Assembly (NCBI GenBank): GCA_020059605.1
Contig: JAGVBT010000141.1
Coordinates: 1-58,806, forward strand
Origin: Deltaproteobacteria bacterium
Lineage (GTDB): Bacteria > Desulfobacterota > BSN033 > UBA1163
Direction: 5' to 3'
DNA: 58,806 bases
Position numbers and translations under genes: made by a program. The notes beneath the pieces were generated by a model that did not search any database, was not told where the DNA came from, and saw only the letters and a list, made by a program, of their open reading frames with translations. Below, in pieces: positions 1 through 58,806 of the stretch. How positions within the stretch are numbered: the stretch's first letter is position 1; every line of letters starts with the position of its first letter.

Positions 1-319
1 ATTACATGGACACATCTGACACACCCATTGCAACCATTTTCCGTTGATAATCCAATGAGATAACCCCATCTTTAAACCATTTTCTCAGGGGAACTTCGGT
101 CTAAAAAAGATTTTCTCTCCTTAACCCTTCAATAGAAAATTTCGTCCTTTTAAAATTGTTTTCTTATCCTCCTTATCATGCCCTCCCTACATCGAACCTT
201 CTCGTTATACAGAATGAAAAGTTAAAATATTTTCATACACTTATCGTATTATTAATATCATCTTACAATAACGAAAAGATTACCAAAATAGAGAATCTCG
301 CTCCCTTCTAATTTTTTTC
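1..319. other. AT-rich leader region without a recognised gene
   Basis: No credible coding sequence is visible. The stretch is AT-rich with several A/T runs and leads into the promoter of the GntR-family regulator. It may hold upstream control sequences or the tail of a neighbouring unit, but nothing definite can be assigned. Confidence 0.5.
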
Positions 320-347
320 TTGACAAACTTAAAAATCCGTTTATAAT
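320..347 (+). promoter_or_regulatory. Consensus sigma-70 promoter of the GntR regulator
   Basis: TTGACA (320-325) and TATAAT (342-347) are both perfect matches, with a 16-bp spacer. Transcription would start near 354, giving a leader of about 27 nt before the ATG at 381. Confidence 0.75.
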
Positions 348-369
348 GTCGTATATAGTGTCAACATTA

Positions 370-379
370 TTGTCGACAA
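370..379. promoter_or_regulatory. Perfect palindrome at the regulator's start codon, candidate operator
   Basis: TTGTCGACAA is a perfect 10-bp palindrome just upstream of the ATG and downstream of the predicted transcription start. GntR/FCD regulators usually bind short palindromes of this kind and repress their own genes. Autoregulation is an inference from its position. Confidence 0.5.
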
Positions 380-380
380 A

Positions 381-1028
381 ATGAAAAAGAAAATTACATC
401 TAATGCGTTTGACTATATTAAAGGCCGGATTCTTAACTTTTCTTTCCTGCCGGGAGTAAAGATCTCGGATGAGGAAATAGCAAAGATCTTCGGAACCAGT
501 CGTTCCCCCATTAGAGAAGCCTTAAACCGTCTGGTTGAACAGGGATTGGTTGAGTATCGAACAAACCGGGGTTTCACTGTAAAGGTTTTTACAAGAAAAG
601 AAGTGGCAGACCTTTACATTCTTCGTGAAGCCCTTGAGTGCCTGGCAGTCCGTTTGACGACTCAATCGATAGATGATGGCCACGGAGTCGAATCCTTGGA
701 GAATCTTCTTTCGACCTATCCTGCTATCATGGAATCGCAGGATATCGCTCGATTTAACGAGATCGATGAACGATTTCACGATCTGATAGCCCTGTATAGC
801 AACAATTCCGCCCTGCATGGAGCCCTTCAGAATCTACACGGGAAAATTCGAATCATTCGTCGATATGACCATCTCCGGATCGGAAGTTTTCAAAACACCT
901 ATGAGGAACATCAGTTGATTTTGAAGCATATAGTTTCTAAAAACGTTGAAGAAGCAGTAAGGTTAATGTCCTTACATATCCTTAAATCGATGAAGTTGGT
1001 GTTGCCGATTGTTCCCGAGCAATCGTGA
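381..1028 (+). CDS. GntR family transcriptional regulator (FCD/FadR subfamily)
   Basis: 215 aa. The N-terminal winged helix-turn-helix (about residues 5-70) has the GntR pattern ISDEEIAKIFGTSRSPIREA followed by LVEQGLVEYRTNRGFTV. The C-terminal FCD-type all-alpha effector domain (about 75-205) carries the expected acidic/histidine residues (FHDLIA, EEHQLIL), which in this family often hold a metal and bind an organic-acid effector. It is the first gene of a long + strand catabolic series, so it most likely controls that series. There is no strong Shine-Dalgarno before the ATG, and the palindrome 370-379 abuts the start, which suggests autoregulation. The effector cannot be read from the sequence. 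Confidence 0.88.
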   Translation: MKKKITSNAFDYIKGRILNFSFLPGVKISDEEIAKIFGTSRSPIREALNRLVEQGLVEYRTNRGFTVKVFTRKEVADLYILREALECLAVRLTTQSIDDGHGVESLENLLSTYPAIMESQDIARFNEIDERFHDLIALYSNNSALHGALQNLHGKIRIIRRYDHLRIGSFQNTYEEHQLILKHIVSKNVEEAVRLMSLHILKSMKLVLPIVPEQS

Positions 1029-1065
1029 ACGACATCTGTCGGGTGTACCACAAGGAGGACGCCCA

Positions 1066-2376
1066 GTGAACGAGACTGTAACAAATGAAAGCTTAAATCG
1101 GTTAAGGGGTGAGGTTCTTTCTCGGGCTTATTCAAGCAATACCTCCGTTTATATTGATTCTGCCAGAGGAGCAATTCTCAGAGATGTCGAAGGGAAAGAA
1201 TATATTGATTTCGGCGTTGGTATTGGAGTGATGAACGTCGGGCATAGTCATCCACGGGTCGTGGAAGCGATAAAAGAACAAGCGGAAAAGTTTACCCATA
1301 CCGCTTTCACAGTTTCACCTTACGAAGCGGCCATCAGATTAGCTCAGAGATTATGTGAGGCAACGCCTGGTGTCTTTCCGAAATCCGTATTTTTCATAAA
1401 TTCAGGCGCAGAAGCTGTAGAGAACGCAATAAAGATTGTGCGATACCATTCGAAAAAACCGGGGATTATTGCTCTGGAGAACGCTTTCCACGGTCGCACT
1501 TATCTAACCATGACGCTTACAAGCCGGGTCAAACCCTTTAAAATGGGGTTTGGACCCTCGGCATCTGATATCCACCATATCCCCTCCCCCTATTGCTACC
1601 GTTGCCCCTTTAGGCTTACGTATCCAGGCTGTGGGGTAACGTGTGCCGACTACCTGAAGGAATGCTTTGTCACACAGGTGGCTTCCGAAGATACAGCTGC
1701 GCTCATTATTGAACCTATTCAAGGAGAAGGAGGGTTTATCACTCCCCCGCCTGAATATATTCCAAAATTGATAAAAATCTGTCGAGACCATGGGATTCTC
1801 CTCATTGCTGACGAAATACAATCCGGAATGGGAAGAACGGGGAAAATGTTTGCAGTAGATCATTACGGTGTGGAACCTGATATTATCACCATAGCCAAAA
1901 GCTTTGCGGCAGGAATGCCGCTGAGTGCCGTGGTTGGAAAGAAAGAGATAATGGATTCGGTCCACTCCGGCGGGCTCGGTGGAACGTATGGAGGAAACCC
2001 GATAGCTTGCCAGGCGGCGCTCGCAGTGTTCGAGATATTCGAAAAGGAAGACCTTCTAAACAAGGCAGAGATCCTTGGAAGGAAAATGAGGGGACGATTA
2101 GAAACATGGCCAAGAAAATATGAACTGGTCGGGGATGTCCGGGGTTTAGGTCCTATGTTGGCCATTGAACTGGTCAAGGATCATCAAACGAAACAACCTG
2201 CCGCCGAAGAGGCTAAAGTTTTGGCAAAATTCTGCCTTGATAAGGGCTTAATCGTCCTCGTCTGCGGTATTTATGGAAATGTTTTGCGATTTATGCCCCC
2301 CCTTGTCATTACGGATGAGCAACTGGACAAGGGCCTATCGACCCTTGAGGAAGGCATAGTATCGATAAGGAAATGA
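1066..2376 (+). CDS. Class III (GabT/ArgD-like) pyridoxal-phosphate aminotransferase
   Basis: 436 aa. The GTG at 1066 is preferred because AAGGAGG (1052-1058) lies 7 nt upstream; the longer frame from 1009 would overlap the regulator and lacks a ribosome site. Class III marks are FINSGAEAVENA, the PLP-proximal aspartate in LLIADEIQSGMGRTG, and the Schiff-base lysine in IITIAKSFAAGMP. A cysteine cluster (CYRC...PGCGVTC) resembles that of archaeal GabT-like aminotransferases and racemases. The reaction is transfer of an amino group, often the omega-amino group, from a donor to a 2-oxo acid. With AORs in the same island, a semialdehyde product that is then oxidised is plausible. Exact substrate unknown. 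Confidence 0.9.
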   Translation: MNETVTNESLNRLRGEVLSRAYSSNTSVYIDSARGAILRDVEGKEYIDFGVGIGVMNVGHSHPRVVEAIKEQAEKFTHTAFTVSPYEAAIRLAQRLCEATPGVFPKSVFFINSGAEAVENAIKIVRYHSKKPGIIALENAFHGRTYLTMTLTSRVKPFKMGFGPSASDIHHIPSPYCYRCPFRLTYPGCGVTCADYLKECFVTQVASEDTAALIIEPIQGEGGFITPPPEYIPKLIKICRDHGILLIADEIQSGMGRTGKMFAVDHYGVEPDIITIAKSFAAGMPLSAVVGKKEIMDSVHSGGLGGTYGGNPIACQAALAVFEIFEKEDLLNKAEILGRKMRGRLETWPRKYELVGDVRGLGPMLAIELVKDHQTKQPAAEEAKVLAKFCLDKGLIVLVCGIYGNVLRFMPPLVITDEQLDKGLSTLEEGIVSIRK

Positions 2377-2490
2377 TCTTCGGACGGACATTTTGACTAT
2401 TCGTAAAGAGTTGAAGGAAGACAGGCCGCATTGAGGACCCCCAGGTTAAAATCGAAAGTGTATCTAAAATCACAATACAAGGAGGAGGAA

Positions 2491-3381
2491 ATGAAAGAAT
2501 TGAAAGACATCATGGCGCTTATTCCAACGCCCTTCACAGATGACGGGGAGGTTGATGAGGCCAGCTTGAAGAGGCTCATTGATTATGAGATGGAGAATGG
2601 TTGTTCCGGGGTTGGGGTTTTAGCGGCGATTGGAGAAGGTTATCTCATCTCTCATGAGGGATGGCGGAAGGTTGTGGAAATTTCCGTAAAGCACATGGCC
2701 GGAAAGGCGCCGCTCATGGTGGGATGTCCGACGATGAGCACTTTTCATGCTGTCAAACTTTGCAAAGAGGCGGAAGAGTTAGGGGCAGATGCTGTGCTGG
2801 CGTTCAATCCCCAAGGGTTTCGCTCCTATACCACCGAGGAATTGATTGATCACTACAAGGCATTGACCGATGCAGTGAAGATTCACATCGCTCCCTATGC
2901 GAGAGGGGAAGATGCCATCCCGTTTGACGTGATCCAGAGACTGGTGGACGCCAAGAGGATTTCATACATGAAGTATGCCTGGAGAAGCTGCGAGCTGCTG
3001 GAAAAAATGTCAAAAACCTTTGGTGATAGATTCTTCATTTTCTGCGGCGCTGATACGTGGACGCTCCGATTTCTCTTGCTTGGCTGCAGCGGAGTTTTGA
3101 CGGCCACTGCTGCGATGCTGCCGAAAGAACATGTCACCCTCCTGTCAATGGCGAAAAAAGGGGACATCGAAGGGGCCCGGGCTTACTACAATGAAGCCAT
3201 CTTGCCCTGGAATGATATCGGATTTTATGACATGAGCACCTGGCAAGGGGTGCACAAGACCGCACTTCAGCAGATGGGGATCATCAAATCTGCGAAAGTT
3301 CTTCTTCCACAAGCCCCTCCGGCCTCTTACCAGGTCGAAGAAGTGAAGTGGTTCTTAAAAAACCGCGGGAAAACGAAATGA
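2491..3381 (+). CDS. DapA/NanA superfamily aldolase (dihydrodipicolinate synthase-like)
   Basis: 296 aa. The ATG at 2491 follows GGAGGAGG directly; the open frame from 2431 has no ribosome site. It is a class I TIM-barrel aldolase: ALIPTPFTDDGEVDEASL at the N-terminus, catalytic tyrosine in HIAPYARGED and Schiff-base lysine in ISYMKYAW. The family's GTTGE-type carboxylate-binding motif is replaced by AAIGE, so the catalytic threonine of true DapA is missing and lysine biosynthesis is unlikely. It more probably performs a retro-aldol or hydration-elimination step on a 2-oxo acid. It sits 114 nt after the aminotransferase and before a PanB-type aldolase, in line with a catabolic pathway. Confidence 0.85.
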   Translation: MKELKDIMALIPTPFTDDGEVDEASLKRLIDYEMENGCSGVGVLAAIGEGYLISHEGWRKVVEISVKHMAGKAPLMVGCPTMSTFHAVKLCKEAEELGADAVLAFNPQGFRSYTTEELIDHYKALTDAVKIHIAPYARGEDAIPFDVIQRLVDAKRISYMKYAWRSCELLEKMSKTFGDRFFIFCGADTWTLRFLLLGCSGVLTATAAMLPKEHVTLLSMAKKGDIEGARAYYNEAILPWNDIGFYDMSTWQGVHKTALQQMGIIKSAKVLLPQAPPASYQVEEVKWFLKNRGKTK

Positions 3382-3438
3382 AGGGGAGCCGCGATGGGAG
3401 GGACCGTTAGAAACCTAACAACTTAGGGAGTGATGATT

Positions 3439-4296
3439 ATGGCGGCAAAAAAGAGCATCTTAGATCTTCAAAAAATGAAGAAGGACGGGGTTAAGCTGAC
3501 GTGGCTGACGAGTTATGACTATCCCACGTCGGTGTTTGCCGAAAAGGCAGGCATAGAAATGCTCCTTGTGGGGGACTCCATGGGAATGTGTGTCTATGGC
3601 TATTCTGCCGGGACCCTGCCGGTAACAATGGATCAATGCATTGTTCATACTGAGGCAGTAAGGAGGGGGGCTCCCAATACCTTCGTCGTGGGCGATATGC
3701 CTTTTCTATCCTATCAGACGACCTCGGCAGAGGCCGTAAAAAATGCCGGGAGGTTTTACAAAGAGGCAGGCGTAGATGCCGTCAAGCTGGAGGGAGGGAG
3801 ACGTATCATAGATATGGTTAAAGCAATTGTCAACGCCGGTATGGTCGTCTGCGGACACATCGGCCTTACCCCACAGAGTTCTGGACAGATCGGCGGTTTT
3901 AAAGCCCAGGGGCTTACGGCAGAAAGCGCCCATGAGCTGATCAAAGATGCACGAGCGATCCAGGAGGCTGGAACCGCTTTCTTGCTCTTGGAGGCAGTAC
4001 CACCAGAGGTCGGACAATTGATTACAAAAGATCTCAAAATACCTGTTTACGGGATTGGAGCCGGCCCTTATGTTGATGGGCAGCTCCTTATCGTGAGTGA
4101 TATGCTGGGGATCTTCCAGGCATTTACGCCGAAGTTTGTAAAGAAATATGCCAACTTGGCCGACCATATCATGAAAGCAATGGAAGACTATGCCAAGGAG
4201 GTAAAAGAATCGAAATTCCCTGAGGATAAACACTGCTACAAAATGATCGAGGGCGAATTCGGAAAGATGATGAAAATCTTGGAGAAGAAAGAGTGA
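3439..4296 (+). CDS. panB: PanB-family 3-methyl-2-oxobutanoate hydroxymethyltransferase-like aldolase
   Basis: 285 aa. AGGGAG (3425-3430) suits the ATG at 3439 better than the in-frame GTG/ATG at 3430/3433. PanB signatures are clear: metal-binding LLVGDSMGM, TLPVTMDQCIVHTEAVRRG, VVGDMPFLSYQ, KLEGGRRI and the catalytic glutamate in LLLEAVPPE. PanB transfers a hydroxymethyl group from methylene-tetrahydrofolate to 2-oxoisovalerate. No panC or panD is nearby and the setting is catabolic, so it could be a paralogue running in the C-C-cleaving direction on a related branched oxo-acid. The family call is firm; the pathway is not. Confidence 0.85.
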   Translation: MAAKKSILDLQKMKKDGVKLTWLTSYDYPTSVFAEKAGIEMLLVGDSMGMCVYGYSAGTLPVTMDQCIVHTEAVRRGAPNTFVVGDMPFLSYQTTSAEAVKNAGRFYKEAGVDAVKLEGGRRIIDMVKAIVNAGMVVCGHIGLTPQSSGQIGGFKAQGLTAESAHELIKDARAIQEAGTAFLLLEAVPPEVGQLITKDLKIPVYGIGAGPYVDGQLLIVSDMLGIFQAFTPKFVKKYANLADHIMKAMEDYAKEVKESKFPEDKHCYKMIEGEFGKMMKILEKKE

Positions 4297-4378
4297 CCCT
4301 TTTTAAGAGCGGAGGAGCATTTAGCCTGAATCTTAGAAGGGGCAAAAATAAGAATACCGGCAAAAAAGGGGGTTCGCT

Positions 4379-5083
4379 ATGTCTCTCAAACGTTTCAAGG
4401 TCCTGAGTTTCGATGTGGTGGGCACCCTGATCGATTTCGAACGTGGGATGATCAATTACCTGAGGCGACACGTGCCCGGGGCTGCAGTATCGGACAAAGC
4501 CTTTCTCGAGGCTTACCGGCATTCGCGAGGTAGCGAGACAGCGGGCTGGTACCCCGACGACCTGGTGCGTGTTTGGGGAGATATGGCCAGGTCGCTCGAG
4601 CTACCCCATACATCCGCCCTTGCTGAAGGGTTCCGGGACTCGGTCGTCGAATGGCCGGCATTCGATGACTCAGTGAATGCATTAAAGCGCCTGCACAGCC
4701 GTTTCTACCTGGTAGCCATGACCAATACCCAGCGCTGGGCGTTGACCCACTTTGACCGTACGCTGGGCCAGCCCTTCGATGACACGGTCTCCGCCGATGA
4801 TGCTCTGTGCGAAAAACCCGACCCGCAGTTTTTTGCCTTCACGCGCGGCCGCTTGAGTGCGCGCGGGTTCACTATGCCTGATACGCTTCACGTGGCACAG
4901 AGCCAATACCATGATATCGGTGTCGCGCGCCGTTTGGGATACAGTGTGTGCTGGATCGAACGCCGGCAGGGTCAGGCGGGCTTCGGCGCCACGAAGGCCG
5001 TGGCTCAGCTAACAAAACCTGACTATCACTTCCGAACACTGGCTGGACTCGCGGACGCGGTGGATGCCGCCTTTGTGGACTAA
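4379..5083 (+). CDS. Haloacid dehalogenase type II-like HAD hydrolase
   Basis: 234 aa. HAD motif I is LSFDVVGTLIDF with the nucleophilic Asp, motif II is AMTNTQ, motif III is the Lys in LCEKPDPQFF, and motif IV is HVAQSQYHDIGVAR, the pattern of 2-haloacid dehalogenases and their phosphatase relatives. AAGGGGG lies upstream of the ATG. The gene looks visibly richer in G+C, with many GCG/CGC/CTG codons, than the AT-leaning genes on both sides, which suggests acquisition from another source. The substrate may be a halogenated acid or a phosphate ester; the motifs do not decide. Confidence 0.82.
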   Translation: MSLKRFKVLSFDVVGTLIDFERGMINYLRRHVPGAAVSDKAFLEAYRHSRGSETAGWYPDDLVRVWGDMARSLELPHTSALAEGFRDSVVEWPAFDDSVNALKRLHSRFYLVAMTNTQRWALTHFDRTLGQPFDDTVSADDALCEKPDPQFFAFTRGRLSARGFTMPDTLHVAQSQYHDIGVARRLGYSVCWIERRQGQAGFGATKAVAQLTKPDYHFRTLAGLADAVDAAFVD

Positions 5084-5159
5084 ACCTTCCTTTATCGGTT
5101 TACCCGATGAGAAACCGCAAGCGATCCATGCAAAACGAAAAAAGGAGGTAAGTTGTATC

Positions 5160-6152
5160 TTGGATGAATCCCCAAGATTTAAAGTGGTCTTAACCGACGC
5201 CCCTTACGCCGATCTGAGGTATGAGGAAGAAAAACTTGGCAACATCGCCGAACTTTACAGGTTCAATTGCCGGTCCGAAGAGGAGTTAATCCTAAACTGC
5301 ACGGATGCAGATGCGTTGCTTGTGACCTACGCTCCTGTAACCCGGAGGGTCATCGACGCCCTGAAGAAATGCCGGGTTATATCCGTTTACGCTATTGGCC
5401 TGGATATGGTGGACATACAAGCTGCCACCCGTGCAGGAATCCCTGTCACCAATGTCCCCGATTATTGTATCGAAGAGGTTTGCGACCATGCCATGGCTTT
5501 GTTGTTGGCCGCTGCGAGAAAAATTCTATCTTACCACCTGAGTGTTGTCATGGATGGGCAGTGGAATTGGCAGATGGCAAAACCGATATATAGACTGAGG
5601 GGGAAGACTTTGGGGTTGATCGGTTTTGGAAAGATTCCAAGGGCAGTAGCCATGCGGGCGCTCTCATTTGGATTGCAGGTGGTGACCTTTGATCCCTATG
5701 TTCCTTCCGAGGAATGCGATCAAGCGGGAGTACGCATGGTTGGGCTGGATGATTTGCTGCAGCAGGCTGACTTTGTATCCATACACACCCCATTCACTTC
5801 GGAAACAAAAAACCTAATGAATGAAGATCGATTCAGATTGATGAAGCGGACCGCGTTCATCATCAACACCTCAAGAGGACCAGTCATAGAGGAAAAGGCT
5901 TTGCTCAAAGCGCTGGAGGAAGGCTGGATCGCAGGGGCTGCTCTTGATGTTCTATCGATTGAGCCGCCTGTGCAGAATCCTTTCCTTCATATGAAGAATG
6001 TCATCCTGACGCCTCATGCCGGTTTCTATTCAGAAGAGGCAGTTGAAACACTGAGGACCACTGCCGCCCTGGAAGTGAAACGGGTACTCACAGGCCAAAA
6101 ACCGGAACATCTGGTAAATCCAGATTCATTAAAGTGTGGGAAGCATGAATAG
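5160..6152 (+). CDS. D-isomer-specific 2-hydroxyacid dehydrogenase (NAD-binding)
   Basis: 330 aa with a TTG start at 5160, chosen because AAAGGAGGT (5141-5149) is about 10 nt upstream and no in-frame ATG is close; the longer frame would overlap the HAD gene. The Rossmann motif is LGLIGFGKIP (third glycine replaced by proline). The catalytic triad is visible as Arg in INTSRGPVIEE, Glu in LSIEPP and His in ILTPHAGFYSEEA. GIPVTNVPDYCIEEVCDHAM is typical of CtBP/phosphoglycerate-dehydrogenase-like members. It interconverts a D-2-hydroxy acid and a 2-oxo acid, matching the oxo-acid chemistry of its neighbours. Confidence 0.87.
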   Translation: MDESPRFKVVLTDAPYADLRYEEEKLGNIAELYRFNCRSEEELILNCTDADALLVTYAPVTRRVIDALKKCRVISVYAIGLDMVDIQAATRAGIPVTNVPDYCIEEVCDHAMALLLAAARKILSYHLSVVMDGQWNWQMAKPIYRLRGKTLGLIGFGKIPRAVAMRALSFGLQVVTFDPYVPSEECDQAGVRMVGLDDLLQQADFVSIHTPFTSETKNLMNEDRFRLMKRTAFIINTSRGPVIEEKALLKALEEGWIAGAALDVLSIEPPVQNPFLHMKNVILTPHAGFYSEEAVETLRTTAALEVKRVLTGQKPEHLVNPDSLKCGKHE

Positions 6153-6405
6153 GCCTTTAATCTCCGCCCCGTTAAGCCATTGACAGCCATTCACTGTAAC
6201 AAGGGGGGAATTCGGGAATTTTTTTAAAAATACCAAGTTTTTATGGAATGTGTTGAGGGGGTGGATTCGCCAACGGGAAGGGGGTGACAGAACAAAGCCC
6301 TGAGTTGGGCAAAGGATTGAAATTGTAACACAGTATGAATCCATGAGTTAATGTTTCTCCGGATGTCGAACACCAAAAGCAATCTAAAACAAAGGAGGTC
6401 AGGGT

Positions 6406-7932
6406 ATGAAAGGCCAAACCATTAGGAAATTATTTTTCTCAATACTTTGCGTAATTTCTGTTATTTCACTTTCATCGATGGAAGCATTCAGCCAGCCTAA
6501 GACCTTGATTGTGGGTTCTGGAATGGAGCCATTGGATCTGCTTCCTGCATCTTCATCCATTGCCACAATGGATCGCACCTACAATATTTACGAACCATTG
6601 GTATGGTTAAATACAGACGCGAAGCCAGTCCCTTCCCTGGCCACAAAATGGGAAGTCACCGACGGGAATAAAAAATGGAGATTTCATCTTAGGAAAGGCG
6701 TTCTTTTTCACAACGGAGAGAAATTCACGGCTGAGGATGTGGCTTTTACAATAGACTTCACTAAAAACCCGGAAAACAAACTTGCAAGAAGAGGAAGGGT
6801 GGTGGGATATACTTATAAGATTGTAGATGAGTATACCATTGACGTTTTTAGAGAAGACGGAAAACCTGTTGACCCAATTCTCCCCGCTTTTTGGCTTCCT
6901 ATTCAAATGTTATCAAAAAGCACAGTGGCTAAGACGCCTCTCTCTAAATTGTCCCGTGAACCGATCGGAACAGGCCCGTTTCAATTTGTGGAATGGAAGG
7001 ATGGAGAACAAATTACTCTAAAGGCCAATGACAAATATTGGGGAGGCAAACCTAAACTTGACAGGGTTGTCTTCAAGACCATTCCTGAGATGGCCACCAG
7101 GGTGATTGCGCTAAGAGCGGGGAATGTCGACCTTATATCCGATATTCCACCCGAAGAAATCAAATCTATCGAAGCCGATCCGAACCTTAAAATCCTAACC
7201 AAACCCTCCCTGGCCAACTTACATCTCACCCTGCGAACGGATATCCCCCCCTTCAAGGATAATATCAATTTCAGAAAAGCCATAGCCCATGCCGTTAACG
7301 TGGAAGAAATATGCAAAAACATTTTAGGGGGATATGCCACTCCGGTGGCATCGATTGTTCCACCTTTAGCCTTTGGCTACAAAGACATCAAGCCGTATAA
7401 ATACGATCCTAAGTTGGCCAAAGAATATCTTAAAAAATCTGGTTATAAGGGCGAGGAGATCAATATCCAGTCGACTGTCGGCAGATACTATAAGGACATT
7501 GAAATCAATACCGCGATTGATTCATGGCTGAAGGCAATCGGCATGAAGACTAACTTAAAAATGTACGATTCGCCTACCTGGATTAACCTGTTTAATACAA
7601 AGAAAATTGACCCGATTTGCCTCATCCTTTGGACTGCCCGTTCAGGGGACGGGGTCGAAAACCTATTTAATGCCGTCCATTCCAGCTCTGATTCATGTTT
7701 TCATGGCCCGAAAGGGGTTCCGGGAGTGGATGAATTAATCGACATCGCTCGCTCGAATTTTGACCCGAAAGTTAGGAAAGAGGCGATTGAAAAAGCACAG
7801 GCAATTTTATACGATTATGTTGCCTTTCCAATGACCTATGTCCCCAGCAACGTTTATGGTGTTCGGAAGAATATAAAATGGTCTCCGAGAGCCGATGCAA
7901 CGATTTGCATCTCCCCCGAGGATGACAAATAG
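6406..7932 (+). CDS. ABC transporter substrate-binding protein, family 5 (peptide/opine/nickel type)
   Basis: 508 aa. An N-terminal signal sequence (about 1-30, KLFFSILCVISVISLSS) directs export. The mature protein has the SBP family 5 pattern: YEPLVWLNTDAKPVPSLATKWEV, FHLRKGVLFHNGEKFTAEDV, and a C-terminal region ending in FPMTYVPSNVYGVRKNIK. AAAGGAGGT precedes the ATG at the usual distance. It opens a complete five-gene Dpp/Opp-like importer and probably captures a peptide, opine or other organic ligand outside the membrane. A strong hairpin follows the stop codon. The ligand is unknown. Confidence 0.9.
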   Translation: MKGQTIRKLFFSILCVISVISLSSMEAFSQPKTLIVGSGMEPLDLLPASSSIATMDRTYNIYEPLVWLNTDAKPVPSLATKWEVTDGNKKWRFHLRKGVLFHNGEKFTAEDVAFTIDFTKNPENKLARRGRVVGYTYKIVDEYTIDVFREDGKPVDPILPAFWLPIQMLSKSTVAKTPLSKLSREPIGTGPFQFVEWKDGEQITLKANDKYWGGKPKLDRVVFKTIPEMATRVIALRAGNVDLISDIPPEEIKSIEADPNLKILTKPSLANLHLTLRTDIPPFKDNINFRKAIAHAVNVEEICKNILGGYATPVASIVPPLAFGYKDIKPYKYDPKLAKEYLKKSGYKGEEINIQSTVGRYYKDIEINTAIDSWLKAIGMKTNLKMYDSPTWINLFNTKKIDPICLILWTARSGDGVENLFNAVHSSSDSCFHGPKGVPGVDELIDIARSNFDPKVRKEAIEKAQAILYDYVAFPMTYVPSNVYGVRKNIKWSPRADATICISPEDDK

Positions 7933-7940
7933 CGAGGAAC

Positions 7941-7968
7941 CCGGGAGAGAGAATCCTCTCTCTCCCGG
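7941..7968 (+). other. Intercistronic hairpin between binding-protein and permease genes
   Basis: CCGGGAGAGAG (7941-7951) pairs perfectly with CTCTCTCCCGG (7958-7968) around a 6-nt loop. No U-run follows, so it is not a classical terminator. A stem here commonly protects the upstream transcript and keeps binding protein in excess over permease. Confidence 0.7.
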
Positions 7969-8010
7969 CGATCCCTTTAAATGTGAACGGTTTAAAGGTG
8001 GGGGATTTTT

Positions 8011-9000
8011 ATGATCCACTTCTTCCTAAGACGAATTTTTTATTCTATTATTACGCTGTTATTTCTTTCCGTTATTGTTTTTTCGCTCATCCATTTAGCT
8101 CCCGGCGATCCTGTAAGAATGATCTTACCTCAGGAGGCAACAGAAGAAGATGTGCTGGAGATGAGGAAAGTCTTAGGCTTGGATAAGCCGATTTTTCTTC
8201 AATACTTTAATTGGCTGGGTAAAGCAATCCTATTCGATTTTGGGGAGTCCATACAAGGCAAGAGGTCAGCCGCCACGCTTTTCCTCGCAAGATTGCCGGC
8301 GACCCTGGAACTTACCTTGGGAGCTTTAATTCTTTCTGTGTCTGTTGCCTTACCCCTCGGTATCATTGCGGCAATAAGGCGGGGGACTTACTGGGATTTT
8401 ATTATTTCCTTCTTTTCTCTTTTTGGCTTGTCTACTCCAAGATTTTGGCTGGGAATCATTCTTATCTTGATTTTTTCTCTCGGACTTGGATGGCTCCCTT
8501 CCTTTGGAAGGGGTCCGGGTATTTTTTATGGGTTTATTCAATTAGTTCAAGGTAATTTCGTGACGTTCTATGAAGCTTTAAAACATTTAGCTCTCCCCTC
8601 CGTAGCGCTTGCCACTTTTTTTGCGGCCATATTCGTCAAGCATACCCGAGCGAATGTCCTTGAGGAAGTTAGCAAACTTTATGTTAAAACAGCCAGACAG
8701 AAAGGGATAGGGGAGACAAGAGTGATCATCTTTCATGTCCTCAGAAATGCCTTAATTCCCATCGTAACAGTGATCGCCTTAAATGTTGGACTCGTGATGG
8801 GAGGGGCAGTGGTGACGGAGATTGTATTTTCCTGGCCGGGCGTCGGTCAATTATTGATCAATGCATTGTTTGCCCGGGATTACCCCCTTATTCAAGCCAG
8901 CTTATTTATGGTGGGACTTCTCATCATAATAATCTTTATTCTGATGGATATCATTTACGTCGCACTTGATCCCCGGATCCGCACAAAAGGGGTCGGATAA
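8011..9000 (+). CDS. ABC transporter permease, DppB/OppB type
   Basis: 329 aa, about six membrane segments. The N-terminus (FLRRIFYSIITLLFLSVIVF) and LAPGDPVRMILP are characteristic of DppB/OppB. The cytoplasmic coupling (EAA) loop is VKTARQKGIGETRVIIFHVL. AAAGGTGGGGG lies upstream of the ATG. It is the first membrane subunit of the importer, and its end overlaps the untranslated lead of the next permease gene. Confidence 0.9.
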   Translation: MIHFFLRRIFYSIITLLFLSVIVFSLIHLAPGDPVRMILPQEATEEDVLEMRKVLGLDKPIFLQYFNWLGKAILFDFGESIQGKRSAATLFLARLPATLELTLGALILSVSVALPLGIIAAIRRGTYWDFIISFFSLFGLSTPRFWLGIILILIFSLGLGWLPSFGRGPGIFYGFIQLVQGNFVTFYEALKHLALPSVALATFFAAIFVKHTRANVLEEVSKLYVKTARQKGIGETRVIIFHVLRNALIPIVTVIALNVGLVMGGAVVTEIVFSWPGVGQLLINALFARDYPLIQASLFMVGLLIIIIFILMDIIYVALDPRIRTKGVG

Positions 9001-9010
9001 TGGCGCTTTT

Positions 9011-9859
9011 ATGAAGTTATTATATAAAAAATTAAAAAAAAGTTTTTTCGGGAAACTAGGGTTAGCGATCGTATTGATCTTTATCTTATTGGCTGTTTGG
9101 GGCCCTTATCTCGCCCCCCACGACCCCAATGCCATGAACCTAACGAAACGCCTTGTTCCACCCGTTTGGGAAACCAAGGGAAGTTGGAATCATATTTTGG
9201 GTACGGATATGTTGGGCCGGGATGTTTTGAGTCGTGTCATTTGTGGAACAAGAAATTCGATGATCATTGGTTTATTATCTTCATTGATAGCTTTATTGTT
9301 GGGGGTCGTTCTCGGCATGATATCAGGCTATTTAGGTGGGTATATGGATATCATCCTGATGCGGTTTGTTGATATTATGCTGGCCATTCCAGCCATCATG
9401 TTAGCCGTCGTTCTGGTAGCCATTATCGGCCCTTATCCTGTAAGCATCATTTTAGCAATGGGGCTCACCATGTGGAGTGAGTATGCCAAAGTCATTAGGA
9501 GTCGTATTCTTACATTAAAAGAGGAGCCCTTTGTTCTGGCTGCCATTACAATGGGGGCTAGCAATAGTAAAATAATTTTAAAGCATATTTTCCCCAATAT
9601 TATCTACATCATCATCGTTATTTTTACACTCCAAATAGGGTTAATCATATTATGGTCCGCTGGGCTGAGCTTTATCGGTTTGGGCGGGACAACGTTATCC
9701 TGGGGATGGGACGTCGCGGCCGGCAGAGTGTATTTGGCGAGAGCCTGGTGGTTATCTACAATTCCCGGTTTAGCTATATTTTTCTGCGTCCTCGGATGTA
9801 ATCTTCTCGGCGATTGGCTAAGGGATGCTTTAGATCCCGGGATCAAAAAGATTGGATGA
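9011..9859 (+). CDS. ABC transporter permease, DppC/OppC type
   Basis: 282 aa from the ATG at 9011; the open frame continues upstream into dppB, but the OppC family usually begins near KLKKSFFGKLGLAIVLIF, which fits this start. LAPHDPNAMNLTKRL and LGTDMLGRDVLSRVICGTR are OppC hallmarks, and AAITMGASNSKIILKHIFPN is the coupling loop. It pairs with the DppB-type subunit as the transmembrane pore. The Shine-Dalgarno is weak, and translation is probably coupled to the gene before, which ends 10 nt upstream. Confidence 0.9.
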   Translation: MKLLYKKLKKSFFGKLGLAIVLIFILLAVWGPYLAPHDPNAMNLTKRLVPPVWETKGSWNHILGTDMLGRDVLSRVICGTRNSMIIGLLSSLIALLLGVVLGMISGYLGGYMDIILMRFVDIMLAIPAIMLAVVLVAIIGPYPVSIILAMGLTMWSEYAKVIRSRILTLKEEPFVLAAITMGASNSKIILKHIFPNIIYIIIVIFTLQIGLIILWSAGLSFIGLGGTTLSWGWDVAAGRVYLARAWWLSTIPGLAIFFCVLGCNLLGDWLRDALDPGIKKIG

Positions 9860-9880
9860 TTTAAACCCACATGAGTTACG

Positions 9881-10873
9881 ATGGATCAAATGGGTAAGAC
9901 TCCGATGGAATGGATCCTAAAGGTAGAAGACTTAAAAGTTTATTTTAATACGCTGGGGGGGGTCGTTAAGGCAGTTGATGGCGTTAGCTTCAATGTAAAA
10001 AAAGAAGAACTTTTCGGCCTCGTCGGAGAATCTGGCTGCGGGAAAAGCACTACCGCTTTTTCAATCATGAGGTTGCTTGATGATACGTCAATCCTATACG
10101 GTAAAATTCTCTTGGGTGACAAAGAATTGGTTAAATTTTCTAAAAGACAGATGAGGCGCTTATGGGGAAATAAACTTTACATGATATTCCAGGACCCTAT
10201 GACATCATTAAATCCAGTGATGAGGGTGAAAGATCAAATCGCAGAGATTTTCAGAAGAAAAGAAGGGAGGGCATTAAAGGTTAATGACATCATTGAGAAG
10301 GGATGCAATTTATTGGAACAGGTTGAAATCCCGGACTCAGTCAGGGTATTGAATCAATATCCTCACCAGCTGAGCGGCGGGATGAAACAGAGAGTCATGA
10401 TTGCAATGGGTTTAGCCACGAATCCTGACCTTCTTTTATTGGACGAACCCACCACGGCCCTCGATTCAACCGTTCAATTTAAAATCGTTGAACTGCTTCT
10501 GGGCTTGAAGAAGAAGTATAGGATGAGTCAAATTATTATTACACATGATTTTGGAGTGGCCGCAAAGTTATGCGACCGGATTGCCGTGATGTACGCCGGG
10601 AAAATTGTCGAACAGGGGAAATATGTCACATTGTTGCATGAACCTGCACACCCGTATACCAAGGGATTATTCAAGTGTATCATTACTAAGGATCAAGAGA
10701 AGGATTATTTGGAAACAATGAAAGGATATCTCCCAAGCCTTTATGAACTGCCCAGTGGGTGTTATTTTGCAGATCGATGCCCCGTCGTGTTACCCATATG
10801 CAGGAATGAAATGCCAGTTTTGGTTGAGGTCGGAAGTGAACATTTTGTCGCATGCCACCTTTTCCGTTCTTAA
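9881..10873 (+). CDS. ABC transporter ATP-binding protein, DppD/OppD type
   Basis: 330 aa. Walker A GESGCGKST, signature LSGGMKQRVMIAMGLA, Walker B LLLLDEPTTALD and H-loop IITHDFG are all intact. The C-terminal oligopeptide-transporter extension has the cysteine-bearing pattern CYFADRCPVVLPIC...VACHLF known in DppD/OppD proteins. The start could also be the ATG at 9890 or 9905; no strong ribosome site separates them. It works with the next gene's product as a heterodimeric motor. Confidence 0.9.
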   Translation: MDQMGKTPMEWILKVEDLKVYFNTLGGVVKAVDGVSFNVKKEELFGLVGESGCGKSTTAFSIMRLLDDTSILYGKILLGDKELVKFSKRQMRRLWGNKLYMIFQDPMTSLNPVMRVKDQIAEIFRRKEGRALKVNDIIEKGCNLLEQVEIPDSVRVLNQYPHQLSGGMKQRVMIAMGLATNPDLLLLDEPTTALDSTVQFKIVELLLGLKKKYRMSQIIITHDFGVAAKLCDRIAVMYAGKIVEQGKYVTLLHEPAHPYTKGLFKCIITKDQEKDYLETMKGYLPSLYELPSGCYFADRCPVVLPICRNEMPVLVEVGSEHFVACHLFRS

Positions 10874-10918
10874 CGTTCAAGAATGATGAGAGCTGAAATA
10901 ATTGGCTACGGGTAATTC

Positions 10919-11899
10919 ATGCTGAGTCCCTTCATTGAGATAGTCAATCTAAACAAACATTATCCCTTAAGTTTAGGGATTATCGATCGTTTTGCTGGGG
11001 ACGTTAAAACAATAAAAGCATTGAACGGCATCAATTTAAACATCTTTAAAGGGGAAACATTGGGGCTTGTCGGTGAAAGTGGATGTGGAAAATCTACTCT
11101 GGGGCGGATTGTCATGGGTATTGAAACACCCACTGAAGGTTTCGTTAAGGTCGAAGGAAAGCGAATCGACGAACTCAAGTCAAAGCATGAAATCAAGGCG
11201 ATTCGGAAAAGAATCCAAATGGTTTTTCAAAATCCTGCGAGCACGCTCGATCCTCGAATGACGTTGCACCAGGTATTATCCGAACCCTTTTCGATTCATT
11301 ACAATTTGACAAGAAACGAACTCGATAAGAGGATCGAGGGTTTATTGGAAAAGGTCGGGTTACATTATGGAGACAGAAAGAAATTGTCCGGAGAATTCAG
11401 TGACGGGCAAAAGCAGAGGATTGCTTTGATACGCGCATTATCATTGGAACCGGAGTTTATCGTAGCCGATGAACCCGTTTCGGCCCTGGATGTTTCTGTG
11501 CAAGCGCAGATTCTGAATTTAATGAAACAATTGCAAAAAGAAATGCATTTAACAATGCTGTTTATCTCGCATGACCTCAAAATTGTAAGATTTCTTTCAG
11601 ATAGGATTGCTGTCATTTATCTTGGAAAGATTGTGGAATTAGGTTCAACTGAAGTAATCTTCAAAAATCCTTGTCATCCGTATACACAGGGTCTCCTCTC
11701 TTCAATATTAGACATTGATCCCGGGCTGACCAACCATCAATTTAGGATTAAAGCAGATGTTCCATTAAGCCAGCTTAATATACCCGAAGGATGTGTATTC
11801 CAAATGAAATGCTACAGCACGAATGATCGTTGCAAAAAAGAAAGTCCCGAATTGAGGGAATTAACGAGGGGACATTCCGTCGCCTGCTTTGAAAGCTGA
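10919..11899 (+). CDS. ABC transporter ATP-binding protein, DppF/OppF type
   Basis: 326 aa. Walker A GESGCGKST, Q-loop VFQNPASTLDPRM, Walker B FIVADEPVSALD and H-loop FISHDL are present. The signature reads EFSDGQKQR where the usual form is EFSGGQRQR, so an Asp replaces the first of the two glycines; this may weaken one of the two ATP sites. A C-terminal cysteine extension is present. It is the last gene of the transporter and is followed 32 nt later by the ferredoxin gene. Confidence 0.88.
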   Translation: MLSPFIEIVNLNKHYPLSLGIIDRFAGDVKTIKALNGINLNIFKGETLGLVGESGCGKSTLGRIVMGIETPTEGFVKVEGKRIDELKSKHEIKAIRKRIQMVFQNPASTLDPRMTLHQVLSEPFSIHYNLTRNELDKRIEGLLEKVGLHYGDRKKLSGEFSDGQKQRIALIRALSLEPEFIVADEPVSALDVSVQAQILNLMKQLQKEMHLTMLFISHDLKIVRFLSDRIAVIYLGKIVELGSTEVIFKNPCHPYTQGLLSSILDIDPGLTNHQFRIKADVPLSQLNIPEGCVFQMKCYSTNDRCKKESPELRELTRGHSVACFES

Positions 11900-11931
11900 A
11901 ACTCATGTCACCTGTTTAAAAGGCGTGGAAA

Positions 11932-12432
11932 ATGATTCTACAGATCATGATAGACCTTCCTAAGTGCACGGGATGCGGAATATGTGAACTTGCTTGTTCT
12001 CTATACCACGAAAAGGAATGCAACCCTGAAAAATCAAGATGCCGGGTCGTCCGCTACGAACATGAAGGCATCTTGTACAGTATCCCCATCTTGTGCCAGC
12101 AATGCGAGGATCCTCCTTGTCAAATGGTTTGCCCTACCAGAGCGATTCAACAAAATCAAACGGCTCATTGGGTCACCGTTGATGGGAGAAGATGCATCGG
12201 CTGCAAACAGTGTTTCACCGTATGTCCCTTTGGATGTATTACAATCGACCCAAAGATCGGAAAGGCGGTCAAATGCAATTTATGCGAGGGCGATCCCAAA
12301 TGCGTAGAATTCTGTCCGAGTGGGGCTTTAAGTATCGTTCTGCCGGATAAAGCAAACATCACAAAAAGACGTAGTTTTTTTGATCAGTATATCGAGAGCC
12401 TGAAAAAGCTTGCGCCATCGGTGACTGAATAA
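11932..12432 (+). CDS. Four-cluster 4Fe-4S ferredoxin subunit, AOR electron-transfer partner
   Basis: 166 aa. Sixteen cysteines fall in four groups: CTGCGICELAC, CQQCEDPPCQMVC, CIGCKQCFTVC and CNLCEGDPKCVEFC, the arrangement of AorA/HycB/DmsB-like polyferredoxins. Its stop codon overlaps the start of the AOR gene by one base (TAATG), so the two are translationally coupled and almost certainly form a complex. By analogy with AorAB-type enzymes it would carry electrons from the tungsten site to ferredoxin or another acceptor. Confidence 0.9.
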   Translation: MILQIMIDLPKCTGCGICELACSLYHEKECNPEKSRCRVVRYEHEGILYSIPILCQQCEDPPCQMVCPTRAIQQNQTAHWVTVDGRRCIGCKQCFTVCPFGCITIDPKIGKAVKCNLCEGDPKCVEFCPSGALSIVLPDKANITKRRSFFDQYIESLKKLAPSVTE

Positions 12433-14381
12433 TGGGAAATCCTATGGCCAATTTATATAAAACTCATATTCTCAGAATAGATTTAACCACCCGAACCATT
12501 ACCAGGGAACCTACCTTCAATTACTCAGAAAAATTTATTGGAGGAAGAGGGATCAATGCGAAGATAATGTTTGACGAAATAAAGCCTCAAATAGATCCAC
12601 TGGGAGTGGAAAATATCATTGTCTTTGGTGCGGGGCCATTAACGGGAACATTGTGTCCCGGTTCAAGTCGGGTGGATGTCATGTCAAAATCTCCTGTCAC
12701 AGGTTTCCTTGGAGATTCGAATATGGGGGGAAATTGGCCAGCCGAATTAAAATATGCCGGGTACGACCACGTGGTGATCCATGGAAAGGCGGATCACCCG
12801 GTCTATATCGCCATTGAAAATGAGAAGGTCGAAATACTAGATGCATCCCACCTATGGGGGGCAGATTCCTATTTGACTTCCCAAACGATCCGGAGAAAAC
12901 AGCAGGATTCAGATGTAAAAATCGTATCTATCGGGAAGGCCGGGGAGAAGGGGGTTTCCTACGCTTCTCTGATCTCCAATATTGGAAATGCGGCTGGCCG
13001 CAATGGGATGGGAGCCGTTCTGGGGTCCAAAAACCTGAAAGCCATTGCAGTCCGGGGGACCCGGGGGGTTCAAGTTGCCAACCCAGAAGAATTTTTTAAA
13101 CTCTGCACTAAACTTCACTCTATGGTTAGGAGCGCGTCAGGATATGATGAATATTCGAAAAGAGGAAGTTTAAGATCAATGACGCTCAATGCAAATTCTG
13201 GCTATACTCCTGCGGGAAACCATCAGACCTTCGGTTGGGGCCAGAAAGCAGAGTTTTTGGATTGGTGGAAAAGATTTGGGGTGAAGCGGGCAGGTTGTTT
13301 TGGTTGTCCGGTCCAATGCGCAGAGACCTATACCATTCCAGGCATTGGCAGCGGGGTCGTTTCCTGTCAACATTATATCGAACCGACTTGGAAATTAAAA
13401 AATAACGATGTCATGTTGTGGTGGGAGTTTGTGTGGAATTGCCAACTTTATGGAGTTGACGTAATCTCCATCTCTGGGATTTTGGCATGGGTCATAGAAC
13501 TCTATGAGGAAGGGATCATATCAAAAGAAGACACGGATGGATTAGTAATGAGATGGGGGGACAGAGATTCCATCATTAAAATGATGGAAAAGATTATCAA
13601 CCGCGAAGGGATTGGGGATATCCTTGCCAAAGGATTCAAGGAGGCTATTAAGCATTTCGGACGGGAGTCGGAACATTACGCCATGCACGTCAAAAATAGC
13701 CCTCTTTACGCGGCCTCTCCAAGATTTCCATTTGTTGGACTCGAAACAGCATTAGGGCCGAGAGGAGATTATATGAGGGCTTTTCTTCCTTTTGCAAAGG
13801 GAATCATCAGAGTAAAGGGTGATTCCTACATGAGTATGGAAGAAAAAGAAAAGCTAACGAAAATATATGGAGAGGAGGCTGAAAAAATAACCGGAACAAG
13901 GAAAGCCTTGGACATCATGGGATTTGAAGGAAAACCCAAGGGTATCATTTATGCAGAGACGATGATTTCAATCCCAGACATGCTTGGGGTCTGCAAACAT
14001 ATGGGTTTGGTAAATTTTCAGGCCTTCAACCCGGATGATTTTTCAAAAATATATTCTGCAGGTTTAGGGAAAAAGGTATCTCCTGAAGACTTGATTACTG
14101 CAGCGATAAGAAATAGGAATGTCGAGCGGGCATTTGAAGCGAGGGAGGGTTTAACTCGGGCAAAGGATACATTGCCAGAGAGAGAATTTAATAAAGAGGT
14201 CGGCGGGGCCTATGGGGGGGTTTATCTTGATCAAACCGAATTTGAAAAGGCAAAAGATGAGTACTATGCCCTAAGGGGATGGGATATTCAAACAGGTATC
14301 CCGACAGAGAAAACGTTGGTTGACTTAGGATTAGAGGATATTGCGGAGGATTTCAAAAAACGCAACCTTCTTCCCGAATAA
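12432..14381 (+). CDS. Aldehyde:ferredoxin oxidoreductase family protein (AOR-1)
   Basis: 649 aa, full length for the family. The N-terminal pterin-binding domain includes FIGGRGINAKIMFDE and FGAGPLTGT. The [4Fe-4S] ligands are CFGCPVQC, with a distal cysteine in MLGVCKHMG. AOR enzymes oxidise aldehydes to acids at a tungsten bis-pterin centre. AELKYAGYD and the C-terminal YALRGWD...GIPTEKTL region recall the wider branch that includes BamB of class II benzoyl-CoA reductase, but the other Bam subunits are absent, so an AorAB-type aldehyde oxidoreductase is the safer reading. An alternative start is the ATG at 12444. Confidence 0.9.
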   Translation: MGNPMANLYKTHILRIDLTTRTITREPTFNYSEKFIGGRGINAKIMFDEIKPQIDPLGVENIIVFGAGPLTGTLCPGSSRVDVMSKSPVTGFLGDSNMGGNWPAELKYAGYDHVVIHGKADHPVYIAIENEKVEILDASHLWGADSYLTSQTIRRKQQDSDVKIVSIGKAGEKGVSYASLISNIGNAAGRNGMGAVLGSKNLKAIAVRGTRGVQVANPEEFFKLCTKLHSMVRSASGYDEYSKRGSLRSMTLNANSGYTPAGNHQTFGWGQKAEFLDWWKRFGVKRAGCFGCPVQCAETYTIPGIGSGVVSCQHYIEPTWKLKNNDVMLWWEFVWNCQLYGVDVISISGILAWVIELYEEGIISKEDTDGLVMRWGDRDSIIKMMEKIINREGIGDILAKGFKEAIKHFGRESEHYAMHVKNSPLYAASPRFPFVGLETALGPRGDYMRAFLPFAKGIIRVKGDSYMSMEEKEKLTKIYGEEAEKITGTRKALDIMGFEGKPKGIIYAETMISIPDMLGVCKHMGLVNFQAFNPDDFSKIYSAGLGKKVSPEDLITAAIRNRNVERAFEAREGLTRAKDTLPEREFNKEVGGAYGGVYLDQTEFEKAKDEYYALRGWDIQTGIPTEKTLVDLGLEDIAEDFKKRNLLPE

Positions 14382-14481
14382 TCAGCATAGACTGCCTTCG
14401 CAGCAGGATTCTTAAAGCTGAAAAGAGGGATTTCAAAATCATCCGTTGCCTTGATCCATTGCCTGATCTAAGGAGGGAAAA

Positions 14482-15570
14482 ATGATTTATAACATTGCGG
14501 TGATTCCGGGGGATGGGATCGGAAAAGAGGTAACCCGCGAAGCGAACAAGATCTTAGATGCTATTTCTCAAAAGTATGGTTTCAAAATTAAAAGAGAGAG
14601 TTTTGACTGGGGGTGCGACTATTGTCTTAAACATGGGAAGATGTGTCCTGAAAACATTCTGGACGTCCTGAGGGGAAGTGATGCCATAATTCTCGGTTGC
14701 ATTGGGGATGCAAACAAGGTGCCCGACCATATTTCTCTTACCCTTCTGCTAAGGATTCGAAAAGGGTTTGATCAATACGTCAACCTCCGTCCCATTAAAC
14801 TTTATCCGGGAATTGAGACCCCCATTAAAACAGCGACCCCCAAGACGGTTGATCTCGTCGTAGTGAGGGAAAATACCGAGGGTGAATATTCGGGGGTCGG
14901 CGGATTTTTCAAGATGGGCCATCCGGAGGCTGCGGCTTTTCAGACCGCCATTTTCACTCAAAAAGGATGCGAGCGGGTCATTCGGTACGCCTTCGAACTG
15001 GCGCGGAAACGGAAGAAATACGAGGGAAAGACCCCTGTCGGCATGGTGACGAATTGCACCAAATCGAACGCCCTGAACTATTCCATGGTCTTTTGGGATT
15101 TGGTCTACAGGGAGGTGGCCCAGTCCTATCCTGACATCAAGACGGATCTGGCTTTGGTAGATGCTATCACCATGTGGTTTGTGAAGACACCTGAATATTT
15201 TGATGTCGTCGTCGCCTCTAATCTCTTCGGAGATATCATTACTGATTTGGGGTCCATGCTTCAGGGGGGCATGGGATTTGCTGCAGGCGGCAATATCAAT
15301 CCCGAAAGAACTTATCCCTCCATGTTTGAGCCGATTCACGGCTCCGCCCCTAAGTACGAGGGGAAAGGGGTGGCCAATCCGGTGGCAGCCATCGAATCTG
15401 TAAAGATGATGTTGGACCACCTGGGAGAGGAAGCCGCAAGCCTCGACATCGAAAAAGGCTTAACAAAAATTCTTTCTGAAGGGAAATTTAAGACCCGTGA
15501 CATGGGCGGAAAATATTCAACTTCTGAAATGGGCGATGCCATCAGAGAATCAATTTTGAAACAAAAATAG
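14482..15570 (+). CDS. Isocitrate/isopropylmalate dehydrogenase family, tartrate or D-malate dehydrogenase-like
   Basis: 362 aa, preceded by AAGGAGGG. Motifs are IPGDGIGKEVT, VVRENTEGEYSGVGG and SNLFGDIITDLGSMLQGG. This family oxidises a 2-hydroxy acid with NAD(P) and often decarboxylates the 3-oxo product. RENTEGEYSGVGG is typical of the isocitrate/tartrate/D-malate branch rather than LeuB. No leuA/leuC/leuD genes are near, so a catabolic role on a malate-like or alkyl-malate acid next to the aminotransferase and AOR genes is more likely. Confidence 0.87.
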   Translation: MIYNIAVIPGDGIGKEVTREANKILDAISQKYGFKIKRESFDWGCDYCLKHGKMCPENILDVLRGSDAIILGCIGDANKVPDHISLTLLLRIRKGFDQYVNLRPIKLYPGIETPIKTATPKTVDLVVVRENTEGEYSGVGGFFKMGHPEAAAFQTAIFTQKGCERVIRYAFELARKRKKYEGKTPVGMVTNCTKSNALNYSMVFWDLVYREVAQSYPDIKTDLALVDAITMWFVKTPEYFDVVVASNLFGDIITDLGSMLQGGMGFAAGGNINPERTYPSMFEPIHGSAPKYEGKGVANPVAAIESVKMMLDHLGEEAASLDIEKGLTKILSEGKFKTRDMGGKYSTSEMGDAIRESILKQK

Positions 15571-15579
15571 GAGAATTCC

Positions 15580-16920
15580 ATGAAGAAACCTCATCTCCCA
15601 CCCTATAACCATCAACCCAAACCTTATACGGGTCCCTCGTATCGAGAAGTGATGGAGATGCGGAAGCATTATCTGTCCCCTGCCCTCTTAACTTATTACA
15701 AGAACCCAATCATGATCGTTGAAGGATCCATGCAGTATGTTTATGACGAGAAGGAGCGCCGTTATCTCGATGGAATCGGCGGCATTGTGACGATCAGCGT
15801 AGGCCATTGCCACCCTTACGTCACACAAAAAGCCCGCGAACAATTAGAAACTCTTCAGCATACCAGCACGATTTATCTTCATCCCAACATCACCGAATTT
15901 GCCAGGATGCTCGCACAAAAAATGCCGGGGGATTTAAGTGTTTGCTATTTCGTCAACTCGGGATCCGAAGCCAATGATCTCGCTTTGCTGATGGCCCGTC
16001 TATATACCGGCAACTACGACATCATCGCTTTACGAAATGGTTATCACGGCGGGATTGCCTCCGCCATGGGACTGACCGCTCACAGTACATGGAAATTCAA
16101 CTATCCCCACAACTTCGGGATACACCATGCCATCGCTCCTGATCCTTACCGAGGGCCCTGGGGAAGGAATGAGCCAGATGCAGGGGCCAAGTATGCTGCA
16201 GATATCCAGGATCTCATTGAGTACGCCACGCCGGGTCGTGTGGCTGCTTTTTTCGCCGAATCGATACAGGGTGTGGGGGGAGCCGTAGTCTACCCCGAAG
16301 ACTACCTCAAAAACGCCTACCATTATACTCGAAAAGCGGGAGGGGTTTGTATTGCCGATGAAGTTCAGACAGGTTTCGGCCGCACAGGTACTCATTACTG
16401 GGGGTTTGAGACACAAGGGGTCATTCCAGACATTGTCACGATGGCAAAGGGGATTGGAAATGGAGCCCCTCTCGCTGCCGTGGTGACGACTCCGGAGATC
16501 GCAAAACCCCTCGCCGAGCGCATCCACTTTAATACCTTCGGAGGAAACCCCGTATCCTGCGCCATCGGAAAGGCTGTCCTGGAAGTCATCGACCGGAAAC
16601 ACCTCCAGCAAAACTGCCTTGAGAGGGGAAACCAACTCATGGAAGGCCTTAAGACATTAATGTCCAAATATGATCTGGTTGGGGATATACGGGGAAAGGG
16701 TTTAATGATCGGAGTGGAACTCGTAAGGGACCTAAAGACAAAGGAACCTGCAAAGGACGAATGTGCTTACGTTTTTGAAAGGGCTAAAGAACTGGGTTTG
16801 CTTATCGGCAAGGGGGGGCTCTATGGAAATGTGTTGCGAATCAAGCCCCCAATGTGTATTGCCCCCCCGGATGTCGATTTTATCCTGGAGGTATTGGAAA
16901 CATCCCTGAAGGAAATATGA
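15580..16920 (+). CDS. Class III aminotransferase, AGXT2-like
   Basis: 446 aa, starting 9 nt after the dehydrogenase gene with AGGAG in front. [33 protein letters not shown] and the PLP lysine in [17 protein letters not shown] show class III membership. The long N-terminal lead ([16 protein letters not shown]) and [13 protein letters not shown] resemble alanine-glyoxylate aminotransferase 2 and beta-aminoacid:pyruvate enzymes. It is distinct from the aminotransferase at 1066. A second transaminase beside a second AOR supports paired deamination and aldehyde or oxo-acid oxidation. Confidence 0.9.
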
Positions 16921-16947
16921 TGGAATCCCCTGGACAGGAGCATGCCT

Positions 16948-18852
16948 ATGGCCTTTGGATATCGGGGAAAAATACTTCACGTTGATCTGACCAACCGAAG
17001 AATTGAAGTAGAAGAAAAAGATGATGCTTTCTACAGGACCTACCTGGGAGGCAGGGGGATCGGATACTACTACCTTTTAAAGGAGGTCCCGCCTCTTATT
17101 GACCCGTTTTCTCCCCAAAATATTCTGGTGTTGGCCACAGGGGTCATGACAGGCTCTCCGATCGCCGCTTCTTGCCGGTTCTCTGCAATTGGAAAATCGC
17201 CTCTAACCGGAACCGCGGGGGAATCGGAGGCGGCAGGCTTTTTCGGCCCTTCACTCAAGTCGGCAGGTTTTGATGCGATTGTTTTCCGAGGGAGGGCGGA
17301 CATACCTGTTTATCTCTGGGTCACCGGGGGCAGAGCGGAAATCCGGGATGCCTCTCATTTGACCAAGGAGGGAGCGAAAGAGGTTCAGGGTTCAATCCGC
17401 GAGGAATTAAAGAATCCCAATATCCGTGTCGCACAGACAGGCCTCGCGGGTATGAATCTTGTTCGTTTTTCCAACATCACAAATAACCTGGGCCATTTCA
17501 ACGGCCGAAACGGGTTTGGCGCAGTCATGGGTTCAAAAAATCTTCGGGCGGTTGCTGCCTTTGGTACTGAAAGAATTCCTTTTGCTGACTCTGAATTTTT
17601 GAAACAGACAGCCATCGAGTATGCGAAAACTTTTCAAGACCATCCCCTCGGAAAGCAACTATTCGTTTATGGAACAACCGCCTTCTGTGAGATTCTATCA
17701 GAATTGGGCGCATTACCAGTTAACAATTTCCGGCGCAGCAAACTTGACGATCCAACCCCTTTAAGCGGTGATACCTACAATGACACCCTCCTTCAAGAAC
17801 GGAAAGGGTGTTATGCATGTCCGATCCGCTGCAAACGTGGAATTGCATTCGAAGATCCGAAGTACAAGGTCGACCCTGGTTATGGGGGACCCGAATACGA
17901 GACGATGGCCGCATTCGGGTCCAATCTGAATATCCTCGACCTCAAGGCCATTGCCAAGTGCAATGAAATCTGCAATCGGTACTGCATGGACACGATTTCC
18001 GCGGGAATGGTCATCGCCTTTGCTTGCGAGTGCTTTGAGAAAGGGATTCTTTCTCGCGCGGATACGGGCGGGATGGAGCTTTGTTTCGGGGATGCCGATC
18101 TCGTGATCAAGCTTTTAGAGATGATCGCCCGCAGGGAAGGCGTGGGGAACCTTCTCGCTGAGGGAATGACAAGGCTAGCCCGTCGCTGGGGAGTGACGGA
18201 TCAGCCTTATCATCTCGCCGTCAAGGGGCAGGAGTTGCCCATGCATGACCCAAGGGTCAAGGTGGGCGTGGGATTTGGTTATGCCATCAGCACCTATGGG
18301 GCCGATCATATGTATGCCCCTCATGATTCCCTCTTCACCGATGAAAATTCTATGCCTTTCAAATCATTGAAGCCCTTGGGTCTTTGCAAAGCCATGCATG
18401 CGACGGACATTACGGCGGAGAAAGTGAGAACTTATTCTATCCTTGACAATCTTTGGAAGATGATGGATGCTCTGGGCCTTTGTGTATTCGGTTTTGCGCC
18501 GCGCGGAGTCATGCCATTAGAACAAATGGTTCAATGCCTGAATGCCATTACAGGCTGGGATACCAGTTTGTCTGAACTGATGAAAGCTGGCGAACGGGGA
18601 ACGATCATGGCGAAGGCTTTTAACAGTCGAGAAGGGTTTACGATTCAAGACGACCGCCTCCCCGGCCGTCTGTTTGCTCCTAAACCGGATGGACCTAACG
18701 CCGGGGAAAATATTTTTAATGAGCAGGATTTCAATAGGGCCATCGAGATGATCTATAGCATCACAGGATGCGATCCAGCGAAAGGCCGTCCGAATAGAAG
18801 TAAGCTCACTGAGTTGGGTCTCGAATGGGTTGAAGAATTTCTAAATAAGTAA
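16948..18852 (+). CDS. Aldehyde:ferredoxin oxidoreductase family protein (AOR-2)
   Basis: 634 aa. The second of two in-frame ATGs (16948) is preferred because AGGAG at 16936-16940 is then 7 nt away, against 1 nt for the ATG at 16942. YLGGRGIGYYYLLKE and LATGVMTGSP form the pterin domain; CYACPIRC and a distal cysteine in LGLCVFGF provide the four cluster ligands. There is no dedicated ferredoxin gene beside it, unlike AOR-1. It directly follows the AGXT2-like aminotransferase, so its substrate is probably an aldehyde or semialdehyde made from the same compound. Confidence 0.9.
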   Translation: MAFGYRGKILHVDLTNRRIEVEEKDDAFYRTYLGGRGIGYYYLLKEVPPLIDPFSPQNILVLATGVMTGSPIAASCRFSAIGKSPLTGTAGESEAAGFFGPSLKSAGFDAIVFRGRADIPVYLWVTGGRAEIRDASHLTKEGAKEVQGSIREELKNPNIRVAQTGLAGMNLVRFSNITNNLGHFNGRNGFGAVMGSKNLRAVAAFGTERIPFADSEFLKQTAIEYAKTFQDHPLGKQLFVYGTTAFCEILSELGALPVNNFRRSKLDDPTPLSGDTYNDTLLQERKGCYACPIRCKRGIAFEDPKYKVDPGYGGPEYETMAAFGSNLNILDLKAIAKCNEICNRYCMDTISAGMVIAFACECFEKGILSRADTGGMELCFGDADLVIKLLEMIARREGVGNLLAEGMTRLARRWGVTDQPYHLAVKGQELPMHDPRVKVGVGFGYAISTYGADHMYAPHDSLFTDENSMPFKSLKPLGLCKAMHATDITAEKVRTYSILDNLWKMMDALGLCVFGFAPRGVMPLEQMVQCLNAITGWDTSLSELMKAGERGTIMAKAFNSREGFTIQDDRLPGRLFAPKPDGPNAGENIFNEQDFNRAIEMIYSITGCDPAKGRPNRSKLTELGLEWVEEFLNK

Positions 18853-19173
18853 ATTAGATCCGATTAATGCTGCGCTCCCTTATGAAGTTACGATCGCAAA
18901 GAAGGGCTGAAAAATATCTATATAGAAAAATCCTGAAATCAGATTCGGGGGAAATGGGGACAGAGGTTTTTTCCCTTGATGTTACCCCGACCGACAGTTT
19001 GTAAAATAATGGCTGTTGGTTGAAAAATATCATAATTATATTATTATTATAAAGTATTATTGGGATAAAAAAACCTATGTAGATTCTCACCCGAGGCGGT
19101 ATAGGAATAATGAAAGAGGCTGTCCCACATGGAAAATTGGACTGGAATAACTAAACCATAGGAGGAAGTGAAC
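18853..19173 (+). promoter_or_regulatory. Intergenic region with a possible promoter for the saccharopine-dehydrogenase-like gene
   Basis: About 320 nt without a gene. A possible promoter is TTGAAA (19020-19025) and TATTAT (19042-19047) with a 16-bp spacer inside a very AT-rich block. At 18952-18964 AAATGGGGACAGA resembles words often left by IS200/REP-type elements, but no element can be delimited. The GGAGG at 19161-19165 serves the next gene. Confidence 0.4.
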
Positions 19174-20298
19174 ATGAAAGTACTCGTCATCGGCGGTTGT
19201 GGGGCGATGGGAAAAGCTATCGTCCGGGATCTCAATGAAAACCCTGAAGTTAATGAGATCGTCATTGGAGATATTGATCTATCAAAGGCACGGCCTTATG
19301 CAAACGAGGTGGAATCTCAAAAGATTTCGGTCAAAAAAGTGGACATCAAGATACAGAATCAGTTAATTAATGCCTGCAAGGGCATGAATGTGGTGGCCAA
19401 CGCTTCCTGGTATGAATTCAATTTGGAGGTCATGAAGGCCGCATTAAAGGCAAAATCACACTATCTTGATCTCGGGGGTCTTTATCATATTACAAAGAAA
19501 CAGTTGAAGCTTGACAAAGATTTCAAAAAGGCAGGCATTACGGCAATACTTGGAATCGGGGCAAGTCCGGGCATCACCAATGTGTTAGCAGGGCATGGGG
19601 CTTCAAAACTCGACTCCGTAGAGGAAGTCCACATCAGGACAGGTGCAAAAGGCGGGGGCGGATTCGCCTATTCCGCCAAGACAATCCTCGATGAAGTAAC
19701 GATGAACCCGGTTATCTTTGAGAAAGGGAAATTCAAAGAAGTCGAACCGCTTTCAGGGAAGGAGCGCTACCGCCTTCCTTCCCCGGTGGATGATGTCGAA
19801 GGGTTTTATTCAATTCATTCAGAATTAGCCACCCTACCCTTCACCATCAGGGGCGTCAAAACAGTCACTTTCCGGGTTGGCTTCTCGCCTTCTCTTCTCC
19901 AGAAGGTTAATGTTCTCCTTGAGCTGGGTCTGCTGAATACAGCCAAAATTCCAATGAAGGGGTTTAAACTTTCCCCCAAGGATTTCCTTTACAACTACCT
20001 GGGGACATTGAAAGCGCCTCCCTCTATGGATGAGTTCAAAGCACTTCAGGTGGAAGTCATCGGGAAAAAGGAGAGGACAACAAGAAAATTAGTTTTTGAG
20101 ACATTGGTTAAGTCTTCCAAGAAATGGGACCTCAGAGCAACAGCAGTTTGGACAGGTGTTCCGGCTGCCATCACGGCATTTTGGTTAGGGAAAGGAAAGA
20201 TTCCAATGAGAGGAGTTCTTGCACCTGAAATAGCGTTGGATGCCGAAGCTTTTATGAAAGATTTAGCCCAAAGGGATATCCGGATCATTCAAACTTAA
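19174..20298 (+). CDS. Saccharopine dehydrogenase-like NAD(P)-binding oxidoreductase
   Basis: 374 aa. The ATG at 19174 lies 8 nt after GGAGG; the GTG at 19168 is too close. The N-terminal Rossmann fold is VLVIGGCGAMGKAIVRDL, and LDLGGLYHITKKQLKLD plus LGIGASPGITNVLAGHGA match the saccharopine/carboxynorspermidine dehydrogenase family. These enzymes make or break C-N bonds of opine-like secondary amines or reduce imines. Placed just before an amino-acid importer, it may act on an amino acid or opine taken up by that importer. The reaction is not determined. Confidence 0.82.
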   Translation: MKVLVIGGCGAMGKAIVRDLNENPEVNEIVIGDIDLSKARPYANEVESQKISVKKVDIKIQNQLINACKGMNVVANASWYEFNLEVMKAALKAKSHYLDLGGLYHITKKQLKLDKDFKKAGITAILGIGASPGITNVLAGHGASKLDSVEEVHIRTGAKGGGGFAYSAKTILDEVTMNPVIFEKGKFKEVEPLSGKERYRLPSPVDDVEGFYSIHSELATLPFTIRGVKTVTFRVGFSPSLLQKVNVLLELGLLNTAKIPMKGFKLSPKDFLYNYLGTLKAPPSMDEFKALQVEVIGKKERTTRKLVFETLVKSSKKWDLRATAVWTGVPAAITAFWLGKGKIPMRGVLAPEIALDAEAFMKDLAQRDIRIIQT

Positions 20299-20379
20299 TG
20301 GATGTATATGGAAAGGGGGGATACCGTCGTTATCTATAAAAATGGCTCAAATCAAATACTTTAGGTGAAGGAGGGGAAA

Positions 20380-21168
20380 ATGAGAAAAAAGTCTTTTTTA
20401 ATGGAGTCCGTTTTTTTTACTGCATTTGTCTTCACTTTGGCCTTGGTTATTTCTGCCAATGCCGACGATTCGGTTGCGCGAGTGAAGAAGGCGGGAGAAT
20501 TGGTTATTGCTTCAACTGTGACAGGAGTTCCCACAACATTCATGGATACCAAGACGAATGAGGTTCAAGGTACAATGATCGATGCAGCCAAATATGTTGC
20601 AGATAAGCTGGGAGTAAAATTAAGGATCGTGGAGACACCCTGGTCGGCTTTGATTCCTTCGCTTACAGGGAAAAAAGTGGATCTGATTTGCGCGGCCATG
20701 GTGATTACAGAAAAAAGAAGAGAAGTCATCGATTTTTCAGATCCCGTCTTTCCTTATTGTGAGGCAATGGTTGTAAAAATGAGCGACCAAAAGCCTTATA
20801 AAACAATTACTGATCTTCAAGGACTCCGTGTCGGCGCGCAGGTGGGGACTATTTACGCCAAGGGACTCGAAGAGAGAGGAATCAAAGGGGTGAAAATCTA
20901 CGATAACATTGGGGAAATCATGATGGATATCACAAATGACCGTCTCGATGCATCGATTGTTGACGCCCCCGTAGCTGGTTACCTTGTCAAGTCAAAACCC
21001 GAATTCAAAGTGAGAATTGTGGAGACTTATCAACCGATGATGTGTGGAGATCTTGGCATTGGCACCAGAAAGGAAGATCAAGAACTGAAAAGAGAGATCA
21101 ACAAAATCGTTGCAGAGATGAAAGGAAAAGGAATCATAAAGGACATCCTCAAGAAATGGGGGCAATAG
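20380..21168 (+). CDS. Polar amino-acid ABC transporter substrate-binding protein (SBP family 3)
   Basis: 262 aa. The ATG at 20380 has GGAGGGG just upstream; the open frame begins 15 nt earlier without a ribosome site. A signal peptide covers about residues 1-29 and ends near SANAD. VKKAGELVIAST, AAKYVADKLGVKL, TPWSALIPSLTGKKVDLICA and SDPVFPYCEAMVV are SBP_bac_3 hallmarks. It captures an amino acid or similar ligand for the permease and ATPase that follow. A perfect 13-bp hairpin separates it from the permease gene. Confidence 0.92.
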   Translation: MRKKSFLMESVFFTAFVFTLALVISANADDSVARVKKAGELVIASTVTGVPTTFMDTKTNEVQGTMIDAAKYVADKLGVKLRIVETPWSALIPSLTGKKVDLICAAMVITEKRREVIDFSDPVFPYCEAMVVKMSDQKPYKTITDLQGLRVGAQVGTIYAKGLEERGIKGVKIYDNIGEIMMDITNDRLDASIVDAPVAGYLVKSKPEFKVRIVETYQPMMCGDLGIGTRKEDQELKREINKIVAEMKGKGIIKDILKKWGQ

Positions 21169-21180
21169 ACCAAGGAAGCC

Positions 21181-21215
21181 GTCGAGGCTTCGGAATATTC
21201 TACCGAAGCCTCGAC
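21181..21215 (+). other. Intercistronic hairpin after the amino-acid binding protein
   Basis: GTCGAGGCTTCGG (21181-21193) pairs perfectly over 13 bp with CCGAAGCCTCGAC (21203-21215), loop 9 nt. There is no U-run. As in the peptide importer at 7941-7968, it sits exactly between binding-protein and permease genes and could set their ratio. Confidence 0.7.
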
Positions 21216-21233
21216 TAAGGTGCTGACAGAGAG

Positions 21234-21887
21234 ATGGAAAAGCTATTACATAACATCATAGAATTCCTGCCAAGCCTTTTAAAGGGTACTCAGTTTACAA
21301 TACAGATTACCTTTTTTGCAATAATCATCAGCACGTTATTCGGATTTATCTTCAGCTTGTGCCTCATCTCAAAGAAGCGCTATTTGAACAAGCCGGTCAG
21401 GATTTTCATTAATATCATCCGGGGAACCCCGCTTCTCGTCCAAATGTTTTATGTCTATTTTGTCCTGCCTGATCTTGGCATCAAACTTGGAGCAATGCAG
21501 GCAGGCATACTTGCACTCAGCATCTGTTATGGGGCATATCATGCAGAGATATTTAGATCCGGCATTATCTCAATTACAATTGGTCAATGGGATGCAGCAA
21601 AATCAATTGGATTGAGATACCATCAGATCATGTCTAGAATTATCCTTCCACAGGCAGCAAGAATCATCCTTCCACCCATGGGAACCTCTTACATCATTCT
21701 CTTAAAGGATTCCTCCTTGGCTTCAGTGATCACCGTAAGAGAATTAACTCGGGCAGGCCAACTGATTGCCTCAACAACTTTTGAGAATCTAACTGTCTTT
21801 ACGATGGTTGCTGTCATCTATATCATTCTTACACAATTGCTAAATCTTTTCATCCACGCAATGGAAAAGAAGTATAGACTAAAATGA
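21234..21887 (+). CDS. Amino-acid ABC transporter permease (HisM/GlnP type)
   Basis: 217 aa with about five membrane segments. [20 protein letters not shown] begins the family domain, [17 protein letters not shown] is the HisM/GlnP hallmark and [20 protein letters not shown] is the coupling loop. It overlaps the ATPase gene by 4 nt (ATGA), so the two are translationally coupled. A single permease gene implies a homodimeric pore. Confidence 0.92.
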
Positions 21888-22606
21888 TCGAAATCAAGAA
21901 TCTCCACAAGTTTTTCGGAAAAGCTCATATCCTGAAAGGGGTTCACCTCCAAGTAAAAAAGAGGGATGTTACCGTCATTGTGGGCCCGAGCGGATCTGGA
22001 AAGAGCACATTGCTGAGGTGTATCAATCGTTTGGAAGAAATTCAAGAGGGAGAGATATGGATTGATGGAGAAAACATTAGCAGCACATCCACTAATGTCT
22101 ATAAGGTTCGGGCTGAGGTGGGCATGGTTTTTCAACAATTCAATTTGTTTCCTCATATGAATGCTCTCCAAAATGTCACTTTGGGCCCCATCCTAACGAA
22201 TAAAAAACCGAAAAAGGAAGCAGAACATTCGGCGATGGAATTATTACGAAAAGTGGGACTATCGGGAAAGGAACAAGCCTATCCTTCACAATTGTCAGGG
22301 GGGCAACAGCAAAGAGTTGCTATTGCCCGTGCCCTTGCCATGCAACCCAAAGTAATGCTTTTTGACGAGGCAACCTCCGCACTGGACCCGGAGTTAGTGG
22401 GAGAGGTTTTAAATGTCATGAAGCAACTGGCCCAAGATGGAATGACAATGATTGTTGTTACTCATGAGATGGGTTTTGCAAAAGAAGTGGCGAACCGTGT
22501 CGCCTTTATGGACGAAGGGATTGTCGTTGAAGAAGGCCCACCGAACGAAATATTTGACCATCCAAAGACTCAGCGGGCTGCAAGCTTTTTTAGCAAGATT
22601 CTTTGA
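21884..22606 (+). CDS. Amino-acid ABC transporter ATP-binding protein (GlnQ type)
   Basis: 240 aa, the normal family length. Walker [11 protein letters not shown]-loop [17 protein letters not shown], signature [16 protein letters not shown], Walker [14 protein letters not shown] and H-loop VVTHEM are complete. It is the motor of the importer encoded by the two preceding genes. AOR-3 begins 51 nt downstream and is probably in the same transcript. Confidence 0.93.
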
Positions 22607-22657
22607 CGATAAAGTCCCGATAATAATGTACCAAAATCAACAACAGGGGAAAGAACT

Positions 22658-24412
22658 ATGAAAGGTTTCTTTAATAAAATGCTGAGGATCAATCTCAAAA
22701 CCAAATCCTTTAAAGAAGAACCAATCCCTGATTCGGTTTTTGAAACCTATCTGGGGGGCAAGGGGCTCGGCACGTATCTTTTGATGAAGGAGAATCCTCC
22801 GGGAGTGGACCCGCTTTCTCCGGGCAATAAGCTCATCTTCTGCACAGGCCCGATCACCCATACCCGGATCTATGGCTCCTGTCGCCATGGGGTCTTTACC
22901 AAGTCACCCCTGACCGGGATCTTTTCGGAATCCTATGCTGGCGGAAGAGCAGCAGAACCTATGAGCCGGACAAGCTATGACGCTTTCATCTTTGAAGGTG
23001 CATCTGATCAGCCTGTTTGGATTGAAATCTCCGATCAGGGTGTCCTCTTTCACGACGCCAAAGACCTCTGGGGGAGAGAGACATACTCTACTGAAGACGA
23101 AGTACTAAAAAGAACCAACAAGAAAGGGGCCGGGGCCCTGGTCATCGGGCCTGCAGGTGAAAATCTCGTCCGGTATGCCGTCATTGAAAACGATTACTGG
23201 CGATCTCTTGGAAGAACCGGAGTGGGCGCTGTGATGGGATCAAAGAAGGTCAAGGCTATTGTCTTCCATGGGGAAAAGAAACGGGAGGTCGCCTATCCTG
23301 ACCGGATCGAGCAGTTTGCGAAAGAGACGTTAGAGCGGGGCAAAGACAACCCCGGAGTCCAGAACTATAAGAGAATGGGGACCCCCATGCTGGTGGCAAT
23401 GAATAATGCCGTTGGCGGGTTTCCATCGAAGTACTGGCATCTTGGGACGTTTGATGGGTGGGAGAAGATCAGCGCCGAAGCCCTTCTGGAACGCTGTCAG
23501 GTTAAACCCAGCGCCTGTCTCCGCTGTTTTGTCGCCTGCGGGAATTTGAGCGAAATTCTGCAAGGAAGGCATAAGGGGCTGAAGATCGAAGGGCCCGAAT
23601 ATGAGACGATCTATGCCTTTGGCGGGCTCTGCATGGTTCACGAGATCGAGGAAATTGCCTATCTGAACGATATCTGCGACCGCCTGGGCCTGGACACCAT
23701 TTCAGCCGGAAGCCTCTGCGCCTTTGCCATGGAGGCCTCGGAGATGGGGCGGATTACGGAAAAAATCCCATGGGGCGATGTGGATAAGATTGCCCAACTT
23801 CTCCACGACATCTCATCCAGGAAAGGGATCGGGGCCGTCCTGGCAGAAGGAATCCGGCATGCCTCAAAAGAATGGGATATGGAGGAGATTGCCATCCATA
23901 CCAGAGGCCTTGATCCTGCAGGTTATGACCCCCGGATTTTAAAGGGGATGGGGTTGGCTTATGCCACTTCCGATCGTGGAGCCTGCCATCTGAGGGCAAC
24001 GTTCTATAAGGCCGAACTGGCCGGGATGATTCCATCGGAGCAGATGGAAGGAAAGGCAAAACTTTTTCTTGAATTCGAAGACCGCTTTAACATCCATGAT
24101 GCCCTCATTTTGTGCCGGTTTTACCGGGACCTCTACTGGGATTGGAGTCACCTTTCTGGGATCGTAGAAATGACGACAGGCCTAAAATTGGATGAGGCTG
24201 GATTGAGAAGAATCTCGTCTACCATTCAGAACGAAACCCGTAGATTCAACCTTCGAGAAGATCTCAGCACAAAAGAAGATACCCTTCCGAAGAGGTTTTT
24301 TGACGAGCCCCTCGGCAAAGAGGGAAAGACACTTCGGAGAGAAGACCTTCGCCGGATGCTTCAGGATTATTACGCCCTGAGGGGTTGGAGCCCGGAGGGA
24401 ATCCCGCTCTAA
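22658..24412 (+). CDS. Aldehyde:ferredoxin oxidoreductase family protein (AOR-3)
   Basis: 584 aa. YLGGKGLGTYLLMKE and the pterin-binding region FCTGPITHTRIYGSCRHG open the protein. Cluster ligands are CLRCFVAC with a distal cysteine in LILCRFYRD. It is shorter than AOR-1 and AOR-2 and clearly divergent, so it is not a recent duplicate. Its position at the end of an amino-acid importer operon links its substrate to what the importer brings in. It ends the long + strand series and faces the benzoyl-CoA-pathway genes convergently. Confidence 0.9.
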   Translation: MKGFFNKMLRINLKTKSFKEEPIPDSVFETYLGGKGLGTYLLMKENPPGVDPLSPGNKLIFCTGPITHTRIYGSCRHGVFTKSPLTGIFSESYAGGRAAEPMSRTSYDAFIFEGASDQPVWIEISDQGVLFHDAKDLWGRETYSTEDEVLKRTNKKGAGALVIGPAGENLVRYAVIENDYWRSLGRTGVGAVMGSKKVKAIVFHGEKKREVAYPDRIEQFAKETLERGKDNPGVQNYKRMGTPMLVAMNNAVGGFPSKYWHLGTFDGWEKISAEALLERCQVKPSACLRCFVACGNLSEILQGRHKGLKIEGPEYETIYAFGGLCMVHEIEEIAYLNDICDRLGLDTISAGSLCAFAMEASEMGRITEKIPWGDVDKIAQLLHDISSRKGIGAVLAEGIRHASKEWDMEEIAIHTRGLDPAGYDPRILKGMGLAYATSDRGACHLRATFYKAELAGMIPSEQMEGKAKLFLEFEDRFNIHDALILCRFYRDLYWDWSHLSGIVEMTTGLKLDEAGLRRISSTIQNETRRFNLREDLSTKEDTLPKRFFDEPLGKEGKTLRREDLRRMLQDYYALRGWSPEGIPL

Positions 24413-24507
24413 ACCTTATGCTTTCGGTTCAAATTAAGCGGCTGCCTTTGAATGCCATGCCGGGAACGCGGAAATAAAAAAGAAAAACCGTCCCCTGAAT
24501 CGTTTAT

Positions 24508-24519
24508 CCCGTTAGAAAG
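24508..24519 (+). repeat. Dispersed CCGTTAGAAA word, single copy
   Basis: CCCGTTAGAAAG lies in the convergent gap between AOR-3 and dch. The same word recurs at 3404-3414 and as inverted pairs at 36483-36522 and 44097-44203. Confidence 0.5.
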
Positions 24520-24555
24520 CCCGGCTGCTTGCCCCCTTGAGAAATTTCCCAAGGT

Positions 24556-25323
24556 TTACTGGTCTTTCCATGTGGGTTTTCTTTTCTCCAGGAAGGCCTT
24601 GAGGCCTTCGGTGGCATCGTCTGTTTTCATCAATCGATCGAGATAGATTCTCTCAATGGCTTTGAGTCCCTGATCCATGTCGTCGTTAAGGCCGACAAGT
24701 ACAGCCTCCTTCGTCAACTTCAGAACGATCCCGCTCAATTTTCTGAACTTCTCGATCAACCCATTCAACTCCTCTTGAAGCGAAGCCTCGGGAACAACCC
24801 TATTCACCAATCCCAAGGCCAGCGCCTCCTGGGCGCCGATCGTATCGCCGGTGAGGATCAACTCCATCGCCTTCTTTCGTCCCACGATTCTCGGAAAGAT
24901 CAGGGCAGCAATGGGCGGAAAGACGCCGACCTGAATTTCTGGCTGCCCGAACTTCGCCTTTTCCGTAGCAAGCACCATGTCGCAATAAAGGGCCAGTTCA
25001 CAGCCTCCTCCGAGTGCAGCTCCGCTGACCACGCCGATGGAAGGAACTTTGAGCCCATCCATGAGCCTGAACATCTTATGAAAAGTCTCGATCATTTTAG
25101 GCCCCATCTCCCCGAGATGGTCCGCCACCTCCACGCCCACGGAGAAAGCCTTGCCCGTCGCCTGAATGACAAGGAGCTTCAGGCTTTTTTCCTTCATCAG
25201 GCTTTCGAGATAGGCATTGAACTCTCCCATCATTTCGAGGTTTAACCAGTTGAGCGGAGGGCGGTTCAGGGTAATAAAAACCACGCCATCTTTTAATTCG
25301 GTCTGAATATGCTTGAATGTCAT
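24556..25323 (-). CDS. dch: Enoyl-CoA hydratase family, probable cyclohexa-1,5-dienecarbonyl-CoA hydratase
   Basis: 255 aa. The start at 25323 has GGAGGTGA 5 nt upstream; the longer frame runs into a GC-rich repeat. Crotonase signatures are LNRPPLNWLNLEMM, GKAFSVGVEVADH and the oxyanion-hole region GAALGGGCELALYCDMV. Next to had and oah, this is most likely Dch/BamR, which adds water to the dienoyl-CoA formed by benzoyl-CoA reduction. It is separated from oah by an intrinsic terminator, so it may have its own promoter or depend on read-through. Assignment beyond crotonase rests mainly on context. Confidence 0.8.
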   Translation of the reverse strand: MTFKHIQTELKDGVVFITLNRPPLNWLNLEMMGEFNAYLESLMKEKSLKLLVIQATGKAFSVGVEVADHLGEMGPKMIETFHKMFRLMDGLKVPSIGVVSGAALGGGCELALYCDMVLATEKAKFGQPEIQVGVFPPIAALIFPRIVGRKKAMELILTGDTIGAQEALALGLVNRVVPEASLQEELNGLIEKFRKLSGIVLKLTKEAVLVGLNDDMDQGLKAIERIYLDRLMKTDDATEGLKAFLEKRKPTWKDQ

Positions 25324-25335
25324 TTTTTCACCTCC

Positions 25336-25551
25336 ATCTAACCCCCTCACCCCTGCCCTCTCCCCACTGAGATTGTGTCTTAATTCGCTTTTGTCACCAT
25401 GAACTCGTTGATTCACGTTCGTTCATCACTTCGTGCCAGGGTCTCGTAAGGTCTTGATTTTATTAGATGCCGAAACAAGTTCGGCATGACATTTTTCTTA
25501 TTTTCACCATTACGACACAGTCTTGCTATAGAGCGCGGTGGGAGAGGGGCT
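25336..25551. other. Gap between dch and the oah terminator with two repeat-like motifs
   Basis: No gene is seen. ATGCCGAA (25468-25475) and TTCGGCAT (25482-25489) form a short inverted repeat, and the stretch near 25336-25368 contains the CCCTCACCCC/CCTCTCCCC wording also found at 38945-38993. No clear promoter for dch was found. Confidence 0.4.
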
Positions 25552-25598
25552 AAAAAAAACACCCTCTGGGTGAGGAAGCTATCCAAACCCAAAGGGTG
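25552..25598 (-). terminator. Rho-independent terminator after oah
   Basis: Read on the - strand, CACCCTTTGGGT pairs with ACCCAGAGGGTG (12 bp, one G-U) around a 15-nt loop and is followed at once by eight U. It begins 24 nt after the oah stop codon. Confidence 0.85.
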
Positions 25599-25621
25599 CA
25601 GTTTCAGAACTCATGTCAACC

Positions 25622-26770
25622 TTATTTGCTCTGGGGTTTTCCCAGGACGTCTTCAAAGAAGGTTTCGTCCACGAGCTTGCCTTCGGCAATATTCTGGCGA
25701 TATTTAATGAAATCAATCGTATCGGCACCGGTGATCTTCTTCGTATTGAAGGCGCCGAACCCGAGGAAGGCCTCGCCCATCATGTTGGCAGCCAGCCAGT
25801 GCCTGTTAATGTTCTTTGTCTGATCCCAGAAGAATTTCTTCTTGTTCCGGATACCGTCGATGGACATAATCAAGCAGCCGGGGAAGAGATTCGCAAAAGT
25901 CCAGCAAATCTTCTCTACTTCCGCATCCAGAAGGGCGAAATCATATTCGTTGCTCTTCAGCTTATTGTTCACCCACTCCCTCGCCTTTTTGAATTCGTCT
26001 CCGGTCTTCATCTCTCCGTAGACGAGGTCGCCCTCTTTGACATAGGAATCGGTAATGACCTGGGGATTTCGAACCCACTGTCCTTTTTCATCTTTAAGAA
26101 CGGGAACACACTTTGTGATGAGCCCTTTTCGCCACATCTTATAGGCCGACCACATCTCGCAACTGATGCAGCTCCACATGGCATCCTCGATCGAAAGGAA
26201 GAAGGGGAGAAAGTCGGAAGCGCCGCCCACCGGAGCGGAGCCGTGCCGGGGACCGGCTTGTCCTAAAACGGCAAGGTCAGAGGCAACGGTCAGGTCGCAG
26301 GCGGTGCCGATCTCCTGCCCTCCGGCCACCCTCATCCCATTCACCCTGCAGATCACGGGCTTCTTGCACATCAGGATGGAGTCCACCATGTTGTTGAAGA
26401 GCTCCATGTAAGCCCCGTATTCCTCGGGCCGCATGCTGTAGTACTCCGAATACTCCTTGGTATTGCCGCCGGTGCAGAAGGAATAAGGTCCGGTGCCGGT
26501 GAATATCACGGCCACCACCGAGCGGTCGGTGGACGCATTTTCGAACCCGGCAATCACTCCCTTGACCATCTCTGTCGTGTAAGAGTTGTACTGGGCCGGG
26601 TTATTGAGCCTGATCCAGGCATTGTATAGCCCGGGGATGACATTTCCCTTGGGATCCTTTAAAGGTTTCTTCTCATACACCGTGCACGGGGGCTCCGTGC
26701 CCCAGTGTTCTGATCCATACCGGCTATGGTCCTTCATCTCGTGCTCTCTCGGCATCCATTTCAATGACAT
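25622..26770 (-). CDS. oah: 6-oxocyclohex-1-ene-1-carbonyl-CoA hydrolase (BamA/Oah)
   Basis: 382 aa, the usual length. GGAGGG precedes the ATG by about 5 nt. The protein is recognisable over its length as the ring-opening hydrolase of anaerobic benzoyl-CoA degradation: HWGTEPPCTVYEKKPL, WIRLNNPAQYNSYTTEM, SFCTGGNTKEYSEYYS, RVNGMRVAGGQEIGTACDL and GQAGPRHGSAPVGGASDF. It is a crotonase-superfamily enzyme that hydrates and cleaves the ring to give 3-hydroxypimelyl-CoA. bamA is widely used as a marker of anaerobic aromatic degraders. It lies between had and the terminator and belongs to the operon that starts at 30839. Confidence 0.93.
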   Translation of the reverse strand: MSLKWMPREHEMKDHSRYGSEHWGTEPPCTVYEKKPLKDPKGNVIPGLYNAWIRLNNPAQYNSYTTEMVKGVIAGFENASTDRSVVAVIFTGTGPYSFCTGGNTKEYSEYYSMRPEEYGAYMELFNNMVDSILMCKKPVICRVNGMRVAGGQEIGTACDLTVASDLAVLGQAGPRHGSAPVGGASDFLPFFLSIEDAMWSCISCEMWSAYKMWRKGLITKCVPVLKDEKGQWVRNPQVITDSYVKEGDLVYGEMKTGDEFKKAREWVNNKLKSNEYDFALLDAEVEKICWTFANLFPGCLIMSIDGIRNKKKFFWDQTKNINRHWLAANMMGEAFLGFGAFNTKKITGADTIDFIKYRQNIAEGKLVDETFFEDVLGKPQSK

Positions 26771-26854
26771 AAAAACCCTCCTTTCTGATTTTAGAATGAT
26801 GATTGTTAAATTGCTTTAAGATTGACCCTCGTTGAAGTTATTGTTTCTTTTTTA

Positions 26855-26976
26855 AATCCGAAATTCGAATGTCGAAGCTCGAAACAAATTCAAAACCAAA
26901 TGTTTCAATGACCCAAACTTTTTTATTCTTTTCATTTGCTATTGTTTCGAAATTCGTGCTTCGAATTTCGAATTTT
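26855..26976. repeat. Quasi-palindromic intergenic block made of TTCGAA-like words
   Basis: Left arm 26855-26889 and right arm 26942-26976 are imperfect reverse complements built from permuted TTCGAA/AATTCG words. It fills most of the gap between had and oah. Similar word-based blocks, each with its own word, occur at 28120-28177, 33744-33856, 37490-37625 and 38866-39060. Confidence 0.6.
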
Positions 26977-26979
26977 TAT

Positions 26980-28092
26980 TTAAAAATCCGGTGTTAAAAC
27001 AATCCTCTTCGCTGGCGATCCAGCCTTGTGAACCTCATCATAGACCGATGCAATTTGGCTCATGGGTCTCGTCTCGACAAAAGGCGCAATATCAATTTTC
27101 TTGGTCAGGACCATGTCGAGCACAATCGGATAATACTCCGGCAGGCATCCCCAGGTTCCAAGGATGTCCGCATCAAAGGCCATCAGTCTCGACATGCTAT
27201 ACTCATTTTTGGCCATTCCAAAGCCGATCAAAACCAGTTTACCCGTGAAGGAGAGGAGCTCGAGGGCCATATCCTGACCTGCCTTGGTGCCGCTCACCTC
27301 AAAAATCTTCCAGCCAAAACCAGCCTCTAACCCATTCTTCTTGCAGATCTCTCGAAATTCGGTTCGGATATCTTTCACCTGTTTGTCCTGAGAACTGATG
27401 GCGAAGTCAACGCCATACTTCAATGCCCTTTGTAACTTCTCAGGATTCCTTGCAATACCGATGACCGCCTTTGCTCCCAGAGCCTTGGCTGTCTGAGCCA
27501 TATAAACACCGACTCCTCCGGTCACCCCGACGATGATGACCTTATCCCCTGGCTGGAGGTCTGCTCTCTTGGCTGCCTGGTATGGGGTGGTCACGGCATC
27601 AGCCACCACCGCAAGGTGCTCCAAAGGAATGCTTCCGCGATTCCTCACCTCACAGAGATCAATGGAAGGAACTGGAATGTGGCTTGAATTTCCTCCATAG
27701 ATCCCGATGCTGTTTCCAGGCATCTTTTGGGCTAAGCAACGATTCCCACGACCGGTTTTGCAAAGCAGGCATTGACGGCAGGGCATCACCGAAGGGATAA
27801 TGACTTCTTTCCCAATCCACTTCTCATCTCCTGCAACGACTGTTCCACTGATTTCATGTCCGAGTGTTAAGGGCGGTTTGGATACGGTGGGAACACCATC
27901 ATAAAAGTATCCCAAATCGGTGTGACACACTCCGCATCCTGCCACCTTGACCAGTACCTCACCGGGGCCTAAGGTAGGGACTGGGATGGAAGCCTTTGCC
28001 AACTTGCCGGGGACAACCTCTCCTGTCTCCTTATTTTTGGCTGTCGGCTGAACCATTTGCCAAGTTTCAATCTTATCAGGTATTGCTGTCAT
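26980..28092 (-). CDS. had: 6-hydroxycyclohex-1-ene-1-carbonyl-CoA dehydrogenase (zinc alcohol dehydrogenase family)
   Basis: 370 aa from the ATG at 28092, about 8 nt after GGGGG; a GTG at 28101 overlaps that site. Catalytic zinc ligands include the Cys in CGVCHTDLGYFYDG and the His in TLGHEISGTVV; the structural zinc lobe is CRQCLLC...GNRC; the NAD fold is VTGGVGVYMAQTAKALGAK. Its position beside oah and dch identifies it as Had/BamQ, which oxidises the ring hydroxyl to the substrate of Oah. A plain Zn-alcohol dehydrogenase is the fallback call. Confidence 0.88.
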   Translation of the reverse strand: MTAIPDKIETWQMVQPTAKNKETGEVVPGKLAKASIPVPTLGPGEVLVKVAGCGVCHTDLGYFYDGVPTVSKPPLTLGHEISGTVVAGDEKWIGKEVIIPSVMPCRQCLLCKTGRGNRCLAQKMPGNSIGIYGGNSSHIPVPSIDLCEVRNRGSIPLEHLAVVADAVTTPYQAAKRADLQPGDKVIIVGVTGGVGVYMAQTAKALGAKAVIGIARNPEKLQRALKYGVDFAISSQDKQVKDIRTEFREICKKNGLEAGFGWKIFEVSGTKAGQDMALELLSFTGKLVLIGFGMAKNEYSMSRLMAFDADILGTWGCLPEYYPIVLDMVLTKKIDIAPFVETRPMSQIASVYDEVHKAGSPAKRIVLTPDF

Positions 28093-28119
28093 ATACTTCA
28101 CCCCCTTTTCTTATTTTGG

Positions 28120-28177
28120 AATTCGGAATGCGGATTTCGGAATTTCATTCCGCATTCTACATTCCGCAATCCGAAAT
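28120..28177. repeat. Quasi-palindromic intergenic block made of ATTCCGCATT-like words
   Basis: GGAATTCGGAATGCGG on the left is answered by ATTCCGCATT and ATTCCGCAATCCGAAATC on the right. It fills the gap between SDR and had. Confidence 0.5.
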
Positions 28178-28180
28178 CGA

Positions 28181-28936
28181 TTAAGTCATTCCGAGTCCGC
28201 CGTCCACGCAGATGAGCTGGCCGGTGATGTAGTTTGCTTCCTCCGATGCCAGGAAGACGAAGGTGAGGGCGACCTCTTCCGGCTCTGCAAATCGACCCAG
28301 CAAAATCCTGCCCGTATAAATCTCCTTCAGCTTGGGGTCGGTCCGGATCTTCTCGGTCATCTCCGTGCTGACATATCCCGGTTGAACCACATTGACCGTG
28401 ACCCCGTGACCGGCCAATTCCCGTGCGGCCGACTTCGTCAGGGCAACGATCCCTCCCTTGGCCGAGCTGTAGTTGATCTGTCCTTTTGTCCCCCACAGAC
28501 CTGCCGAGGAGGTGACATTGATGATTTTCCCGTATTTCCTCTCCATCATATATTTGGATGCTGCCTGGATGCACAGGAAAGGCCCTTTGAGCTGGATGTC
28601 AATCACCTCATTCCATTGCTCCTCCGTCATCTTGTAAAGCATATTCGGCTTTGAGACTCCCGCGTTGTTGACCAGGATATCGATCTTCCCGAAATGGTCC
28701 ACACAGGTATTGACCAGCTTCTCCGCATCCGCTTTGAGAGCCACATTCCCCTTAACGGCAACGGCTTTCCGCCCCATCCTTCCGACCATCTCCACCACTT
28801 CCTGGGCAGGTTTATCCTGTGTGGCATAATTGACGATCACATCCGCCCCTTCCTTCGCATAGGCAAGGCAGATGGCTCTTCCGATTCCTCTTCCCCCGCC
28901 CGTGACAACCGCCGCTTTACCCTCTAATCTCCCCAT
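28181..28936 (-). CDS. Short-chain dehydrogenase/reductase (FabG-like)
   Basis: 251 aa, GGAGGG before the ATG. The classical SDR features are present: TGGGRGIGRAICLAYAKEGA for the cofactor, the NNAG motif, the catalytic Ser in VTSSAGLWG and the Tyr/Lys pair in YSSAKGGIVALTKSAA. In this operon it may act as a 3-hydroxyacyl-CoA dehydrogenase on the ring-opened chain (3-hydroxypimelyl-CoA oxidation is one option). Substrate is inferred from neighbours only. Confidence 0.88.
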   Translation of the reverse strand: MGRLEGKAAVVTGGGRGIGRAICLAYAKEGADVIVNYATQDKPAQEVVEMVGRMGRKAVAVKGNVALKADAEKLVNTCVDHFGKIDILVNNAGVSKPNMLYKMTEEQWNEVIDIQLKGPFLCIQAASKYMMERKYGKIINVTSSAGLWGTKGQINYSSAKGGIVALTKSAARELAGHGVTVNVVQPGYVSTEMTEKIRTDPKLKEIYTGRILLGRFAEPEEVALTFVFLASEEANYITGQLICVDGGLGMT

Positions 28937-28967
28937 CCGCTCCCTCCGTCATTTTTAAGTTCGGATT

Positions 28968-29423
28968 TTATTCGACCTTGAGCTCCAAATTGATCATGTC
29001 TCCTCCCCTCGAAAAGCCCATGGCCCTGAAAAACTTGAGGAGGTCCCAATCGTTCCAATTCACCAGGGTATAGATGACGCCGACGCCGATCGCCTTCAGA
29101 TTTTTAACAAACTCCCGGCTCAATTTTCTCGCCACGCCTCTATGCTGGTAGTCCGGATCGACTCCGATGATGCTGAGCCACCCGGTTGTATCGGGAACAC
29201 CGAATTCCCATCCGCTCACCTCTCCGACCACGAACCCGATCACCTTGCCTTCATACTCAGCCACCAGGGAAGAAAAGGGATACGCCGGGCTTTGGGGAAC
29301 GATCTTCTTCCAGTAATCCGGCCTCAATTTCCCAATCACCTTGCGGTCAATCTCAACGATCGCATCCAAATCGCCGACTGTCATCGGCCGTATATTTAAT
29401 CGGGATAGAAACTCCTCGTCCAC
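28968..29423 (-). CDS. GNAT family N-acetyltransferase
   Basis: 151 aa with a GTG start; AGGAGG lies about 10 nt upstream. The acetyl-CoA-binding motif A is visible as SIIGVDPDYQHRGVARKL, and NIRPMTVGDLDAIVEID is the typical beta1-alpha1 opening. The end (LLKFFRAMGFSRGGDMINLE) matches motif B. It lies between the SDR and biotin-carrier genes. It might acetylate an acyl-CoA enzyme lysine, a known way of controlling such pathways, but this is conjecture. Confidence 0.85.
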   Translation of the reverse strand: MDEEFLSRLNIRPMTVGDLDAIVEIDRKVIGKLRPDYWKKIVPQSPAYPFSSLVAEYEGKVIGFVVGEVSGWEFGVPDTTGWLSIIGVDPDYQHRGVARKLSREFVKNLKAIGVGVIYTLVNWNDWDLLKFFRAMGFSRGGDMINLELKVE

Positions 29424-29446
29424 CGGCTACCTGCCTCCTTTGCCTC

Positions 29447-29662
29447 CTATTCAATCATTACGATCACTGCTTCAGCCTCGACTTCCTGCCCCGGAGCCAC
29501 ACAAACCTCTTTGACGGTTCCGGTCACCGGAGCCACGATCGGCATCTCCATCTTCATCGCTTCCAGAACAGCCACCTGATCATCCTCTTTCACCTGGTCC
29601 CCAGCTTTTACAGAAACAGAAACGATCTTACCTACCATTGGCACTGTCACGGGTGTTCCCAT
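29447..29662 (-). CDS. Biotin/lipoyl attachment protein (biotin carboxyl carrier domain)
   Basis: 71 aa, a stand-alone carrier domain. The biotinylation lysine lies in VLEAMKMEMPI, with the mirrored GTPVTVPMVGKIVSVSVKAG and GTVKEVCVAPGQEVEAEAV halves of the hammerhead fold. An AGGAGG ribosome site precedes it. Such small carriers serve acyl-CoA carboxylases or sodium-pumping decarboxylases (for example glutaconyl-CoA decarboxylase). No carboxylase subunit is in this window, so its partner is encoded elsewhere. Confidence 0.9.
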   Translation of the reverse strand: MGTPVTVPMVGKIVSVSVKAGDQVKEDDQVAVLEAMKMEMPIVAPVTGTVKEVCVAPGQEVEAEAVIVMIE

Positions 29663-29693
29663 AAGTCTAACCTCCTGTTAATAACCGATTGAG

Positions 29694-30839
29694 CTACTTA
29701 AGGCCCAGCACGCTTCTTGCGATAATCATCTTCTGGACATTGGATGTCCCTTCCACGATCTGGTAGGACTTGGCATCCCGGTAAAATCTCTCAACGGGAT
29801 ACTCGCTCGAAAATCCATAGGAACCGAAAATTTTGACTGCCGTGTTGGCCGCCCTGACCGCCACCTCGGCGGCAAAAAATTTGGCGCAAGAGATCTCGAT
29901 CGTATTTCTCTGTCCTTGGTCCCTGTTCCAGGCCGCCCGGTAGACCAGAAGCCTGGCCGCTTCCTCTTCAACAAACATCTCGGCGATCTGCTCTTGAATC
30001 ATCTGGAAATTGGCGATCGGTTGCCCGAACTGCTCCCTCTCATTAGCATAACGGACGGAATGTTCCTTGCAGGCCCTCGCCACTCCCACCGCCCGCGAAG
30101 CACAGGAAAGTCTCGTATTGTCCAGCATGAACATGCAGATCTTGAATCCGTCCCCTTTCTTCCCCACGAGGCTATCCTTGGGGAGTTTGACATTGTCGAA
30201 GTAAATTTCTCCGGTCGGCGCACAGTGGAGCCCCAGTTTTGTCTCAATCCCTTTCTGGGTCACTCCCGGGGCATGCATATCGACAACAAAGGCTGAGATC
30301 CCGCGATGCTTCAATGACCGATCCGTGTAAGCATAGACGATCCCGAGGTCCGCAACCGGAACCCCTGAAATCCACATCTTGCTCCCGTTGAGGATGAACC
30401 CGTCCTCTTTCTCCTCGGCAACGCTCTTCATCGAAGCCACATCAGAGCCCGAATTTGCCTCGGTAATGGCAAAACAGCCCATCAGGTCAGCATTGATCAA
30501 TTTGGGAATAAATTTCTCCCGCTGTTCCTCTGTCCCGAAATTGAGAAGAACGGACTGGATGGAGTTCATCTGAAGATTGAACGGAAGTCCCCAGGAAGGA
30601 GAAATCCTTGCAATTTCCTCTGCCATGATGGAGGCCGCAAGATACCCTGTCTCATTTCCGCCGTATTTCTCGGGAGCGATACAGCCGAAAAAACCCTGAT
30701 TTGCCATCTCTTTAACAATTTCTTTCCGAAAGCGGTGCTCTTTTTCATCCTCCTCCATGGTGGGAGCGATCCTTTTTTCAGCAAAATTCTTTGCCATATC
30801 CCGCATTGCCAGTTGCTCTTCGGTTAATACAAAATCCAT
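29694..30839 (-). CDS. Acyl-CoA dehydrogenase
   Basis: 381 aa; the ATG at 30839 has GGAGGGAGGAGG in front. The three-domain fold is evident: DFVLTEEQLAMRDMAKNFAE, the FAD/substrate loop CFAITEANSGSDVASMKS, ANEREQFGQPIANFQMIQE, and the C-terminal catalytic glutamate region IVEGTSNVQKM. First gene after a near-consensus promoter. In a benzoyl-CoA-pathway operon a glutaryl-CoA/pimelyl-CoA or alicyclic acyl-CoA dehydrogenase is plausible, but the motifs do not separate these. Confidence 0.9.
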   Translation of the reverse strand: MDFVLTEEQLAMRDMAKNFAEKRIAPTMEEDEKEHRFRKEIVKEMANQGFFGCIAPEKYGGNETGYLAASIMAEEIARISPSWGLPFNLQMNSIQSVLLNFGTEEQREKFIPKLINADLMGCFAITEANSGSDVASMKSVAEEKEDGFILNGSKMWISGVPVADLGIVYAYTDRSLKHRGISAFVVDMHAPGVTQKGIETKLGLHCAPTGEIYFDNVKLPKDSLVGKKGDGFKICMFMLDNTRLSCASRAVGVARACKEHSVRYANEREQFGQPIANFQMIQEQIAEMFVEEEAARLLVYRAAWNRDQGQRNTIEISCAKFFAAEVAVRAANTAVKIFGSYGFSSEYPVERFYRDAKSYQIVEGTSNVQKMIIARSVLGLK

Positions 30840-30872
30840 AAAAACCTCCTCCCTCCGGATTAGATTGTGCAA

Positions 30873-30901
30873 TTTATAACAAACACGACCAGTCTTGTCA
30901 A
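30873..30901 (-). promoter_or_regulatory. Near-consensus promoter of the acyl-CoA dehydrogenase/bam operon
   Basis: On the - strand TTGACA (30901-30896) and TATAAA (30878-30873) are spaced by exactly 17 bp. The spacer contains GACTGGTCG, reminiscent of the TGGTC half-sites of fatty-acid regulators, so a repressor could bind between the two boxes. Confidence 0.75.
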
Positions 30902-31019
30902 GAGAATTTTGTTTCTTTAAGATTACAGGGAGTTAACTTATATTTCAATCTTAACAGATAATTCCTTAGGAGAGAAAAAACTATTGACAATGAACACCCA
31001 AATGGGGGATAAATGGATT

Positions 31020-31460
31020 ATGCGGATTATGGGTTTGGATGTCGGGTCAAAAACGATCGGAGTTGCCGTTAGCGATGAGCTGGGTATGACGGCCCAAGGT
31101 CTTAAGATCATCAAACGAAGGGCGAAAGAAGATGACCTGGGAGAGATCCTTGCCATCATCTCCCAGTTGAACGTCGAGACGATCGTGGTCGGTCTTCCTA
31201 AAAATATGGATGGAACCCTCGGAAAGCAGGCAGATATCGTTTTGGAATGGATTGATACTCTCAAAAAAAGAATTTCCATGCCTGTGGAAACATGGGACGA
31301 AAGGCTTTCCACGGTCGAAGCCTCAAGAACCCTGCTTCAGGCCGATCTCTCCAGAAAGAAAAGAAAGAAAGTGATCGACAAATTGGCCGCTGTCATCATT
31401 CTTCAAGGTTATCTTCAGCAGGCTGGGAGCCGGGACAATGACTCTCTTGCGCCGGGATAA
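31020..31460 (+). CDS. ruvX: Putative pre-16S rRNA nuclease / Holliday junction resolvase-like RuvX (YqgF)
   Basis: 146 aa. The ATG at 31020 gives the family N-terminus MRIMGLDVGSKTIGVAVSDE, with GGGGGAT 9 nt upstream; earlier starts at 30984 (TTG) or 30990 add residues not usual for the family. GLPKNMDGTLGKQA and WDERLSTVEASRTL are RuvX hallmarks carrying the RNase-H-like acidic residues. It overlaps mltG by 23 nt, a common pairing. TTGACA at 30984-30989 could be part of a promoter, but then the leader would be extremely short. Confidence 0.92.
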   Translation: MRIMGLDVGSKTIGVAVSDELGMTAQGLKIIKRRAKEDDLGEILAIISQLNVETIVVGLPKNMDGTLGKQADIVLEWIDTLKKRISMPVETWDERLSTVEASRTLLQADLSRKKRKKVIDKLAAVIILQGYLQQAGSRDNDSLAPG

Positions 31461-32508
31461 GTTCCTCTTCGCCTGCCTGTCCGCCTTCCTCGTTGTCGGG
31501 TTTCTTCTCTCGTGGTTTCTCTTGATCCCTCCTTCCCGGACCCCTTCGGACAAGGTCGTCACGATTAAAAGGGGAATGCCCTTTCGCAGCATCGCCATGA
31601 TGCTCGAACAGGAAGGAATCATCCGGAATAAGGAGCTTTTTATCGCCACGGCCACCCTATTCGGTAAGACAGGGGGAATCAAGGCCGGAGAGTATGAATT
31701 TCATCACCGGATGTCACTGCTCAAGGTTCTTGGCTTGCTCGTCAAGGGACAGGTCAAACAGCATCTCGTCACGATTCCCGAGGGCTATACCCTCCCTCAA
31801 ATCGGGCAACTTCTTGAGAGCCTGAATATTGTCGGAAAAACGGCCTTCCTCCAGGCGGCGTCTTCCCCTCCGTTCATTCATTCTCTTGGCCTCCTTCCCC
31901 TCCTATCCGATCAGGACCGGAATTTCTCCAGATTCAAAAGCGGCTTAACACTCGAGGGATACCTCTTTCCCGATACCTACCACTTTATCAAAGAGATGGA
32001 GCCTGAAGAGGTGATCCGGGTCATGGTCCACCGGTTTCTGAAAGTCTTTGGGCCCGACCTGGCAGAGCGGGCCTCCCAACTGGGAATGACGCCAATGGAG
32101 GCGGTCATCCTGGCGTCGATCGTCGAAAAGGAAACCCCCCTGCCTGAAGAGAAACCGCTTATCTCCGCCGTCTTTCACAACCGCCTCAAAAGAAGGATGC
32201 CTCTTCAGAGCGACCCAACGGTTATCTATGGGATCAGAAATTTTGACGGGAATCTGACCAGGGAACACCTTCAAACGCCCACGCCGTTTAATACCTATCT
32301 CTTTATGGGGTTCCCTCCTTCGCCGATCTGCAATCCGGGGAAGGATTCTCTCCGGGCCGCACTCCACCCTGCTTCTGTCACTTATCTCTATTTCGTCTCT
32401 AAAAATGACGGGGCGCATCACTTTTCTGAAACGTATGAGGAACACCGGAATGCCGTATGGAAATATCAAAAAAAGTTAATTCCCAAAAACCACTTGACAA
32501 CAAAATGA
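31438..32508 (+). CDS. mltG: Endolytic murein transglycosylase MltG
   Basis: 356 aa. One N-terminal membrane anchor (FLFACLSAFLVVGFLLSWFL) is followed by a LysM-like segment and the YceG catalytic domain: PEGYTLPQIGQLL, LEGYLFPDTYHF and the active-site glutamate in LASIVEKETPL, then QSDPTVIYG. It cuts nascent peptidoglycan strands at the outer face of the inner membrane. GGGAG precedes the ATG inside the end of ruvX, so the two genes are probably co-translated. Confidence 0.93.
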   Translation: MTLLRRDKFLFACLSAFLVVGFLLSWFLLIPPSRTPSDKVVTIKRGMPFRSIAMMLEQEGIIRNKELFIATATLFGKTGGIKAGEYEFHHRMSLLKVLGLLVKGQVKQHLVTIPEGYTLPQIGQLLESLNIVGKTAFLQAASSPPFIHSLGLLPLLSDQDRNFSRFKSGLTLEGYLFPDTYHFIKEMEPEEVIRVMVHRFLKVFGPDLAERASQLGMTPMEAVILASIVEKETPLPEEKPLISAVFHNRLKRRMPLQSDPTVIYGIRNFDGNLTREHLQTPTPFNTYLFMGFPPSPICNPGKDSLRAALHPASVTYLYFVSKNDGAHHFSETYEEHRNAVWKYQKKLIPKNHLTTK

Positions 32509-32522
32509 CGGGTCATTTATCC
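32494..32522 (+). promoter_or_regulatory. Promoter with embedded palindrome before the thiolase operon
   Basis: TTGACA at 32494-32499 and TTATCC at 32517-32522 are 17 bp apart. Within the spacer AATGAC-GG-GTCATT (32504-32517) is a perfect 14-bp palindrome, placed where a repressor would block RNA polymerase. It overlaps the end of mltG. Confidence 0.5.
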
Positions 32523-32557
32523 TGTAAGTTTACAAATCGGAGAAAGGGAGGGCTGTG

Positions 32558-33739
32558 ATGAAAGAAGTGGCAATTATCGGTGTGGGCCAGACCGCTTTTG
32601 TGAGAGGATACGAAGGGTCCATTCGGGAACTGGCATTCGATGCCTTCAGGGAGGCCATGCAGGACGCAGGCATCACACAGAAAGAGGCGGAGGCGTCCAT
32701 TTTCTGCTCGGCTCCCGAATATGACAAGCAACGTTCTCCTGCCGGTGTCCTTGCGGAATACCTGGGCCTGATCCCCCAGCCGACCCTTTATGTGGAGACG
32801 GTCTGTTCTTCGAGCAGCACCGGGATTAAAGTGGCCTACGGCATGATTAAATCGGGGCTTCATGATGTTGTCGTTGTCCTCGGTTTCCAGAAGATGTCTG
32901 AAATCACTTCGGCCGAATCCCAGGAGAGAATGGGGAGGGGGGCCGACATCCAGTGGGAGGCCCCTTTTGGAACCATGATGCCCGCCTATTACGCTCTTTA
33001 CGCACAAGCCTATATGGCAAAACACGGCCTGACCCACGACGATCTCATGAATGTCCGGATCAAATCATCCACCTACGGGGTGATCAATGACAGGGCCGTC
33101 TACCGAAAACCGGTCAAACCGGCAGATTTTAAGCAGGGCGACCCGGAAGCAAAAATGGCGGGTCCCGTCGCATGGCCGCTCCGGGTGGGCGACTGCTGCG
33201 CGAATGCGGATGGGAGTTCGTGCATCATCCTTGCAAGCGCCGAAAAGGCCAGGGCCCTTTCGAAGAAACCGGTCTGGGTGCTGGGCATCGGAGCCGCATC
33301 GGAGGCTGTTAATATGGCGGCAAGGCCCGATTTTACAAGAGGGCTGAGCGCGGGCTATGCGGCGGCTGCCCAGGCGTACAAGATGGCCGGGATCACCGCA
33401 AAAGACGTCAGGGTGGCCGAAGTCCACGACTGTTTTACCATTGCAGAGATCATGGCCTATGAGGGCCTTGGTTTTGCGCCCATGGGAGAAGGCAAACAGC
33501 TCATTCGCGAGAAAGCGACCTATAAAGAGGGAAAAATCCCCGTCAATGTCGACGGCGGGCTCCTTTCAAAGGGGCATCCCATCGGCGCAACCGGGGGATC
33601 TCAGATCCGGACCATTGTTCTTCAGCTTCGTGGCGAAGCGGGCCCCATGCAGGTCGCCGGGGAACCGGATATCGGACTCGTGCACAATATCGGCGGCGTT
33701 GGCCTTTACGGAAACGTCACCATCTTTGGCAGAGACTAA
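32558..33739 (+). CDS. Thiolase family protein (SCP-x/acetyl-CoA acetyltransferase type)
   Basis: 393 aa from the ATG at 32558, with GGGAGGG just upstream. The nucleophilic cysteine is in VETVCSSSSTGIKVA and the active-site histidines are in EVHDCFTIAE and SKGHPIGATGG. It belongs to the SCP-x-like thiolases that lack one loop domain of classical thiolases and often pair with a DUF35 zinc-ribbon/OB-fold protein, as encoded next. Known pairs of this type include archaeal acetoacetyl-CoA thiolase and the BbsAB thiolase of toluene degradation. Substrate unknown. Confidence 0.9.
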   Translation: MKEVAIIGVGQTAFVRGYEGSIRELAFDAFREAMQDAGITQKEAEASIFCSAPEYDKQRSPAGVLAEYLGLIPQPTLYVETVCSSSSTGIKVAYGMIKSGLHDVVVVLGFQKMSEITSAESQERMGRGADIQWEAPFGTMMPAYYALYAQAYMAKHGLTHDDLMNVRIKSSTYGVINDRAVYRKPVKPADFKQGDPEAKMAGPVAWPLRVGDCCANADGSSCIILASAEKARALSKKPVWVLGIGAASEAVNMAARPDFTRGLSAGYAAAAQAYKMAGITAKDVRVAEVHDCFTIAEIMAYEGLGFAPMGEGKQLIREKATYKEGKIPVNVDGGLLSKGHPIGATGGSQIRTIVLQLRGEAGPMQVAGEPDIGLVHNIGGVGLYGNVTIFGRD

Positions 33740-33743
33740 AAAA

Positions 33744-33856
33744 ATCAATGCAAAATTAGCAATAATCAATTAGCAATTTTCAATGGAAAACATGAAGCAT
33801 TCATTTCTTCTATTGCTAATTGTCAGCTAACTGCTAATTTTACATTTTGCATTGAT
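33744..33856. repeat. Long inverted-repeat block made of TTAGCAAT-like words
   Basis: Outer arms ATCAATGCAAAAT (33744-33756) and ATTTTGCATTGAT (33844-33856) are perfect 13-bp reverse complements. The inside repeats TTAGCAAT/ATTGCTAA words in both orientations. It lies between the thiolase and DUF35 genes, where an operon would normally have a short gap. Confidence 0.65.
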
Positions 33857-33876
33857 CATCATCAGGGGAGGTAGTG

Positions 33877-34290
33877 ATGGGTTTCGAAAAATTTGGAAGG
33901 AAGAGCTTTACATCTGTAACGAAAACGGCGAAATTTGTCGATCACCTGGCGGAAGGGAAGATCGAGGGGACCGTTTGCAAGGATTGTGGCGCCAAGTTTT
34001 TTCCTCCCAGGGCGGATTGCGCCAAATGTTTCTCAAACAACATGAACTGGTTCGAGATGCCCAAGAAAGGGAAACTGGAGACCTTTACCACCGCCTATTA
34101 TGCGCCTTTTGGTTTTGAAGGAGACCCTCCCTACACCATGGGGGTGGTGGACTTCGGCAACAACCTGAAGTTGTTCGCCAGGATGGCAAAGGACATCAAA
34201 CCGGAAGAGGTAAAGGTGGGGATGGAAGTATCCGTCAGGCCTCTCAAGTACGACGACGGTCAACTTTCCTTTGAGGTGATCAAGACCTGA
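33877..34290 (+). CDS. DUF35 OB-fold/zinc-ribbon acyl-CoA-binding protein
   Basis: 137 aa; GGGGAGG lies before the ATG at 33877. The rubredoxin-like zinc ribbon CKDCGAKFFPPRADCAKC is followed by an OB-fold (LETFTTAYYAPFGFEG, PYTMGVVDFGNNLKLFARM). DUF35 proteins bind the CoA part of substrates for a partner thiolase. The thiolase gene 137 nt upstream is the evident partner, although a repeat block separates them. Confidence 0.9.
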   Translation: MGFEKFGRKSFTSVTKTAKFVDHLAEGKIEGTVCKDCGAKFFPPRADCAKCFSNNMNWFEMPKKGKLETFTTAYYAPFGFEGDPPYTMGVVDFGNNLKLFARMAKDIKPEEVKVGMEVSVRPLKYDDGQLSFEVIKT

Positions 34291-34423
34291 ACGAGGAAAC
34301 TCCATTCGAAATCCGAATCGTTGCGCCCCCTCGACATCCTCAGGGCCGTAAGTCCCGCCAAGCGCGGGATCGAATGGCTTGAACCCGAACATTCATTATG
34401 TCTAATCGGGGAAAGGTGAATTG

Positions 34424-34705
34424 ATGTTATCCCCTTTTGACCATTTTAAAGGATTAACCATTTTTGACGATAAAGGAGAGGTCAAGCGCCTGGCCGAAAA
34501 GGTGATCCAGGAGGTCGATCCTGATGTCGCCATTGATCGTATGCGAAAGCTTGATTTCTCCTATGTCTTCGTCCTATCGAAGAAAGAAAAGAGCAAAGAA
34601 GTAGAGTTAGGAAGGTCTGAAATCGTAGCCAGCCAGGAATGGAGGAGAGGCAATATCGATGAAACCCTCCTGAAAAAGATAAAAGACACGATCTCTGAAT
34701 TTTAA
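34424..34705 (+). CDS. Small hypothetical protein
   Basis: 93 aa from the ATG at 34424 with AAAGGTG upstream. The protein is charged and soluble (VKRLAEKVIQEVDPDVAIDR, SKKEKSKEVELGRSE) with no membrane segment and no motif I recognise. It follows the DUF35 gene after 133 nt and converges with the antiporter gene. Coding is supported by the ribosome site and even composition rather than by homology. Confidence 0.6.
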   Translation: MLSPFDHFKGLTIFDDKGEVKRLAEKVIQEVDPDVAIDRMRKLDFSYVFVLSKKEKSKEVELGRSEIVASQEWRRGNIDETLLKKIKDTISEF

Positions 34706-34754
34706 CCGGCTCCTCCCTCCTTTCCATCCATTAGTCCCCCACCAGGGAAAACCT

Positions 34755-36461
34755 TCATTGTCTTCCTTGTATGTTATCTTCATCAGAGAGAGGCGGATCG
34801 CCGGATCCGCAGGTCTCTTCAATACAGGTCTCTTCCACAAGGATCTCCGCCGCTTCCCGGGCGGCATGGGCAAATGGGGTCAGAATGAGTTCAGCCCCGG
34901 ACTCCTGGAGAATCTCGGCATCCCGGCGTGAATGGGCCGTAAAAGCCTTTCGGCCCGGGAATCCATTGTGATGCAGGGCATCCAGGAGCGACAGGTTGAC
35001 GTCCAGCTGAGGGATGGTGCTGACCACCCATTTGGCCTGACTCAAGGGCAGGGTGGCCGGAAATTCGGGGTCTTCCGCATCCCCATACCTGACCGGATGA
35101 CCCTGTTTCTGCCACTTGATCACAACTTGCCGATCGAAGTCCACGGCAAGGACTTTCAACTTCTGGTCGAGCAGGTGGCGGGCCATGTGGCTTCCATACC
35201 GGCCCAGCCCGAAGAGAATAACATCCACCGGAAGAGCGGCAGATTCCTCCTTTTCCCGGAATGGGTTCCGGCGTTCGAACAGGGTGAGCCATGGGCCCAG
35301 GCGCTGGTAAATCGGCTGGGAATAGAGGATGAGATAGGTGGAAAGACAAATGGTGATCAGGCCCACGAGGGTAACCAGGCCGAGGGCTTCCGGGCCGATA
35401 TGCCCCAGACTAACTCCCAATGCGGCGAGAATGAGAGAGAATTCGCTGATCTGGGCCACGGTGAGCCCGGCCAGGAAACCCGTTCGCTTGCGGTAGCCCA
35501 TCATCCCCATGATCACCATGACGATAAGAGGATTGCCGATGAGAACGAAGAAAGAGAGCACGAGGGAAGGGCCGATTTGAAGCCCCAGGAGCTTCAAATC
35601 GAGCTGGGCTCCCAGGTCGATGAAAAAAAATAGGAGAAGAAAGTCCCTCAAACTGACCAACCGTGTACCAATGGCTTCCCGGTAACGGGTCGATGCCAGG
35701 GAAATTCCGGCAAGGAAGGCGCCCACTTCTTTGCTGAAACCAAGGGTATCCCCCAAAATTGCAAGGAATAGCGCCCAGGCGATGGCGAAGAGGACGATCA
35801 GTTCCAGAGAACGGGCCATTAGATGGAGAAGGGCCGGGAGGATATAGCGCATGAGTAAAGCAAGACCCGTCAGGAACAGGACCCCCTTCAGGGCCAGAAA
35901 AAAAAGGGTGCGGCCCAGTTGGCCGGAAGCGCCGGCGAGACCATAAGCCGCCAGCCCGATCATCACCAGGACCACGACGAGATCCTGTACGATCAGGAAA
36001 CCCACGGCGATCCGCCCGTGTAACATGTCGATCTCCCTTTTATCGGAGAGGAGTTTGACAATGATGATGGTGGAGGAGAAAGTGAGAGCAACCGAGACGT
36101 AAAGGGCGGCCACCGGATCCAACCCCAAATTCAAGGCTAAAAAATAGCCGACCAGGGACGTGAAGAGGACCTGGCCCAGTCCCGTGGCCAGCGCCACCCT
36201 CCCTAATGTGCGAATCAGATGCAGGTCGAGGCGGAGACCAACGACAAAGAGAAGAATGGCAATCCCGGTTTTAGCCAATAAATCAACTTGATCCCGGGGG
36301 ATCACCTTGCCCAGGACGGAAGGACCTGCCAGGATGCCCACCAGGATATACCCGACAATCAAAGGCTGTTTAAAGAGAATGGCAAGGGTGCCGATCCCCG
36401 CTGCCATAAGAAGCAAGACGACAAATTGGTGAAATACGTTTTCAAGAAATATTTCGGGCAT
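34755..36461 (-). CDS. CPA2-family cation:proton antiporter with C-terminal TrkA-N (RCK) domain
   Basis: 568 aa. About twelve membrane segments (1-380) carry the family marks PLIVGYILVGILAGPS and GAFLAGISLASTRYREAI. The cytosolic RCK-N domain starts near residue 410 with DVILFGLGRYGSHMARHL (nucleotide-binding GxGxxG) and continues through AVDFDRQVV and YGDAEDPEF. This is the KefB/KefC-like layout for gated K+/H+ or Na+/H+ exchange. No KefF/KefG-type partner gene is adjacent. Confidence 0.9.
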   Translation of the reverse strand: MPEIFLENVFHQFVVLLLMAAGIGTLAILFKQPLIVGYILVGILAGPSVLGKVIPRDQVDLLAKTGIAILLFVVGLRLDLHLIRTLGRVALATGLGQVLFTSLVGYFLALNLGLDPVAALYVSVALTFSSTIIIVKLLSDKREIDMLHGRIAVGFLIVQDLVVVLVMIGLAAYGLAGASGQLGRTLFFLALKGVLFLTGLALLMRYILPALLHLMARSLELIVLFAIAWALFLAILGDTLGFSKEVGAFLAGISLASTRYREAIGTRLVSLRDFLLLFFFIDLGAQLDLKLLGLQIGPSLVLSFFVLIGNPLIVMVIMGMMGYRKRTGFLAGLTVAQISEFSLILAALGVSLGHIGPEALGLVTLVGLITICLSTYLILYSQPIYQRLGPWLTLFERRNPFREKEESAALPVDVILFGLGRYGSHMARHLLDQKLKVLAVDFDRQVVIKWQKQGHPVRYGDAEDPEFPATLPLSQAKWVVSTIPQLDVNLSLLDALHHNGFPGRKAFTAHSRRDAEILQESGAELILTPFAHAAREAAEILVEETCIEETCGSGDPPLSDEDNIQGRQ

Positions 36462-36482
36462 GCCGGTCTCTCTTTAATCGAT

Positions 36483-36522
36483 CCCCGTTAGAAATTGCAG
36501 GGGTTCATTATTTCTAACGGGG
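36483..36522. repeat. Inverted repeat with CCCCGTTAGAAAT ends
   Basis: CCCCGTTAGAAAT (36483-36495) and ATTTCTAACGGGG (36510-36522) are perfect 13-bp arms around a 14-nt loop. No U-run follows. A longer element with similar ends is at 44097-44203, and single ends occur at 3404, 24508 and 58621. Confidence 0.75.
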
Positions 36523-36548
36523 GTTGCTTGATGCGTTTGTATGAATCG

Positions 36549-37484
36549 CTAACTCTTTATTTCATAATAGACCGAACCGCTAAAAATTCTGGTTTGGATT
36601 TTTCTCTCTTGAGTCAAAGGCTTAAGGTGCCTATCCAATTCTTCTTCTGGAATCCCCAACCCTTCGGAGAGATCGGAAATGGATAGCGGTCTTCTCTTCA
36701 AAATCTTTAAAACCTCTTCTTTGATATCCCTTTCCAGGGCCGATGATGGGTGACGATTAAATCCGGAGATCATTTCTGCCTTCTCGCCCAAAAAGTCCCT
36801 GATCTTTTCCATCTCTGTCTCATGCAGGGGAAGAACCCATTTCTCAGACGGGGGCCGGACAACCGTATTGAGATGAATCTTGTCCGGCTGAATCCGGTCA
36901 ATGGTTTCTTTCATGATTGAAAGCTCATCCTCGCTATCGTTCACCCCCCGGCAAAACAGGATCTCCAGCCAGATCTGACCTTTATAAATCTTTCTGAATT
37001 TTTCCAAACCTTCAATCACCTTCTTCACGGAAAGCCCTTCGTCCGGACGGTTGATCTTCGAGAAGGTCTCTGGCGAGACGGCATCCAGGGAGGGAAGGAC
37101 CACATCCGCCTCCAGCAAGTCCTGCCTGACCTCCTCCAGGTAAAGCAGGGAGCCGTTGGTGATCACGGCGACGGGAATCGAGGTGATCTTTTTGATCCCT
37201 TCGATGATCGAGCGGATCCCAGAATGAAGGGTCGGTTCCCCAGAACCGGCGAGGGAGAGATAGTCGATGGCAGAGGTCTCTTCCTTGAGGAACCGATTGA
37301 CTTCCTCAAGGATCTCCAGAACAGGAACATACTCTGCCCTGGCGAGCGTCTTTTGGGTTGTCTTTCCGATCTGGCAGTAAATACAGTTATACGTACAGAT
37401 TTTGAAAGGAACGAGATCGATTCCAACCGACCTTCCCAGTCTCCTTGAAGGAACGGGACCGTAGAGATATTTAAAAGGCTTCAT
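36549..37484 (-). CDS. Radical SAM protein with C-terminal winged-helix domain (COG0731-like)
   Basis: 311 aa. The N-terminus YGPVPSRRLGRSVGIDLVPF leads to the radical SAM cluster motif CTYNCIYCQ; SLAGSGEPTLH and AVITNGSLL are the GGE-like and strand-4 regions. The C-terminal 70 residues (EEVLKILKRRPLSISDLSEG) form a helix-turn-helix. This family is common in anaerobes and annotated as Fe-S oxidoreductase or wyosine-biosynthesis-like. The winged helix suggests nucleic-acid binding. Function unknown. Confidence 0.85.
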   Translation of the reverse strand: MKPFKYLYGPVPSRRLGRSVGIDLVPFKICTYNCIYCQIGKTTQKTLARAEYVPVLEILEEVNRFLKEETSAIDYLSLAGSGEPTLHSGIRSIIEGIKKITSIPVAVITNGSLLYLEEVRQDLLEADVVLPSLDAVSPETFSKINRPDEGLSVKKVIEGLEKFRKIYKGQIWLEILFCRGVNDSEDELSIMKETIDRIQPDKIHLNTVVRPPSEKWVLPLHETEMEKIRDFLGEKAEMISGFNRHPSSALERDIKEEVLKILKRRPLSISDLSEGLGIPEEELDRHLKPLTQERKIQTRIFSGSVYYEIKS

Positions 37485-37489
37485 CTAAT

Positions 37490-37625
37490 CACCAATGTCC
37501 AAGCGCCAATAACCAAATAATAACCAAAAGGATAATGACCAAAGTGTTAAATTATTCCAAATTTGGTGATTCGGAAATTGGGTATTGGAGCTTATTTGGT
37601 TATTGGAATTTGGTTACTGGTTATT
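37490..37625. repeat. Quasi-palindromic intergenic block made of CCAATAACCAAAT words
   Basis: CCAATAACCAAATAA (37506-37520) and TTATTTGGTTATTGG (37592-37606) are perfect 15-bp arms. More copies of TTGGTTATTGG-like words lie around them. The same word is used again at 38866-39060. Confidence 0.65.
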
Positions 37626-37644
37626 GCCGCATCTGCGATGCGGT

Positions 37645-38865
37645 TCAGGCTCCAAATTTTTTTAATTTTAGCCCATTCGCTAACATCAGAGCGACGATGT
37701 CGACGGCTGGAAACCGGCCCAGCTGCCCCTTCTGGCACTGACGTTCTGTGAAACGACGGATCCTGTCCGGCCGGAGATACCGGGAATGGAGAAGGATGGG
37801 GTTGGGATGCCAGCTGTGAGACTTCAACACCGCAGGGGTGGAGTGGTCTCCGGTCACTACCAGCACATCGGGTTTCAATCTCAGGATCGAAGGAAGAACC
37901 CGGTCGATCTCTTCGATCGCCTTCACCTTCTTTTTAAAATCTCCGTCTTCCCCGGATGAATCCGTTTTCTTGAAATGGATATAGAAAAAATCATATTGAT
38001 CAAAATGATTTTTCAGGGTTTCCACCTCCTCCCGCAGGGTCTCCCCCGTTTCCAGGATGTCCATGCCCACCAGCCTCGCCAGCCCCCGGTACATCGGGTA
38101 GGTTGCAATCGCAGCGGGTTTGAGCTTGAACCGTTCGGACATCGAGGGAATATCCGGGATCTTTGAGAACCCTCTTAGCAGGATCGTATTGGCGGGATGA
38201 AAGGATTTGAGCGTTTCGGTGGCCCTTCTTAAATATTCATTCACCACATCCGCCGTCCTTTGGGCCTCCGGGTGAAGCCCTTCCGTTCCCTTTGCCTTCT
38301 GTCCGTCTTTCTGGGGATCTGCATCGGTGAGATCGTCCCTCAACCCTTTCCCACGGAACAGGAGGACCACCCGGTGCTCTTTTCCCGGATGGACCGAAAC
38401 TTCAACTCCGTTGACCTCTCTCACCTCCTTCTGGAGAAAACGGCAGATTTCCCGGTTTCTTTCCGTTGGGATCCTTCCTGCCCTCCGGTCAACGATGATC
38501 CCGTTCTCATCGACCGTCGCAAAATTGCCCCTGGCCGTGAGATCCTCTTCCGTCAACTTCAGACCTATTCCCAGCGCCTCCATCACGCCTCTTCCGATCT
38601 CATATCGAAACGGATCGTAGCCGAAAAGGGCCAGATGGGAAGGGCCGCTTCCGGGAGTAATTCCATAGGAGATGGGGTCGATCAATCCGCAGATCGATTG
38701 AGGGGCGAGGCGGTCAAGGTTCGGGGTCTTAGCCGCCTCCAGTTCGGTCTTGCCCCGCACGGGGAGGCCGCCGATTCCATCAATCACAACCAGTATCAGC
38801 TTTGAATCTGTTTGTATTGCAAGGGACTGAAGTATTTCTTCTTTAGTCATCATCTCCCCGCTCAT
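37645..38865 (-). CDS. apgM: Cofactor-independent phosphoglycerate mutase, archaeal type
   Basis: 406 aa. LILVVIDGIGGLP contains the metal-binding aspartate of the alkaline-phosphatase superfamily; TPNLDRLAPQS, ITPGSGPSHLALFGYDP with the catalytic serine, HFKKTDSSGEDGDF and VVTGDHSTPAVLKSHSWHP complete the metal site. It interconverts 3- and 2-phosphoglycerate in glycolysis and gluconeogenesis. Starts at 38853 or 38850 are also possible; none has an ideal ribosome site. Repeat blocks with the same word flank the gene on both sides. Confidence 0.9.
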   Translation of the reverse strand: MSGEMMTKEEILQSLAIQTDSKLILVVIDGIGGLPVRGKTELEAAKTPNLDRLAPQSICGLIDPISYGITPGSGPSHLALFGYDPFRYEIGRGVMEALGIGLKLTEEDLTARGNFATVDENGIIVDRRAGRIPTERNREICRFLQKEVREVNGVEVSVHPGKEHRVVLLFRGKGLRDDLTDADPQKDGQKAKGTEGLHPEAQRTADVVNEYLRRATETLKSFHPANTILLRGFSKIPDIPSMSERFKLKPAAIATYPMYRGLARLVGMDILETGETLREEVETLKNHFDQYDFFYIHFKKTDSSGEDGDFKKKVKAIEEIDRVLPSILRLKPDVLVVTGDHSTPAVLKSHSWHPNPILLHSRYLRPDRIRRFTERQCQKGQLGRFPAVDIVALMLANGLKLKKFGA

Positions 38866-39060
38866 CCTCTATGGTTTAAATTCCAATTACCAAATCCCAA
38901 TTTCCAAATAAGCTCCAATCACCAATAACCAAATGATCGAACCACCCCTCACCTTTCTCCTCTCCCCTGAGGGGAGAGGGTGGGGGTGAGGGGCTTAAAA
39001 TTTTGGTTATTGGATGTTGGTGATTATTTGATTATTGGAAATTGGTTATTGGTTATTCGG
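38866..39060. repeat. Nested inverted repeat: CCAATAACCAAAT arms around a GC-rich core
   Basis: Outer AT-rich arms contain CACCAATAACCAAATGAT on the left and TTTTGGTTATTGGATG plus TTGGTGATT on the right. The core has CCCCTCACC (38945-38953) pairing with GGTGAGGGG (38985-38993) and CCTCTCCCC (38959-38967) pairing with GGGGAGAGG (38971-38979). It lies between apgM and the nitroreductase gene. A second block with the same outer word is at 37490-37625. Confidence 0.65.
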
Positions 39061-39603
39061 CTTTCCATACTTTTCATAGAAAACGAATTCTGACAATTCT
39101 TTCCTTTTCGGAGTCACACCTTCAGCCGCGGGGTATCCGAGCGGAGTCAGGGCCACGACTTCCCTGTCCTGCGGAACGCCCAATATCTCCTCTGCTTTTT
39201 GATGGTCGAACAATCCCACCACGACCGTGCCCAAACCCAATCCATGGGCAGTTAGGCAGAGGCTCTGCATGGCAATCCCGGTATCGAACATCAACCAATC
39301 CCCTTTCACCGTAGCGGCTTCCCCTTTCTTAAAACCGGAGACCCCTTTCTTCCCGCAAAGGACAATGATCAGGGGAGCTTCTGCCATGGAGGAAAGGGCT
39401 GGATTCGTCTTAACGAGCGTCCCCGCCAGTTCAGACTTAACCTTTGGGTCTTTTACGACGATCACTTCCCAGCATTGAGTGTTGGCCCACGAGGGAGACC
39501 ACCTCACGGCCTCCAATAATGCACGTAGGGCTTCCTCCGGCACAGGATCAGGTCTGTATTTCCGCATGCTTCGCCTCCCCTTGATCGCTTCCATCAGCTC
39601 CAT
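39046..39603 (-). CDS. Nitroreductase family FMN-dependent oxidoreductase
   Basis: 185 aa. The ATG at 39603 has GGAGGAG 6 nt upstream, so the longer frame from 39654 is not needed. AIKGRRSMRKYRPDPVPEEA and AVRWSPSWANTQCWE are FMN-binding features, and LCLTAHGLGLGTVVVG is the usual C-terminal helix. It is the last gene of the AOR-4 module. It may be an NAD(P)H:acceptor reductase serving that enzyme, but similar genes occur widely. Confidence 0.87.
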   Translation of the reverse strand: MELMEAIKGRRSMRKYRPDPVPEEALRALLEAVRWSPSWANTQCWEVIVVKDPKVKSELAGTLVKTNPALSSMAEAPLIIVLCGKKGVSGFKKGEAATVKGDWLMFDTGIAMQSLCLTAHGLGLGTVVVGLFDHQKAEEILGVPQDREVVALTPLGYPAAEGVTPKRKELSEFVFYEKYGKPNNQ

Positions 39604-39654
39604 ATCTATCTCCTCCTTTGCTTTTATAATTATCCCATATTCAGGTCTGTCCAT

Positions 39655-40029
39655 CTATTTCTTCCTGTATGTGTGATGAAGGCCCTGGTCTTTTTTGGCG
39701 CCCATCGCACGGGCCATCTCTTCGGTCATCATAGCCCCGTGACGGTACTGAAAAGGCCACATGCTTTTCAGATCAAAAAGGCCGATGCGGTCTCCGTTAC
39801 AGAGGAGATGGCCGAGGTCCGGCTGAAGACCGGGCAGTGCGCTCAACTGTCCATTGATAAAAGTAATCCCTCTCTCCTCGGTCGGTATTCCCAGGTGGGC
39901 CAGCAGGTCAGCGAGGGTGCTCCCCTCGGGGAGGGTGACCTTCGGATTGGAAAAACTTTTTTTCTCCGAGTTGCTGCCATAGGATGCTAATGCCCCGTAT
40001 AACCAGACATCTAGATCAATACCAGCCAT
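39655..40029 (-). CDS. MoaD/ThiS-like beta-grasp protein with C-terminal extension
   Basis: 124 aa; GGAGG is 5 nt before the ATG. The beta-grasp pattern is visible: IDLDVWLYGALASYG, VTLPEGSTLADLLAHLGI, FINGQLSALPGL and LCNGDRIGLFDL. Sulfur-carrier MoaD ends in Gly-Gly after a segment like the last one; here the chain runs on about 35 residues and ends in HHTYRKK, so it cannot be activated at a Gly-Gly tail unless processed. Its position behind AOR-4 and the radical SAM maturase points to tungstopterin insertion or maturation. Confidence 0.8.
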   Translation of the reverse strand: MAGIDLDVWLYGALASYGSNSEKKSFSNPKVTLPEGSTLADLLAHLGIPTEERGITFINGQLSALPGLQPDLGHLLCNGDRIGLFDLKSMWPFQYRHGAMMTEEMARAMGAKKDQGLHHTYRKK

Positions 40030-40054
40030 TTCATCCTCCTGCAGCCGAATCGCC

Positions 40055-41242
40055 TCACGGACATCGGACGATGTCCTGAGCCCACAGGCAATCCGCGCAT
40101 GACGGGCTCCATCCCGAGCATCCTTCGTTGCGTCCCCGGAGGTCGCAGCTTTCTCGCAGATCGCAGTCGGGACAAGACGGAAAATGAAAACCCTTTACCT
40201 CGCTTCGAAAACGGACATACTCCTCGGAGGTCCAGATTTCCGCCAGAGGTTGCTCATTCACGTTTGCCAGGACATACCGAATCACCTGTTTTTTTCTGCC
40301 ATCCACAGCAAAGTAGCTATAATTGTGCGACAGGGGATAACAGGGCGATACGCCCCCATCCCATCCTACCACGACGGATTGATCCTTTACAAACCGGCAC
40401 CGCCTCTCGGCGCCCCAGTGCATGCGGGGCAGTTCCAGAGTCCCCCACATTACCCAGGCATCAGCCTTCACAGGCCAACCGGAAGCGGTCAACGGAGGCC
40501 GCGGCGCGTAACCGTATAAAATCTCTTTCTGCATCTCCTCGGTGCAGGGAAGAACATTGCTGACCAGAACACGAGCCGCATTGAGCCGTGATGCCAACCT
40601 TGTTAAGTCCGCGAGCTCGGCAACATTACTCTTGAGAACCACAAATTCAATCCCCAGGGCGGGGATTAACGACCCAAACGCTCTTTTTGCTTCGTTCAGA
40701 ATTCTTATATTATCAAGGACGTGAGAGAGCATTGCCCCACGGATGCCAGCATAGGTCTCCGGTTTCACCCCATCCATTGATACCACCATTCTGTCCACGC
40801 CCAGCCTGACCAACTCCCGGGCTATTTCAGCGTTTAGCAAAAGCCCGTTAGAACCGAGAGTCACGGACAAGCCGCGATTCCTCACCGATCGGATCATCTC
40901 CAGGATATGAGGGTGGGTGAGGGGCTCCCCGAAGCCGGTGAAAACAATGCGGGTCAGATTCGGGAGTTGATTCAAGCCTCCCAATAACCGTTCGAAAGTG
41001 CTTTGGGACATCTGTCCCACAGCATCTTCCCAGGTGTTTCGGATGCAGGTTCGGCAATGGAGGTTGCATTCCATGGTGGGCTCAATGTAAAGCTTCCGCA
41101 CATCAGGGAGGCGCGGAAGAAGTATCAGGTCACCTTCCCGTCCATTCAGCCAATACTCCGTATCGGGTGAAATGTGCCGCCGTTCAAGAAACTCATTGGG
41201 CAAAATTAACCGGCCATGTTCATCAATGATCACTTTGGGCAT
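40055..41242 (-). CDS. Radical SAM maturase of tungsten oxidoreductase, with N-terminal AbrB-like domain
   Basis: 395 aa. Residues about 1-45 (VIIDEHGRLILPNEFLERR) look like a SpoVT/AbrB swapped-hairpin domain. The radical SAM core starts at IEPTMECNLHCRTC, with FTGFGEPLTHP and VSMDGVKPETYAGIRGAM. A SPASM/twitch-like C-terminus holds extra cluster cysteines (CRFV, CYPL, CPDCDLRESC, CADC). This matches the radical SAM proteins described as maturases of tungsten-cofactor oxidoreductases, which are encoded beside AOR-family genes, as here. An intrinsic terminator ends 8 nt before the ATG, and the ribosome site (GGTGA) is weak. Confidence 0.8.
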   Translation of the reverse strand: MPKVIIDEHGRLILPNEFLERRHISPDTEYWLNGREGDLILLPRLPDVRKLYIEPTMECNLHCRTCIRNTWEDAVGQMSQSTFERLLGGLNQLPNLTRIVFTGFGEPLTHPHILEMIRSVRNRGLSVTLGSNGLLLNAEIARELVRLGVDRMVVSMDGVKPETYAGIRGAMLSHVLDNIRILNEAKRAFGSLIPALGIEFVVLKSNVAELADLTRLASRLNAARVLVSNVLPCTEEMQKEILYGYAPRPPLTASGWPVKADAWVMWGTLELPRMHWGAERRCRFVKDQSVVVGWDGGVSPCYPLSHNYSYFAVDGRKKQVIRYVLANVNEQPLAEIWTSEEYVRFRSEVKGFHFPSCPDCDLRESCDLRGRNEGCSGWSPSCADCLWAQDIVRCP

Positions 41243-41249
41243 GTTTCAC

Positions 41250-41286
41250 CAAAAAAACTACGGGCAGAGCAAAACGCCCTGCCCGT
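41250..41286 (-). terminator. Intrinsic terminator/attenuator between AOR-4 and its maturase
   Basis: On the - strand ACGGGCAGGGC (41286-41276) pairs over 11 bp (one G-U) with GCTCTGCCCGT (41270-41260) around a 5-nt loop, followed by AG and seven U (41257-41251). It would end most transcripts after AOR-4 and let a fraction continue into the maturase gene. Confidence 0.85.
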
Positions 41287-41305
41287 TCGAATTCGGCATC
41301 ATCCT

Positions 41306-43069
41306 CTAAAGTTCGCCGTAGACAGAATCCAGTGCGCTATCGGGAACGTCAAAAACCTGGTTGTGAGGTGGAAGCGGCTCGTACTTCATGAATTCGGGCA
41401 CGCGGTCCTCTGCCTTGGTAAGGCCGGCAGCCTCATTGAATGCCCTCTCCTTGCGGAGGACCTCTGCGCCGACCTTGGCTGCATCGTCTGATTTCCAGCT
41501 GGTGCCCAAAACACCATTGCATTCTTCCACCATGCCCTCAAAGCCGCTGGCAATGTCCAGAATGGCAAAAGCAATGAACAGACAGTGGCCGGAGGAATCA
41601 ATGAACGCGGTTGTTGCCTGAAAAGCGCGGCTGAGGGCCGCCTTTCCTTCGGGGCTGAGCGGGTCCGCCTGACCGCCTATGCTCAGGATTTCCGGGGCGA
41701 TGGTATAGCCGGCTGTATGATCGGCCCCCATGGTGCTGGTGGCGTAGGTGATGCCGATTCCTTTGACTGCACGGGGCTCATAAGCCGGCATGCTCTGGCG
41801 CTTGACGGTGGGAACGCGGGTCAACCCATAGGCTTTACCCGTGAATTCTGTGCCGCCGCCAAGGATGCGGCCCATAGGCGTCCCCTTGCCCATCTCCTGG
41901 ACCAGTCCGATGGCTTTCTTGCTGTCGCCGAACGGGATAACACCCGCCTCCATGGCAACCGCCAGGGTCGTGCCGGTCTCAATGGTGTCCAGTCCATAGC
42001 CATTGCACAGGCGAACCATCTCAGCGATGTCATCTAGACTATCGACGCCGCAATTCGCTCCCAGTGCCCAATCGGACTCGTATTCCACACAGGAAGTGTG
42101 TTCTGTGCCGTCGGGTTTATGCCAGGTATTGGAGCATTGAATGATGCACCCGGGGCTGCAGGCATGGTTGTAGAGCTCCTTGCCCAGACGCTCTTTGTTT
42201 CCTTCAAAGATAGACTCGCCTGAGGTCTTGGCCGCTCCCTCGAAACGGCCGCTTGAGAAGTTCCGCGTCGGATAACCTCCGGCTTCATTCAGGATGTTGA
42301 CCAGGACGGCCGTGCCGTAGGTATTGAGTGCCCCCTTGGGTTTGGTGATATCGTGTGTGCGTAACGCTTCGTCCAGTTTCTTTTTCCCCTGGTCAAAAAG
42401 GGCCCGATCAACAAAGGCCACACCGGGTGACCCCTTGTTTTCTGCCACAATGAATTTGAGCCCTTTGCTGGCCAGCACCGAGCCCAATCCTCCGCGCCCT
42501 GCGTACCTGCTGGGCCGCTTTGAAAGGTCATTAAACACAATGCCTGAATTGGCATAGCCGTACTCTCCCGCCAATCCGCAGCCTGCAATGGCAATTTTTC
42601 CACTGAACCGGTCGTAGATCTTCGGAAATACTTCATAAAGGTCTTTCCCCGCATACTCCTGGGCGGGGAAGAATTCCGCTTTGGGTTTGGCGGACGAAGC
42701 ATCCCAGGTAAGATGGGCCATCCAGTACTTCCCTTTCTCTTTAGGTTGACCCTCCACGACCAGGGCTTTGATTTGCATGGTGGCCAGGTACTGCGCCCAG
42801 GAGGAACCTGCATTGGCCTCCTTGATGCCGCCGGTCAAAGGCGACTTTCCGCCGACGGAAATGCGGGCGGAGGTTGAGGCCGGTGTGCCCGTGACAATGC
42901 CAGGGGCAAAGATGAGCTTGTTGTTAGGGCCAAGAGGATGGGCCAGCGGAGGGACTTCGTCATGGACGAAAGTGGACGTCAATCCCCGGCCACCAAGATT
43001 TTTGTAGGCCGCCGGCACTTCTTCCAGACCATAGGACCGATTCGCCATATTAATTCGTAAGATCCACAT
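41306..43069 (-). CDS. Aldehyde:ferredoxin oxidoreductase family protein (AOR-4), radical-SAM-associated
   Basis: 587 aa from the ATG at 43069, preceded by AGGAGG; the open frame to 43153 lacks a ribosome site. LGGRGLTSTFVHDEVPPL and FAPGIVTGTPASTSAR form the pterin domain. The cluster ligands read CSPGCIIQC, with three residues between the first two cysteines instead of the usual two, and a distal cysteine in GHCLFIAF. It heads the module with the radical SAM maturase, MoaD-like protein and nitroreductase, so it probably belongs to the subgroup needing a dedicated maturase. The substrate is unknown. Confidence 0.88.
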   Translation of the reverse strand: MWILRINMANRSYGLEEVPAAYKNLGGRGLTSTFVHDEVPPLAHPLGPNNKLIFAPGIVTGTPASTSARISVGGKSPLTGGIKEANAGSSWAQYLATMQIKALVVEGQPKEKGKYWMAHLTWDASSAKPKAEFFPAQEYAGKDLYEVFPKIYDRFSGKIAIAGCGLAGEYGYANSGIVFNDLSKRPSRYAGRGGLGSVLASKGLKFIVAENKGSPGVAFVDRALFDQGKKKLDEALRTHDITKPKGALNTYGTAVLVNILNEAGGYPTRNFSSGRFEGAAKTSGESIFEGNKERLGKELYNHACSPGCIIQCSNTWHKPDGTEHTSCVEYESDWALGANCGVDSLDDIAEMVRLCNGYGLDTIETGTTLAVAMEAGVIPFGDSKKAIGLVQEMGKGTPMGRILGGGTEFTGKAYGLTRVPTVKRQSMPAYEPRAVKGIGITYATSTMGADHTAGYTIAPEILSIGGQADPLSPEGKAALSRAFQATTAFIDSSGHCLFIAFAILDIASGFEGMVEECNGVLGTSWKSDDAAKVGAEVLRKERAFNEAAGLTKAEDRVPEFMKYEPLPPHNQVFDVPDSALDSVYGEL

Positions 43070-43166
43070 AATTTCTTTCCTCCTTTCTGTTAAAATGTGT
43101 ATGGGATCAATAACCTTGTTATAAATATTACCAAGAAAAAAAGACCGGCGCAATAGAAATAAATGT

Positions 43167-43191
43167 TTGGAATACGATGTTGGAATACGAT
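43167..43191 (+). repeat. Tandem TTGGAATACGAT pair upstream of the Sir2 gene
   Basis: TTGGAATACGAT occurs at 43167-43178 and 43180-43191, a 13-bp period. The second copy touches the -35 box, so it could be an activator or repressor site. Confidence 0.5.
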
Positions 43192-43219
43192 TGACACTCC
43201 GTTTCCTTCTTGCTAATAT
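43191..43219 (+). promoter_or_regulatory. Promoter of the Sir2 gene
   Basis: TTGACA (43191-43196) and TAATAT (43214-43219) are separated by 17 bp. The predicted start near 43226 leaves a very short leader that still includes the AAGGAG ribosome site. Confidence 0.7.
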
Positions 43220-43239
43220 TCTCCGGGAAGGAGATAACC

Positions 43240-44016
43240 ATGAACCACCAGTTGATCGAGAGAGCGGCCGGGGATATTCTCAAATCCAAAAAGACGATCG
43301 CCTTCACAGGCGCAGGCATCTCCGTGGAAAGCGGCATCCCCGACTTTAGAAGCGCGGAGGGTCTCTGGCAGAAATATGATCCCGAGGAATACGCCCACAT
43401 CCACGCCTTCCACTCGAATCCCGATAAGGTCTGGCGGATGCTAAAGGACATGTTCACCCTCGTCATGACCGCCAAACCGAACCCGGCCCATATCGGGCTG
43501 GCCGAACTGGAACGGATGGGTTTGCTCTCTTCCGTCATCACGCAAAATGTGGACGGCCTTCACCAGGCCGCAGGAAACAAGAATGTGATTGAATTTCACG
43601 GCACCCACCGCACCCTCTCTTGCCTCACATGCGCCAAGACCGTAGACGGCACTTCTCTTAAGATGGAGGACCTTCCGGCCCGCTGCCCGCATTGTCTCTC
43701 CCTTCTCAAACCCGATGTGGTCTTCTTTGGGGAACCCATTCCCTGGCAGGCACAGGCCTATTCGTTCAAGGAGTCCAAATCCTGCAGCGCTGTGCTTGTC
43801 GTCGGAACCTCTGCAATCGTCTATCCGGCCGCATCCATCCCCATCATGGCCAAAGAGCAGGGAGCCACGGTCATTGAGATCAATATGGAACCGACCCCCC
43901 TGACCGGCTCGGTCTCGGACTACCTGATCTCCGGTTCTGCCGGAAAGATCATCCCTGCCATCGTTGAAGAGGTGAAGCGCAGGGGAGGTAAAAAAGCTGA
44001 AATATTGCAATCTTAA
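43240..44016 (+). CDS. Sir2-family NAD-dependent protein deacylase
   Basis: 258 aa from the ATG at 43240 with AAGGAG upstream. The NAD-binding signature TGAGISVESGIPDFRSAEGLW, the ITQNVDGLH motif, the catalytic histidine in VIEFHGTHRTLSC and the zinc cysteines CLTC and CPHC are all present, so it should be active. It removes acyl groups from lysines. In anaerobic acyl-CoA degraders such enzymes reverse acylation of pathway enzymes; the GNAT gene at 28968 might be its counterpart, which is speculation. Confidence 0.92.
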   Translation: MNHQLIERAAGDILKSKKTIAFTGAGISVESGIPDFRSAEGLWQKYDPEEYAHIHAFHSNPDKVWRMLKDMFTLVMTAKPNPAHIGLAELERMGLLSSVITQNVDGLHQAAGNKNVIEFHGTHRTLSCLTCAKTVDGTSLKMEDLPARCPHCLSLLKPDVVFFGEPIPWQAQAYSFKESKSCSAVLVVGTSAIVYPAASIPIMAKEQGATVIEINMEPTPLTGSVSDYLISGSAGKIIPAIVEEVKRRGGKKAEILQS

Positions 44017-44096
44017 CTTCAAGGTGGTATGATTTTTATCTAAGGGTACGTGGTTTGCCCGTCTGGCCAATGGCTGGCAGGTGTGAGCAGGATAAA

Positions 44097-44203
44097 CCCT
44101 GTTAGAAACTCCAACAGGAAATGAATTCTTGCCGGAACCATTCTTAAATGAAATCCCGCCATCGGCGGCGCTATAGCGTTCCGGGGTATTATTTCTAACG
44201 GGG
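44097..44203. repeat. MITE-like element with GTTAGAAA/TTTCTAAC ends
   Basis: The left end CCCTGTTAGAAAC (44097-44109) and right end ATTTCTAACGGGG (44191-44203) are near-perfect inverted repeats enclosing about 80 nt that code for nothing recognisable. The short version at 36483-36522 has the same ends, so the pair looks like a family with variable interior. Confidence 0.6.
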
Positions 44204-44217
44204 TAAAAGGTTTTTAT

Positions 44218-45249
44218 TTGAAAGAAACGCAGGTCGTAGACTCGACTCTTCGAGAAGAGACCGCCGAAAAGGTCGTTTTTGACGATCTCCAGTTGGTCAA
44301 CACCCTTTTTGGCGTTCACAGTGAAAATTTAAGACGCATTGCCAGGGCAATCGGTGTCAGGATCAGCGCCAAAGGCAATGCTGCCACCATCCGGGGCGAC
44401 ACACTCGATGTCGCCCTTTCCAAGCGGGTGCTAAACGACCTCTATGGCCTTTTGAAAAAAGGTTATCCTCTCTTTCCCAATGATATCAATTATGCCATCC
44501 GGATGATCTCGGATGACCAATCTGTCTGCTTGGAGGACATCTTTCTCGATACGGTTTACATCTCCTCGAGAAAGAGGGTGATTACGCCAAAGAGCCTTGC
44601 CCAGAAGCGTTACATCGATGCCATTCGGAAATACGATCTCGTGATTGGCATCGGTCCTGCCGGAACGGGAAAGACCTACCTGGCCATGGCCATGGCCGTT
44701 GCCTCGCTGATGAAGCAGGAGGTGGAAAGGATCGTCCTGACCCGCCCCGCAGTCGAAGCAGGCGAAAAACTTGGCTTCCTTCCCGGCACCATGTATGAAA
44801 AGGTCAATCCTTATCTTCGCCCCCTTTATGACGCCCTACACGACATGATGGATTTTGATCGGGCTTCCCGGCTCATCGAGAAAGGGGTGATCGAAGTGGC
44901 CCCCTTGGCCTTCATGAGGGGTAGGACGTTGAACGACTCGTTCGTCATTCTCGACGAAGCCCAGAACACGGGGCCCGAACAGATGAAGATGTTTCTGACC
45001 CGGTTGGGCTTCAGCTCAAAAGCCGTAATCACCGGAGACATCACCCAGGTGGACCTCCCGGACAATAAGGTCTCAGGACTGATTGAAATCCAGTCCATCC
45101 TCAAAGGAATCGAGGGAATCGAATTCGTCTACTTTACCGACAGGGATGTGGTCAGGCATCCCCTGGTACAGGACATCATAAAGGCCTATGAACGGGCGGA
45201 CGAGAGACGCCAGCGATTGAAGCAACAAACCTCTCATGAAAAGGGATGA
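44218..45249 (+). CDS. PhoH-like ATPase
   Basis: 343 aa, TTG start with AAAAGG upstream, immediately after the MITE-like repeat. A small KH-like N-terminal region ([20 protein letters not shown]) precedes the P-loop [18 protein letters not shown] and Walker B-like [16 protein letters not shown], with [10 protein letters not shown] as sensor. PhoH proteins are thought to act as RNA helicase/ATPase partners of YbeY in rRNA processing, and ybeY follows two genes later. The stop overlaps the next start (ATGA). Confidence 0.92.
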
Positions 45250-47606
45250 TGAAAAAATCTTTTAAAGAACTGGTCCGGCGATTTTTCCCCAGTCAGACGA
45301 CTAATGGCCCGAAAGGCCGTTCATGGAAGAAGAGAATCCAGAACCCCGATGATCAGAAATGGTTCATCGGCATGGGGACGGCTTTCCTCCTGGCCCTTCT
45401 TCTCTCCCCATCCTTCCAGCTCCCCCTCAGGGAATACAAGGTCGGAGACATCGCCACCAAGGAGATTAAATCAACCCAGGACATTTTGGTGGAAGATCGG
45501 CGATCGACCCAAGAAAAACGGGGAGAAGCGGAAAGGTCTGTCTTCTCGGTCTATGACTTCGATCCAAACATCTGGACCGATGTTGAAAACAGGATTCGAT
45601 CCGCTTTCGCCCCTCCCGCCACATCCATGAAAAAGGCGGAGTGGGAAGCCTCCTTCCGCTTCACTCTTTCGGAAAGAGACTGGCAAATCCTGGAAAGGAT
45701 AAAATTCAATCCCTCCGTCGGAGAAACCTCCTTAAAGCTAATCGCCCCGCTTTTAAAGAGAGGAATTGTCAATGATAAGGACGTCCTCGACCCCGATGTC
45801 ACCCGGGGAGTGTCCGTCCGGAACATTCAGACCCGGGAGGAAAAAAGGGATGTTCCCCCTTTCAACTTTTTCGATTTGAAGGAGGCAAAATCCCGGCTCA
45901 GGGCTGATGCGGACAACCTTTCTCCCGCCCTCGGAAAAGAGGCGGCCTCCCTTGCGTTCAAGCTCTCTGAACATGCCCTGAGACCCAACCTCACCTTTAA
46001 CAAGGACGAAACAGAAGTCCGGAAGGTGGAAATAAAAGAGAGGGTTAACCCGGTCTTTTTCCAAATCAAAAGGGGAGAGGTCGTCCTGAGGGCGGGAGAA
46101 CGCGTCCAGGAAGAGCATCTTCTCAAAATCGAAGCCTTAAAAAAAGATAAGGAAAAGAGTCACCTCTTTTCCATCCTCATCGGTTTGGCCCTTCTCACTT
46201 TTTTTATCCTGGCCACCCTGCATGAATATTCGACGAAAAATATCCGCAAGATCTCCCTTTCTACAAAAGACCTCCTCTTTTTTTCCACCACGCTTCTTGG
46301 AGTGATCGGTCTCCTAAAAATTTTCTATCTTATCGCCGATATCCTGGGCGGAGAATTTCTTGCCATCCCCTCCTCTTCTTATACTTACCTCTTCCCTATT
46401 GCCGCCGGCGCCATGCTCATCCGAATCGTCATCAATTCGGAAGTGGCGATTGCCTTCGCAATTCTGGCCAGTTATTTTGCCGCTTCCCTCATGGGTAACC
46501 AGCTCTTTCTCTTCATCTTCACCTTCGCCGGAAGCCTGATCGGCGCCCATAAGGTCGCACGATGCGAACAGAGGTCGATCCTCATCAAGGCGGGAGTCTT
46601 CATCGGCGGGGCGAACGTCTTGATGATCCTCTCTTATAATTTGATGATCGGAACCTTTTTCAAAATGACCCTTCTCTCCGACGTGGTCATGGGTTTTTTA
46701 GGCGGGCTCCTCGCTTCCGTCCTGGTCCTGGGAATGACTCCCATTGTTGAGAGCCTGTTCGGTTATACCACCGATATCAAACTGCTCGAGCTGGCCAACA
46801 TGGACAATCCCCTTCTGAAGGACCTCATCCTCCAGGCGCCCGGCACCTATCACCACAGCATCTTTGTCGCCAGCCTGGCCGAGGCAGGGGCCAAATCGAT
46901 TGCCGCCAACCCTTTGCTCGCCAGAGTCAGCGCCTATTACCACGACATCGGGAAGTTGAAAAAGCCTCTTTACTTCATTGAAAATGCCGGGGGCAGGGAA
47001 AGCAAGCATGACCATCTCACGCCCACCATGTCCAGTCTCATTCTCGCCTCCCATGTGAAGGACGGGGTGGAGATGGCCCGGGAAAACCGTATCGGGGAAC
47101 GGATCATTCACATTATCCAGCAACATCACGGGACGAGCCTGATCACCTTCTTTTATCAGAAAGCAAAGGAGAAGGAGAATCCCGAAATGGATTCGATTGA
47201 TGAGGAGGATTTTCGCTATCCCGGCCCCAAGCCTCAAACCAAGGAGGCGGGAATCGTTATGCTGGCCGATGCCGTAGAAGCCGCTACCCGCACCCTCTCC
47301 GAGCCCACCCCGTCGAGAATCAAGGGGCTGGTGCAGGGCAAGATCCAAAAAATCTTTCTGGATGGACAGCTCGAGAATTGCGAATTGACGCTGAGGGACC
47401 TTCAAAAGATCGAAGAAAGTTTTAACCCCATCCTGAACGCCTTCTTCCACAAGAGGATCGAATACCCGATTCTTCCCTCCCTGGAGCCCAATAGAAAGAA
47501 GAACCATGAAGATCTGGATCCGAAATCGACAAAGACCTATCCCTTTAGACCAAAAAAAGATAAGAAGGGTGGTCAAAAGGATATTGGCCGACTTGGGACT
47601 TCCTGA
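45246..47606 (+). CDS. 7TM-HD family phosphohydrolase (YqfF/PgpH-like cyclic-di-AMP phosphodiesterase family)
   Basis: 786 aa. One N-terminal membrane segment is followed by a large extracytoplasmic 7TMR-HDED domain (about 60-310), seven membrane segments (about 310-510) and a C-terminal HD domain with [34 protein letters not shown] and [13 protein letters not shown]. In PgpH this architecture hydrolyses c-di-AMP; whether this organism uses that messenger cannot be told here. It overlaps phoH by 4 nt and ybeY by 101 nt. Confidence 0.9.
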
Positions 47607-47958
47607 GGCCGAGCTCAGCCTCCTGCTGGTTGACGACAAACAGATTCAGGAACTGAACCATCGCTTCCTCGGCCGGGACAAACCCACCAATGTCCTTGCC
47701 TTCTCCATGAGAGAGGGAGAGTATTCATCACTCCACCCTCACCTCCTTGGCGATCTCGTCATCTCCATCGAAACGGCCAAGCGCCAGTCAAAGCAGTCGG
47801 GTTTGAACGAGATGGAGATGATCACCCTTCTCGTGATTCATGGAATTCTTCACCTTCTCGGATACGAACATGAGGGAACAAAGAAAGAAGCTCGGAAGAT
47901 GGCCGCTAAACAGAAAGAGCTCTTCCGGAAATGCCGGAATATTGGAATATTGGATTGA
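47506..47958 (+). CDS. ybeY: Endoribonuclease YbeY
   Basis: 150 aa. The zinc-binding signature HGILHLLGYEH is diagnostic, and LNHRFLGRDKPTNVLAFSM is the conserved middle. YbeY trims and checks 16S rRNA. Starting at 47506 gives the normal N-terminus (MKIWIRNRQ) but places the first 101 nt inside the HD-protein gene in another frame. An internal start would remove conserved strands, so the overlap is probably real. Confidence 0.92.
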   Translation: MKIWIRNRQRPIPLDQKKIRRVVKRILADLGLPEAELSLLLVDDKQIQELNHRFLGRDKPTNVLAFSMREGEYSSLHPHLLGDLVISIETAKRQSKQSGLNEMEMITLLVIHGILHLLGYEHEGTKKEARKMAAKQKELFRKCRNIGILD

Positions 47959-48058
47959 AGGTATATTGCGTGATGATTAGTCTCCAGAAGTGTGATGGTT
48001 ATCTGCCAATGTCAAACATCCCCGATCTTACCTCCAGGCTATGGTTTCGATAGATGTC

Positions 48059-48439
48059 CTAATCTGTTTTTTCTCGGCTTAGGGGAAGCAAACGAACTCT
48101 TGATTTTTCCTCATCCACCGAAATCAAGGCCCCTTGCCGAAGATTCTCGGCAAACTTATGAAGGATGTTGAGGAGCAAATCCTTTGCATGGTGAGGAGAG
48201 ATGTCTTGTGTTCTGATTTGGATAACGCTTGGACCCTCGGCTTCAGTGACAGCAAGGATTGCTCCGAAGTCGAGGTCATGGGTGAACAGCAGATAACCAT
48301 TTGTTTTAGTCCATAACAAAATCTCGCGATCAGAAGCATTCAACGAGCCGACGGTTGACCAATGGGAGGCGATATGTCCCGCTTCTTCCAACACTGACAC
48401 CCGTGAAGGGGAAAGATTCATATCGATTAGAATCTTCAT
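48059..48439 (-). CDS. DUF5615 PIN-like protein, probable toxin
   Basis: 126 aa. MKILIDMNLSPSRVSVLEEA and the later TNGYLLFTHDLDFGAIL with TQDISP are typical of DUF5615, a Mut7-C/PIN-fold family that pairs with DUF433 proteins. The aspartates at residues 6 and near 55-57 would form the nuclease centre. It overlaps the DUF433 gene by 4 nt, as expected for a toxin-antitoxin operon. Toxicity has to be assumed from family context. Confidence 0.85.
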   Translation of the reverse strand: MKILIDMNLSPSRVSVLEEAGHIASHWSTVGSLNASDREILLWTKTNGYLLFTHDLDFGAILAVTEAEGPSVIQIRTQDISPHHAKDLLLNILHKFAENLRQGALISVDEEKSRVRLLPLSREKTD

Positions 48440-48666
48440 GCAGTAATGACCGGAACGTCTATCTCCTCAACCCGCCATGCGGCGTAGGCAAGGGCTTGGT
48501 CGATGTCTTCCGGCTCCAGGTATGGGTATAACTTCAGAATCTCATCCTTGGTCCGTCCGGATGCCATGAGACCAACAATTGTCCCCGCCGTGACACGGAG
48601 CCCGCGAATGCATGGCTTGCCGCCCATGACGCCCGAATTAAAAGTAATTCGGTTGAGAGTTTTCAT
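48436..48666 (-). CDS. DUF433 protein, probable antitoxin
   Basis: 76 aa from the ATG at 48666, with GGAGG 5 nt upstream; the open frame to 48804 has no ribosome site. ITFNSGVMGGKPCIRGLRVT is the DUF433 signature and TKDEILKLYPYLEPEDI completes the helix-turn-helix-like fold. It likely represses the operon and neutralises the DUF5615 protein encoded directly downstream. Confidence 0.88.
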   Translation of the reverse strand: MKTLNRITFNSGVMGGKPCIRGLRVTAGTIVGLMASGRTKDEILKLYPYLEPEDIDQALAYAAWRVEEIDVPVITA

Positions 48667-48860
48667 ACCTGCCTCCACATCTATGGAATAGGATAGCACG
48701 AAATGAACCCGAACTCCATATCTTAATTTCTCCCCTCCCCTTGCAGTCCCCTCTTCCTTCAAAGATTCTTTTAATCTTAAACCCCGTTGATCATTACCAT
48801 TCATTTATTCTCTACTACCTATCTCCTCATCTCGCCATCTTTTTTTTAGAACCGGCCAGA

Positions 48861-48926
48861 TTTATTATGGAGGCCCGCACCTTTCCCTAAGATCATCAGG
48901 CACGCCCCGCATGAACGTCCCTCATG
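48861..48926 (-). repeat. Copy A of the ~60-bp dispersed GACGTTCATGCGGGGCGTGC repeat
   Basis: Shares a common core with 50832-50890 and 53597-53661. On the - strand the core could be read as GTFMRGVPDD, but here the frame ends soon after and no gene is apparent. Confidence 0.7.
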
Positions 48927-48941
48927 TCCGTCCCTTTTTCC

Positions 48942-49412
48942 CTATGCGGCCATTTCCTCCATCAAGAGGTCATCCTTGATATGGATACAGCCAATCACGC
49001 TCTGGGCCGCAGGGCAGGAAGTCAGGTAGGAAGAGAAGGCTTCCCTGGCCTCCCGTGATTTTCCTGAAGGCACCTTCAAATGGTATTTGACTCTAATCCG
49101 GGTGATCTTCAGAACATTGCTGACATTTTCGATATCCCCTTCAACTTCCGCCTGGTAAAGGTCTTCCGGGGTGGGAATCTGTTGTTCGGCCAGGAACCTG
49201 GCCAGGGTCCCCATCATTCAGGCTGCTGTGGCCGCGACAATATGGTCAAGCGTGGCCGCGTGTTCTTTTTCCGGTTCTATTTTATAGAACCTCTTGATCC
49301 CCCCGTGAACCCCATAATAGATGGGCTCATCGAATCCCTCGACCATGGCTCTTCTTGTCGGACCTTTTTCCCTTACGATTCTGATTCGTGACGTGTGAAC
49401 AATCTCTCCCAT
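48942..49412 (-). CDS. OsmC/Ohr-family redox protein, candidate selenoprotein with in-frame UGA
   Basis: 156 codons counting one in-frame TGA at 49220-49218. AGGAGG precedes the ATG at 49412. Upstream of the TGA lie YYGVHGGIKRFYKIEPEKEH and ATLDHIVAATAA; downstream MMGTLARFLAEQQI continues in the same frame without a gap. In OsmC proteins the peroxidatic cysteine sits exactly here (consensus AAxxAC-x-x-x-TL), so the UGA replaces that cysteine. The second cysteine (LTSCPAAQS) is present. A SECIS-like hairpin follows the UGA. OsmC-like selenoproteins are known. The alternative is a pseudogene with a nonsense mutation, but both halves look well conserved. Confidence 0.8.
49187..49204 (-). promoter_or_regulatory. 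Candidate bacterial SECIS element downstream of the UGA codon
   Basis: In the mRNA, UGGCCA pairs with UGGCCG (one U-G) and leaves the apical loop GGUUCC. The loop starts 20 nt after the UGA, within the spacing known for bacterial SECIS elements, and has G at its first two positions as required. Confidence 0.65.
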
Positions 49413-49518
49413 ACGGCCTCCTTGTTTTTCATGCTTAATGAATTGTGGACCTGCTCTTTACCAAATGCCACCGATCTCCCCTTCGCTCCTATGGATAGCA
49501 TTTTGGAAACTCCCAATA

Positions 49519-49857
49519 TTAAAGAAGCTCCCAATAAGATTGGCTACGCACTGCGTAGCCTTTTGGACCAGCAATTAATTGGGGATATTCGAAGTAGAAC
49601 TTCCTGAAAAACTTCAGATTTTCCAGATTGTAACCAGATCCATACTTGGAGCTCAGCTGCGCTGATAGATCACGAATGAGTCCCTCGCCGTAACCCGCTC
49701 TTCGTTGTCCTTTCTGTTCCTCCTCAACGATCTCCTGCCCGATCAGCCAGTTGGCGACCACCTGTGCGGTGTTTACCGAACGTGCGGCCACCCGCCTGGC
49801 CGATTCCAGAATCTGCCGGACACGTTCATATAATTCCATCTTTCTCTTTCCCGACAT
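49519..49857 (-). pseudogene. Truncated DUF1016 (YhcG-like) N-terminal fragment
   Basis: 112 aa, whereas DUF1016/PDDEXK proteins are about 340 aa. The conserved N-terminal part is intact: VNTAQVVANWLIGQEIVEEE, RRAGYGEGLIRDLSAQLSSK, GSGYNLENLKFFRKFYFEYP. It then departs into an unrelated tail (GPKGYAVRSQSYWELL) containing an 8-bp hairpin GGCTACGC-act-GCGTAGCC (49542-49560). The nuclease domain is missing. It looks like a remnant of a restriction-linked gene. Confidence 0.8.
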
Positions 49858-49989
49858 AGACTCCCTTACCTAACCAGGAGGCATCCCCGTTCTCCTGAAG
49901 TGCTATGGTTAACCCATAATGTGAACCCGTCCCCGATTTCTGACGATATAATCAGTAAAAATTGTAGACCTGATACTCTATCTTCCAAA

Positions 49990-50481
49990 CTACTTTTCTC
50001 CCACATTACGGCAGATCTCGCTTACAAGAGAATCTGAAATCCAAAGTCCGGCATTTTGAATCTTCACAAGAGTCTCCCGAACCGAACTGATGATTCCCCT
50101 TTTTTTACCAAGAAGGACTATTCCGAGGGTCCCAATACAATGGCACTGGAGGGATGTAGCACAACGCCTTGCTTCCCGGTCATCCATAACCGCAAAATAT
50201 TCTGGGTTCTTCAAGGCAAATGAAAGGACGGCGCTTTCCCCATCTCCCAAATCCCATGACGCTACACGAGGATCGATAGTAATATTACCGATTTGCTGTA
50301 TCCAGTTATTAGAAATTAAGGTTTGAGCAGAAAAATCCATTGCTCCCTTTGCCATGACTTCCTTGACCACAGCATCAGGAACAATGATGTCCTCGAACAA
50401 TGTAGGAAGCAAATCTGTGAGGCCGCTTTTAAACAAGCAGATAAGCGGAGAAGCATTGACGACAACACGATTAATCGGCAT
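49990..50481 (-). CDS. DUF3368 PIN-domain protein, probable toxin
   Basis: 163 aa. VVVNASPLICLFKSGLTDLL carries the first PIN residue as Asn in place of the common Asp, as usual in DUF3368. LGDGESAVLSFALKN and FAVMDDREARRCATSL supply further acidic residues, and CIGTLGIVLLGKKRGII is the family's C-terminal part. It overlaps the UPF0175 gene by 11 nt. Such pairs are toxin-antitoxin modules with an RNase toxin. Confidence 0.88.
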   Translation of the reverse strand: MPINRVVVNASPLICLFKSGLTDLLPTLFEDIIVPDAVVKEVMAKGAMDFSAQTLISNNWIQQIGNITIDPRVASWDLGDGESAVLSFALKNPEYFAVMDDREARRCATSLQCHCIGTLGIVLLGKKRGIISSVRETLVKIQNAGLWISDSLVSEICRNVGEK

Positions 50482-50728
50482 TGCGCACGTCTTCCATTAT
50501 TTCATTGGCTGAGGACTGGAAGGGGGAGACTTCAAAGCGAGCCAGCGAAAATATGAAATCGGCCCGTGTGAGGCCAGCGATTTCTGCAGCCTTTTCTTGC
50601 GATACAACCCCCATTTCATACCATTTAACGGCTGCAGCGAGGCGCATCTCGGCTGCGAATTCAGAGGGGCTCTTGCGAATTGCCGAAAACACAGTTTCAG
50701 GCATGTCGAACTTTATAGCAACGGACAT
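50471..50728 (-). CDS. UPF0175 protein, probable antitoxin
   Basis: 85 aa. FDMPETVFSAIRKSPSEFAA and EMRLAAAVKWYEMGVVSQEK with AAEIAGLTRADFIFSLARF match UPF0175, a helix-turn-helix family found with DUF3368. AGGAGG lies upstream of the ATG. It probably neutralises the downstream PIN protein and regulates the operon. Confidence 0.88.
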   Translation of the reverse strand: MSVAIKFDMPETVFSAIRKSPSEFAAEMRLAAAVKWYEMGVVSQEKAAEIAGLTRADFIFSLARFEVSPFQSSANEIMEDVRNAD

Positions 50729-50806
50729 AAATACCTCCTTGTTGCTTATTCTAAATCAATTATAACAAAAAAACCCTTTAGAATCCCCATCCTTTTTTCG
50801 TGGCAG

Positions 50807-51169
50807 TCATGTGGGTGGTTCAAATCTGCCTGGACACCCGCAGTTTTCCCAAAAATCATCCGGCACGCCCCGCATGAACGTCCCTCCTATCCCTTCTGTT
50901 TTTTGTATTTGGTTTGCGTCGGCGGGATGCACTTCTACCCAGATCGCTTCGTCTCTCGCCTCTGTCCTCTTAATACCGATTCCATAATCCCAGCGGGTGG
51001 CATTAGGATATAAATGTGCTACTACATCATCCAGATGCAGACTACCAGTGATTTCCCGAGGATCATTACATGACAATCTGTTCCGGTCTCTTTCTAAAAG
51101 AGCTTGGAGTCCGGCCTGGTAACAATCTCTCACGTCATTTGAGTTAGCCACCGCATCTTGAAATCTCAT
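50807..51169 (-). CDS. Hypothetical partner protein of the downstream ATPase unit
   Basis: 120 aa, starting 7 nt after the stop of the ATPase gene at 51177, so both are likely translated from one message. It opens with MRFQDAVANSNDVRDCYQAG and has an acidic middle (YGIGIKRTEARDEAIWVEVH) that could be a PD-(D/E)xK-type segment (E...D...WVEVH), which is tentative. The last 25 residues (GTFMRGVPDDFWENCGCPG) are encoded by copy B of a dispersed repeat, so the natural C-terminus may have been replaced. Confidence 0.6.
   Translation of the reverse strand: MRFQDAVANSNDVRDCYQAGLQALLERDRNRLSCNDPREITGSLHLDDVVAHLYPNATRWDYGIGIKRTEARDEAIWVEVHPADANQIQKTEGIGGTFMRGVPDDFWENCGCPGRFEPPT
50832..50890 (-). repeat. 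Copy B of the GACGTTCATGCGGGGCGTGC repeat, inside a coding frame
   Basis: Related to 48861-48926 and 53597-53661. Here the repeat is read as the C-terminal residues of the 120-aa protein. Confidence 0.7.
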
Positions 51170-51176
51170 GATCTAT

Positions 51177-52343
51177 TTACCCTCGGGCATTAACAACATT
51201 CGCCACTACGTCGGCCACATGTCCACTGAATTCACTGAGCCCACCCCATCCTGCCTCAGATGCTTCCTTTGAACCGGGGTCCAGACCGGAAATATCATGA
51301 GTGCAACCTGTTTTCTGATCGAAATAATACACACGCGCAATTTTTCCAAGGACCGCATCTGCCATTTCCTTCATAGGATCTGTTTTTCGTGCATTGAAGA
51401 GATCAAGAATCCTGACCGAAGGCGCTTGATGGTCCCGTATTACCTTTAATGCCCATACGACATCGAGGACATGGGGCGAATGCGTTGAAAGACAAACTCG
51501 GTAGCCTCTTGCAAGAAGATCCAGGATCAACAGCAAAACGGCAGAAATAGCGTTCGGATGTAAGCCGGCTTCCGGCTCTTCGATGACAACCCATTCGACG
51601 TCCTGCCGACGGGATACCTTGGTGGGAGGAAGAAGCCAGTAGAATCCCATCAATAGAGGGACAAACTCTCGCTGTCCGGCAGACCACACCATAAAAGGCA
51701 ATGTAGAATCAGCCTCTTTAGCCTTGAGAACGAGTCTTTTCTGTGAACCATAGGTGTCCACACGCAACCCAAAGCCATGAAATACCGTACGATCCAGTAT
51801 CTTTCGGAGTTCGTTCTTAAGGCGGCGAGTTTGCGGAAAAATTTCACCCCCCTCACCGCGGCCCCAACCAGTCTCCATGAGCAAGCGGATTTTTTCACTG
51901 AAATCACGGACAGAGAATGGATCGCTTGCCCCATAATCAGAAAAAGGACGCGGCCACCCTCTTCCAAGTGTTAATACTCTCTGGGCAGGAATAAAAAACA
52001 GGGATTCCTTTTTACTTCTTCTTCGACGTTGAATGAGAGTGGATAATTCAAGCGGTTCACCGTTGTATATGATAGCACTGCTGTTATCTCCAATGCGCCA
52101 TACATCATGCATTCCTTCACCGAGATAAATATCGAGAAAATGACCGATATCCTTATTCCATACCAGCCCATGTGTCCCCATCTCGTCGATCACATATCCT
52201 GTATCCAATAAAAGTCTGAGGAATTGGAGGAAAATGCTCTTTCCTGTTGCCTGGGGTCCAACAAGAACCGTAAGATCTCCGAACTCAACATCTGCGTCTT
52301 CAATCTGTCCAACATTCTTCAACTGCAATCTTGGATTATTCAT
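51177..52343 (-). CDS. AAA ATPase (RecF/OLD-like, AAA_21), probable defence ATPase
   Basis: 388 aa. LQLKNVGQIEDADVEFGDLT and the P-loop VLVGPQATGKS open an ABC-type ATPase; WSAGQREFVPLLMGFYWLLP is the signature-like segment, VVIEEPEAGLHP is Walker B and CLSTHSPHVLDV the switch region. The fold is that of overcoming-lysogenization/RecF-like ATPases frequent in phage-defence operons. No TOPRIM domain is fused; the small protein encoded after it is the only partner. AAAGGAG before the ATG is supplied by the end of a 93-bp repeat. Confidence 0.82.
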   Translation of the reverse strand: MNNPRLQLKNVGQIEDADVEFGDLTVLVGPQATGKSIFLQFLRLLLDTGYVIDEMGTHGLVWNKDIGHFLDIYLGEGMHDVWRIGDNSSAIIYNGEPLELSTLIQRRRRSKKESLFFIPAQRVLTLGRGWPRPFSDYGASDPFSVRDFSEKIRLLMETGWGRGEGGEIFPQTRRLKNELRKILDRTVFHGFGLRVDTYGSQKRLVLKAKEADSTLPFMVWSAGQREFVPLLMGFYWLLPPTKVSRRQDVEWVVIEEPEAGLHPNAISAVLLLILDLLARGYRVCLSTHSPHVLDVVWALKVIRDHQAPSVRILDLFNARKTDPMKEMADAVLGKIARVYYFDQKTGCTHDISGLDPGSKEASEAGWGGLSEFSGHVADVVANVVNARG

Positions 52344-52354
52344 AAAAACATTCT

Positions 52355-52447
52355 CCTTTGTCGCATGCTCTTCAATTGTGAAGTGCGGCGGCGAAACAAT
52401 TCGGAGGCGATATTCTTAGACAACTTAAATACGTCCCCGCCAGTCTT
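52355..52447 (-). repeat. 93-bp direct repeat, copy 1
   Basis: About 91% identical (8 substitutions, no indels) to 53241-53333. It lies immediately upstream of the ATPase gene on the - strand and contributes its ribosome-binding site. Confidence 0.85.
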
Positions 52448-52527
52448 GTGTTGTACCAGAACACCTCCAAGGCTCGATTTCAGGCCCGTGGCTAACGGCT
52501 ACCCGATCAGGCTTTTCACCTACAAGA

Positions 52528-53178
52528 CTACCCCACATATCCGCACACTCCAGTTCGAGGTGAATTAACTACAGGAAGCAGCATATCTTCACCGCATTTG
52601 TGATCCTCCGCACAGTCATCACAAAACCATCCTGCATCCTCATAAATACATTCTGTGCAGATGCGTGTGGCCAGATTATCGCAATTTGAGCATTTAATCT
52701 GGGGTGGATCATTCCTTGCAAGGATCTCCAGGTCACCCGTTTTTATATTGCTTTTAAACTCGGAAAAAACTTTTAGCATAAGTTCTGTGGTACTGCCAAA
52801 ATCATATTCATAGTTTAATCGCATTCCAGGATGCAAAACATACTCAAGTCTCTTGCTTTTTTTTATTTCTTCTCTTCCAATGCGAAAAGCGCTCATATGA
52901 CCACAACATTCGAGCCATATCTCCCTGAGAAAATGGTCCAAATCTTCAAAACGTGCATGGCTTGATACTTTAAGATGCATCCAGTATTCCGGCAGATTAT
53001 GCCCTTCTACAAGGAGATGAAAGAATTTTAGCAAAGAGGTTGACCCCTGGGTAAATTTCTCATCAATCAGGTTTTTTTCTATACATGACTTCAGATGTCT
53101 TGTCATGGCCGATTTACCAAATTCAGATTTACAAAGTGCGCATGTCCCTTTTGATGCTATTCGTGGCCTTCTTGGCAT
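52528..53178 (-). CDS. pRiA4b ORF3-like protein flanked by zinc fingers
   Basis: 216 aa; GGAG is 6 nt before the ATG. An N-terminal C2HC finger (CALCKSEFGKSAMTRHLKSC) is followed by a PRiA4_ORF3-type core: MHLKVSSHARFEDLDHFLRE, WLECCGHMSAF and LNYEYDFGSTTELMLKV. The C-terminal part has treble-clef or B-box-like cysteines (CSNCDNLATRICTEC, FCDDCAEDHKCG). PRiA4_ORF3 proteins are common on mobile elements with unknown function. Both fingers suggest nucleic-acid or protein binding. Confidence 0.75.
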   Translation of the reverse strand: MPRRPRIASKGTCALCKSEFGKSAMTRHLKSCIEKNLIDEKFTQGSTSLLKFFHLLVEGHNLPEYWMHLKVSSHARFEDLDHFLREIWLECCGHMSAFRIGREEIKKSKRLEYVLHPGMRLNYEYDFGSTTELMLKVFSEFKSNIKTGDLEILARNDPPQIKCSNCDNLATRICTECIYEDAGWFCDDCAEDHKCGEDMLLPVVNSPRTGVCGYVG

Positions 53179-53240
53179 TGGAATTCTCCTTTTTTACAAT
53201 TGGTTTTTCAAGCTTAAAGACCTGCCCCTCGATCCTCCTC

Positions 53241-53333
53241 CCTTTGTCGCATGCTCTTCAATTGGGAGGTTCGGCGGCGAAACAATTCGGAGGCAATATT
53301 CTTAAATAACTTAAGTACGTCCCCACCAGTCTT
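53241..53333 (-). repeat. 93-bp direct repeat, copy 2
   Basis: Pairs with 52355-52447. It sits upstream of the zinc-finger protein gene on the - strand. Confidence 0.85.
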
Positions 53334-53596
53334 TTACATCTTGCGCCTCACTCCTTACGATTGGGTAATAACGCTATGCGCCATGCCCTTGGCGATCTTT
53401 TGTTAGGAGGGCCAACTTTTTTATGGATGATACCAAATTGAAATATCCCAAGCCTGACCCCGTAGCCAAACCAAAATCTTGGTAAATGTTTGATGAGGTG
53501 GTTTCCCTTTCAGGCGATCTGTTCAGCATTCACCGTATTCCCACTCCTTTTTTTCTTTAAGGTCGCGAAGGGTTTCGCCAAAAAATCAGGGCCAAC

Positions 53597-53661
53597 TTTT
53601 TTATGGATGCCCGTACCTTTCCTTAAGATCATCAGGCACGCTCCGCATGAACGTCCCTCAT
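53597..53661 (-). repeat. Copy C of the GACGTTCATGCGGGGCGTGC repeat
   Basis: Closest to copy A at 48861-48926, including the flanking TTATGGA and CCTTTCC words. One base of the core differs (GAGCGTGC). Confidence 0.7.
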
Positions 53662-53716
53662 ATTTCAATATTAATTCCATCAAGCAGTTAACTTGGTCCG
53701 ACCCCAGAGCCCCTAC

Positions 53717-54352
53717 CTACTCCGCTCTTCCTGAATTTACTTGTACATCTGATTCCAGAGCTGTGAAAGCAGGTAATTGCCGAAGTGGCGTAAAGTCTTG
53801 AACAAATTCTGCCACCAAATGAACACACTTATCTGTATTTAATTTTTTTAGGCGACGTCCCTTAAGCTCGCTGGCTCTTCGAAGTAACTCGTAAAGGATT
53901 TTTTTAGGATTCCGTAAGGTTTCAAGGTTAGCAATGTCCGGAAGTTCCAATCGAATACGTCCATTCGGATTTCCAGAGGCTTTACGAATCCCACCCTCAT
54001 CGAATAACAACCAAGCTTCTCCCATTCGAACAGGAATAACGCAAATTATGTGTGGTAAAGTTATTGCCTCTGAAACCTCAGATATTGCATGTTCTATTTC
54101 GTTTTTACGCAATTGATAAGTCTGATTTTCGGCATCCCGGTGTACAAACAGAAGATTACAAGGAAACAACTCTATCGCGGTACTAATCCGTTTTGGTAGG
54201 GTTTTTGGTGGCCTCGGTAGCCTCCGGAGGTCTGCATAATCAGAATGGATTGCGCAATTATCAAAGTAATGTCGCAATAACCAAGTTATTATGGGAATAA
54301 GTGCTTTGTCCGAACTGCCATCTGATAGTAATGTATAATGAATAGTGCACAT
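53717..54352 (-). CDS. DUF4276/TOPRIM-like protein, partner of the upstream ATPase
   Basis: 211 aa from the ATG at 54352, which follows the ATPase stop as TGAAATG, one base apart. IHYTLLSDGSSDKALIPIIT has the position of the TOPRIM glutamate strand (Asp replaces Glu), and LLFVHRDAENQTYQLR gives the DxE-like pair typical of DUF4276/RloB-type folds. VIPVRMGEAWLLFDEGGIRK is the family's conserved later segment. ATPase plus TOPRIM-like pairs occur in abortive-infection systems such as AbiL and PARIS. It is probably a nuclease released or activated by the ATPase. Confidence 0.7.
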   Translation of the reverse strand: MCTIHYTLLSDGSSDKALIPIITWLLRHYFDNCAIHSDYADLRRLPRPPKTLPKRISTAIELFPCNLLFVHRDAENQTYQLRKNEIEHAISEVSEAITLPHIICVIPVRMGEAWLLFDEGGIRKASGNPNGRIRLELPDIANLETLRNPKKILYELLRRASELKGRRLKKLNTDKCVHLVAEFVQDFTPLRQLPAFTALESDVQVNSGRAE

Positions 54353-54353
54353 T

Positions 54354-55850
54354 TCATACTTTCGGAAAAGGGAGGAGGAGTTGGAGATCTTCCCTATCGG
54401 CAACGCGTTTCTTCCCTATTATAGGACTTTTTAAGCGACCTCTCTGATGAACATCAATATCCTCAATCGGGTTAAGATAAGAAAGCAATTTGCCCTTTGA
54501 AACAATGTGTTTACCTCCAGAAGATTTTGCTCTCCAAGTATCAGGTAAAAAGCTAAATGCCGCACTCTTAAAGCTATGCCCATCTTTTACTTTTTCTATC
54601 AATTCAGAAACCAACAAGCTATCATCTGGTACTTGGCCTACGACAGCTGGCGAGTGTGTGTTGACAATCACTTGACGGAGAGGGTTGTCTGGGCTAATTT
54701 CTTCTTCAACATCTGTCGTAATGTCCTGCAAAAGCCTAAGCATAGCTGGAATACGTTCAGGATGAATCCCGTTTTCTGGTTCTTCCAAACATATGAGGCC
54801 ATATAATTCTGGATCTAATTCAAGAACAGATAGAGCCAGAAACCGGAGGGTTCCATCCGAAAGTGCTTGAGCAGGATGACGGGTCTTATCTCGATCAGTG
54901 ACCATCAACGTTAGCAATTCGCGTTTCTCATCATGGTCAACAGATACATCATAAACGTCATCAATAAGTTCAGCTAAGCGATTTGCCACCTGTCCATAAA
55001 CCGACTTAGCTAATCCCCTAGAATGTTGTGTTTTAATATTATTCTTGTGATGTCTTGCGAGCCGATATAAAGTTGCGGCCAGATGCGAACCGTCGGCTCC
55101 CAATTTTTGCGGGGCATTAAATTCATCTGGTTTCCGCAAAGAAGAAGGTTCCAATTGAAGTAATCTCCATGATTGCATTTCCCTCCTTGCCAAAAGGGCA
55201 GTGGGGCTTTCAGCCGCATTAGCAACAGATAGAACGGTACGAGGAAGATTCATTGCTAACCGCGATAATGTTCTACCCCTGCTTCCATCTTGATGAAGTT
55301 TAATAAGATTGCCAGAATCTTGGATTTCGGTTGAAATAAACGGTGGGACTCTTCGTCCTCGCACTGCGGATTTACGCCAAAGTAAACGGTGAGAAAACTC
55401 TAGGTGTCGAGTGGCTTCCTTCAAGTTTATCCTAACCAATTCTTCTTTCTTTAGTTTAAGGTCTCCTAATGAAATTTCCGTATCAGCTTGTTCGTATGCA
55501 ATTATCACAGAGTATTTGAGAAAAGTGATGCTGGCCGTTGCTTTCTGTCCAAGATCGTCTACTCCTTCGAATGGAACAATCATTTCTGCTTCAAAGGACA
55601 TCTCATCCGCATAATTTTCACCAACATGATGAAAGATGCCTCTTATATTTTTGGTCTTACTGCCTTCGTCTCTGACTGATAGAGCAGTATCTATTAGAGG
55701 GCGGTCAGCAAGGGTACTTAAGAATTTTATTGCATCGAATAAGTTAGATTTACCTGTACCGTTAACTCCGGCTATACAGGTGAATGGGCCGAAGCTAACG
55801 TCTACATCAACAAGATTCTTAAAACCGGATACCTTCATACGGGTCAACAT
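54354..55850 (-). CDS. AAA ATPase (AAA_15/AAA_21, SMC-like), probable defence ATPase
   Basis: 498 aa. The ATG at 55850 has GAGGAG 7 nt upstream; a TTG at 55868 is less likely. LTRMKVSGFKNLVDVDVSF and the P-loop CIAGVNGTGKSNLFDAI begin the ATPase. The signature-like ALSDGTLRFLAL, Walker B ICLEEPENGIHPERI and VIVNTHSPAVVGQV are intact. The long middle (about 130-310) is the SMC/RecF-type insertion. Together with the TOPRIM-like gene it forms a compact two-gene unit typical of phage-defence ATPase-nuclease systems. Confidence 0.87.
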   Translation of the reverse strand: MLTRMKVSGFKNLVDVDVSFGPFTCIAGVNGTGKSNLFDAIKFLSTLADRPLIDTALSVRDEGSKTKNIRGIFHHVGENYADEMSFEAEMIVPFEGVDDLGQKATASITFLKYSVIIAYEQADTEISLGDLKLKKEELVRINLKEATRHLEFSHRLLWRKSAVRGRRVPPFISTEIQDSGNLIKLHQDGSRGRTLSRLAMNLPRTVLSVANAAESPTALLARREMQSWRLLQLEPSSLRKPDEFNAPQKLGADGSHLAATLYRLARHHKNNIKTQHSRGLAKSVYGQVANRLAELIDDVYDVSVDHDEKRELLTLMVTDRDKTRHPAQALSDGTLRFLALSVLELDPELYGLICLEEPENGIHPERIPAMLRLLQDITTDVEEEISPDNPLRQVIVNTHSPAVVGQVPDDSLLVSELIEKVKDGHSFKSAAFSFLPDTWRAKSSGGKHIVSKGKLLSYLNPIEDIDVHQRGRLKSPIIGKKRVADREDLQLLLPFPKV

Positions 55851-56103
55851 TATTGGTCTCCTCGTCAAATACTTTTAATATTCAAGTTAAACCAAAATAT
55901 CATAAAAAGGAAGATAATTAAATCTTAAATTTCAGAAAGAATAATTAGATAAACTTAGTTGATGCATACAATATATTGGCACATCTATGATTCTGGCTTT
56001 AACTTTAGGAATCATGAGAATTATACTCCTGTTGTATTGACAAGCTGTTCAATGCAATTTCCAATAAAACGTCAAGTTTATTTCCAACATTCATTTCTGC
56101 CTA
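55851..56103. other. AT-rich gap upstream of the ATPase gene
   Basis: No gene recognised. It should contain the promoter of the ATPase/TOPRIM unit, but no convincing -35/-10 pair stood out. Its upstream end grades into the HsdS-like relic. Confidence 0.4.
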
Positions 56104-56230
56104 ACTCTGCCATCTTTACAGCCCCGCGAAAGGCCCTGTCTAAAATCGTTTGTTCCAGACGCTAGATTTCTGCCTCGGATTTTCCTGCCCTGCTACTTAT
56201 TTTACCAACCAGTCTATCAAGGATTGATCT
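56104..56230 (-). pseudogene. Possible relic of a type I restriction specificity (HsdS) C-terminus
   Basis: On the - strand one frame reads RSILDRLVGKISSRAGKSEA, then an in-frame TAG, then RLEQTILDRAFRGAV. The last part resembles the HsdS C-terminal helix (LEQSILAKAFRGEL). The internal stop and missing target-recognition domains make it a remnant. It overlaps the end of the GIY-YIG-like gene in another frame. The similarity is short, so the call is weak. Confidence 0.35.
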
Positions 56231-56510
56231 CCGTGATCCTATTTCTGTTTATTGTATTTGGGGGTGATCGCCTGATGACCCGGCTTTCTTTCTCCTGTGA
56301 TTCCCCAATGCTTTTCATTTGTTCAATTCTTACTTTCGCACCGGGGATTTCGCCGAGATGTTCCATAATTCTTTCGCGAACCCGACCACGCTGGGCAACC
56401 CCTGTGTAGTTGTTGTTATCATTCAAAGTGAGAATTTTGTAAAGAGCTGGTTTGTCATTTGGAAGATTTAAAATCCCTTCTCCACTAAACTTCACAGTTT
56501 TCTTTCCCAT
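56217..56510 (-). CDS. Small GIY-YIG-like protein
   Basis: 97 aa; AGGAGGGG precedes the ATG. PALYKILTLNDNNNYTGVAQ followed by RVRERIMEHLGEIPGAKVRI matches the spacing of a GIY-YIG domain, with LYK and YTG replacing the two name-giving motifs. Arg and Glu candidates (RERI, SQEKESR) and a late Asn (NTIN) are at plausible positions. It is a stand-alone domain without a DNA-binding extension. It could be a nuclease or an inactive relative. Confidence 0.6.
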   Translation of the reverse strand: MGKKTVKFSGEGILNLPNDKPALYKILTLNDNNNYTGVAQRGRVRERIMEHLGEIPGAKVRIEQMKSIGESQEKESRVIRRSPPNTINRNRITEINP

Positions 56511-56600
56511 TGTTCCCCTCCTTTAAATATGGGAAGTGTCCTGAGTTTTTATCGCCCTCAATTTTAGCTCTCCCAGAAGATTTTCTACCTTGGAAAAGGC

Positions 56601-56750
56601 TTAGGGCAGCGCCCTGGCGGCACCCTCCGTTGTTATGAACTCTTGGCTAATTGTCGAAAGAACAAAAACAACAAAGTGTAATACAACCAGGGATAAATGC
56701 TTCCAGTTAATTTTAAACTGGGGAGCGGCCGTATTATTTTTTATCTCCAT
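56601..56750 (-). CDS. Small single-span membrane protein
   Basis: 49 aa from the second ATG (56750), which lies 7 nt after GGAGG. A polar N-terminus is followed by one hydrophobic helix (HLSLVVLHFVVFVLSTISQ) and a short tail. No family recognised. The opposite-strand frame at 56635-57000 also looks hydrophobic but lacks a ribosome site. It lies between the membrane/TPR gene and the GIY-YIG-like gene. Confidence 0.4.
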   Translation of the reverse strand: MEIKNNTAAPQFKINWKHLSLVVLHFVVFVLSTISQEFITTEGAARALP

Positions 56751-56955
56751 AGGCATTCCTCCTTTCTTTTCTAAATCAATAGAGGATTCCGTTGAAGAAC
56801 GCTGCTCCGGAGTGTTCGCTCCCCTAAGCCTTCTGCTTCTTTGGTTCATAACTTACCAACTATCCTCTTTTTTCTTTCTCCCTTCCTTTAAATATGGGAA
56901 GTATCCCTTAGTTTTTAAATGGCCACCCTCATTTTCCATCCATTTGTTTAATTTT

Positions 56956-58323
56956 CTAATTGTCACCATGCTGGATTTCTTGAATCCACTTTCCTGCTAA
57001 CTCGCGCTCTATAGTAAACTCATTCTCGTTTCCCTGCGAGAGGAAGGCTTCAAAATCTTTTATAGCTTGTGTTTTGTCTCCCTTAATTTTCCAGTTAATG
57101 AAACCCAAACAGTAGTGAAGCTGATACTTCTGAGGTTCCTCACCAAGCAGCCAGCAGATAAACTCCTCGATTTGTGCAACGGTTTGGGGTTCAATGGGTA
57201 GATCCATCGCATTGCGATAGCGCTGAATGGCTCGTTTGAGGTCATTAATGTAAGCATACAAAAAACCCAAGTTATACTGCCAGGTTCCCTCTGAAACACC
57301 TTTACACTTTTTTAAGGCTGCTATTGCTCCCTTCACGTCACGGTATTTAACAAACAGGAAGATGGATTTAAGAAGGAGTACACCGTAATCATTAGCATAG
57401 AATTGTGGGATTCTATCCAAGTGTTGTCCTACTGCTTCCATATCGATAGGATCGCGAGTCTTAACCCAGCGGTTACAGGCTATGCTTGCCCGTGCATGGT
57501 TGATTTCGGCTAAACGCTGTGGAACCCTTTGTTTTAGCTTTGCAAAGATTGGGAAACTCTGATCTTGCCCATCCAAGAGTTGTTGCACATCATTATGAAG
57601 TTTCTCAGCGTAGTTTAGGTCTCCTGAGCAAGCAGCAGCGATTCCGATGATATACTTCGATACGCAGTTGATCCACTCTGATGTGAATGCAAAGGAAAAG
57701 ACATCATTCTCGGTCGCGATCCTAACACGTCTCGGCAGGAGTTCTGCAAATTCGCCGGAAAGTTTTTGACTTACTACATTAGATATGGGTTTGTGTGCTA
57801 CAATTCCTTCTAAGTGGAGCAAATGTTCCTCTCTTCCACCAACCGGTCTAAGTCGAACCCGTCCATAAACCACAAAGTGAGCACGACACTTAATACGCAA
57901 CCTTTGAGCATCATCGATATCCACAATTTTTTCTGCAATGTGCTCTGGAACCTTTATCAACTGGAAGGAATGACCCGAAGCGCCGCCCTTGAGAAGTTCA
58001 TGAAGGGTGGTTACAAAATCCTCCATGATTTTCTTGCGTTCAGTTTCTTCACCCGCTGCTATGCTGATTAGGAAGCCAACCTTACCTTTCCTAGTCTTGG
58101 GGAGGCGATTTGTATACCACCAGATAGTATATGTAATTCCCCAAACAACGATATATGTTATGAGTTTAACTGTATTTTCAGGGTTCACGACAATAAGAAT
58201 GATAGTAGCCAATATAGATGAAAGGATTTCTGCAAGCAGAAGCGCATAGTATTTAGGCCAATGCCTCCTTGAGAGTTCAGCAATCTCAGTTAAATTTGTA
58301 GATACACTTCCCATTTCTTTCAT
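56956..58323 (-). CDS. Membrane-anchored protein with C-terminal TPR-like repeats
   Basis: 455 aa. Two N-terminal membrane helices (YALLLAEILSSILATIILIV and LITYIVVWGITYTIWWY) are followed by a soluble domain starting KGKVGFLISIAAGEETERKK, with VPEHIAEKIVDIDDAQRLRI. From about residue 330, GVLLLKSIFLFVKYRDVKGA, WQYNLGFLYAYINDLKRAIQ and LHYCLGFINWKIKGDKTQAI repeat in TPR fashion. The function is unknown; a membrane-tethered sensor is one guess given the defence-like neighbours. The start is uncertain (58323 or 58314). Confidence 0.65.
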   Translation of the reverse strand: MKEMGSVSTNLTEIAELSRRHWPKYYALLLAEILSSILATIILIVVNPENTVKLITYIVVWGITYTIWWYTNRLPKTRKGKVGFLISIAAGEETERKKIMEDFVTTLHELLKGGASGHSFQLIKVPEHIAEKIVDIDDAQRLRIKCRAHFVVYGRVRLRPVGGREEHLLHLEGIVAHKPISNVVSQKLSGEFAELLPRRVRIATENDVFSFAFTSEWINCVSKYIIGIAAACSGDLNYAEKLHNDVQQLLDGQDQSFPIFAKLKQRVPQRLAEINHARASIACNRWVKTRDPIDMEAVGQHLDRIPQFYANDYGVLLLKSIFLFVKYRDVKGAIAALKKCKGVSEGTWQYNLGFLYAYINDLKRAIQRYRNAMDLPIEPQTVAQIEEFICWLLGEEPQKYQLHYCLGFINWKIKGDKTQAIKDFEAFLSQGNENEFTIERELAGKWIQEIQHGDN

Positions 58324-58620
58324 TTACCTTACGTTTGAAGAGATAAATGCGCCGGGCCAGCCGCCGTGTTTTTCGATTACTTTGTCAATTTCATCCATGA
58401 GGCGGATGGTTTCGTTAAGGGCGACGACGACTTTCTGGTAGTGTTCAATGTTGTCCTTGGTCAAGCGGCGGCCCTTGCGATCTTTGAGCCATTTCTCGCA
58501 GACTTGATAGCCACCAACATGAAAGTTCCAAACATCTTCTGGCACACCTTTGAAACCCGTGGCTTGAGCCTTGTCTATCCACACCGTTTCGTCAGAGTAA
58601 GAGGCCCTCTCTACCTCCGG
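58324..58620 (-). pseudogene. C-terminal fragment of a type ISP restriction-modification enzyme
   Basis: The frame encodes the conserved C-terminal target-recognition end of LlaBIII-like type ISP proteins: FKGVPEDVWNFHVGGYQVCE, KWLKDRKGRRLTKDNIEHYQ and ALNETIRLMDEIDKVIEKHG. A GTG at 58584 could act as a start, but recognisable sequence (PEVERASYSDETV) continues to about 58620 and then stops where a TTTCTAACG repeat begins. The intact enzyme would exceed 1,000 aa, so this is a fragment. Confidence 0.75.
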
Positions 58621-58630
58621 ATTTCTAACG
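58621..58630. repeat. ATTTCTAACG word at the break of the type ISP fragment
   Basis: Single end of the GTTAGAAAT repeat family, placed exactly where the type ISP similarity ends. Confidence 0.5.
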
Positions 58631-58692
58631 CACCCGGGGGACGTTGTTGAATTCGTTCACTTATTTTTTCCTTTCAAAAATCTCATCTATCC

Positions 58693-58806
58693 TCACCTTT
58701 CAATTGTTCCGGGGTGCTCTCCTGAAGCCACAGTTTGCCCCGGCAGAGAAATCCATTCGCTGTTGGCCGGGATGTCGCCTCCCATTCGGCTTTTGAATGT
58801 CTCAAA
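58693..58806 (-). CDS. Partial open frame running off the window edge
   Basis: Two - strand frames stay open from the edge: one ends at 58693 (DIPANSEWISLPGQTVASGE) and another reads KAEWEATSRPTANGF... to LWLQESTPEQLKGEDR with a stop near 58684. Neither is recognised, and the true frame cannot be chosen without the missing sequence. Confidence 0.25.
   Translation of the reverse strand, partial: FETFKSRMGGDIPANSEWISLPGQTVASGEHPGTIER

Follow-up and report, generated by a model that had tools for sequence, protein, structure and literature searches.

An OsmC-family gene with an in-frame UGA at the peroxidatic-cysteine position is very probably a selenoprotein gene of a separate subfamily

When an OsmC-family gene is broken by a single in-frame TGA, is it a selenoprotein gene, a pair of small genes, or a damaged one? 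This question is raised by a 58,806-nucleotide stretch of DNA from a Deltaproteobacteria bacterium, hereafter the window, for which an earlier note made from the sequence alone had proposed that two short ORFs form one OsmC-type protein with selenocysteine (Sec) at its reactive position. Re-deriving the frame and coordinates gave the same picture: the minus-strand ORFs 49412-49218 and 49217-48942 share one frame and are joined by a single TGA (Table 1). Readthrough of the UGA yields a protein of 156 residues, and the Pfam OsmC model (PF02566) matches this read-through protein with 41 bits (gathering threshold 27.5) over residues 56-145, the UGA lying inside the match.

An arrangement of this kind might also represent a pair of independent small proteins, or a code change by which the UGA is read as another amino acid, and the ATG ATG found directly 3' of the UGA would speak for such a view. 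However, the OsmC match spans the UGA, and no Shine-Dalgarno-like site was found upstream of the ATG that follows it; AAGGAGG precedes the first ATG. As for a code change, the only exchange seen at the catalytic-Cys column is that of TGA and TGC, and the use of TGA as the terminal stop of the same gene in four relatives (L004, L005, L018, and L020) shows that UGA does not just serve as a sense codon. We therefore regard this explanation as extremely improbable.

Table 1. Positions in the window of the OsmC-family gene and of its parts
Feature	Position	Strand	Evidence
OsmC-family gene, very probably for a selenoprotein, UGA read through (156 aa)	48942-49412	-	ORFs, translation, PF02566, relatives
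In-frame UGA, predicted Sec codon, residue 65, peroxidatic-Cys column	49218-49220	-	translation, relatives, profile alignment
SECIS-like hairpin, bases 14-19 counted from the UGA being pairable with 26-31 (five core pairs and U14:G31), apical loop GGUUCC at 20-25	49187-49204	-	pairing, comparison
Cys133 codon, presumed resolving cysteine, invariant CP motif	49014-49016	-	alignments, profile search
AAGGAGGC, Shine-Dalgarno-like, 5' of the first ATG	49416-49423	-	sequence

We determined what relatives carry at the UGA column in two sets of genomes, which overlap in part (e.g., L088 and G237 are taken to be from one genome). The first was a sample from the window's phylum, 395 genomes drawn evenly out of a larger group, searched with the read-through protein. 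Matches at an E-value of 1e-8 or better were found in 37 genomes and comprised 39 rows, including fragments and one distant homologue. Exactly one stop, a TGA, was present in 36 of the 39 rows, i.e., in 35 of the 37 matching genomes; the other rows were two pieces from G393 without residues 62-107 and a 44-residue fragment from G192 with a TAA. The position of the codon was itself read in 30 loci and in G025, G105, G285, and G337, two fragments from G047 being left out. The second set consisted of relatives in GTDB named genomes, for which the best 80 of 169 were kept and read. At column 65, 78 of these 80 have TGA and two have TGC, with no further stop in the matched stretch and at identities down to ~61%. 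The claim that the UGA stands at the reactive-cysteine position is thus borne out by TGA or Cys in all 80 relatives read, and a sense codon other than Cys, which the earlier note had named as a sign of nonsense mutation, occurs in none of them. The deposited labels of the carriers, which include metagenome-assembled genomes (MAGs), are Deltaproteobacteria-type, Nitrospiraceae, Acidobacteria, Actinobacteria, Methylomirabilota, and others, with many Syntrophaceae-type MAGs among the matches in the named-genome search. A scan of viral contigs revealed no relative of the gene.

These counts bear on the possibility that the window gene is a pseudogene, that is, a Cys-type OsmC gene with a TGC-to-TGA nonsense mutation or a sequencing error. 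Such a reading could draw on the patchy occurrence in the genus (one of six other same-genus genomes carries the gene), on the degenerate copies elsewhere (the G192 fragment with its TAA and the G393 pieces lacking residues 62-107), and on our not finding selC in the window assembly. For the family it is nonetheless contradicted, because an independent mutation or error in each relative cannot explain a TGA that is shared by 78 of the best 80 relatives with no other stop, and the codons of the stem discussed below are constrained. We consider a pseudogene highly improbable.

The two genes with TGC come from Syntrophaceae bog_1110 (L129) and Syntrophaceae fen_1165 (L134). In a tree of 82 rows they form one clade (support 100/99) whose sister is the Sec gene L103 (99/81), within a supported group that contains Sec genes. 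A change from Sec to Cys is the likely direction for this pair as judged from the tree, and only likely since the root is a midpoint root on the very long branch to G025. Cys forms are rare among the sequences compared and probably derived. More broadly, the subfamily could well be near-obligate for Sec, with Sec ancestral and present across many phylum labels and Cys a late and rare replacement, a view that we favor with some reserve. If true, selenoprotein searches that take abundant Cys homologues as their starting point would overlook a family of this kind. With so few Cys forms, the subfamily is a test case of why a peroxide-reducing site would need selenium in anaerobes, and the Cys pair inside a Sec clade provides a natural comparison. 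Several further OsmC-type genes were seen alongside these. In the MAG records of Syntrophaceae fen_1165, the gene occurs twice, once with Sec (L101) and once with Cys (L134), either as two paralogues or through a mixed bin. A Cys-type OsmC-like ORF lies on the minus strand ~2.3 kb past the UGA of the Sec gene in L103 (L103:5181-5582), its ORF cluster being present in three of 80 loci. The window genome likewise encodes a Cys-type OsmC protein without internal stops (G000:C19:13667-14011).

Bacterial SECIS elements (bSECIS) are hairpins that follow the UGA, with G at the first two loop bases and the loop 16-37 nt from the UGA. The earlier note had described a 6-bp stem with a GGUUCC loop starting at nucleotide 20 after the UGA, and we could reproduce it: U14, G15, G16, C17, C18, and A19 are pairable with U26-G31. 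This hairpin has the features of a bSECIS, its loop running from nucleotide 20 and opening with GG. By itself it is ordinary, with a folding energy of -12.4 kcal/mol (z -0.54) that 55 of 200 shuffled sequences equal or better. Rfam had nothing to match in a 2.5-kb stretch that includes the gene and its surroundings, at E-values up to 1. The support for more than chance is comparative. We assembled 110 sequences (80 from named genomes and 30 from the phylum sample), 93 of which are distinct over 138 nt; over the 42 nt after the UGA, 80 are distinct, and 78 of these have TGA. Among these 78 distinct Sec sequences, the five core pairs (15-30 to 19-26) were paired in 384 of 390 cells and complete in 74 sequences, whereas controls in which one side was shifted by 1-3 nt had 2-52% paired. 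In 76 of the 78, the loop begins with two G. There are a few compensating changes in the stem: pair 13-32 is C-G in 61 of the 78 sequences, U-A in eight, U-G in one, and mismatched in eight, and pair 15-30 is U-A once.

Part of the stem pairing follows from the amino acids, because the peptide is Leu-Ala-x-x-Leu-Ala. Under synonymous resampling, however, all five core pairs are expected in 18.7%, versus 73 of 78 named Sec genes in which they were observed. For the peptide of the window gene itself, the expected chance is 6.2%. Codon use was compared in 108 genes, 92 of them distinct including both Cys genes, which left 90 distinct Sec genes. In the latter, Leu of the stem is encoded by CTG in 90% versus 36% elsewhere, and Ala of the stem by GCC in 95% versus 44% elsewhere. 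In these sequences, the stem is kept beyond the demands of the protein. In both Cys genes, L129 and L134, one core pair is broken and the fold has -5.0 kcal/mol, compared to approximately -11 kcal/mol for most Sec rows. We dropped a reading of this broken pair as stem decay since core pairs are also broken in five Sec genes from the named set of 78: a single pair in L101, L102, and L167, and three pairs in L099 and in L106. L167 comes from Desulfacinum hydrothermale DSM 13146, the one record among the 80 whose title carries no MAG label, and its fold reaches only -6.3 kcal/mol. Damage to the hairpin in the Cys genes is therefore suggestive at most. For L099 and L106, the minimum-energy fold is a different hairpin.

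Does the organism have the machinery to insert Sec? The earlier note had asked for selA, selB, selC, and selD in the same genome, and three of the four are there. In the window genome (G000), which is 93.7% complete in 167 contigs, selA (622 bits, contig C63), selB (372 bits, C123), and selD (392 bits, C150) all score above the curated cut-offs. The selD gene carries one TGA, in the segment KKAGUAAKIGP, which we take to be where SelD has its catalytic Sec or Cys, and there are no other stops in selA, selB, or selD. The remaining gene, selC, was not found, although each of the six other genomes of the genus that were searched has it. The absence which would have counted against selenoprotein synthesis thus applies in part, and this is the main loose end. 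The Rfam tRNA-Sec model did not reveal selC among the 100-150 of ~617 candidates scored in this genome. One match at the cut-off (47.0 bits) was rejected because ARAGORN identified it as a tRNA-Ser, and no tRNA-Sec was returned by ARAGORN for eight of the 18 Rfam matches. A same-genus selC used as a DNA query had no match in the window genome (best E-value 0.64), and a selC pattern that matches all six other same-genus genomes is without a match there. Across 29 genomes, with 100 candidates scored per genome, a tRNA-Sec was detected at an E-value of 1e-9 in 25, i.e., in 20 of 24 carriers of the gene and in five of five same-genus non-carriers; the four genomes in which this search found none (G000, G374, G337, and G077) are all carriers.

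Gene order suggests a probable reason. The genes pgeF, yggU, selC, tatA, and folK stand in this sequence in the same-genus genomes G237 (L052), G045 (L056), and G319 (L057), the names of those around selC being ones that we assigned from sequence. On contig C63 of the window genome, selA is followed by pgeF and yggU and then by an RNA-binding-type gene where selC stands in the relatives, and neither ARAGORN nor Rfam detected a tRNA-Sec at this pgeF-yggU block. The tatA-folK stretch of L061 has only short matches in the window genome. Since tatA-folK was not found either and completeness is 93.7%, we read the lack of selC as an assembly gap: the stretch with selC, tatA, and folK is probably missing from the assembly. 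It might instead be that the family does use Sec while the organism of the window has lost selC, which would make the window copy a relic; that another gene follows the pgeF-yggU block, the site of selC in some same-genus genomes, is what one would then expect. Against a relic stand the presence of selA, selB, and a UGA-bearing selD without other stops, the near-complete lack of tatA-folK as well, which in an assembly of this completeness fits a stretch missing from it, and the window gene itself, which shares 87% identity with its relative from the genus and keeps every one of the five core pairs. A relic thus seems very unlikely, and we retain the reading of the window gene as a working selenoprotein gene. 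Two further observations concern tRNA genes and their surroundings. Three ~90-base tRNAs in L077, L078, and L079 (G187:C26, G045:C36, and G162:C54; positions ~1498-1593) score above the Rfam tRNA-Sec cut-off (54.9-57 bits); ARAGORN assigns them as tRNA-Cys with anticodon GCA, and the same genomes have a normal tRNA-Sec. They resemble the tRNA-Sec-like tRNA-Cys species of the literature. A segment near selC of G237 (L052:946-1126) matches many contigs of the window genome and is probably a dispersed repeat of the genus.

The protein belongs, as far as sequence and model can tell, to the OsmC superfamily, to which its PF02566 score, its predicted fold, and both redox positions point. The AlphaFold2 model, computed from the 39-row alignment, has a mean pLDDT of 85.3 and a pTM of 0.82, with low confidence at residues 37-45. 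In a Foldseek search of the PDB, 48 of the 50 matches listed, from 55 at an E-value of 0.001 or better, are named OsmC, Ohr, or osmotic/organic-peroxide proteins, and the remaining two, 1ml8 and 2ql8, are described as "structural genomics" and "putative redox protein", respectively. With an E-value of 9.9e-7, 2onf is the best match. Normalized by query length, the TM-scores are 0.41-0.57; the rmsd is 10-15, the large rmsd possibly being due to a swapped N-terminal part. A sequence search against PDB chains yielded nothing at an E-value of 0.01 and, at E-values up to 10, weak OsmC/Ohr matches among chance ones (luciferase, FADD). In a profile search, column 65 is aligned with the Cys of the E. 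coli OsmC segment "HAACFSM" and column 133 with the second Cys, in "CP", at weak E-values of 0.03-0.5. Both columns are invariant in the 29- and 39-row alignments (column 65 being UGA or Cys, written as C), in line with the claim that the resolving cysteine, Cys133, is present.

Our best explanation, to which we assign a probability of roughly 0.93, is that the window gene codes for a selenoprotein belonging to the OsmC/Ohr superfamily, in which UGA65 is read as Sec by means of a bSECIS, that it belongs to a U-M-M-G-T subfamily in which Sec is near-universal among the sequences compared, and that it likely reduces hydroperoxides. The selenoprotein interpretation of the earlier note is thus supported, and judging from the sequences the window gene is very probably a real selenoprotein gene whose apparent break is read through with Sec. 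What argues for this is the UGA/Cys column, the conservation of the stem, the superfamily, the confident predicted fold, and three of four sel genes, and the scheme that we infer from them for Sec insertion itself, for the peroxidase activity, and for the reductant would be as follows. The ribosome would read UGA65 as Sec, directed by the SECIS hairpin within the codons immediately 3' of it, and SelB with charged tRNA-Sec and GTP would deliver Sec while the hairpin is near the ribosome entry region. Sec65, in place of the peroxidatic cysteine, would attack the hydroperoxide, Cys133 would resolve the selenenic acid (a selenenic-acid/selenenylsulfide cycle), and a thiol or dithiol reductant would close the cycle. 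By analogy with OsmC and Ohr, the reduction of (organic) hydroperoxides is the most likely activity. Another chemistry on the same fold is conceivable, if a good deal less probable, such as the transformation of thiols or sulfur compounds with Sec as the nucleophile. The window protein scores well short of the cut-offs for the OsmC and OsmC_like_Se models, a YGVHGGI...ATLDH stretch is conserved in the subfamily, and no conserved neighbor gene hints at a substrate, all of which would agree with this, whereas the retention of both OsmC/Ohr redox-active positions argues for peroxide reduction. We know of no member of the subfamily with a tested activity.

How does the window gene relate to known families? 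With the NCBIfam model NF041052 (OsmC_like_Se, the UxxT form), it has in common the OsmC superfamily, a UGA at the Cys column, and a second Cys downstream. However, the window protein scores 19.7 bits against a cut-off of 95, and its motif is UMMGT, i.e., UxxG, rather than UxxT; two UGA-bearing members of NF041052 (L181 and L182) have FULLT and FUMFS. The cut-off of NF041052 is passed by proteins from four of the 395 phylum-sample genomes, two with TGA. Among the 39 members of the window family, 12 match NF041052 at an E-value of 0.01 (best 2.1e-5), and an hhalign comparison of the family with one NF041052 member gave a probability of 0.07 and no significant match. The Cys-type families OsmC, SACOL1771, and Ohr (TIGR03562, TIGR03563, and TIGR03561) share the fold and both cysteine positions, but the window family has Sec in place of Cys. 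The window protein has 20.8 bits on TIGR03562 (cut-off 85.8), and the best E-values of the 39 members on these three models are 1e-4 to 6e-3, or 1e-4 to 2e-5 on any NCBIfam model, bit scores having been taken for the window protein and E-values for the other 38 members. No NCBIfam model scores the window protein above its cut-off, and annotation therefore presumably often splits such genes in two. The distant homologue in G025 (ULTGT) is 36% identical over 151 residues and has its UGA in the same column, but falls beyond the main clade, at the end of a very long branch.

In the accessible text of the Sargasso Sea study, an OsmC-like selenoprotein is described with a UxxT motif (PMC1088965), and in that of an ocean survey (PMC2398784) and a 2022 review (PMC9312934), a single OsmC-like selenoprotein appears, again with UxxT. 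The accessible part of a 2026 compendium of 119 selenoprotein families and subfamilies gives OsmC only as the UxxT form and treats the same domain with a different Sec motif as a distinct subfamily (PMC13188914). OsmC is absent from the main text of deep-Sep (PMC12013277), Kivenson 2021 (PMC8318568), and Peng 2016 (PMC5029168). We found no listing of a UMMGT-type OsmC selenoprotein in the accessible literature, and supplements or subscription papers may hold an earlier one. The earlier suggestion that the gene fits the established OsmC-like selenoproteins consequently holds for its being a Sec-type OsmC gene and fails for its being of the UxxT/NF041052 kind: by its sequence, we place it in a separate, so far unlisted subfamily outside NF041052. 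This would be a second, sequence-distinct subfamily of OsmC selenoproteins, with matches in 37 of 395 phylum-sample genomes.

The surroundings of the gene were compared in the 80 loci, using ORFs of at least 90 residues and flanks of unequal length. No conserved neighborhood was detected, the commonest neighbor cluster occurring in seven of the 80. In the window, genes with DUF433 and DUF5615 that overlap by four bases (48059-48804) lie directly downstream of the selenoprotein gene and are likely a toxin-antitoxin-type pair. Upstream (49519-50728), a short DUF1016_N ORF is followed by DUF3368 and UPF0175 genes, and these resemble what is left of mobile or defence-type genes. Farther along, the ORF 52528-53178 seems to have a DNA repeat on either side, because the plus-strand ORFs 52224-52568 and 53251-53406 have the peptide RRRNNSEAIFL.NL.TSPPV in common.
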